33,892 nt of DNA from an uncultured Christensenellaceae bacterium (GTDB lineage Bacteria > Bacillota > Clostridia > Christensenellales > UBA3700), in the NCBI GenBank assembly GCA_944381355.1, contig CALWKV010000077.1, forward strand, positions 1-33,892, written 5' to 3'. Below, one piece after another: positions 1 to 33,892 of the stretch. The first letter of the stretch is position 1, and each line of letters opens with the position of its first letter. The position numbers were made by a program, and so were the translations under genes. The notes under the pieces were generated by a model. The model worked only from the letters and a program-made list of their open reading frames with translations, did not search any database and had not been told where the DNA came from.

Positions 1-295
1 AAGTCCGGGCATCGCAAGGCAGGGTGCCGGCCAGTTACCGGTGAAGGCGACTTCAAGGAAAGTGCAACAGAAATAAACCGCCCGCAAGGGTAAGGATGGA
101 AAGGCGAGGTAAGAGCTCACCGCTCCCTCGGCGACGAGGGAGGCTCTGTAAACCCCACCCGATGCAAGAGAAGACGACATATGCGGTTGCCTGCCGCGTC
201 GGAAAATCGCTTGAGGCGTGTGGCAACATACGTCCTAGACAGATGTTTATCCAAGACAGAACCCGGCTTACAGATTGTCTCGCCCCCTCTGCAAT
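1..295 (+). ncRNA. rnpB: RNase P RNA (type A), 5' part outside window
   Basis: This is the catalytic RNA of ribonuclease P, which removes the 5' leader from pre-tRNA. The sequence shows the conserved GAAAGTGCAACAGAAA block at 58-73, the AGGTAAGAGCTCACCG block at 107-122, the GTAAACCCCACCC segment at about 149-161, and the near-3' universal ACAGAACCCGGCTTA block at 257-271. The arrangement after GTAAACCCCACC, with a long P13/P14-like region and then TAGACAGATG, resembles ancestral type A rather than the Bacillus type B RNA. The 5' part, including one strand of P1 and P4, lies before the window, so the gene is partial here. The 3' end is estimated just before the terminator. Its protein partner RnpA is not in the window, but the RNase P modulator RnpM (YlxR) is, at 24639. 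Confidence 0.95.
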
Positions 296-303
296 AATTT
301 TTC

Positions 304-328
304 GCGGCATTTAAGCGCCGCCTTTTTT
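304..328 (+). terminator. Intrinsic terminator of rnpB
   Basis: GCGGC (304-308) pairs with GCCGC (317-321) around an 8-nt loop, followed by a run of six T at 323-328. It sits directly after the RNase P RNA, so it should end that transcript and isolate it from the glucan synthase gene. Confidence 0.8.
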
Positions 329-383
329 ATGCCGCAATTTTAATTTTGCGCAAACGGTCAATAATCGCGTCAAGAGGTGCGAT

Positions 384-3300
384 ATGTTAATTTATATGAT
401 TGCCGTGTTTTCGGTACTTGCCGTAATATGTCTGACGGCTCTTGCGGCGCAGAACGCGCGCAAGTTCAATACTTCGCAATACGTTGCGGGAGGCGACGGC
501 TCTGCCAATATCAAGCAGCTTGCCTTGGCGCTCAAAGACGTAGAGAAGGTAGGCGCGGTGCCTGACGTGGGCAAGTCGCTGCGCGCGCTTAACGCCGCGT
601 ATAAATCGGTCGCTGCGAAAGCGGCGGCAGGAGAGCCGCTTTACGAGTGCGAAAAGTGGATATACGAAAACTTCAGATCTGTTACAGTCGGGATCAGACG
701 TTCTGATTTCCGCGCGTTCGCGGCATTGCCGCATAAAGGAGAGGCGAGGGTTATCCATCTCGCCGACGCGATAGTCGCTCAATATTATTGCAGACTGAGT
801 GCTGAAGTGGTCTCCGAAAGCGTGCGGAATTTTTGCAGATATACCCCTCTGACTTTTGACGAATTGTGCGCTCTGAAAGCAGCCTTCGAAGCTGCATTAC
901 TCAAAAAACTCGCTTTTGTTGCGAGAAAAATACGCTTGCTCGAGCGTTCAAAAAAGCGCGCTGAGGAGGACAGAGAACCTGATTTCAGATACTCGAAAAA
1001 AGAAGGGTATCTGTATTATTACAAGGCGACAGGGAAGAAAATACCCGAAAGATTTCTCAGTGCGAACACGTCGGTCAATATCGAAAACGCAGAGTTCGCC
1101 TTTGCGGGCGCCATGACCGATTACGCTAAGACTGCTGAGGCGGCTATAACGTCATTTAAAGCGTTGGACGGCATTTTTACCGTTTCGTTTGTCAATTCTC
1201 TTTCTATGGTCAACGCTCTGTTTGACAGAGATGAGAATTACGCCGGTAGCGACGCTGAGTCAAAGCGTCAGTATCTCGCTGCAGTCGCATCGCTCGCAAG
1301 ATATTTTAATGCGGGCGAATATGCCGTCGCAAAAGGCGCGACCGATCTTGCGGCGCGCTTTGACGTGCATTTCGGCGAGATAATATTCGATCACCGTTAT
1401 GATCTTCGCGCGCATCTCAAAGGAAAATACGTAAAGTCTCTGAAACGCGCGTCGTTTGCCCTCGACAAGGCTGTATATTATGCGTCCGTATTTGCGATTC
1501 AAACGGTATTTTCTGTTGTGTCGGGTATATTTCTGCCCGCAGTATGGCTAAGGATCTGCGTCGCTATTCTGACTTTCGTCGCAAGTTATCCGGCCGCGAC
1601 TTATATTTCTGAAAGGGTCATATCCTTTTTTCTGCCGAGACGACCTGTTCCGAGAATGAATTACGACAGCATACCCGACGAAGGACGAGTAGCGGTGGTC
1701 GTCTCGCACTACCTCGGCGGAGCCGATGACGCGGTAAAAGCTGCCGAAGATCTGCTTGCGCTTCAGGCTGTAAACAGAGACGATAACGCCTGTTATTATT
1801 TGCTGTGCGATCTTCCTGAAAGCGACAGAGAGACCGACCCTGCCGACAGTGCGGTCATAAATGCCCTCGACGCATATTCGGACAGAGATAATTTCGTTAT
1901 TCTCGTAAGAAAGAGAGTCAGGACGGGCAAGAGATACGGCGCGTACGAGAGAAAACGCGGCGCTATTGCAGATTTCAACGGATATATTCTTTCGGGAGAC
2001 GCGGGTAAATTCAGATATGTTTCTGCAGAAAACGGCTTCAGACCGCGTTTTGCGATAACACTCGACGCAGACAGCAGACTAGGCGCGGGAGAGGTCAGGA
2101 CTGCGGTAAACACCGCGTTGCATCCGCTAAACGCAAAATACGGGATATTGGCGTTTACTTCGATATATTCGCTTTCTTCGATCAGAACGCCTTATTCTGA
2201 CAGGTTTGAGGAAAATTCGGGAGCGGAAACCTATTGTAATTACAGCGATTTTTACTTCAATCTTTGCGGAAAGTCGGTATTTTGCGGTAAAGGTATATAC
2301 AAGATAGCGGAATTCCATGAAAAGACTTCCTGCGCCGTGCCCGACGGACGCGTACTCAGTCACGACGTACTCGAAGGAGCGATTACGGATACCGGATTAC
2401 TCAATCTTGCGACGGCAGAGGACGCTCCGGTCAGTTTTGTCAGCGAATCCGCAAGGCGCAGGAGATGGTTGAGGGGAGATCTGCTTTTGTTGCCGTTCGC
2501 AGGCAAAAAGTATTGTCGGGATGGTATTTACAGCTATATCATACTCAAAAACGCGTTCAGCGCGCTGTCGCCGTTGGCTACGGCAGCGTTGTGGTTCCTC
2601 GCGTTGTATTACGGATATTTTTTCTGTTTTGTCGCAGTGTTTTTTGCGTCGTTTGCTGCTGCGGCTGCATCACTTGTCACGACATTCGCGGCGGGAGGAA
2701 GCGCTGAACCTCGAATGTTGTTCGGCCGCGCGATAAAGATTTTGCTCGCCGCGGCGGAACAGGCATTGATTGCTCCGTATTATGCGGTTGAGAATCTTTT
2801 CGTAATAATAAGAACGTTTACCGATTATGTATTCGCATCACGCAATCTTCTGAAGTGGAAGCCTTTCGCACGCTTTCAGTCGGGTGGATCGTACCGTGCT
2901 CACGCGGCAGTCGTACTTCCTTCATGCATTGTCGTTGCCGTCATTGCCGCGACTTTGTACGGCAGCGTCGCGGTCGCTGTGTACGGCACACTTTCGATCG
3001 TTACCGTAAATGCGCTTTACTTCCTCGGCAAACGGAGAGACGACAGACGGACGAACGGAGAGTTCAGAGAAGAACTGACAGAATACGCGAGGCGCACTTT
3101 CGAATATTTCAGACAAGTGTCCGAGGACGCGCTTCCTTGCGACAATATTCAGATATATCCGCAAAACGGCAAGAGCGCGACGACTTCTCCGACGAATATA
3201 GGTTTTACACTGTTGTCGCACGTTTGCGCCGAACAACTCGGATTTGAAAGCACGGAAGAAGCCGTAGGGAAAATAGAAAAACTGCTGTCTGTCTGCGAGA

Positions 3301-6300
3301 AACTTGAAAAATGGGAAGGTCATCTCTACAACTGGTACGACGTTGCGACGACAAAACCCGTCAATCCGTTTTTCATTTCGACCGTAGACAGCGGAAATTT
3401 CGTCGCTGCGCTCATCGTCTGCAAATCCTTTCTTGAAGATAAGGGCTGCGACGCGCTCGCAAAAAGGTGCGCCGCGCTTGCCGACGGAGCCGATTTTACC
3501 GCTCTTACAGACAAATGCGACAAGAAAATGTATATCGGATACAATGTAGGAGCACGAAAATACGAAGGGCATTACGACATGTTGGCAAGCGAGGCAAGAC
3601 TCACGTCGTATCTTGCGTGCGCAAAAAGTTGCGATACAACGTTGTGGAGCGAGTTGTCGAGAGAGCAGGTCTATTCTCACGGCAACGTGCTTTCGTCATG
3701 GTCGGGATCTGCGTTCGAATATCTGATGCCTCAGATCTTTTTGCCCGACGTGCGCAAGTCTCTTATTACAACAAGCGTGAAAAGAGCGTGCAAAACTTTC
3801 GCTTCAAGAAAATGCAACGGTTACTGGGGTATCAGCGAAAGCGGTTATTACGCTTTCGACGCCAATGCAAATTATCAGTACAAGGCTCACGGAATAAGAC
3901 AACTCGCGTTGTCGGGAGAGGACGACAAGTGCGTGATTGCGCCGTACGCATCCGCTCTGGCTCTCAGATACCTGCCGGGAAAAGCTCTTGCAAATCTGAA
4001 AAAACTCGCATCGGGAGGGTGTTACGGCGAATACGGTTTCTATGAAGCTCTTGACTTTACGTCGGGAAAAAATACGGTAAGTTCTCATATGACGCATCAT
4101 CAGGGCATGATACTCTGTGCAATAACGAACGTGCTGGCCGACGACTGCATAGTCAAATATTTTACTGCCGACAGAACGGTTGCGGGTGCAACTCTTATGC
4201 TCGAGGAAAGAGAGATATCGGCGCGTGCGGGCAAAGCCGGAAAAAGCGATTTCGTCTATTCTGAAAATAAAGGGTTTGCTTCGGATATCGAGTTGTCGGA
4301 ATTTCCCGAGACGTGTCTTTTGTACGGCAGAGAGTACGGCGTCGTCATCGACGATTACGGTTCCGGATATTCGAGGTGGCGCGATAAGGATATAAACGTA
4401 TTTTCTCGCGACTTTTACAAAAACAGTGGTCAATACGGGTATTTCATATGCGACGGAGAGAGATTTTCGCCGACATTCGCACCGCTTAAGAAAGACGGAG
4501 GATGTTACAGGACGACGTTTGCTTCTGACTACGCGAGATTCGTAAACACGAAAGATTTTTGCGAAATGAAAGTATACGTACCCGTTATAATCAGCGGCGA
4601 AGTCAGAGAATATACCGTCGAAAACAGATCGGACAAAATCAAGAATTACGAGTTCGTATTCGCAGAGAGGATAGCGATGGCAGGACGAGAAGAATATGCG
4701 TCTCACCCCGCTTTCTGCGATCTGTTTGTCGGGGCGCGCTTCGATAAGGAGAAAAAGACGGTTTATCTTAAACGCAGACCGAGAGAGACGGGCGACGGTT
4801 TTTCGCTCGCCGCTACTATGATTACGGACGCAGAAGTCGTCGCGGAATGCAACAGAAACTATCTTTACGGCAGAAATACAGGCGACGCAAACCCTTTATT
4901 GGCGTTCGGCAGAGAAGAACCGTCGATCGGAGACGTGATCTCACCGTGTCTCGGACTGAAATGCGCTTTTTCGCTGTCGCCGGGGCAGAAAAAGAAAATA
5001 GCCGTCGTCATACAATGCGCAGAGCGTGAAAGCGTGCTGGAGGAAAAAGTGGAACAGGTGCTCGCAACCGACTTCCTGTTTTACGCAAGCCGCCGTCCGA
5101 GAGAGGGCGAACGCGGTCTGTCTGACAAATATCTCAAAGACGAGAGTACAGCGAGATATGCAGGTCGGCTTGCGGCAAAAGTACTTTACGAGCCGTATTC
5201 CGTCGCTTCACTCGCGGCAAGGGCACAATTGCCGCCCAATCTGGTTTTCAGCGAGAAAGCCTTGATCCTGAAATACAACGGCAACGCCGCATTCACTAAA
5301 AAAGCGGTTGCCGCGGCGATAGCGTGCAGGTTGGCGGGAGTAGATCTGAGACTAGTGATAATATACGACGAGCGCGACGTCATGACCGGCGAAACAAAAA
5401 CCGAAATATGCGAAAGGGCGGGGATAAGCGATCTTGCGAGTCTGCATTTCGTTATGTTCGTCGACGAGAGCAGCGTAAAGCCTTCTGATGTCAAAAACCT
5501 GATTTCCGGCGCGTTCTGCGTGCTGAATCAAAAAGTCGCGGATAAAACGGCATGCTGTTCAATAGCAGTAAGAAAAAAAAGAGGAAGTTGTCGCTTTCTT
5601 CCATGCGAAATACCAATGCTTACCGAGTGCGGCAACGGCGGTTTCGATTCAAACGGCGACTACGTGGTGACGAGTCGTCCTTCTGCGCCATATTCAAACG
5701 TAGTATGCGCAAGACTCGGGGGCTTCGTTGCGACCGAAAACGGCGGAGGTTTCAACTATTTTCTCAACAGCAGATCGTATAAACTCAGCGGCTGGAGCAA
5801 CGATCCCGTAGCCGATACGCCTGCGGAGCGCTTTCTGGTGTCAGACGATAACGGCGTTATCCGCGTGAATAAATTGAATAAAGGCGGTTATGTGCGGCAT
5901 AAAAAGGGCGCGACGGAATATTGCTGCAAAACCGAAAGAGCGTATTTCAGACTGAAAAAATCGCTCGCCTGCGACGGCAGAATTATATATTACCGACTTG
6001 ACGTGCGAAATCTGTCCGATGACAGATTGACGCTTAACGTCGGTTGTTATTTCGAGCCGTGCGTTGATTTTGCAGAAAACAGGAGCGACGTTTGCGTCAG
6101 CGAATTCGGCAAAGACGCTGTCAGAGTGTTCAACGTAAAGACGGGCAGAGAGTTTTTCCTGCTTGCTAAGAACAGATACGAGGCGGTGACAGATTACGCA
6201 CAGGTTACTTCGAGAGGGATCAACGGATTCAATCCCAAACGTACGAAGAGCGCGTTCAACAATCCTTACTGCGGCGCGACAGTTGTGCTGACACTTTCAA

Positions 6301-7865
6301 AAAAGAGCGCCGCCGAAGCGGAATTCGCGCTTTGCGACAGCGAAGAAACGCTGGCAATGGCGAGAAGTGCCGATCTGTCTGCCGAAAGCATAAGATGCGC
6401 GCAGACGCTCGCCTCAACGCCGCTGTCGCTCGAAAGCGGAGACCGCAGTCTCGATCTTCTGTTCGGAAATCTGCCGTATCAGGTGCTGTCAAGCAGAATG
6501 AACGGAAGATGCGGATATTATCAGGCGGGCGGCGCGATCGGCTTCAGAGATCAGCTTCAGGATTGTCTCGCTCTCCTGTGGACGTGTCCGGAACGCGTGA
6601 GAGAACATATTCTCCTGTGTGCAGAAAGGCAATATGCCGACGGAGACGTGATGCACTGGTGGCATGCGCCTGCGTTCGGAGTCAGGACGAGAATAACGGA
6701 TGACAGGCTGTTTCTGCCATACGTCGTCTGCGAATACGTCGAGCATACCGGAGACGAGAGCATACTCGCCGAGCAATGCGGTTATCTTGAGGGAGAACCT
6801 CTCGAAAACATGAAAGAAGCGCGTCTCGAACACGGCAAATATTCTGACGTCAGAGAAAGCCTGTTGCTCCATATGCAGAGGGCGATCGACAGCGCAACGG
6901 TGACGGGCGAACACGGATTGCTTCTAATCGGTAGCGGAGACTGGAACGACGCTCTCAACGGCATCGGCATCAGGGGCAGAGGCGAAAGCGTATGGCTGAC
7001 GCAGTTTGCGGTCTGCGTGATAGAAAAATTCTGCAAGTATATCGACTCTGCAAGCGCGAAAAAGTACAGGGCGGTCGCGGCGAGACTGAGGCGCGCGCTC
7101 GAAAAGGCGTATATAGACGGCAGATGGGCAAGAGCGTTCACGGACGACGGCGAGTGGCTGGGCGTAAAAAATTCGCCTGCCTGCAAAACCGATCTCATCT
7201 GTCAATGCTGGGCTGTAATAGCCGGCATAGGAAGCAACGAGGACAGAAAAAGCGCAATGCATGCGGCAAAGTCGCTTGTAGACGAAAAAGCGGGAGCGAT
7301 AAAGCTGTTTTCACCTCCGTTCAGCGGCAAAAAACGCTACGGGTACATCTCGTCTTATCCCGAGGGCGTAAGAGAAAACGGCGGTCAGTACACGCATGCC
7401 GCGGTATGGTATCTGCTCGCGTGTTGCAGAGCGGGCGACAGAGAGGAAGCCAACAGGGCGCTTAAATTGCTCAATCCCGCTGAAAGGTGTGTTGACGTTG
7501 AAAAAAACGCGCGTTACAAGGGCGAGCCTTACGTTCTTGCGGGCGACGTTTATACCAACAAGGACAACGTCGGGCGCGCGGGCTGGACGTGGTATACGGG
7601 CAGCGCGGCATGGCTGTATAAGGTCATCGTCGAAGAAATGCTCGGCGTAAAAAAGCGGGGAGAGGCGCTCGAATTTTCCGCACCTATGCTTGACGGTGCA
7701 GAAAACGCCGTTCTGCGTTATGAATACAAAGGCACGTCATACCTGATTAAATTCGAGAATGCGGGGAAAAAGGGTATCAGAACGGGCGGTGTAAATTATA
7801 CCAACTGTTCGACTCTTGCGCTCAAGGAAAACAGAGGAGAGGTGGAAGTGACGGTGCTGTACTGA
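384..7865 (+). CDS. Cyclic beta-1,2-glucan synthase (NdvB/Cgs type)
   Basis: Membrane enzyme of 2493 aa predicted to polymerise UDP-glucose into beta-1,2-glucan, cyclise it and trim it by phosphorolysis. Residues 1-22 form a hydrophobic anchor. A membrane pair near 360-420 precedes a GT84 glycosyltransferase domain (about 430-720) with DAD at 561-563, HDVLEG at 660-665 and the RxxRW motif ending at W695. More membrane helices follow (about 722-772 and 836-886). A cyclisation domain of the glucoamylase-like/GH189 type (about 930-1260) carries SGYYAFDANANYQYKAHGI and SSHMTHHQGM. The C-terminus is GH94 phosphorylase-like, with HWWHAPAFG near 2092 and GDWND at 2185-2189, where D2186 matches the family general acid. 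Length is a little below the ~2800 aa of Rhizobium/Brucella enzymes. The start is supported by AAGAGGTG at 372-379. It stands alone, with no NdvA-type exporter beside it. Domain identity is strong; product chemistry is inferred from the family. Confidence 0.93.
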   Translation: MLIYMIAVFSVLAVICLTALAAQNARKFNTSQYVAGGDGSANIKQLALALKDVEKVGAVPDVGKSLRALNAAYKSVAAKAAAGEPLYECEKWIYENFRSVTVGIRRSDFRAFAALPHKGEARVIHLADAIVAQYYCRLSAEVVSESVRNFCRYTPLTFDELCALKAAFEAALLKKLAFVARKIRLLERSKKRAEEDREPDFRYSKKEGYLYYYKATGKKIPERFLSANTSVNIENAEFAFAGAMTDYAKTAEAAITSFKALDGIFTVSFVNSLSMVNALFDRDENYAGSDAESKRQYLAAVASLARYFNAGEYAVAKGATDLAARFDVHFGEIIFDHRYDLRAHLKGKYVKSLKRASFALDKAVYYASVFAIQTVFSVVSGIFLPAVWLRICVAILTFVASYPAATYISERVISFFLPRRPVPRMNYDSIPDEGRVAVVVSHYLGGADDAVKAAEDLLALQAVNRDDNACYYLLCDLPESDRETDPADSAVINALDAYSDRDNFVILVRKRVRTGKRYGAYERKRGAIADFNGYILSGDAGKFRYVSAENGFRPRFAITLDADSRLGAGEVRTAVNTALHPLNAKYGILAFTSIYSLSSIRTPYSDRFEENSGAETYCNYSDFYFNLCGKSVFCGKGIYKIAEFHEKTSCAVPDGRVLSHDVLEGAITDTGLLNLATAEDAPVSFVSESARRRRWLRGDLLLLPFAGKKYCRDGIYSYIILKNAFSALSPLATAALWFLALYYGYFFCFVAVFFASFAAAAASLVTTFAAGGSAEPRMLFGRAIKILLAAAEQALIAPYYAVENLFVIIRTFTDYVFASRNLLKWKPFARFQSGGSYRAHAAVVLPSCIVVAVIAATLYGSVAVAVYGTLSIVTVNALYFLGKRRDDRRTNGEFREELTEYARRTFEYFRQVSEDALPCDNIQIYPQNGKSATTSPTNIGFTLLSHVCAEQLGFESTEEAVGKIEKLLSVCEKLEKWEGHLYNWYDVATTKPVNPFFISTVDSGNFVAALIVCKSFLEDKGCDALAKRCAALADGADFTALTDKCDKKMYIGYNVGARKYEGHYDMLASEARLTSYLACAKSCDTTLWSELSREQVYSHGNVLSSWSGSAFEYLMPQIFLPDVRKSLITTSVKRACKTFASRKCNGYWGISESGYYAFDANANYQYKAHGIRQLALSGEDDKCVIAPYASALALRYLPGKALANLKKLASGGCYGEYGFYEALDFTSGKNTVSSHMTHHQGMILCAITNVLADDCIVKYFTADRTVAGATLMLEEREISARAGKAGKSDFVYSENKGFASDIELSEFPETCLLYGREYGVVIDDYGSGYSRWRDKDINVFSRDFYKNSGQYGYFICDGERFSPTFAPLKKDGGCYRTTFASDYARFVNTKDFCEMKVYVPVIISGEVREYTVENRSDKIKNYEFVFAERIAMAGREEYASHPAFCDLFVGARFDKEKKTVYLKRRPRETGDGFSLAATMITDAEVVAECNRNYLYGRNTGDANPLLAFGREEPSIGDVISPCLGLKCAFSLSPGQKKKIAVVIQCAERESVLEEKVEQVLATDFLFYASRRPREGERGLSDKYLKDESTARYAGRLAAKVLYEPYSVASLAARAQLPPNLVFSEKALILKYNGNAAFTKKAVAAAIACRLAGVDLRLVIIYDERDVMTGETKTEICERAGISDLASLHFVMFVDESSVKPSDVKNLISGAFCVLNQKVADKTACCSIAVRKKRGSCRFLPCEIPMLTECGNGGFDSNGDYVVTSRPSAPYSNVVCARLGGFVATENGGGFNYFLNSRSYKLSGWSNDPVADTPAERFLVSDDNGVIRVNKLNKGGYVRHKKGATEYCCKTERAYFRLKKSLACDGRIIYYRLDVRNLSDDRLTLNVGCYFEPCVDFAENRSDVCVSEFGKDAVRVFNVKTGREFFLLAKNRYEAVTDYAQVTSRGINGFNPKRTKSAFNNPYCGATVVLTLSKKSAAEAEFALCDSEETLAMARSADLSAESIRCAQTLASTPLSLESGDRSLDLLFGNLPYQVLSSRMNGRCGYYQAGGAIGFRDQLQDCLALLWTCPERVREHILLCAERQYADGDVMHWWHAPAFGVRTRITDDRLFLPYVVCEYVEHTGDESILAEQCGYLEGEPLENMKEARLEHGKYSDVRESLLLHMQRAIDSATVTGEHGLLLIGSGDWNDALNGIGIRGRGESVWLTQFAVCVIEKFCKYIDSASAKKYRAVAARLRRALEKAYIDGRWARAFTDDGEWLGVKNSPACKTDLICQCWAVIAGIGSNEDRKSAMHAAKSLVDEKAGAIKLFSPPFSGKKRYGYISSYPEGVRENGGQYTHAAVWYLLACCRAGDREEANRALKLLNPAERCVDVEKNARYKGEPYVLAGDVYTNKDNVGRAGWTWYTGSAAWLYKVIVEEMLGVKKRGEALEFSAPMLDGAENAVLRYEYKGTSYLIKFENAGKKGIRTGGVNYTNCSTLALKENRGEVEVTVLY

Positions 7866-7935
7866 CAAAATAACAGTGAAATATTCGACTCGTACGCGGT
7901 CTGTAAAAATATTGTCCGTGCCTGACGCTCCGCTC

Positions 7936-7964
7936 TTGACAACGCAGAGCTAGATATTTATAAT
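7936..7964 (+). promoter_or_regulatory. Perfect sigma-A promoter for rarA
   Basis: TTGACA at 7936-7941 and TATAAT at 7959-7964 are separated by exactly 17 bp, matching consensus at every position. The predicted start site is about 7971, two bases before the rarA ATG at 7973, so the transcript should be essentially leaderless. Confidence 0.85.
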
Positions 7965-7972
7965 AAACGTGT

Positions 7973-9265
7973 ATGGACAGTCTATTCGATTACAACGTAA
8001 ACGCTTCAAGACCGCTTGCGGAAAAAATGCGCCCGACCTCGCTCGACGATTTCGTCGGTCAGCAGCATATAGTCGGCAAGGGCAGCCTTTTGCGCAGGGC
8101 GATTCTTGCGGACAAGCTGGGAAGCTGTATATTTTACGGACCTCCCGGTTGCGGCAAGACGACGCTCGCACATATCATCGCTTCGACGACTCACAGCGAT
8201 TTCGTGCAGATGAACGCGGTCTCCAGCGGTGTAGCTGAAGCAAAAAAAGTCATCGAGGACGCAAAGGCGAGGCTCGAGCTTTACGGCACGCGCACTTATC
8301 TTATGCTCGACGAGTGCCACAGGTGGAACAAGGCTCAGTCGGACTGCATGCTTGCGGCGATAGAGCAGGGGTACATCGTGTTTATCGGCTCGACGACAGA
8401 AAATCCCTATGTGAACATGACGAGGGCAATCGTCTCGCGTTGCCGCGTTTTCGAGTTCAAGAGGCTTAGTGAGGACGACGTGAAAAACGCGCTCAAAAGG
8501 GCGATATCGGACAAAACCAACGGTCTCGGCAACTACGATCTCACCGTGGACGAAAAGGCTCTCGATCATCTCGTATGGGCGTCTGACGGAGACTTGCGCA
8601 CCGCGCTCAACGCTTTAGAGCTTGCCGTGATGACTACCGATCCCGACAAGGAAGGCAAGATAAAGATAGATCTCGAGACGGCGCAGCAGTCAATTCAGAA
8701 AAAAGCTCTCAGTATAGACGAAAGCACTTATTACGATATGCTTTCCGCGTTCTGCAAATCGCTGAGAGGCAGTGACAGCGACGCGGCTCTGTACTGGGCG
8801 GAAAGGCTTATTCAGGCAGGTTGCGACCCTCTGCTCATCGCGCGAAGAACGCTCGTTCACAGCAGCGAGGACGTGGGTATGGCTGATCCGATGGCTCTCG
8901 TCGTAGCAAATTCCGCAGTCGAGGCATACAAAAATCTGGGCATGCCTGAAGGCAAAATTCCGCTTTACAACGCAATAATATACGTCTGCGAGGCAAGCAA
9001 ATCCAACAGCGTCGTCGAGGCAATGTACGGCGCGGAAAGGCTTGTCGCAGAGAGTAAGGACGACAATGTGCCGCCCTATCTGAGAGATACCCATTACCAT
9101 ACGGACAAGGTGACGGGATACAAATACGTTCACGATTACGGCGGCTGGGTGGAGCAGACTTATCTGCCGGAATCAATTAAAGATGCACAGCTCTACAAGC
9201 CGTCGAAGAACGGCAAAGAAAAGGACCTCGTTCGCGCCAAAGTGATAAAGGCGAACAAAGGATAA
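7973..9265 (+). CDS. rarA: Replication-associated recombination protein A (AAA+ ATPase, RarA/MgsA)
   Basis: Clamp-loader-like AAA+ ATPase acting at stalled replication forks. The 430-aa length is normal for the family. The N-terminus MDSLFDY...MRPTSLDDFVGQ is the family's usual start, which fixes the ATG at 7973. Walker A GPPGCGKTT is at residues 56-64 and Walker B LMLDECHRW at about 110-118 (the family usually has DEIHRF). The sensor/arginine-finger stretch STTENPY...SRCRVFEF follows, and the C-terminal tetramerisation part includes the typical SSEDVGMADP. There is no Shine-Dalgarno upstream, and the ATG lies 8 nt after the -10 box of a perfect promoter, so translation is probably leaderless. 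It heads a run with the ABC genes and ruvX: the next ATG is 3 nt after its stop. Confidence 0.96.
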   Translation: MDSLFDYNVNASRPLAEKMRPTSLDDFVGQQHIVGKGSLLRRAILADKLGSCIFYGPPGCGKTTLAHIIASTTHSDFVQMNAVSSGVAEAKKVIEDAKARLELYGTRTYLMLDECHRWNKAQSDCMLAAIEQGYIVFIGSTTENPYVNMTRAIVSRCRVFEFKRLSEDDVKNALKRAISDKTNGLGNYDLTVDEKALDHLVWASDGDLRTALNALELAVMTTDPDKEGKIKIDLETAQQSIQKKALSIDESTYYDMLSAFCKSLRGSDSDAALYWAERLIQAGCDPLLIARRTLVHSSEDVGMADPMALVVANSAVEAYKNLGMPEGKIPLYNAIIYVCEASKSNSVVEAMYGAERLVAESKDDNVPPYLRDTHYHTDKVTGYKYVHDYGGWVEQTYLPESIKDAQLYKPSKNGKEKDLVRAKVIKANKG

Positions 9266-9268
9266 ATT

Positions 9269-10021
9269 ATGCTTGAAATAACCAATCTCGTAAAAAAGTA
9301 CAAAAACAGCGAAAAGCTGGCGGTAAACGACGTTTCGCTGACCGTGGGCGAAGGCGAAGTTTTCGGCTTTCTCGGACCAAACGGCGCAGGTAAATCCACG
9401 ACGATCAAGTGCGCATGCGGCATTCTTCCTTTCGACTCGGGCAGCATAAGGATATGCGGCAGGAGCATAAAGGACGAGCCGATTGCCGCCAAGAAGAATA
9501 TCGGCTACGTATCTGACAATCATGCGCTTTACGACAGGCTGACGGCGAGAGAATATCTCAATTTCGTCTGCGACATATACGGTGTAGGACTAAACGACAG
9601 AAAGACGCGCGCAGACAAATATCTGTCTCTTTTCGGGCTTGCCGACGCGTACGATACGCCGATAAAGTCGTATTCGCACGGTATGAAACAGAAGATATGC
9701 GTTATCGGCGCGCTTATCCACAATCCCAAGCTGTGGATACTCGACGAGCCTATGACGGGTCTGGACCCGAAATCCGCTTTCGAGCTTAAAGAGCTGATGA
9801 AAGAGCATTGCAAAGAGGGCAACAGCGTGTTTTTCAGTTCGCACGTGCTCGAAGTCGTTGAAAAAGTCTGCGACAAGGTCGCTATAGTAGACGGCGGGAA
9901 GCTCATCGCTTCTTTCGATATAGCCGATCTCAGGACTATGAAGGACAACAAGTCTCTCGAGGACGTGTTCCTCTCTCTTACCGAGGACAAACCGCAGAGC
10001 GGAGATATAAAATTCGACTGA
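9269..10021 (+). CDS. ABC transporter ATP-binding protein
   Basis: Nucleotide-binding subunit of an ABC-2 type exporter, 250 aa. Walker A GPNGAGKST is at residues 36-44, the signature appears as YSHGMKQK (a common variant of LSGGQ in this subfamily) near 131-138, Walker B is LWILDEPMTGLD and the H-loop is SSHVLE. An AAAGGA ribosome-binding site lies about 8 nt upstream at 9256-9261. Its TGA is followed by the permease ATG after one base, so the two are translationally coupled and form one transporter. The substrate cannot be read from the sequence; homologues include drug, bacteriocin and lipid exporters. The location between rarA and ruvX gives no clear functional hint. Confidence 0.93.
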   Translation: MLEITNLVKKYKNSEKLAVNDVSLTVGEGEVFGFLGPNGAGKSTTIKCACGILPFDSGSIRICGRSIKDEPIAAKKNIGYVSDNHALYDRLTAREYLNFVCDIYGVGLNDRKTRADKYLSLFGLADAYDTPIKSYSHGMKQKICVIGALIHNPKLWILDEPMTGLDPKSAFELKELMKEHCKEGNSVFFSSHVLEVVEKVCDKVAIVDGGKLIASFDIADLRTMKDNKSLEDVFLSLTEDKPQSGDIKFD

Positions 10022-10022
10022 T

Positions 10023-11726
10023 ATGAGACAGTTCTTTACGCTTTTCAAACTCAATTTCAGATACTATACCTTGCCCGATTTTTCGGATAAGAAGTCAAGG
10101 AACAAGTATATCGGGATCATCGTTCTGCTCGGCGTATGTTTTCTGTTGCCGATAGCGGGTCTGTTCATGACTTTGTACGCGACTGCGACGCTCGCTTTTC
10201 AGCAGGGCGGAACGGTAGAAATGCTCTCGGGTGTATTCTGCATATCGCAGATATCGGTACTGTTCCTGAGTGCGTTTTCCTATATATCCTCGATGTTTTT
10301 TGCCAAGGACAACGAAATCATGCTCAATCTGCCCGTGCCGCAGACCACCGTGTTTTTCAGCAAACTGCTCGTGAGTTACGTCAACGAACTGCTTATATCC
10401 ACGATAATAGTGTTGCCTGCTTCGGTGATAACCGCTGTCGCGGCGGCGCAGGCGGGAGTCGCGCTCGGCGTCGGGTTCTATCTGCTGATACCCGTTGCGG
10501 TATTGCTTCTGCCTTTGCTTCCAATGCTGATACTTTCGATCGTCTCTTTTCCGATAGCGGTAGTGATACAGAAGCTAAGTAAACGTCCCGTGCTCGGCGC
10601 GATCGTGCAGGCGGTGTTTCTCATCGCTTTTATAGCCGCGATATATTATGTATCTTATTCTACGTCCTATTCGGCAGGAGAAGGCACAGGCAACGCGGTC
10701 GATATAGAAAAAATGTTCGCGCCCATGGCGAAAGTCAACGTGTTCACGACCATGCTTTCCAAGGCTATGTTCGGTATAAGCGCCGTAGGCAACTTTTTCG
10801 CGTTTGCAGGTTCGACCGTCGGATTCGCGCTCGTCGCAGCAGGACTTTCGGTGCTTTTCTATAAAAAAGCGCTTCAGAGTTCCGTTGAAGGCGGAGCAGG
10901 GAAAAAACGCGTGGTAAAAGAGATCAGAGAGGCAGGGGTCAGGTCTGCGGACAAAGCGTTCGTGATGACGGATATCAGGTATCTGCTCAGAGACAGCGCG
11001 GTGACGGTCAATACCATTCTTTCGCTCGTAATGCCCGCGCTTCTCGTATTCCTTTGCACCTTCATGACGTCGCGCTCGATAGAGTCGTCCGTGCAGGCAG
11101 CCGCGGAAGCGGGAGGGAGCGCAGAGACGCAGGCGTTTATGTCGACGCCTTATATGTCGCTTGCGCTGTCTGTGATGATGGCGGGTTGGTTCTGTTCGGG
11201 CACGAATCTTTTCTCGACGGTAGGCTTCAGCTTAGAGCGTGAAAACTTCGCGGTGATAAAGACTTTACCGCTTTCGTTTGAAAAGATATATTATTCAAAA
11301 CTCGGAGCGGCAACGGTCGTGACCGTCGTGTCCTCCGTACTCGCCGCAGTCGTCACCGTGGTCGTATCCAAACTGACGGTATGGGACTTTTTGCTGATGT
11401 CGATACTGCTTTCGGTATACGGCGCCGCCGTCAACGCGTTCGCGCTTCTGCGAGACCTGAAGGCGCCGCGTTTCAACTGGGTCACGGTAAAAGAGCTGAC
11501 TAAAAACAATTTCCATACGCTGATACCCATGCTTGTCTCCGTTGCGGGAATGATACCCGTGATAATAGTTGCGTTCGTCTGCGCGTTCGTCGAGTCTTTC
11601 TCTGACTTTGCGCGCTCGGCGATGATCTGGGGCGCGTTCGCGGCGGTGGACATCGTGTTTGTCATGTTGTTCCTTTTCAGATCGGGCGACAAGGCGGTAA
11701 AATATTTTGAGGAGTGTGAATGCTGA
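10023..11726 (+). CDS. ABC-2 type transporter permease (putative ABC exporter family)
   Basis: Integral membrane partner of the preceding ATPase, 567 aa, with roughly 12 hydrophobic segments. Clear ones lie around residues 29-55, 68-92, 110-175, 190-212, 250-285, 325-345, 375-395 and several between 425 and 560. A soluble charged loop (GAGKKRVVKEIREAGVRS) splits the protein near residue 300, giving a two-halves layout typical of the large putative ABC exporter permeases of Firmicutes. No good Shine-Dalgarno sits at the usual distance: the nearest GGAG at 10001 is 18 nt away. Translation therefore probably depends on coupling to the upstream gene. Its end overlaps the start of ruvX. Substrate unknown. 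Confidence 0.85.
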   Translation: MRQFFTLFKLNFRYYTLPDFSDKKSRNKYIGIIVLLGVCFLLPIAGLFMTLYATATLAFQQGGTVEMLSGVFCISQISVLFLSAFSYISSMFFAKDNEIMLNLPVPQTTVFFSKLLVSYVNELLISTIIVLPASVITAVAAAQAGVALGVGFYLLIPVAVLLLPLLPMLILSIVSFPIAVVIQKLSKRPVLGAIVQAVFLIAFIAAIYYVSYSTSYSAGEGTGNAVDIEKMFAPMAKVNVFTTMLSKAMFGISAVGNFFAFAGSTVGFALVAAGLSVLFYKKALQSSVEGGAGKKRVVKEIREAGVRSADKAFVMTDIRYLLRDSAVTVNTILSLVMPALLVFLCTFMTSRSIESSVQAAAEAGGSAETQAFMSTPYMSLALSVMMAGWFCSGTNLFSTVGFSLERENFAVIKTLPLSFEKIYYSKLGAATVVTVVSSVLAAVVTVVVSKLTVWDFLLMSILLSVYGAAVNAFALLRDLKAPRFNWVTVKELTKNNFHTLIPMLVSVAGMIPVIIVAFVCAFVESFSDFARSAMIWGAFAAVDIVFVMLFLFRSGDKAVKYFEECEC

Positions 11727-12133
11727 TGAGACATCTTTGTATCGATCTCGGAGACGTGCGCATAGGGCTTGCTACAAGCGACAGTATGGGGATCTGCGCT
11801 ACGGGACTGGAAACTTACCGTCGCGTGGAGCCGCAAAAGGATATAGAATATATCGCGTCGATCGTAAAGCGCGAAAACATAGGCAGGGTCGTTATCGGTT
11901 TGCCCGTAAATATGGACGGTACGAGCGGAGAGAGAGTTGAAAAAGCGAAAGCGTTCGGAGAAGAACTTAGTAAATTCGTCGATGCGGAGATTGCCTATCA
12001 GGACGAGAGACTTTCTACGGTCGCGGGCGAAAGAATGCTTATAGAGGCGGGAATGCGCCGCGACAAGCGCAAAAAAGTCATAGACAAGATCGCGGCGACG
12101 ATAATTCTGCAAACTTATCTGGATTCTCATTAA
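11720..12133 (+). CDS. ruvX: Putative pre-16S rRNA nuclease / Holliday junction resolvase-like RuvX (YqgF)
   Basis: RNase H-fold nuclease of the YqgF family, 137 aa, implicated in 16S rRNA 5'-end maturation and possibly branched DNA processing. It shows the family's first acidic motif CIDLGDVRIGLA (Asp at residue 9), the GLPVNMDGT turn, YQDERLST and the C-terminal IDKIAATIILQTYLD. The start could be ATG 11720 or 11726. GAGGAG at 11709-11714 favours 11720, which overlaps the permease stop by 7 nt, while the family's usual MR... start would fit 11726. It is followed by the DUF1292 gene, the same ruvX-DUF1292 pairing seen in Bacillus (yrrK-yrzB), which supports both calls. Confidence 0.92.
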   Translation: MLMRHLCIDLGDVRIGLATSDSMGICATGLETYRRVEPQKDIEYIASIVKRENIGRVVIGLPVNMDGTSGERVEKAKAFGEELSKFVDAEIAYQDERLSTVAGERMLIEAGMRRDKRKKVIDKIAATIILQTYLDSH

Positions 12134-12147
12134 AATCGAAAAATGCC

Positions 12148-12176
12148 TTGAAAAGTCAGGCAAAATAAGGTATAAT
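12148..12176 (+). promoter_or_regulatory. Sigma-A promoter for the DUF1292 gene
   Basis: TTGAAA at 12148-12153 and TATAAT at 12171-12176 with a 17-bp spacer. The predicted start near 12183 leaves a ~23-nt leader containing AAAGGAG at 12192-12198. Confidence 0.8.
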
Positions 12177-12205
12177 CACGTCAGAAAGACGAAAGGAGTA
12201 ATAAT

Positions 12206-12622
12206 ATGGCAAAGAAAAAAGACGAAAACATTACCGACGGCATAGAGTTCATCGACGATGACGAAACCGTTATCCTCAAGGGAGAGGACGGTCAGCAGAT
12301 AGAACTTCTCGTCATTGCCGAGATCGACTACGGCGACGCGGTATACGCGATACTTCAGCCGTCCGAACTCGGCGAAATGAGCGAGGACGAAGTTTTCGTA
12401 TTCGAGGTCACCGAGGACGAGAAAGGCGAGAGAAACTACGTGCCCGTAGAGGACAAGGAGTTCGCACAGACGGTCATCGACGATTATATCGAACTCAGAG
12501 ACGGTTGCGGATGCGATTGCGACGACTGCGACTGCGATGGCGATTGCGAAGAATGCGAGGGTTGCGACGAGGAGTGCGATCAGAAAGATTCCTGCGATAA
12601 GGACTGCAAGAAGAAAAACTGA
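12206..12622 (+). CDS. DUF1292 (YrzB-like) protein with Cys/Asp/Glu-rich tail
   Basis: Residues about 10-95 are a DUF1292 domain (IEFIDDDETVILKGEDGQQIELLVIAEIDY..., then AILQPSE and VFVFEV), an acidic beta-rich domain of unknown function found next to ruvX across Firmicutes. The usual protein is about 90-110 aa; this one is 138. The extra C-terminus is a roughly 40-residue low-complexity tail with 11 Cys interleaved with Asp, Glu and Gly (for example GCGCDCDDCDCDGDCEEC) and a basic KKKN end. The many CxC and CxxC spacings suggest metal or redox chemistry, but that is inference only. A strong AAAGGAG at 12192-12198 and its own promoter support the start, and a terminator follows at 12645. Confidence 0.85.
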   Translation: MAKKKDENITDGIEFIDDDETVILKGEDGQQIELLVIAEIDYGDAVYAILQPSELGEMSEDEVFVFEVTEDEKGERNYVPVEDKEFAQTVIDDYIELRDGCGCDCDDCDCDGDCEECEGCDEECDQKDSCDKDCKKKN

Positions 12623-12644
12623 CGTCATTTTCGGCAAAAAGCGC

Positions 12645-12684
12645 GCTGTTTTGAAAATTTTCAAAAACAGCCGTGTTTTTGTTT
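12645..12684 (+). terminator. Intrinsic terminator after the DUF1292 gene
   Basis: An AT-rich hairpin spans 12645-12671: GCTGTTTTGAAAA pairs with TTTTCAAAAACAGC with a one-base bulge. It is followed by the T-rich GTGTTTTTGTTT. It lies between the DUF1292 gene and the rpsB promoter. Confidence 0.7.
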
Positions 12685-12711
12685 GCGCAAATCAGCTTAA
12701 TATGATAAAAT
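12683..12711 (+). promoter_or_regulatory. Candidate promoter for rpsB-tsf
   Basis: TTGCGC at 12683-12688 and TAAAAT at 12706-12711, spacer 17 bp. The -35 box lies inside the 10-bp palindrome TTTGCGCAAA (12682-12691). Confidence 0.6.
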
Positions 12712-12717
12712 GCTAAA

Positions 12718-12811
12718 TGCAAAAAAACCACCCGTAGTCAGCGAAGGGCATCCTGCTCGTCAGAGTAGTTCCGGAGCGTAAACCGCGGGGAAGAAAAAAG
12801 GAGAATAAAAA
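12718..12811 (+). promoter_or_regulatory. rpsB leader, possible autoregulatory region
   Basis: About 94 nt lie between the predicted start site and rpsB, G/C-rich in the middle (CCGTAGTCAG, GTTCCGGAGC, AACCGCGGGG) and ending in AAAAGGAG. Ribosomal protein S2 leaders are autoregulated in other bacteria. I can only point to the length and local pairing potential and do not recognise a defined motif. Confidence 0.3.
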
Positions 12812-13603
12812 ATGGCAGTAGTAACAATGAAAGGTCTGCTTGAAGCAGGCGTACACTTCGGTCACCAGACCAAGAAATGGAACCCCAAGATGGCTAAGTA
12901 CATCTACTCGGCGCGCAACGATATTTATATAATCGATCTGCAGATATCCGTCGAGCACGTAGAGAAAGCATACGCTTTTGTCCGTGAGATAGCTAAAGAG
13001 GGCAAGTCCATTCTGTTCGTAGGCACCAAGAAGCAGGCTCAGGACGCTATCAAGGACGAGGCTGTCCGTTGCGGCATGTACTATATGAACAAGAGATGGC
13101 CGGGCTGCACGCTGACCAACTTTAAGACAATGAGAAGCAGAATCGACCGTCTCAACAAGATCAACCAGATGGAGATCATGGGCGAGTTCGAGCTTCTTCC
13201 CAAGAAAGAAGTCGCAGGACTCAGAAAAGAGAAAGAGAAGCTCGAAGAAGTTTTCGGCGGCATCAAGAATATGTCCAGCCTCCCCGGCGCTATGTTCGTA
13301 GTTGACATCAACAACGAAGAAATCGCCGTTAAGGAAGCGAGAAAGCTCGGTATCCCCGTCGTAGGTCTCGTTGACACCAACTGCGACCCCGATATGGTCG
13401 ATTACGTCATTCCCGGCAACGATGACGCTATCCGCGCTATCAAACTGATCGCGAGCATCATGGCTAACGCCGTCATCGAAGCAAACGAGGGCATTGCTTA
13501 CAGCGTCGAGGACGAAGAAGAGGACGCTGCAAAGATCGGAGAAGAAGCCGTTGAGAGCGAAAACGTAGGCGAAGAAGCCGCGGCTCCCGCTACCGAAGAG
13601 TAA
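12812..13603 (+). CDS. rpsB: 30S ribosomal protein S2
   Basis: Small-subunit ribosomal protein, 263 aa. The N-terminus [24 protein letters not shown] is the S2 signature. Further landmarks are [27 protein letters not shown] and the C-terminal signature [29 protein letters not shown], written here in part. The last ~30 residues are a Glu/Ala-rich acidic extension ([19 protein letters not shown]), common in Clostridia S2 but variable. AAAAGGAG precedes the ATG. tsf follows after 16 nt, the universal rpsB-tsf pair. Confidence 0.98.
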
Positions 13604-13619
13604 TCAAAGGAGAATATAT

Positions 13620-15261
<1,642 letters not shown>

Positions 15262-15268
15262 CGTTATT

Positions 15269-15321
15269 CCCCGGAAGTTATGCTAGAGCGCGGCTCCCGG
15301 GGTTTTCTTTAGTCTTTTTTT
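15269..15321 (+). terminator. Intrinsic terminator after pyrH
   Basis: CCCCGG (15269-15274) pairs with CCGGGG (15297-15302), with further weak pairing inside. It is followed by TTTTCTTTAGTCTTTTTTT to 15321. Confidence 0.7.
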
Positions 15322-15402
15322 GCAAAAATACGCGCAAAAATGCGCAAATAGCCGTTGGATCAGGGTCAGTTGGCTTATAATTATAATATTTATAAAAAAA
15401 CA

Positions 15403-15431
15403 TTGAACTCGGCGGCAAAATTTGTTATAAT
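15403..15431 (+). promoter_or_regulatory. Sigma-A promoter for the frr-uppS-cdsA-dxr-rseP-ispG run
   Basis: TTGAAC at 15403-15408 and TATAAT at 15426-15431 with a 17-bp spacer. The predicted start is near 15438, giving a leader of about 24 nt with AAGAGGTG before the frr ATG. Extra TATAAT copies at 15376 and 15382 lack a well-placed -35. Confidence 0.8.
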
Positions 15432-15461
15432 GCAATTAGCAATTACAAGAGGTGCATATTT

Positions 15462-16040
15462 ATGATTAACAGCGAAAAAATCGAAATTCTCGAGGTGTTC
15501 GACAAATACGAGGAAAAACTCGGAAAAGGCGTTGCCAATCTCGTCGGCGAGTACGCAAAACTTAAGGCAGGCAGAGCAAACGCGCACGTTCTCGACAGAG
15601 TTTTCGTAGACTATTACGGTACGCCGACTCCGATCAAACAGCTCGGCAACATATCCGTGCCCGAAGCGAGAGTGCTGATGATCTCCGTATGGGACGTCTC
15701 CGCGCTTAAGGCTGTAGAAAAAGCTATCAACGAGGCAAATATCGGTATCAATCCGCAGAACGACGGCAAAGTCATTCGCCTTATTTTCCCCGAACTCACC
15801 GAGGCGAGAAGAAAGGAGCTTTGCAAGGAGATCAGAGCTATGAGCGAAAGCACCAAGATCGCTCTGAGAAACGCGCGCCGCGACGCAAACGACGCGATCA
15901 AGAAGCTGAAAAAAGACAACGTCGTCACAGAGGACGAAGTTACCGTATGCGAAAAGGAGATCGACAAACTCCTCGCTGAGGCGGTTGCGGAAGTCGACAA
16001 GGCGACCAAGGATAAGGAACAGGAAGTAATGACGGTCTGA
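15462..16040 (+). CDS. frr: Ribosome recycling factor
   Basis: Splits post-termination ribosomes together with EF-G. 192 aa against a usual ~185. Family landmarks are LKAGRANAHVLDRVFVDYYG, TPIKQLGNISVPEAR, WDVSALKAVEKAI, the NDGKVIRLIFPELTEARRKEL stretch near the middle, and the hinge/helical RNARRDANDAIKKLKK. Preceded by AAGAGGTG, the same ribosome-binding sequence as the glucan synthase gene. No terminator follows; an 85-nt gap with a small hairpin leads into uppS, so cotranscription is likely. Confidence 0.97.
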   Translation: MINSEKIEILEVFDKYEEKLGKGVANLVGEYAKLKAGRANAHVLDRVFVDYYGTPTPIKQLGNISVPEARVLMISVWDVSALKAVEKAINEANIGINPQNDGKVIRLIFPELTEARRKELCKEIRAMSESTKIALRNARRDANDAIKKLKKDNVVTEDEVTVCEKEIDKLLAEAVAEVDKATKDKEQEVMTV

Positions 16041-16074
16041 CGCTCGCGTCGGTCTGCAAAAGTCAGCAAACTTT

Positions 16075-16098
16075 CAAGCCGGCTTTCAAGTCGGCTTG
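16075..16098 (+). other. Inverted repeat between frr and uppS
   Basis: CAAGCCG (16075-16081) can pair with CGGCTTG (16092-16098) around a 10-nt loop. No T tract follows, so it is not a standard terminator. It could be an mRNA stability or processing element, or chance. Confidence 0.35.
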
Positions 16099-16125
16099 TG
16101 TGCAATTATAGAGGAAAGGACGGCA

Positions 16126-16830
16126 ATGCAGGAAGAATTGAAGATCCCTCGTCATATCGCGTTTATAATGGACGGCAACGGCAGGTGGGCGAAAAAGAGA
16201 CTTCTGCCCAGAAAAGTCGGGCACAGAGAAGGTGTTGCCGCTCTGAGACGCATGATCGAAGAATGCGACAAAGCGGGCGTAGGAATGGTCACGTTCTATG
16301 CTTTTTCCACAGAAAACTGGACCAGACCGCAGGAGGAAATAGACGCGCTTTTCAAAATGGTAAGCGAGTTTGCGGACAAATACCTTTCCGACTACGTCAA
16401 ACGTGGTTACAGGATAATGTTTATGGGCGATCTGACCAAGTTGCCCGCAGATACCGTCGCCGCTCTCAAAAAGATACTCGAAGCTGCAAAGGGCAACAAT
16501 GGCATGATAGTCAATATCGCCCTCAACTACGGTGCGAGAGACGAGATCTTGCGAGCGATAAACACAATTCTTGCTTCGGGAGTCCGCGAAGTCGACGCTC
16601 AAACCGTATCCGACTGTCTTTATACGGCGGGATTGCCCGACCCGGACGTAATAGTCAGAAGCAGCGGGGAAAAGCGGCTCAGCAACTTCATGCTCTGGCA
16701 GGCGGCTTACTCCGAACTGATTTTTGTTGACGATTATTGGCCTGATTTCGACGAAAAAGTGTTTTTAAGAATATTGCAGGAATACTCAAAACGGGACAGG
16801 AGATACGGCAACGTGCGCCGCATTGACTGA
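16126..16830 (+). CDS. uppS: Isoprenyl transferase (undecaprenyl diphosphate synthase)
   Basis: Cis-prenyltransferase making the C55 lipid carrier for peptidoglycan and wall polymers, 234 aa from ATG 16126. That start is chosen because GAGGAAAGG lies 6-15 nt upstream and the family N-terminus IPRHIAFIMDGNGRWAKKR follows; an upstream in-frame ATG at 16096 has no ribosome-binding site. D16 of IMDGNGRW is the catalytic/Mg position. Other motifs are GHREGVAALRRMI, YAFSTENWTRP and VRSSGEKRLSNFMLWQ (usual form IRTSGEQRLSNF) with SELIFVDDYWPDF. cdsA follows after 15 nt. Confidence 0.97.
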   Translation: MQEELKIPRHIAFIMDGNGRWAKKRLLPRKVGHREGVAALRRMIEECDKAGVGMVTFYAFSTENWTRPQEEIDALFKMVSEFADKYLSDYVKRGYRIMFMGDLTKLPADTVAALKKILEAAKGNNGMIVNIALNYGARDEILRAINTILASGVREVDAQTVSDCLYTAGLPDPDVIVRSSGEKRLSNFMLWQAAYSELIFVDDYWPDFDEKVFLRILQEYSKRDRRYGNVRRID

Positions 16831-16845
16831 AGTGAGGGAAAAAAT

Positions 16846-17739
16846 ATGCTCAAAAGAATTATAACGGCAATAGTTTTGCTCGCCGTAGTGCTCGGCACTC
16901 TGTTCGGGCTGAGACAGCTCAGCTTGTTTTACGTTGACGCTCTGATACTGATATGTATGGCTGTAGGCGTATACGAAATGTGCACAGCTTTCCGTGCGGC
17001 AAAGTACAGACCCATGGCAATACCGCTTATTATCGCGGTTTTAGGCATATATCCCGCGCTATGGTTTTTGCGCGAAACGGGCATTGTCGCCGTGATAGCG
17101 GTCGCGGTTATGATCGCGCTGACGATATTCACATTCGACCACAAGTACGAACTCAAGGACTTTCTTGCGACTGCGTTCATTCTTTTCTATCCGATAGTGT
17201 TGCTTTCGCTGTTTTTCCTCATCAACGGCAAGACTACGCTCGGCGATAATCCCGCCAACGAGAATTACGGCGACATGATAGGAATAATGCTTGCGCTGTT
17301 CATACCCGTGTTCACAGACACTTTCGCATATTTTACGGGCATGGCGATAGGCGGAGTCAAACTTTGTCCCGAGATCAGTCCCAAAAAGACGGTTGCGGGC
17401 GCTATAGGCGGGCTGTTCGGCGGTATGGCGGCAAGCGTGATGGTATTCCTTATGTTCGATTACTACGGCATTTTCGATACCATGAGCAACGTGCACGTGT
17501 TCGCACTCACCACCAATCTGTATACGTCGCTTGCGGTCTATCTCACGGTAGGCTTGGTCGGCGCGGTCGTCAGCGAAGTCGGAGACCTCGCGGCAAGCTG
17601 GATAAAGAGAAAGGCGGGGATAAAGGATTTCGGCAAAATATTCCCCGGGCACGGCGGCATCATGGACAGGCTTGACAGTATAATGTTCGTTCTTCCCGTG
17701 ATATATCTGACATTTGCGATAATCAACGCGGTCGGATAA
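16846..17739 (+). CDS. cdsA: Phosphatidate cytidylyltransferase
   Basis: Converts phosphatidate and CTP to CDP-diacylglycerol, the branch point of phospholipid synthesis, in the cytoplasmic membrane. 297 aa with about eight hydrophobic segments. The family signature near the C-terminus is present (SWIKRKAGIKDF, then FPGHGGIMDRLDS), as is DTFAYFTGMAIG followed by SPKKTVAGAIGG. GTGAGGG precedes the ATG. Location between uppS and dxr is canonical for Firmicutes. Confidence 0.96.
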   Translation: MLKRIITAIVLLAVVLGTLFGLRQLSLFYVDALILICMAVGVYEMCTAFRAAKYRPMAIPLIIAVLGIYPALWFLRETGIVAVIAVAVMIALTIFTFDHKYELKDFLATAFILFYPIVLLSLFFLINGKTTLGDNPANENYGDMIGIMLALFIPVFTDTFAYFTGMAIGGVKLCPEISPKKTVAGAIGGLFGGMAASVMVFLMFDYYGIFDTMSNVHVFALTTNLYTSLAVYLTVGLVGAVVSEVGDLAASWIKRKAGIKDFGKIFPGHGGIMDRLDSIMFVLPVIYLTFAIINAVG

Positions 17740-17809
17740 TATCTTTCTGTCGACGCCTGTCGCGGCGAATAATGCGAGTGTGGATCGCACAAGGCTCAAG
17801 GAGATATAT

Positions 17810-18964
17810 ATGAAAGACCTGATAATACTCGGCAGCACCGGTTCTATAGGCACACAGGCGCTTGAGACCGTAAGACGTTATCCGTCGCATTTGCGGGTAG
17901 CAGGTCTTTGTTGTGACAAAAACGCATCGCTTCTGCAACGCCAGATTGATGAATTTAAACCGCGTTTTGTCGCAGTAAGAGACGGAAATGCCGCAAAATC
18001 GCTCGTTTTGCCGCCCGAAACTACGCTTTTCGCGGGCGAGGACGCGCCTGAAAGGATTGCGGACGTCTGCAAGGCGACCGTGCTCAATTCGCTGGTAGGG
18101 ATAAGCGGACTGGTGCCGACTATGCGAGCAATAGAAGCAGGCAACGAAATAGCGCTTGCGAACAAAGAAACCCTTGTGGCGGGCGGCTCTATCGTTATGA
18201 AAACCGCAAAAGAACGCGGAGTCAAAGTGCTTCCCGTTGACAGCGAACACAGCGCGATCTGGCAATGCCTGAACAGGAACGCAGGCGCGGCAAAAGAATT
18301 GAAAAGGATAATACTCACTGCGTCTGGCGGTGCGTTCAGAGGAAAAAAGAAAGAGGAATTGACGGACGTAACCGTGGACGACGCCCTTAAACACCCGACG
18401 TGGAATATGGGACTCAAAGTGACCGTAGACAGCGCGACAATGATGAACAAGGGCTTTGAAGTGATCGAGGCGTCTCATCTTTTCGGTCTCGGCGCAGACG
18501 CGATCGACGTAGTCGTGCACAGGCAAAGCGTTGTACATTCCATGGTCGAATATGCGGACGGCAGCATCATCGCGCAACTCAGTTTCCCCGATATGAGATT
18601 GCCGATACAGCTTGCGCTTCTTTATCCCGACAGAGGAGATTATTGTTTCATTCCGCTTTCGTTTGACGGACTCAGACTGGATTTTGAAAAACCCGATTAT
18701 GATGTTTTCGAGTGTCTCGCGATCGCTCTCGAATGCGTGAAATGCGGCGGAAACGCAACAGCGGTGCTCAACGCCGCCAACGAAATTGCGGTTGAAAGGT
18801 TTGCAAAAAGACAAATAAAATTCTACGATATACCATACTATATTAAAAGAGCGCTGGATGCGTTCTGCGACGCTAAAGAGTTTGCAGAACTGGACGAAGT
18901 GCTCGAAACTGACTCCAAAGTCAAAAAATACGTTTCAGACGTCATCGGGAGAGAAAGAGTATGA
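17810..18964 (+). CDS. dxr: 1-deoxy-D-xylulose-5-phosphate reductoisomerase
   Basis: NADPH-dependent enzyme of the MEP isoprenoid pathway that makes 2-C-methyl-D-erythritol 4-phosphate; the target of fosmidomycin. 384 aa from ATG 17810, chosen because AAGGAG lies at 17798-17803 and the NADPH-binding start LIILGSTGSIGTQALE follows at once; the in-frame ATG at 17780 has no such site. Other motifs are ALANKETLVAGG, LPVDSEHSAIWQCL (metal/substrate site), TASGGAF and HPTWNMGLKVTVDSATMMNKG. Its stop overlaps the rseP start by 4 nt (ATGA). Confidence 0.97.
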   Translation: MKDLIILGSTGSIGTQALETVRRYPSHLRVAGLCCDKNASLLQRQIDEFKPRFVAVRDGNAAKSLVLPPETTLFAGEDAPERIADVCKATVLNSLVGISGLVPTMRAIEAGNEIALANKETLVAGGSIVMKTAKERGVKVLPVDSEHSAIWQCLNRNAGAAKELKRIILTASGGAFRGKKKEELTDVTVDDALKHPTWNMGLKVTVDSATMMNKGFEVIEASHLFGLGADAIDVVVHRQSVVHSMVEYADGSIIAQLSFPDMRLPIQLALLYPDRGDYCFIPLSFDGLRLDFEKPDYDVFECLAIALECVKCGGNATAVLNAANEIAVERFAKRQIKFYDIPYYIKRALDAFCDAKEFAELDEVLETDSKVKKYVSDVIGRERV

Positions 18965-20064
18965 CCACGTTTTTGCTTTGCGTTACGGCAGGCGAAGTTT
19001 TCAAGTGGATAGGATATATAGTCATTGCAATGATCTGCTTTATGTTCATGATAGTCGTTCATGAACTGGGACATTATACGGCAGGCAAGATACTGGGGTT
19101 TAAAATAAACGAATTCGCGATAGGCTTCGGACCTGCGATTTTCAGGGTGACTACCAACAAGGAAACGGGAGAGACGTTTTCTGTTCGCTGTATACCCGCG
19201 GGCGGCTTCTGTGCGTTCGAGGGTGAGGACGAGGAGGCATCGTCTCCGCAGAGCTTCAACGCTCAACCCGTATGGAAACGCATAATCGTACTCGGTGCGG
19301 GCGTATTTTTCAATTTTTTAAGCGCTCTCATCATACTCAACGTGTTTTTTATGGCATACGGAGAGGCTGCTCCCGTCATAGTAGGCACGTACGAGTTTGT
19401 CGACGAAGGTCAGTTGCAGCAATTTGAAGAAGGCGACATGATAATAGAAGTCAACGGAAAACCCGTTTACAGCCTTCTCGAATCGGGGAAACTGGGAGAG
19501 CTTATATCTGGCAGCGACGTCAACGAATTTACCGTGATAAGAGACGGAGAAGAAGTCACTTTTACCGCTGAAAAGACGGATTACAACTATGTGTATACCG
19601 ACGAAAACGGAGAGACGGTAACCGAAGTCAAGAAAGGTCTCGGCATAACGTACGGGTTCGGACAATATAAACTTGGTTACTTCGCTGCCGTTGCCAGATC
19701 TTTCAACTTCTGCGGCGACGTAATGGAACTGATATTCAAGTCGATCGGTCAGCTTTTTACCGGTGCGGCGAAAGTCAAAGATACGATGGGCGGCACGATC
19801 ACCGCAGTTTCGGCGCTCGTACAGCTGGGACAATCGGGCTTTGCGGCTGTTGCATACGGAGTAGCGGTGCTTTCTGTGTCAATAGCTTTTATGAACATTT
19901 TGCCGCTTCCCGCGCTTGACGGCTCGCGCATAGTGTTTGCTATAATAGAATTGATAAGGAAAAAACCTCTCGACCGAAAAGTCGAAGGGATGATACACGC
20001 GGTGGGTCTCGTACTGTTGATAGGACTTGCAGTCACGTTCGACCTGTTGCACTTCTTCGGGTGA
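18961..20064 (+). CDS. rseP: Site-2 protease family zinc metalloprotease (RseP/RasP)
   Basis: Intramembrane M50 protease that cleaves membrane-bound anti-sigma factors and leftover signal peptides. 367 aa. The zinc motif HELGH is at residues 34-38 in the first membrane segment, followed by AGKILGFKINEFAIGFGP. A PDZ-like segment (about 130-220, YEFVDEGQLQQFEEGDMIIEVNGKPV) separates it from the second active-site motif NILPLPALDGSRI, which supplies the third zinc ligand. Overlaps dxr by 4 nt; ispG begins 3 nt after its stop, indicating strong coupling. Confidence 0.95.
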   Translation: MTTFLLCVTAGEVFKWIGYIVIAMICFMFMIVVHELGHYTAGKILGFKINEFAIGFGPAIFRVTTNKETGETFSVRCIPAGGFCAFEGEDEEASSPQSFNAQPVWKRIIVLGAGVFFNFLSALIILNVFFMAYGEAAPVIVGTYEFVDEGQLQQFEEGDMIIEVNGKPVYSLLESGKLGELISGSDVNEFTVIRDGEEVTFTAEKTDYNYVYTDENGETVTEVKKGLGITYGFGQYKLGYFAAVARSFNFCGDVMELIFKSIGQLFTGAAKVKDTMGGTITAVSALVQLGQSGFAAVAYGVAVLSVSIAFMNILPLPALDGSRIVFAIIELIRKKPLDRKVEGMIHAVGLVLLIGLAVTFDLLHFFG

Positions 20065-20067
20065 AAT

Positions 20068-21099
20068 ATGACAAGAAAGGTTAAAATCGGCAAAATTACG
20101 ATAGGCGGCGGCGAAAAGATAGCCGTTCAGTCCATGACGAACATTAAGACGAGCGATATCGACGCTACGGTAGCTCAGCTTGCCGCTCTCGAAAAGGCGG
20201 GGTGCGATATCGCAAGATGTTCCGTGCCTGACAACGCGAGTGCAGAAGCCCTCAGAGAGATCGTGGCAAGCACTTCAATGCCGATCGTCGCCGATATACA
20301 TTTCGATTACAGGCTCGCCGTAAAGGCGGCTGACGCGGGCGCGGCAAAGATAAGGATCAACCCCGGGAACATAGGCGACGAAAGCAAGGTGGAATATCTC
20401 GCAAAATATCTCAAGGAAAGAGAAATACCCGTGCGTATCGGCGTGAACGGCGGCTCTCTCGACAAGAAATATAAGAATATTCCTCTTGCCGAAGCTATGT
20501 GCGAAAGCGCGCTCGAACACGTATCCCTGCTCGAAAAGCACGGTTTTTACGACATCGTGATATCCGTCAAATCGTCTGACGTCGTGAATACCGTCAAGGC
20601 ATACAGACTTCTTGCGTCAAAGTGCGATTATCCGCTGCACGTAGGCGTGACCGAAGCGGGCATATACGAAAAAGGACTTATAAAGTCGGCTATAGGTATA
20701 GGGTCTTTGCTATGCGACGGGATAGGCGACACCGTGCGCGTTTCGCTTACCGACGATCCCGTCAAAGAGGTCTATGCGGCGAAGGAGATACTCAAGGCGG
20801 TCAACCGTTATGACGGAGCTTACGCCGAGGTAGTCTCGTGCCCCACATGCGCGAGGACTTGCATCGACGTGCAGGGCATAGCCACTCAGGTCGAAGAATA
20901 TGCGCGCAAACTTGACAAGAGCGTAAAGATTGCGGTAATGGGCTGCGTGGTGAACGGCATTGGAGAATCCGAAGGCTGCGACGTGGGCGTTGCGGGAGGA
21001 AAGGACAAGTCCGTCATTTTCAGAGAAGGAAAGATCATCGCGACCGTTCCCAATTCCGAGATACTGAACGCGCTGATAAAAGAGATTGACAGAATATAG
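20068..21099 (+). CDS. ispG: 4-hydroxy-3-methylbut-2-en-1-yl diphosphate synthase (IspG/GcpE)
   Basis: [4Fe-4S] enzyme of the MEP pathway that converts MEcPP to HMBPP. 343 aa, the short bacterial form with no inserted domain. N-terminal TIM barrel (VQSMTNIKTSD, DIHFDYRLA, KIRINPGNIGDE); C-terminal cluster domain with C258, C261 and C293 (SCPTCART and MGCVVNGIGE), and E300 as the fourth ligand, all at the spacing of known enzymes. It takes the slot between rseP and polC where Bacillus has proS, as in many Clostridia. No convincing terminator follows in the 153-nt gap. Confidence 0.97.
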   Translation: MTRKVKIGKITIGGGEKIAVQSMTNIKTSDIDATVAQLAALEKAGCDIARCSVPDNASAEALREIVASTSMPIVADIHFDYRLAVKAADAGAAKIRINPGNIGDESKVEYLAKYLKEREIPVRIGVNGGSLDKKYKNIPLAEAMCESALEHVSLLEKHGFYDIVISVKSSDVVNTVKAYRLLASKCDYPLHVGVTEAGIYEKGLIKSAIGIGSLLCDGIGDTVRVSLTDDPVKEVYAAKEILKAVNRYDGAYAEVVSCPTCARTCIDVQGIATQVEEYARKLDKSVKIAVMGCVVNGIGESEGCDVGVAGGKDKSVIFREGKIIATVPNSEILNALIKEIDRI

Positions 21100-21252
21100 A
21101 AGGTTTTTAGCAGAAAATTATTATAGAAACCGCATTAATTCAGAATAAGAAGCCGAAAATCAGCCGAAATGCTGCCTGATTTCAACGATTTTAATAATAT
21201 GTCACGCAAGACTTCGGCTTGAGGGCAAAACTAAATTATAGCAATATACAAT

Positions 21253-22839
21253 ATGACTGACGACAAAAAGATCAAAGGTACAGAGGGCAAAACCGATTTC
21301 ATCAGACTGCTTAACATACGCTTCGACGGAGCGTACGATTTCTTGCGTGTGCGCTCGGTCGACCTCGATCTCGAGGCAAAGACGGTGTCGGTGCAGATAG
21401 GAGTTCCGTATTTGGGCGGTAAAGATCTGACCGAAGAAGATAAGAAAAAAATATTGTCTTTTGCGATCGAAATTCTGCCTTCGGAATATACCGTGTCGAT
21501 ATCTTACAGAAAATTCGGAGTGGACAGAGATATCGTCTTTAAACTGATTAAAGAATACGTCAACAAGTATCACAGAGCGTATTCCGTACTGCTGTCCAGC
21601 GACAATACCGACATCGTCTGCGACGAAAAACGTGTCGAGATAACTTTTACCGTGGTCAAGTCGGTCGGCGATCTGTTTGAAAAGTGCGGACTTCTCGTCG
21701 GGTTGAAAGAATATCTCGATTCTTCTTACGACAGGGAAAATGCGGTAAAACTTGAGTATACCGACAAGTTTATTATTTCGGAGACGGCAAAAGAAGAAGT
21801 GCCCGTCGTCATCGACGATTGCTATATCGAGATAGGCGCGCTACACAAACTTTGCGGAGGGGAGATCACGTCGAAAGCCCGTTACATACGCGCGTGCAAG
21901 ACGCCCCAGTCGGCAATATGCGTGACGGGAAAGGTCGAGAGCATAATCGCGAAAAATTCAAAGTCGAGCGGCAATCTTTATTACAATTTTACGATCAACG
22001 ACACCACGGGAGTCATGCGTTGCTGCTATTTTACGAGAAAAGCGGCAAAAGGTCCTCTGGACATTCTCGAAGAAGGCAGCGAGATAGCCGTCATGGGAGA
22101 TCTTCAGAACGACTCTTTCCGCGGCGGACTTTCGCTTATAGCAAAAAGCGTAAGCTTGTGCAAGATTAATTATTCTTCGATACTTTCCGATGAGGATCTG
22201 AGACGCAAAAAGACTTACGTGCCGATAAAAGCCAAGCCGCTGGATATCACTACGCAACAGGATATTTTCGACTTCGCGGCAGAAAAACCCTCTTATCTCA
22301 CGGATAATGTGTTCGTTGTGTTCGACCTCGAGACCACGGGACTTATAGACAACGGTGTACCGTGCAAGATCATCGAGATAGGCGCGGTTAAGATAGTCGG
22401 CGGCGTGTGTACAGAGTATTTTTCGACACTCGTGGATCCTGAAATGCACATACCCGAGGGAGCTTCCGCAACCAACCATATATACGACGATATGGTGGAG
22501 GACGCGCCTGTCATAGAGGACGTTTTGCCTGATTTTCTCGCATGGGTCGGCAATGCGGTGCTCGTGGCGCACAACGGCGACAAGTTCGATTTCATCGTTC
22601 TGCGCAACGTTGCGGCAGAACAGGGCATGACCGTGCCTAACCGTACAAAAGATACGATCGTGCTTGCTCAGGCTTATCGCAACGTTACGGGCAGGAGAGG
22701 ACAACTCAATCTGCGCGTGCTCAGTAAGGAGTTCGGAATAGAACTCGTGGAGGCGCACAGGGCGTATTACGACGCATATGCCACGGCGCAGCTTTTTATC
22801 AAACTCTGCGATTACGTAGATCCGTCAAGGATCGGTTGA
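21253..22839 (+). CDS. PolC-derived protein: N-terminal region + OB fold + DEDDh exonuclease, no polymerase
   Basis: 528 aa at the exact polC position (after rseP/ispG, before rimP-nusA). Residues about 1-200 resemble the divergent PolC N-terminal region. About 215-305 form the PolC OB fold (TGKVESIIAKNSKSSGNLYY, TINDTTGVMRCCYF, GDLQNDSFRGGLSLIA). About 350-525 are a DnaQ-like exonuclease with all DEDDh residues: D358 and E360 (FDLETTG), D446 (AHNGDKFDF), H502 and D507 (HRAYYDA). In PolC the exonuclease sits inside a PHP domain followed by the polymerase and finger domains. Here a linker of about 45 residues replaces the first PHP part, and the protein stops after the exonuclease. It could proofread in trans for a polymerase encoded elsewhere, or act as a nuclease in repair or RNA turnover. 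No Shine-Dalgarno precedes the ATG. A terminator follows at 22906. Confidence 0.9.
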   Translation: MTDDKKIKGTEGKTDFIRLLNIRFDGAYDFLRVRSVDLDLEAKTVSVQIGVPYLGGKDLTEEDKKKILSFAIEILPSEYTVSISYRKFGVDRDIVFKLIKEYVNKYHRAYSVLLSSDNTDIVCDEKRVEITFTVVKSVGDLFEKCGLLVGLKEYLDSSYDRENAVKLEYTDKFIISETAKEEVPVVIDDCYIEIGALHKLCGGEITSKARYIRACKTPQSAICVTGKVESIIAKNSKSSGNLYYNFTINDTTGVMRCCYFTRKAAKGPLDILEEGSEIAVMGDLQNDSFRGGLSLIAKSVSLCKINYSSILSDEDLRRKKTYVPIKAKPLDITTQQDIFDFAAEKPSYLTDNVFVVFDLETTGLIDNGVPCKIIEIGAVKIVGGVCTEYFSTLVDPEMHIPEGASATNHIYDDMVEDAPVIEDVLPDFLAWVGNAVLVAHNGDKFDFIVLRNVAAEQGMTVPNRTKDTIVLAQAYRNVTGRRGQLNLRVLSKEFGIELVEAHRAYYDAYATAQLFIKLCDYVDPSRIG

Positions 22840-22905
22840 GACTTTTGCTTCGGATCTCAGCTGATTGTGTCGAGGCAAAAATTCTGACGCGCATTATGAT
22901 TTTGC

Positions 22906-22946
22906 CGTATTTTTCACGTCTTTTCAATGAAAAATACGCTTTTCTT
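22906..22946 (+). terminator. Intrinsic terminator after the PolC-derived gene
   Basis: CGTATTTTTCA (22906-22916) pairs perfectly with TGAAAAATACG (22928-22938), followed by CTTTTCTTGTT. A weaker overlapping hairpin (GGCAAAA near 22874 with TTTTGCC near 22900) lies just before it. Confidence 0.75.
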
Positions 22947-22985
22947 GTTGCCTGTGCGTAAAAAATATTCATTCTCTATGAAAAG

Positions 22986-23015
22986 TTGTTGATTTTATTG
23001 TTTTTGTGTGATAAT
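22986..23015 (+). promoter_or_regulatory. Extended -10 promoter for the rimP-nusA-infB operon
   Basis: TTGTTG at 22986-22991, 18-bp spacer, and GATAAT at 23010-23015 preceded by TGT (extended -10). TTGATT-17-TAATAT (22989/23012) is an overlapping alternative. The predicted leader is about 60 nt. Confidence 0.7.
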
Positions 23016-23042
23016 ATATACACAAGATAGTATTGATTTACT

Positions 23043-23064
23043 AAGCGGCTGACATCAGTCGCTT
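23043..23064 (+). promoter_or_regulatory. rimP leader hairpin
   Basis: A 9-bp stem with a 4-nt loop (AAGCGGCTG with CAGTCGCTT, one G-U pair) lies in the predicted leader, ending 9 nt before AAGGAG (23074-23079). Structured rimP leaders are known in other Firmicutes. I cannot say this is the same motif. Confidence 0.45.
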
Positions 23065-23084
23065 ATGTTATATAAGGAGAATAT

Positions 23085-23549
23085 ATGTCTAAGATCTGCG
23101 ACAGCGTCACCGCGCTCATATTACCGATACTCGAGAAAATGAATATCGAACTGGTTGAGGTCGAGTTCAAAAAACGTGGAGAGCAATGCGATCTGACCGT
23201 CTTTATCGACAAGGACGGAGGCGTTTCTCTCGACGATTGCGAAGCGGTACACAATGCGATAGACGCGCCGCTCGACGATCTGGATCCGACAGGCGGCAAA
23301 CCCTATACGCTCAACGTTTCGTCGCCCGGTCTCGACAGACCTTACAAGACGCTTCGCGATTACCGCAAGCACATAGGAGAGGAGACCGAGTTTTCTCTCT
23401 TCAAGCCGATAGAAGGCGTCAAGAAGTTCGAGGCGGTGATCAAGAACGTCGATGACGACTTCACTACGGTTACCGTAGACCTGAAAGGTAAAACCATACA
23501 ACTAAATATAAAAGAGATAGCCCTCGCGAGAGCGGTTATCAAGTTCTAG
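23085..23549 (+). CDS. rimP: Ribosome maturation factor RimP
   Basis: Helps assembly of the 30S subunit. 154 aa, the normal size. N-terminal domain with IELVEVEFKKRGEQCDLTVFIDKDGG and SLDDCEAVHNAID, then the signature YTLNVSSPGLDRPYKTLRDY, and a C-terminal SH3-like domain ending IQLNIKEIALARAVIKF. AAGGAG at 23074-23079 sets the start. nusA begins 9 nt after its stop, the universal rimP-nusA pair, and this gene heads a ten-gene run to 31722. Confidence 0.96.
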   Translation: MSKICDSVTALILPILEKMNIELVEVEFKKRGEQCDLTVFIDKDGGVSLDDCEAVHNAIDAPLDDLDPTGGKPYTLNVSSPGLDRPYKTLRDYRKHIGEETEFSLFKPIEGVKKFEAVIKNVDDDFTTVTVDLKGKTIQLNIKEIALARAVIKF

Positions 23550-23558
23550 GAGGACAAA

Positions 23559-24635
23559 ATGATTAACAAGGACTTTTTTCTTGCGCTCGATTTGCTTGAA
23601 AAAGAAGGAAAAATCGACAAAGAATTGACGATCAAGTCGCTTGAAGCCGCTATTGCCGCGGCGTACAAGAGAGAATCCGGCGAAGCGCGCCCCGTCAGCG
23701 TGCAGATCGACGAACAGCGCAACCGCATCAGGATCGTCGCTTATCAGGAAGTTGTCGAGACCGTCGAAGATCCCGACAAAGAGATCTCTCTCGAGGACGC
23801 AAAGGCGATAAAGTCGTCTTATAAGGTAGGCGACCGCGTTACGGAAGAAATATCTCCCAAGGATTTCAGCCGTATCGACGCGCAGACCGCAAAGCAGGTC
23901 TTTATGCAGAGACTGATGGACGAGCACAAGAAAATCACCTTGGAAGATATGACCCAGAAAGAGGGTGAGATCGTCACCGCGCAGATCAGAAGAATCGACG
24001 GAGACAGGATCTACCTCGACATTTCGGGTTCTCAGATGGAAGGCGTGATGATGCCTCAGGATCAGGTCAAAGGCGAGATCTACAAGCAGGGCGACGTGCT
24101 CAAAGTCTACGTCAAGAATATCCGCACCGACTTCAAGGGCGGCTCTCAGGTTATGGTTTCCAGATCGCACAGAGATTTTGTCAAGAGACTCTTTGAAATG
24201 GAAGTGCCCGAGATCAAATCAGGTCTCGTCAAGATCAGAAAGATCGTCAGAGAGGCGGGATACAGAACGAAGATGGCGGTTTATTCCGACGATCCGAGCG
24301 TTGACGCAGTCGGCAGCTGTATCGGTCAGAGAGGCATGAGAATAAACGGCATAGTCGGGGAGCTTAACGGCGAGAAAATCGACGTCATCGGCTGGTGTTC
24401 CGATCCGCTTGAATACATTGCAAGAGCGCTCAGCCCCGCCAAAGTGCTGATGGTGCAGGTCAACGATGAAGAAAAGAGCGCAAAGGCTATCGTTGCGGAC
24501 GACAAACTCTCGCTCGCTATAGGCAAGCAGGGACAGAACGTTCGTCTCGCGGCAAAACTTACCGAGTGGAAGATTGACGTAAAACCGTATTCTTCCGTCG
24601 AGAACATGGTCGGAAGCGGCGACGGAGAGGAGTAA
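23559..24635 (+). CDS. nusA: Transcription termination/antitermination factor NusA
   Basis: Binds RNA polymerase and nascent RNA and modulates pausing and termination. 358 aa, the short Gram-positive form without the C-terminal acidic repeats of E. coli. N-terminal RNAP-binding domain about 1-125, S1 domain about 130-200 (EGEIVTAQIRRIDGDRIYLD), KH1 with VPEIKSGLVKIRKIVREAG and CIGQRGMRI, and KH2 ending LAIGKQGQNVRLAAKLT. TAGGAGGA precedes the ATG. The rnpM GTG start comes 3 nt after its stop. Confidence 0.97.
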   Translation: MINKDFFLALDLLEKEGKIDKELTIKSLEAAIAAAYKRESGEARPVSVQIDEQRNRIRIVAYQEVVETVEDPDKEISLEDAKAIKSSYKVGDRVTEEISPKDFSRIDAQTAKQVFMQRLMDEHKKITLEDMTQKEGEIVTAQIRRIDGDRIYLDISGSQMEGVMMPQDQVKGEIYKQGDVLKVYVKNIRTDFKGGSQVMVSRSHRDFVKRLFEMEVPEIKSGLVKIRKIVREAGYRTKMAVYSDDPSVDAVGSCIGQRGMRINGIVGELNGEKIDVIGWCSDPLEYIARALSPAKVLMVQVNDEEKSAKAIVADDKLSLAIGKQGQNVRLAAKLTEWKIDVKPYSSVENMVGSGDGEE

Positions 24636-24638
24636 CCC

Positions 24639-24908
24639 GTGAAAAAGATACCCGAAAGGACTTGCATAGCTTGCCGTACGATGAAGCCGAAAAACGAACT
24701 GATCAGGGTCGTGCGCGATCCCGAAGGCATTATTTCTCTCGACTTTACGGGCAAGAAGAACGGCAGGGGCGCTTATATCTGCAAGGACAAAGCGTGTCTC
24801 GCAAAATGCGTGAAGTCCAAGGGGCTTGACCGTGCGCTCGGCTGCAAGGTCGACGACGACGTCTATCAGAGACTATTGAAAGAATACGACGAAAATGGCG
24901 GCAATTGA
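24639..24908 (+). CDS. rnpM: YlxR family RNase P modulator RnpM
   Basis: Small RNA-binding protein of 89 aa encoded between nusA and ylxQ in Firmicutes. In B. subtilis the YlxR protein was shown to bind RNase P RNA and modulate its activity. The family signature is clear: RTCIACRTMKPKNELIRVV, then FTGKKNGRGAYICKDKAC. Starts with GTG at 24639, with GGAGAGGAG just upstream inside the nusA end. Its last 14 nt overlap ylxQ. The matching RNA gene, rnpB, is at the left edge of this same window. Confidence 0.93.
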   Translation: MKKIPERTCIACRTMKPKNELIRVVRDPEGIISLDFTGKKNGRGAYICKDKACLAKCVKSKGLDRALGCKVDDDVYQRLLKEYDENGGN

Positions 24909-25188
24909 CAGTTATCTCGGCTTTGCCGTCAGGGCAAACAAGGCGGTTTTCGGTCTCGAATGTCTTTTGAGGCTGAAAAAGACGCCCGCAGTCGTAATAT
25001 ATGACGCAAGTCTGGGCGCAAGCGCAAAACGCAAAGCACAGTTCTTTTGTCAGAAAGCGGGAGTGGAATTTCTTCCCGTCGAAGAAGGATATCTCAGCGC
25101 AACGCTTAAAAGAAACAACGTGAAGATCGTAGCGGTTTCAGACGAATCGCTCGGCAATCAGATCAAACGAATACTTACGTCGGACTGA
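24895..25188 (+). CDS. L7Ae-family kink-turn RNA-binding protein (YlxQ-like)
   Basis: 97 aa protein of the L7Ae/L30e/S12e fold; relatives bind kink-turn RNA. Seen here: YLGFAVRANKAVFGLECLL at the N-terminus and VVIYDASLGASAKRKAQFFC in the middle, the region that normally contacts RNA, then LKRNNVKIVAVSDESLGNQIKRIL. It overlaps rnpM by 14 nt and has only a weak ribosome-binding site, so it is probably translated by coupling. Its place between rnpM and infB is conserved. The exact target in this organism is unknown. Confidence 0.92.
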   Translation: MAAIDSYLGFAVRANKAVFGLECLLRLKKTPAVVIYDASLGASAKRKAQFFCQKAGVEFLPVEEGYLSATLKRNNVKIVAVSDESLGNQIKRILTSD

Positions 25189-25213
25189 CCGACGATGCAA
25201 ACGGAGGTAGCTT

Positions 25214-27781
25214 GTGGCAAGCGAAAACAACACGACCGAAAAGGTGGATTACACTAAAAACCTTAAGGAGGTAGGCGATTTTGTCAATGGCAAAGTCAAG
25301 CCGCTTATCGCCAGGGTGGTATCTTCGAGAACCAATGTCAGAGAGGCTCTCGGAAAGATCGCTCAGGTAAAGGCGGAGCTTATCAGACAGGCGCAAGAGG
25401 AATTGCAGCGTATAGAGGACGAGAAGAACGCGGCAACTAAACAGGACGCGCCCGAGGAAGTTTCTACGCCTGCCGCCGAAAAAATCAAGCAGGAAGAAGC
25501 GCCCGCAGTCGTAGAGGACGTTGCGAAAGAATCTCCCGCAGAGGAGGTCAGACTTGTCGTGCCTAAGCAGCCTGCGGCTCCCGTAGCGCAGGAAAAACCT
25601 GTGCAGAAACCTGCTCATACGAGAACTTATATCAATCCCGAAGCGCAGCTCGGTCAGAGACGCGAGGGACAGAGACAACAGGGTGGATTCCAGCCCAGAC
25701 AGCAAGGAGACAGACCCCGTCGTCCCAATGGCACGCAGGGAGGATTCCAGCCGAGAGCTCAAGGCGGCACTCAGACGAGAGTATTTGAAATGCCTCCCCA
25801 GCAGGGCGCTGCAAATCAGTACAAGAAAGACGCCAAGAAAAAGCAGAGCGGCTCGAAGGACGACAACAAAAAGGGTCTCAGCAAACGCGATCTTCTCAAA
25901 AAGGGCTACGTTTACGAGGGTGGAGACGATGAAGACGGACAGGTCAGGCACGTCAAAGTCCGCAGAGGAGGCAAAAAAGAAGTCTTTACTCCTCAGGCTA
26001 TCGTAATCGAACACGCTGTTATTAATACCGATCCCGTGGCGATCAAAGTTCTCAGCGAAAAAATCGGCAAAAGCTCGACTGAAATAGTCAAAAAACTGTT
26101 TGACATGGGCAAATTCGCGACCATAAACGACAGTGTAGATTTTGAAACAGCAGAATTCGTCGCGCTCGAATACGGTATCACTCTCGAACTCAAGCAGGAT
26201 ACCACCGCAGAGGACAAACTCAACGAACTCACGCATATCGAATATTCCGAGGACAAACTCAAGAGACGTCCCCCCATCGTTACCATCATGGGTCACGTCG
26301 ACCACGGCAAGACGTCGCTTCTCGACTACATCAGAAAGAGCAACGTTGCGCGCGGCGAGGCGGGCGGCATAACTCAGCATATCGGAGCGTATTCGATCGA
26401 GGTAAACGGCGAGAAGATCACTTTCCTCGATACACCGGGTCACCAGGCGTTTACGGCGATGAGAATGAGAGGCGCCAATGTCACTGACATTGCGGTCATC
26501 GTAGTTGCGGCAGACGACGGCATCATGCCTCAGACCGTTGAGGCGATCAACCACGCAAAGAACGCAGGCGTTGCGATAATCATCGCCGCCAACAAGATAG
26601 ACAAGCCGACGGCAAACGTCGAAAATCTCAAGCAGCAGCTTGCGGCGCACGATATCCTCGTAGAGGAATGGGGCGGAGACGTAATGCTGTGTCCCGTCAG
26701 CGCAAAGACGGGTCAGGGCGTGCCCGAACTTCTCGAGGGCATTCTTCTCGTAGCGGAAGTGCTCGACCTCAAGGCTGTCGAGGACAGTCCCGCACAAGGC
26801 TCTATCATCGAAGCGAGACTTGACAAAGGTCTCGGACCTGTCGCGACGGTACTCGTTCAGAGCGGAACTTTGCACGTATCCGACTACGTCGTGGCAGGCA
26901 CCTGCATTGGCAAGATACGTTCTATGACCGACTTTACGGGCAAACGCGTCAAAGAGGCGAAACCTTCTTTTGCGGCTCAGGTGCAAGGATTCAGCGAAGT
27001 GCCCAACGCAGGAGACAAACTCGTGGTGGTAAGCGACGAAAAACTTGCGAAAGAAGTCGCGGCAGAGAGAGCCGCCAAGGAAAGGATCGAGATGCAGAAC
27101 CGCACCGCGGGAGCGAAAACTCTCGAAGATATGTTCAAGGACGCTTCTTCCGGGGAGGTCAAGTCTCTCGCTGTTATAATAAAAGCGGACGTACAAGGTT
27201 CTGCCGAAGCGATGAAGCAGTCGTTGCTCGAAATTTCCGACAAGATGAAGGACGACAACGTCAAGATATCGATAATACACGCAGGCGTCGGCGCGATCAG
27301 CGAAGGCGACGTCAACCTCGCGTACACTTCCAACGCTCTGATACTAGCGTTTAACGTAAAGGCAGAGCCGAAGGCAAGACAGCTTGCAGAGAAAAGTTCT
27401 ATCGAGATCAGATATTATCGCGTCATATACGAAGCAATCGAGGACATCACCGCGGCGCTCAAGGGTATGCTTGCCCCCGTATTCAAAGAGGAGATCGTCG
27501 GACATGCAGAAGTCAGAGCGACTTTCAGGATCAGCGGCGTAGGTATTATTGCAGGTTGTTACGTTACCGACGGCAAGATCTCGAGGACGAACAAGGCAAG
27601 ACTTATCCGCGACAATATCGTGGTGTTCGACGGCGACATCGCGTCTCTCAAGAGAGAAAAGAGCGACGCAAAAGACGTTGCGAGCGGTTACGAGTGCGGT
27701 ATCGGTCTTGAAAAGTTCGGCGATATCAAAGAAGGCGATATCATCGAAGCGTACGAGATGATACAGGTGAAGAATGAATAG
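25214..27781 (+). CDS. infB: Translation initiation factor IF-2
   Basis: GTPase that brings fMet-tRNA to the ribosome and drives subunit joining. 855 aa, starting with GTG at 25214 behind GGAGGT (25203-25208). The first ~230 residues are a low-complexity, charged, Gln/Pro/Arg-rich extension containing two GGFQPR repeats near residues 157 and 176. The IF2_N helical region follows (KIGKSSTEIVKKLFDMG). The G domain has G1 GHVDHGKTS at 360-368, G3 DTPGHQAF and G4 NKID, followed by domains II, III and IV. Overlaps rbfA by 8 nt. The ylxP gene often found between infB and rbfA is absent. Confidence 0.98.
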   Translation: MASENNTTEKVDYTKNLKEVGDFVNGKVKPLIARVVSSRTNVREALGKIAQVKAELIRQAQEELQRIEDEKNAATKQDAPEEVSTPAAEKIKQEEAPAVVEDVAKESPAEEVRLVVPKQPAAPVAQEKPVQKPAHTRTYINPEAQLGQRREGQRQQGGFQPRQQGDRPRRPNGTQGGFQPRAQGGTQTRVFEMPPQQGAANQYKKDAKKKQSGSKDDNKKGLSKRDLLKKGYVYEGGDDEDGQVRHVKVRRGGKKEVFTPQAIVIEHAVINTDPVAIKVLSEKIGKSSTEIVKKLFDMGKFATINDSVDFETAEFVALEYGITLELKQDTTAEDKLNELTHIEYSEDKLKRRPPIVTIMGHVDHGKTSLLDYIRKSNVARGEAGGITQHIGAYSIEVNGEKITFLDTPGHQAFTAMRMRGANVTDIAVIVVAADDGIMPQTVEAINHAKNAGVAIIIAANKIDKPTANVENLKQQLAAHDILVEEWGGDVMLCPVSAKTGQGVPELLEGILLVAEVLDLKAVEDSPAQGSIIEARLDKGLGPVATVLVQSGTLHVSDYVVAGTCIGKIRSMTDFTGKRVKEAKPSFAAQVQGFSEVPNAGDKLVVVSDEKLAKEVAAERAAKERIEMQNRTAGAKTLEDMFKDASSGEVKSLAVIIKADVQGSAEAMKQSLLEISDKMKDDNVKISIIHAGVGAISEGDVNLAYTSNALILAFNVKAEPKARQLAEKSSIEIRYYRVIYEAIEDITAALKGMLAPVFKEEIVGHAEVRATFRISGVGIIAGCYVTDGKISRTNKARLIRDNIVVFDGDIASLKREKSDAKDVASGYECGIGLEKFGDIKEGDIIEAYEMIQVKNE

Positions 27782-28136
27782 GCTTGACAGAATCAATTCA
27801 GAACTAAAAAGACAGCTTGCGGAGATCCTGCGCGACGGCGTCCGAGACCCGAGGGTCAGAGGTATGATCAGCGTAATGGAAGTCAGCGTCGACAAGGATC
27901 TGACGCTTGCGAAGGTCTACGTGAGTATTTTCGGTGCAGACGGCGCCGAGGAAGAAGTCCTTGCAGGGCTTAACAGCGCGCAGGGATATATAAAATCCAG
28001 GCTCAAGAATATGATGATACTGCGTGCGATACCTGCGCTCCGCTTTATTCTCGACACGTCTATCAGCTACGGCATGAGTATGGATAAAAGACTGACGGAG
28101 TTGACAAAAAATGACGGTAAACGATCAACAGATTGA
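27774..28136 (+). CDS. rbfA: 30S ribosome-binding factor RbfA
   Basis: KH-type protein that helps 16S rRNA 5'-end maturation and late 30S assembly. 120 aa, normal size. Motifs: RINSELKRQLAEILRDGVRDPRV, MISVMEVSVDKDLTLAKVYVS, then LRAIPALRFILDTSISYG at the usual end. AGGTGA at about 27764-27769, inside infB, serves as ribosome-binding site. Its end overlaps nrnA by 26 nt, so the two are tightly coupled. Confidence 0.95.
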   Translation: MNRLDRINSELKRQLAEILRDGVRDPRVRGMISVMEVSVDKDLTLAKVYVSIFGADGAEEEVLAGLNSAQGYIKSRLKNMMILRAIPALRFILDTSISYGMSMDKRLTELTKNDGKRSTD

Positions 28137-29088
28137 AAAATTTCTTCAGGCTGTCGACAGGGCGCATACGATCGCGCTTTTCAGCCATATCAATCCCGAC
28201 GGCGACACTTGCGGCAGCGCGCTTGCGCTTTACCGCGCATTGAAAACGTATGGTAAACAGCCATACGTTTTTTGCGACGGCGTTTTCAATGAAAAACTGC
28301 ATTACCTCGACGGGTTGGAGCTGTACAATTCCGCCGACTTTACGCCGTGCGATCTCGCTATTGCGGTGGACTGCTCGGACGACGGCAGGTTGGGAGCTTA
28401 CGACCGCGCATACTATTCGTGCAGATACCGCGTTTTCGTCGATCACCATATCACGCGCGGAAAGAGAGGCGATCTCAATATTGTCGAAACTTCGGCTTCA
28501 GCTACGGCGGAGGTCATGTTCGATCTGATTTCGGCAATGGATAAGCGCAAAAAGTGTATGGACGATACTATCGCAAAACTCCTGTACTGCGCGCTGGTTA
28601 CCGACAGCGGAGGCTTTTCTTTCTCGTCTGTCAGCGAAAAGACGCTTCTTACAGCGGCGGAACTGATTAAATACGACTTTAGAGCAAACGAGATATTCGA
28701 CAACTTCTTCAAGAAGGTCGACTACAAGGTGTTCAGACTGAAAAACCGCGTGCTTTCTGCGGCAAAACTTTATGACGACGGCGCGATAGCGGGCGTGTTC
28801 TTTACAAAATCCGACTTTGAAGCTACCGGTACAACAGATGCGGATACCGAGGGCATCATCAACTGTATACTCGACATAAAGGGTGTGAAAATAGCATTTT
28901 CGGTCACCGAGACCAAAACCAATATGCAATACAAAGTCAGCTTCCGTACTGTTGACGGCGTCAATGCAGACGAGATCGCGGCGATATTCGGCGGAGGCGG
29001 TCATAAAAATGCGGCAGGTTGCAGAGTCAGCGGATTTTTTGAGGACGTCAAGGACAAGGTGCTCAAGGCTTGCAGGGATTGTCTATGA
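28111..29088 (+). CDS. nrnA: DHH/DHHA1 phosphoesterase NrnA (oligoribonuclease / pAp phosphatase)
   Basis: Degrades short RNA oligonucleotides (nanoRNA) and dephosphorylates pAp. 325 aa. The DHH domain shows H26, D30 and D32 in FSHINPDGD, VDCSDDG, the D111-H112-H113 triad in FVDHHITRG, and LVTDSGGF. The DHHA1 domain carries GGGGHKNAAG with H298. ACGGAG at 28094-28099 is an acceptable ribosome-binding site. Position between rbfA and truB is standard in Clostridia. The coding sequence contains a perfect terminator-like hairpin with a T6 run at 28243-28273. Confidence 0.96.
   Translation: MTVNDQQIEKFLQAVDRAHTIALFSHINPDGDTCGSALALYRALKTYGKQPYVFCDGVFNEKLHYLDGLELYNSADFTPCDLAIAVDCSDDGRLGAYDRAYYSCRYRVFVDHHITRGKRGDLNIVETSASATAEVMFDLISAMDKRKKCMDDTIAKLLYCALVTDSGGFSFSSVSEKTLLTAAELIKYDFRANEIFDNFFKKVDYKVFRLKNRVLSAAKLYDDGAIAGVFFTKSDFEATGTTDADTEGIINCILDIKGVKIAFSVTETKTNMQYKVSFRTVDGVNADEIAAIFGGGGHKNAAGCRVSGFFEDVKDKVLKACRDCL
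28243..28273 (+). other. Terminator-like hairpin inside nrnA
   Basis: AAAACGTATGG (28243-28253) pairs perfectly with CCATACGTTTT (28261-28271) around a 7-nt loop, and the T run continues to 28273. By structure it is as good as several intergenic terminators here, but it lies in codons 45-55 of nrnA on the coding strand. Confidence 0.5.
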
Positions 29089-29963
29089 ACTTTGCGGCAG
29101 TTATATTCAAGCCGAAAGGCATGTCGTCGAGCGACGTAGTGATCAAGTGCAGGAACGCGGTCTCGAGAGCGCTCGGTCGCAAGATAAAGTGCGGACATAC
29201 AGGCACGCTCGATCCTGCGGCTGAAGGGGTATTGGTACTCGGGTTTGAAAAGCTGACGAGGCTTTTCGACTACGTTCAGCAGGGCAAAAAGACTTATGTC
29301 GCTACTTTTGTATTCGGCAAATCGACCGATACTTTCGACGCCGAAGGAAAAGTTACAGGCGAAAACACAGATTATCCGCTCATTGACGACGTAAACGAGG
29401 CGCTTAAGACGTTTATCGGAGAGACAGATCAGGTGCCTCCCGCATACAGCGCGGTCAACGTCAACGGCGTACGCGCGTACAAACTCGCGAGAAAGGGAGA
29501 AGAAGTCGCGATATCACCAAAAAAAGTGAAGATATATTCGATCAGTCCGTTGTCAGTATGTGAAAACGACTTCCATAAGGTCACACAACTTAAGCTTGAG
29601 ATCGTCTGCGGGTCAGGTACGTACATAAGAAGTATTTGCAGAGATCTTGCCGAAAAGCTGGGCGTTCTCGCCTATATGTCGGCGCTGGTGCGTACGGGCT
29701 GCGCGGGATTTTCAAGCGAGGAAGCCGTCAGACTTGATGATTTTCTCGCCGATCCTCTCGCTCATATCGTCAAGGACGAGGACGTTCTGAAAAAGTTTTT
29801 CCCGTTCTTTGCGGCTGACGACGAATGTGCGCGCAAGCTGAAGAACGGCATGACGGTCGCGTGCGGATCTGACGACGGAAAGTTTGCCGTGACAAACAAC
29901 GACGTTGTTATCGGTATCGGCGCAGTAAAAGACGGATATATCAAACTGGAAACGCATTTATGA
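29085..29963 (+). CDS. truB: tRNA pseudouridine-55 synthase
   Basis: Makes pseudouridine at position 55 in the T loop of tRNAs. 292 aa from ATG 29085, chosen because the family N-terminus FAAVIFKPKGMSSSDVV follows it; an in-frame ATG at 29070 lies within nrnA and adds five unconserved residues. The catalytic Asp is D43 in GHTGTLDPAAEG. Other motifs are VPPAYSAVNVNGVRAYKLAR and the C-terminal CGSGTYIRSICRDLAEKLG. Its last four bases (ATGA) overlap the ribF start. Confidence 0.96.
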   Translation: MNFAAVIFKPKGMSSSDVVIKCRNAVSRALGRKIKCGHTGTLDPAAEGVLVLGFEKLTRLFDYVQQGKKTYVATFVFGKSTDTFDAEGKVTGENTDYPLIDDVNEALKTFIGETDQVPPAYSAVNVNGVRAYKLARKGEEVAISPKKVKIYSISPLSVCENDFHKVTQLKLEIVCGSGTYIRSICRDLAEKLGVLAYMSALVRTGCAGFSSEEAVRLDDFLADPLAHIVKDEDVLKKFFPFFAADDECARKLKNGMTVACGSDDGKFAVTNNDVVIGIGAVKDGYIKLETHL

Positions 29964-30874
29964 AAGAAACGCTCAGAGAGATAGATTATAAAAACGGTTG
30001 CGGAGATCCGATAGTGCTTTGTCTCGGGTTTTTCGACTGCGTGCATCGCGGACATAACGCTCTGATACAGAGAGCGCGACTTTTTGCGCGCATTGACGGG
30101 GCAAAGTGTGCCGTGTTTACTTTTTCGGGAAATCCTTTCCGCGCGCTCGGCAGAAGCGACAAGGAGATATTCACATACAGAGAGCGCGTGTTCAGACTGT
30201 GGCAACTCGGCGCGGATATGGTTATAAAAGCAGAGCCTGACGACAAGTTTTTTACGCTTTCTGCGCAAGATTTTCTCGACGGTCTGTTTAAGAGATTCAA
30301 CGTAGCGGCAATAATAGCGGGGAGCGATTACACCTACGGCGCGGGTGCGAGCGGTAATGCGGATACGCTCAAGGAGTATTGCAAGGCGCGCCGCACCGAT
30401 TGTTATATCGTCGATATGATAGAGTACGCCGAGGGTAAAAAGATAGCCAGCCGCGAGATCAGAGATATGGTCTCACGCGGCGAAATAGAAAAGATAAACG
30501 CGCTTTTGCCGCTTCCGTACATAGTCGCGGGCAAGGTCGTCAAGGGCAGACATGAAGGCGCGGCGATCGGCACTCCGACCGCCAACGTCGATATTCCCGA
30601 CGAAAAACTGCCTGTTGCAAGCGGCGTCTACGATACCAACGTTCTTATCGACGGCGTGCGTCTGAGGGCGGTGACAAGCGTCGGCGCTCATCCTACGTTC
30701 GGGGACGATCATTATAACGTAGAGTCGTATATCCTGCATTGGAACAGCGACATTTACGGAAAATTTATCGTAGTCGAGTTTCTGAAAAGGCTCAGAGACG
30801 TCAAAAAATTTGATACTAAAGAGGAACTTTCCGCACAGATATCGGCAGATATAGCGAAAGTTCTCGGGAGGTAA
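29960..30874 (+). CDS. ribF: Bifunctional riboflavin kinase / FAD synthetase
   Basis: Makes FMN from riboflavin and then FAD. 304 aa. The N-terminal adenylyltransferase domain (about 1-180) has the nucleotidyl-transferase motif LGFFDCVHRGHNALI and GSDYTYGAGASGN. The C-terminal flavokinase domain (about 190-304) has AIGTPTANVDIPDEKLPVASGVY and the ending typical of the family (VEFLKRLRDVKKFDT). Overlaps truB by 4 nt. In many Firmicutes rpsO comes next; here an Nfo-like gene starts 2 nt after the stop instead. Confidence 0.96.
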   Translation: MKETLREIDYKNGCGDPIVLCLGFFDCVHRGHNALIQRARLFARIDGAKCAVFTFSGNPFRALGRSDKEIFTYRERVFRLWQLGADMVIKAEPDDKFFTLSAQDFLDGLFKRFNVAAIIAGSDYTYGAGASGNADTLKEYCKARRTDCYIVDMIEYAEGKKIASREIRDMVSRGEIEKINALLPLPYIVAGKVVKGRHEGAAIGTPTANVDIPDEKLPVASGVYDTNVLIDGVRLRAVTSVGAHPTFGDDHYNVESYILHWNSDIYGKFIVVEFLKRLRDVKKFDTKEELSAQISADIAKVLGR

Positions 30875-30876
30875 AT

Positions 30877-31722
30877 ATGATAAAATTCGGTCCCAGCGGT
30901 AGTTGCGAACGCTTTGCCGCAGAAGGATACTCGCATACGATACAAGAAGCGAAGTGGCTTGCCGATCTCGGTCTGGACTGCTTTGAGTATTCTTTCGGCA
31001 GAGGCGTCAGGATAACCGAAAAGACGGCGCGAGGTATCGGCGAGGAATTTAAAAGATACAACGTAGAATTTTCTGTTCACGCGCCTTATTTTATCAACCT
31101 CGCGACTCTCGAAGAAGAAAAAGCGGCAAACAACCACGAATATATTTTTTCTTCGCTCAGAGCACTCAGGTGGTTCGGCGGTAAAAGATGCGTATTTCAT
31201 CCGGGGTCTCCGCTAAAGGCGGCACGCGACGACGCGATGAAATTGCTTCTCGAAAGGCTGGAACTCGTGATGAGGCTCAAACACGAATACGGTTTTGACG
31301 ATCTATGGCTTTGCGCCGAGACGATGGGCAAGAAATCCCAGCTGGGCGATCTCGAAGAAGTAATATCCATGTGCAAAGATTACGACACGCTTTTGCCGTG
31401 CATCGACTTCGGGCATCTGAACGCGCGCGACTGCGGGATCATCAAAGGCTACGACGATTACAAGAGGATAGTTGACAGGCTCGCAGACGGACTGGGAGAC
31501 TTCAAGACGAAGAATATGCACGTACATTTCAGCAAGATACAGTATACCGCCAAAGGAGAACTGAGGCATCTGACGTTCGAGGACGAAAAGTACGGTCCCG
31601 ACTACGAGCCGCTGCTCAGACTTATCGCAGATTACAAGCTGGAACCGTATATCGCGTGTGAGTCGTCCGGAACGCAGACGATGGACGCTCTCGCCATGAA
31701 AAACTATTATAAATCGCTTTAA
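30877..31722 (+). CDS. Endonuclease IV-like TIM-barrel protein (AP endonuclease family 2)
   Basis: 281 aa TIM barrel of the Nfo family. Positions matching the zinc ligands of E. coli endonuclease IV can be read off: H68 (VHAPYFINLA), H108 (VFHPGS), E148 (CAETMGK), D177 and H180 (CIDFGHLN), H215/H217 (MHVHFSK), H231 (ELRH) and E262 (ACESSG). The Asp two residues before H231 (D229 in E. coli) appears replaced by Leu, so the third metal site may be altered. It may be a base-excision-repair AP endonuclease or a relative with another substrate, such as a sugar isomerase-like protein; the zinc pattern favours the former moderately. GGGAGGT precedes the ATG, and it is the last gene of the rimP operon. 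Confidence 0.8.
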   Translation: MIKFGPSGSCERFAAEGYSHTIQEAKWLADLGLDCFEYSFGRGVRITEKTARGIGEEFKRYNVEFSVHAPYFINLATLEEEKAANNHEYIFSSLRALRWFGGKRCVFHPGSPLKAARDDAMKLLLERLELVMRLKHEYGFDDLWLCAETMGKKSQLGDLEEVISMCKDYDTLLPCIDFGHLNARDCGIIKGYDDYKRIVDRLADGLGDFKTKNMHVHFSKIQYTAKGELRHLTFEDEKYGPDYEPLLRLIADYKLEPYIACESSGTQTMDALAMKNYYKSL

Positions 31723-31725
31723 TTC

Positions 31726-31754
31726 TTTACAAAGAAAACGCTTTATGATAAAAT
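31726..31754 (+). promoter_or_regulatory. Sigma-A promoter for pepP
   Basis: TTTACA at 31726-31731 and TAAAAT at 31749-31754, spacer 17 bp. Predicted start about 31761, two bases before the ATG at 31763, so the mRNA should be leaderless, as for rarA. Confidence 0.75.
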
Positions 31755-31762
31755 AATAGAGT

Positions 31763-32806
31763 ATGAACGGCTATTCGGATATACTTGAAAAATACGGCGT
31801 TGACGCCGCTTTGGTCACAACGGCTCCCAATACTTTCTATATCGGAGGATACGAGAGCACGAATTGCCGCATACTTCTGACGCGCGGGGAGAATTTCTTT
31901 TTCACCGATATGCGCTACTTTGAAGAAGCGACGGATTTTCTCGGCGGAAAGTTCTGCGTGCGCCTAGGAGGAGTCGGAGAGATAGCGCAGCTTGCCGAAC
32001 AACTCGGCATAAAGACGCTGGGCGTCGAATACGGAGTGACTTTTACGGAATACGAGTTGTTCAGAGAAGCGTTCCGAGGTATAAAACTGGTCGCTACGGA
32101 CAGCGCGTTTGCTGATCTTAGAGCAGTGAAAACGTCGGCGGAAATATCTCTGATCAAAGATGCGCAAAAAGTTACAGAACAGGCATTTGAAGAGATCTTG
32201 CCTTTTATAAAAAAAGGCGTAACGGAGATCGATATCGCCGCAAGGCTCGAGTATGCGATTCTCAGACGAGGGTGTGAGCTTGCGTTCGACAGTATAGTCG
32301 CCTTTGGCGAAAACGGCAGCAAGCCGCACGCTCACAGAAGTACGAAACCTCTTTGCGAGGGAGAATTCGTCACGATGGACTTCGGCGCAAAATACAAGGG
32401 TTACTGTTCCGACATGACGAGGACGGTTGCGCTCGGCGCTGTCGACGACGCGAAATCGCGTGCGTATGAAGCTGTTCTGCAAGCTAATATCGCCGCAGAA
32501 CAAGCGGTGAAAGCAGGCGTAAGATGTTGCGATATAGATGCTGTTGCGAGAAAAAGCCTTGCAAAACACGGTCTTGACGGCTATTTTACGCATTCGCTCG
32601 GGCACAGTGTGGGAGTCGAAATACACGAAATGCCTGCGTTTTCGCCCAAATGCGAGGATCTGCTCGTGCCCGGCAATATAGTGACAGTGGAGCCGGGAGT
32701 GTATATACCGGGACAGTTCGGTATAAGGATAGAAGATATGGTGCTGGTCACCGACTGCGGCGTCGAAGTGTTGACTAACAGTGAAAAAAAGCTGATCACG
32801 CTTTGA
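31763..32806 (+). CDS. M24B family Xaa-Pro aminopeptidase
   Basis: Dinuclear metal aminopeptidase removing an N-terminal residue before proline. 347 aa, like short Firmicutes YqhT/YpdF enzymes. The N-terminal creatinase-like domain (about 1-120) includes NTFYIGGYESTNCR. The catalytic pita-bread fold carries metal ligands D206 and D217 (DFGAKYKGYCSDMTRTVALG in part), H281 (LGHSVG), then VEPGVYIPGQFGIRIED with the two Glu ligands. No clear Shine-Dalgarno: only AATAATAGAGT lies before the ATG, which is 8 nt after the -10 box. It is followed by efp; the Xaa-Pro peptidase-efp pair is conserved in Firmicutes. Confidence 0.95.
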   Translation: MNGYSDILEKYGVDAALVTTAPNTFYIGGYESTNCRILLTRGENFFFTDMRYFEEATDFLGGKFCVRLGGVGEIAQLAEQLGIKTLGVEYGVTFTEYELFREAFRGIKLVATDSAFADLRAVKTSAEISLIKDAQKVTEQAFEEILPFIKKGVTEIDIAARLEYAILRRGCELAFDSIVAFGENGSKPHAHRSTKPLCEGEFVTMDFGAKYKGYCSDMTRTVALGAVDDAKSRAYEAVLQANIAAEQAVKAGVRCCDIDAVARKSLAKHGLDGYFTHSLGHSVGVEIHEMPAFSPKCEDLLVPGNIVTVEPGVYIPGQFGIRIEDMVLVTDCGVEVLTNSEKKLITL

Positions 32807-32821
32807 CAGCATAAAAAGGAA

Positions 32822-32850
32822 TTTACGGTTTTATCCGTACTCGATAAAAA
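32822..32850 (+). promoter_or_regulatory. Possible weak promoter for efp
   Basis: TTTACG at 32822-32827 and TAAAAA at 32845-32850 with a 17-bp spacer. A short hairpin (TACGG/CCGTA) overlaps it, and GGAGG at 32866-32870 precedes the efp ATG. The match is modest and efp may also be read through from the peptidase gene. Confidence 0.35.
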
Positions 32851-32876
32851 CTTAGCAATCAAAATGGAGGTTTTTT

Positions 32877-33443
32877 ATGGCTGATTTTATATTGGCAGGC
32901 GATTTCAGAAAGGGTATTACTTTCGAGATGGACGGCAAAGTCATGACTATCGTCGACTTCCTGCACGTCAAACCGGGCAAAGGTGCGGCATTCGTCAGAA
33001 CTAAGCTGCGCAACGTCATTTCGGGCGGCGTTATAGAAATGACTTTCAACCCGACGGACAAGTTCCCGACCGCTCATATCGAGCGCAAGACGATGGTTTA
33101 TTCCTACAACGACGGCGATCTGTACTACTTCATGGACAACGAGACGTTCGATATGATCCCGCTCAACAAGGAAGTTTGCGAAGAAGCTCTGCAGTTTGTC
33201 CCCGAAAACGGTGAGGTGACCGTGTCTTTCTACAACGGCAATCCGTTCTCCGTAGAAGCTCCCAACTTCGTAGAACTCAAGATCGTTCACAGCGAACCCG
33301 GCGTAAAGGGCAATACAACGACCAACGCAACCAAACCCGCTACGCTCGAAACCGGATATACGCTCAACGTTCCGCTTTTCGTCAACGAAGGCGATACGAT
33401 AAGAGTAGATACCCGTACCGGTTCATACATGTCCAGAGTCTGA
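32877..33443 (+). CDS. efp: Elongation factor P
   Basis: Relieves ribosome stalling at polyproline stretches by binding next to the P-site tRNA. 188 aa, three beta-barrel domains. The loop that reaches the peptidyl-transferase centre is [16 protein letters not shown], with K35 at the position that is modified in many bacteria (lysylated in E. coli, aminopentanolated in B. subtilis). No modification genes are visible here. The C-terminal signature [21 protein letters not shown] is intact. GGAGG lies 6 nt upstream. Followed by a strong terminator. Confidence 0.98.
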
Positions 33444-33458
33444 TAAATCAGAAATTTT

Positions 33459-33489
33459 GCCGCGACCTTTACGGTCGCGGCATTTTTTT
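33459..33489 (+). terminator. Intrinsic terminator after efp
   Basis: GCCGCGACC (33459-33467) pairs perfectly with GGTCGCGGC (33473-33481) around a 5-nt loop, followed by A and seven T. The strongest terminator in the window. Confidence 0.93.
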
Positions 33490-33563
33490 ATGTTTTAAGC
33501 ATATTTTACCGATAAGCCGTGACCTGACAGCCGCTTTGCAGATAATGCAGAAAGAAGTCATGG

Positions 33564-33588
33564 TATACCAGACCAGAATAATACGAAC
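33564..33588 (+). repeat. Left arm of 25-bp inverted repeat
   Basis: Begins TATACCAGACC and ends TAATACGAAC. Complementary to 33848-33872 with a single mismatch, 259 bases apart. Confidence 0.9.
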
Positions 33589-33847
33589 AAGGTTTAAAGC
33601 GGCAAATTTCCGCAGCTACTGTGTTAAATGCCTTGCCCGTGTGACGGGTGCATATACAGGCTTCGCATTATGCAACTCCGTCAGGGTAATAAATACGGCT
33701 TAAAACTGCACGCTACCGCAGGCAATGATTTTTATTGTGTGTTTCGGAAACCTATGGCGGAAAACAAAAACGGCTTCGCATTGTTAAGTGGGCAATGTGA
33801 TACGCGACAGCGATTACTGTTCCCGCCACGCGGGCGCCTCAGGGCTG

Positions 33848-33872
33848 GTTCGTATTATTCAGGTCTGGTATA
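33848..33872 (-). repeat. Right arm of 25-bp inverted repeat
   Basis: Begins GTTCGTATTA and ends GGTCTGGTATA. It is the partner of the arm at 33564-33588. Confidence 0.9.
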
Positions 33873-33892
33873 GTATAACAGTATTAGGTCAT

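What the first reader, a model, noticed from the sequence alone, without database searches (positions are those of the whole stretch)
21253..22839. Polymerase-less PolC at the polC locus: N-terminal region, OB fold and intact proofreading exonuclease only
Seen: a 528-aa reading frame between rseP-ispG and rimP-nusA, where Firmicutes carry polC, with a PolC-like OB fold (QNDSFRGGLSLIA, like QNDTF...LIAND in PolC) and a complete DEDDh exonuclease (D358, E360, D446, H502, D507). The PHP and polymerase parts are absent, and a terminator closes the gene, so this is not a gene simply cut by the window. Known: in PolC the exonuclease is embedded in the PHP domain and followed by the polymerase. Inference: either the lineage split or lost its PolC polymerase and kept a stand-alone proofreading/OB module acting in trans (with a DnaE-type or second PolC enzyme), or the module was repurposed as a nuclease. 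Conservation of every catalytic residue argues against decay.
Basis: partly seen in the sequence, partly recalled or inferred. Interest (0 to 1): 0.82.

Follow-up and report, generated by a model that had tools for sequence, protein, structure and literature searches.

The report
Proofreader left behind by vanished PolC
A large branch of mostly gut bacteria, likely relatives of Christensenella, carries at the site of the gene for the replication enzyme PolC only PolC's front and proof-reading parts, apparently the remains of a PolC whose DNA-copying part was lost; this remnant likely now corrects errors made by the one remaining replicase, DnaE, from a short peptide predicted to hook it to the sliding clamp.

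Summary
Window 21253-22839 encodes a 528-aa protein: PolC N-terminal domain, OB fold and DEDDh exonuclease, at the polC locus, without PHP or polymerase. It is neither an assembly accident nor decay. In 297 genomes of the order (Christensenellales, inferred from record names), 150 list a short form; of these 133 have one C-family polymerase match (DnaE), none has three or more. The 93 genomes with three or more matches (mostly DnaE plus PolC read in pieces) are not among the 150. In a 42-genome tree one branch with support 1.0 separates PolC from short-form genomes: probably one origin. The PHP half between OB and exonuclease is replaced by a flexible linker with a conserved beta-clamp-binding pentapeptide (QQDIF in the window): exact in 70 of 101 divergent representatives, 1.04 on average after shuffling. 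Catalytic residues are intact in 122 of 128 distinct copies; the six dead copies, from two lineages, all lack the exact pentapeptide. Best reading: a PolC-derived, epsilon-like proofreader tethered to the clamp and acting in trans on DnaE1. DnaE's own PHP site is intact in 29 of 29 readable sequences, so this is not a rescue of a dead PHP. My literature searches listed no description. The proofreading function is inferred, not shown.

The parts
21253..22839 (+). short PolC-derived protein, 528 aa plus stop
   Evidence: relatives
21292..21822 (+). N-terminal domain (res. 14-190), PolC-NTD-like; predicted as two alpha-beta halves (about 8-90 and 91-171), possibly KH-like
   Evidence: hhalign prob 87.5, E 3.6e-6 to PolC NTD; model pLDDT 80; structure matches weak and mixed
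21835..22167 (+). OB fold (res. 195-305)
   Evidence: Pfam PF13742/PF01336; hhalign prob 99.3 to PolC OB; matches G. kaustophilus PolC 3f2b
22168..22290 (+). linker (res. 306-346) standing where PolC has the first half of its PHP domain
   Evidence: no profile match to that PHP half, E 0.29; 333-338 is low confidence in the model
22255..22269 (+). predicted beta-clamp-binding pentapeptide QQDIF (res. 335-339)
   Evidence: Qxx[LIM]F in this linker in 70 of 101 divergent representatives; shuffled linkers mean 1.04, max 6
22309..22812 (+). DEDDh 3'-5' exonuclease domain (res. 353-520), PolC type
   Evidence: Pfam PF00929; PDB 2p1j and 9qpc PolC; tree
22324..22332 (+). catalytic D358 and E360
22588..22590 (+). 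catalytic D446
22756..22773 (+). catalytic H502 and D507
20068..21099 (+). ispG, left neighbour (same place as beside full polC)
23085..23549 (+). rimP, right neighbour
23559..24635 (+). nusA
   Evidence: Pfam NusA_N and KH_5; synteny

Best explanation
The gene encodes the N-terminal, OB and exonuclease parts of PolC at the polC locus without its PHP and polymerase parts, and it likely works as a detached proofreading subunit that would remove mispaired 3' ends made by the sole replicase DnaE1 while predicted to be held on the beta clamp by the pentapeptide QQDIF. Inferred history: PolC was dismantled in place once, in an ancestor of much of this order; half of the PHP domain was replaced by a flexible linker in which a clamp-binding motif arose, making up for the motif lost with PolC's C-terminus; DnaE1 took over all replication. 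Shown: gene make-up, locus, clade-wide conservation, absence of PolC-type polymerase matches from the listed short-form genomes, intact catalytic residues, conserved motif. Predicted: clamp binding and exonuclease activity. Inferred: the partner (DnaE1) and the role (proofreading). The result would work like the alpha-beta-epsilon complex of E. coli but was built from PolC parts.
For: Same locus: ispG is the neighbour of full polC in 10 of 12 PolC loci (rimP found on the other side in 7) and of the short form in 18 of 18 loci (rimP in 13). PolC origin: profile-profile prob 100, E 4e-67 over residues 33-525; by domain; short-form exonucleases branch among PolC exonucleases. Exclusion: of 297 order genomes 150 list a short form, with 0/1/2 PF07733 matches in 4/133/13 and three or more in none; the 93 genomes with three or more are not among them. 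In the 13 with two, four are one DnaE in two pieces and nine have a small second frame, none PolC-sized. One origin: bipartition support 1.0, 42 genomes, up to 15 genes. Selection: dN/dS 0.038 to the nearest relative. Clamp motif: 70 of 101 representatives, shuffles mean 1.04, max 6; it fits the consensus QxxLF in PMC12309361 (passages). Motif and catalysis go together: 86 of 122 live and 0 of 6 dead copies have the exact motif. Precedents: PolC exonuclease proofreads B. subtilis DnaE in trans (PMC5627055, passages); E. coli epsilon uses a clamp motif beside its catalytic domain (PMC3642679, passages); Firmicutes DnaE1 keeps a conserved putative epsilon-binding patch (PMC3919608, section on the PHP site read).
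Against: DnaE in the clade keeps a full PHP metal site (HHDHEHCDH in 29 of 29 readable sequences), so a second proofreader is not strictly needed. The exact motif is missing in 31 of 101 representatives; 25 of those have a live exonuclease, including parts of the window's own family. Six copies from two lineages have lost catalysis but keep the N-terminal and OB parts, which points to a further role. G009, same genus, shows neither a short form nor a PolC match in a 92% complete assembly. No interaction or activity was tested. The live-versus-dead comparison counts related sequences and rests on two loss events. The direction (loss, not gain) rests on PolC being usual in Clostridia, as the tree has no outside root.
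Confidence: 0.72

Rival explanations
1. The remnant is a clamp-associated exonuclease re-used for repair or for trimming of 3' ends (or for RNA), not for proofreading of DnaE1.
For: DnaE1 already has an intact PHP site. Related DEDDh exonucleases serve many roles, and structure hits include DinG, ExoX, TREX and ERI proteins. The clamp motif alone would also suit a repair nuclease.
Against: Descent from a replicase proofreader at the replicase locus, conserved across about half of the sampled order; in B. subtilis the PolC exonuclease already proofreads DnaE in trans (PMC5627055, passages).
Confidence: 0.17
2. The N-terminal pair and OB fold are the essential part (a connector to the clamp loader, primosome or DnaE), and the exonuclease is a dispensable passenger.
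For: Six copies in two lineages keep N-terminal and OB parts with a dead exonuclease. PolC's N-terminal domain has been proposed to interact with the clamp loader (PMC3919608, passages).
Against: In 122 of 128 distinct copies the exonuclease keeps its catalytic residues, and against the nearest relative it is the most constrained part (dN/dS 0.023 against 0.04-0.07 elsewhere). The N-terminal domain is among the least conserved parts.
Confidence: 0.09
3. Decaying gene fragment, or an assembly deletion within a normal polC.
For: Single draft genome, 78% complete; G009 lacks it.
Against: 42 short-form ORFs in 59 genomes (the window's own and its relatives), each ending soon after the exonuclease except L081, which is cut by the contig end; dN/dS 0.038; no PolC-type polymerase match in the genome.
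Confidence: 0.01

Closest known systems
PolC, C-family DNA polymerase III (NCBIfam NF001688 and TIGR01405; PDB 9qpc, 3f2b, 2p1j)
   Same: Locus, N-terminal domain, OB fold and DEDDh exonuclease; profile alignment with order-level PolC over residues 33-525
   Different: No PHP domain, no polymerase, no helix-hairpin-helix, no C-terminal clamp motif; the clamp-like motif sits in the linker before the exonuclease
DnaQ / epsilon subunit of E. coli DNA polymerase III
   Same: Separate DEDDh proofreader beside a DnaE1 alpha subunit, with a clamp-binding motif beside the catalytic domain (epsilon: QTSMAF just after it; PMC3642679, passages)
   Different: Derived from PolC; motif before the exonuclease; extra N-terminal pair and OB fold; only 13 residues follow the Pfam exonuclease match, so an epsilon-like alpha-binding tail has no room there; scores far below the DnaQ equivalog cut-off (60.7 of 196 bits)
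PolC of B. subtilis proofreading DnaE in trans
   Same: A PolC exonuclease acting on DnaE's product (PMC5627055, passages)
   Different: There it is a domain of a working polymerase and DnaE is of type E3; here the polymerase is gone and DnaE has an intact PHP site
PolC variants lacking the exonuclease in Clostridia (PMC3919608, passages)
   Same: Domain loss from PolC in the same class
   Different: The mirror image: there the polymerase stays and the exonuclease goes

Membership tests
PolC DNA polymerase | N-terminal domain followed by OB fold | tested here: met
   OB prob 99.3; NTD only prob 87.5, E 3.6e-6
PolC DNA polymerase | DEDDh exonuclease of PolC type | tested here: met
PolC DNA polymerase | PHP domain enclosing the exonuclease | tested here: not met
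   no PHP match in P0001 or among the families listed for 41 relatives; linker has no similarity to the PHP half
PolC DNA polymerase | polymerase core (PF07733, PF17657) and helix-hairpin-helix | tested here: not met
   absent from the protein; PF07733 elsewhere in the genome only in a DnaE
DnaQ / epsilon subunit | DEDDh catalytic residues in a separate protein | tested here: met
   above the broad dnaq domain cut-off, 91.2 against 71.5 bits
DnaQ / epsilon subunit | orthologue of validated DnaQ (equivalog models) | tested here: not met
   PRK05711 60.7 of 196 bits, TIGR01406 66.6 of 222.7; the tree places the domain among PolC exonucleases
DnaQ / epsilon subunit | clamp-binding motif beside the exonuclease | tested here: met
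   sequence motif only: 70 of 101 representatives; binding not tested
DnaQ / epsilon subunit | binds the DnaE alpha subunit and proofreads | not testable with these tools
   needs biochemistry or complex prediction
DinG / DEDD-helicase proteins | helicase domain after the exonuclease | tested here: not met
   protein ends 13 residues after the Pfam exonuclease match

The most novel reading that the evidence does not exclude
A third way to proofread in bacteria: a lineage dismantled its second replicase, PolC, in place and rebuilt the remains into a new epsilon-like subunit for DnaE1, creating a clamp-binding motif where the PHP half used to be. Later, in two sub-lineages, the nuclease died together with the motif and only the N-terminal/OB scaffold was kept, as a non-catalytic replisome part.
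Probability: 0.6. Interest if true: 0.87.

Novelty: new variant of a known kind. Interest (0 to 1): 0.8.

Why it matters
Why many Clostridia keep both PolC and DnaE1, and whether DnaE1 could replicate a genome alone there, is an open question raised in PMC3919608 (passages). This clade looks like a natural experiment: the PolC polymerase is gone, its proofreader stayed. It suggests that the exonuclease serving DnaE was the part of PolC that was hardest to lose, and it offers a candidate partner for the conserved putative epsilon-binding patch of Firmicutes DnaE1 (PMC3919608), for which I know of no epsilon (recalled). It also shows how a clamp-binding motif can arise anew after domain loss. 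A side prediction: these bacteria lack the target of PolC inhibitors such as ibezapolstat.

Tried and rejected
Compensation for a dead PHP proofreader in DnaE: rejected, HHDHEHCDH is intact in 29 of 29 readable DnaE sequences (11 from PolC genomes, 18 others including G009, which has no detected short form; G053 is cut at its N-terminus).

Split PolC with the polymerase half elsewhere: rejected for the window's genome (one PF07733 match). For the 13 listed short-form genomes with two PF07733 matches, one search shows one DnaE in two pieces in four (G095, G114, G134, G172) and a second small frame in nine (270-408 aa in eight, 807 aa in G270). I looked at two of these nine (G270, G126): both are nearer to DnaE models than to PolC. 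Of the 93 genomes with three or more matches I did not check each; G254 (family f16) is probably a DnaE cut by contig ends plus a DnaE-like fragment, not a PolC genome.

Horizontal acquisition of an unrelated nuclease at the site: rejected by synteny and by PolC homology over most of the length. In the exonuclease tree the short forms are one bipartition with only 0.619 support, and 'short forms plus PolC versus other exonucleases' was not a clean bipartition, because one very divergent PolC exonuclease (L072, G045) groups with the others.

Spread outside the order: in 245 genomes drawn from the class, 11 match at E <= 1e-70; 9 are short forms, all of this order, and 2 are full PolC frames (1426 and 1477 aa). 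Divergent short forms such as that of G052 (1.2e-68) would be missed at that threshold.

Rows dropped: L081 (cut by the contig end) was left out of A1, so 41 of 42 short forms were used. Two of 44 genomes with under 500 aligned residues were left out of the tree, and PolC genomes G038 and G045 were not given to it. Of 133 short forms 128 are distinct and 101 are representatives under 70% identity. The cross-table uses only what one search printed: 150 genomes, down to E 8e-71, two of them partial (G145, G286); weaker matches were not printed. Its handles were copied by hand. Entry 2 of my notebook gives the synteny count for PolC loci as 11 of 12; the count is 10 of 12 with ispG, 7 with both neighbours.

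Full report
What is there. Window 21253-22839 is a 528-aa ORF between ispG and rimP-nusA-infB. Pfam finds an exonuclease (355-515) and an OB fold (210-300), plus overlapping weaker exonuclease and OB families, and no PHP or polymerase. The best NCBIfam model is PolC, but far below its cut-off (138 of 873 bits) and matched mainly over the exonuclease. By sequence, the nearest solved structures are the T. maritima PolC exonuclease 2p1j and the PolC structure 9qpc; by fold, 9qpc leads in Foldseek and ties within 1 Z unit with DinG and E. coli epsilon in the second aligner. The model has mean pLDDT 83.5 but pTM only 0.45, so domain placement is uncertain.

Distribution. Of 59 genomes (the window's own and relatives), 42 gave a short form and 11 a full PolC at first pass. 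G052 (549-aa frame, dead exonuclease) and G045 (1476-aa frame holding a divergent exonuclease) followed with the profile search. G039 shows a 1158-aa frame with both OB-region and polymerase matches. G009, G029 and G032 remain without either. In 297 genomes drawn from the order, 150 list a short form in the printed part of the table, two of them partial. These have 0, 1 or 2 polymerase matches (4, 133, 13) and never three or more; the 93 genomes with three or more are not among them. Those 93 are mostly DnaE plus PolC read in pieces; G254 probably is not. Among the 13 with two matches, four are one DnaE in two pieces, and nine have a small second frame; the two I examined are DnaE-like. In the class-wide draw all nine short forms belong to this order. 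Record titles of matching public contigs include uncultured Christensenella, Christensenellaceae and Candidatus Coproplasma; PMC8035907 places Coproplasma in Christensenellales, Borkfalkiaceae (passage). That the window's order is Christensenellales is inferred from this.

History. The short form sits where polC sits: ispG is the neighbour of polC in 10 of 12 PolC loci and of the short form in 18 of 18. A tree of 42 genomes from up to 15 neighbouring genes separates 10 PolC genomes from 32 short-form genomes by one branch with support 1.0. Because PolC is usual in Clostridia (PMC3919608, PMC12926913, passages), a single loss of the PHP and polymerase parts is the simplest reading; the tree has no outside root, so direction rests on that. 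Short-form exonucleases form one group beside PolC exonucleases (support 0.619). dN/dS to the nearest relative (G008) is 0.038 overall and 0.023 for the exonuclease, at dS 1.2; more distant pairs are near or past saturation.

The clamp motif. The linker just before the exonuclease carries Qxx[LIM]F: QQDIF in the window, exact in 11 of 12 members of the genus in A1 and in 70 of 101 representatives under 70% identity. Shuffling each linker gives 1.04 on average and at most 6 in 1000 trials; the rest of these proteins (about 48,600 residues) holds 12 such strings. Among the 95 representatives with a live exonuclease the aligned positions read Q in 80, L/M/I in 85 and F in 81. The common bacterial clamp-binding consensus is QL[S/D]LF or QxxLF (PMC12309361, passage). 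PolC itself has QxSLF near its C-terminus, which the short form lacks. In the model, residues 333-338 are below pLDDT 50, as expected for a flexible tether. Several branches of the window's own family have lost the Q or the F.

Catalysis and motif together. 122 of 128 distinct short forms keep all five DEDDh residues. Six do not (L082, L227, L228, L232 of family f16; L229, L231 of f19); members of these two families lie apart in the tree. None of the six has the exact motif, against 86 of 122 live ones (Fisher p 0.001, which ignores relatedness; two loss events). They keep the N-terminal and OB parts, so that part may have a role of its own.

The partner. The remaining polymerase is a DnaE; the one scanned (G012) has PHP, polymerase, fingers, HhH and OB domains. 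Its PHP metal site is intact in every readable case, 29 of 29, and 15 of 19 DnaE sequences labelled as the short-form group (G009 included) have their own internal clamp motif; of the four without, G000's is cut by a contig end. So the clade seems to have a DnaE1-only replicase with two clamp-binding subunits, as E. coli has in alpha and epsilon (PMC3642679, passages).

Mechanism proposed. Shown: domain make-up, position, conservation, absence of PolC-type polymerase matches. Predicted: exonuclease activity and clamp binding. Inferred: the clamp, bound by DnaE1 through one pocket and by the remnant through the other, brings the exonuclease to the primer end. The precedent is that B. subtilis PolC proofreads DnaE in trans in a stable complex (PMC5627055, passages), so the remnant may have kept an old job after the polymerase went.

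Literature. Searches (PMC open-licence library only) listed no description of a polymerase-less PolC. The one listed paper that holds both PolC and Christensenellales (PMC10266427) uses polC only as a tree marker (passage). PMC3919608 notes that some Clostridia have a single DnaE1 and that some PolCs lack the exonuclease (passages). PMC12926913 surveys proofreaders in over 3000 complete genomes; the 12 of 14 retrieved places that were shown do not mention this form. Database names are 'hypothetical protein', 'exonuclease domain-containing protein' or 'DNA polymerase III epsilon subunit family exonuclease'. I read passages, one section and listings, no paper in full.

Noticed in passing
L233:903-3320 (G270) and L235:1467-3677 (G254): Proteins of 806 and 737 aa that join a metallo-beta-lactamase / RNase J-like part to a shortened DnaE-type polymerase palm (PF12706 plus partial PF07733). 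An odd nuclease-polymerase fusion in two families of the order.
   Followed up: partly
L234:962-2038 (G126); similar frames of 270-408 aa in G156, G164, G202, G211, G225, G280, G303: Small DnaE-type palm/finger fragments beside a full DnaE; only that of G126 was scanned.
   Followed up: partly
window 1-286 (+): Bacterial RNase P RNA class A, cut at the window's start (Rfam RF00010).
   Followed up: no
window 384-7865 (+): 2493-aa protein with GH94 catalytic and supersandwich domains and a glucoamylase-like domain, like cyclic beta-glucan synthases (recalled).
   Followed up: no
L082:7275-8786, L227, L228, L232 (family f16); L229, L231 (family f19): Short forms with degenerate exonuclease residues and no exact clamp motif, but N-terminal and OB parts kept.
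   Followed up: partly
L072 (G045:C12): Full-length PolC frame with a very divergent exonuclease domain (92.5 bits against 147-208 for the other PolCs); none of the window's neighbour genes was found around it.
   Followed up: partly
G253:C31, G146:C1, G159:C3, G095:C1 (family f14, genus g58): Short-form reading frames of 596-759 aa, longer than the usual 500-560; a possible N-terminal extension.
   Followed up: no
G076, G097, G160, G226, G236 (family f16, genus g45): Only weak matches to the short-form profile (1e-28 to 1e-68), and one or two DnaE-type matches: perhaps further decay of the remnant.
   Followed up: no
L091, L092, L093, L120 (DnaE of G000, G012, G004, G009): DnaE of the window's genus has a lysine- and glutamate-rich N-terminal extension before PHP (PHP starts at residue 65 in G012, 11 in G035).
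   Followed up: no
L090 about 9893-11923 (G017): About 2 kb between the short form and rimP, where the other loci have a short gap.
   Followed up: no
window 23042-23065: 10-bp hairpin about 20 bp before the rimP start, followed by a weak T-rich tail; it could be a leader structure.
   Followed up: no
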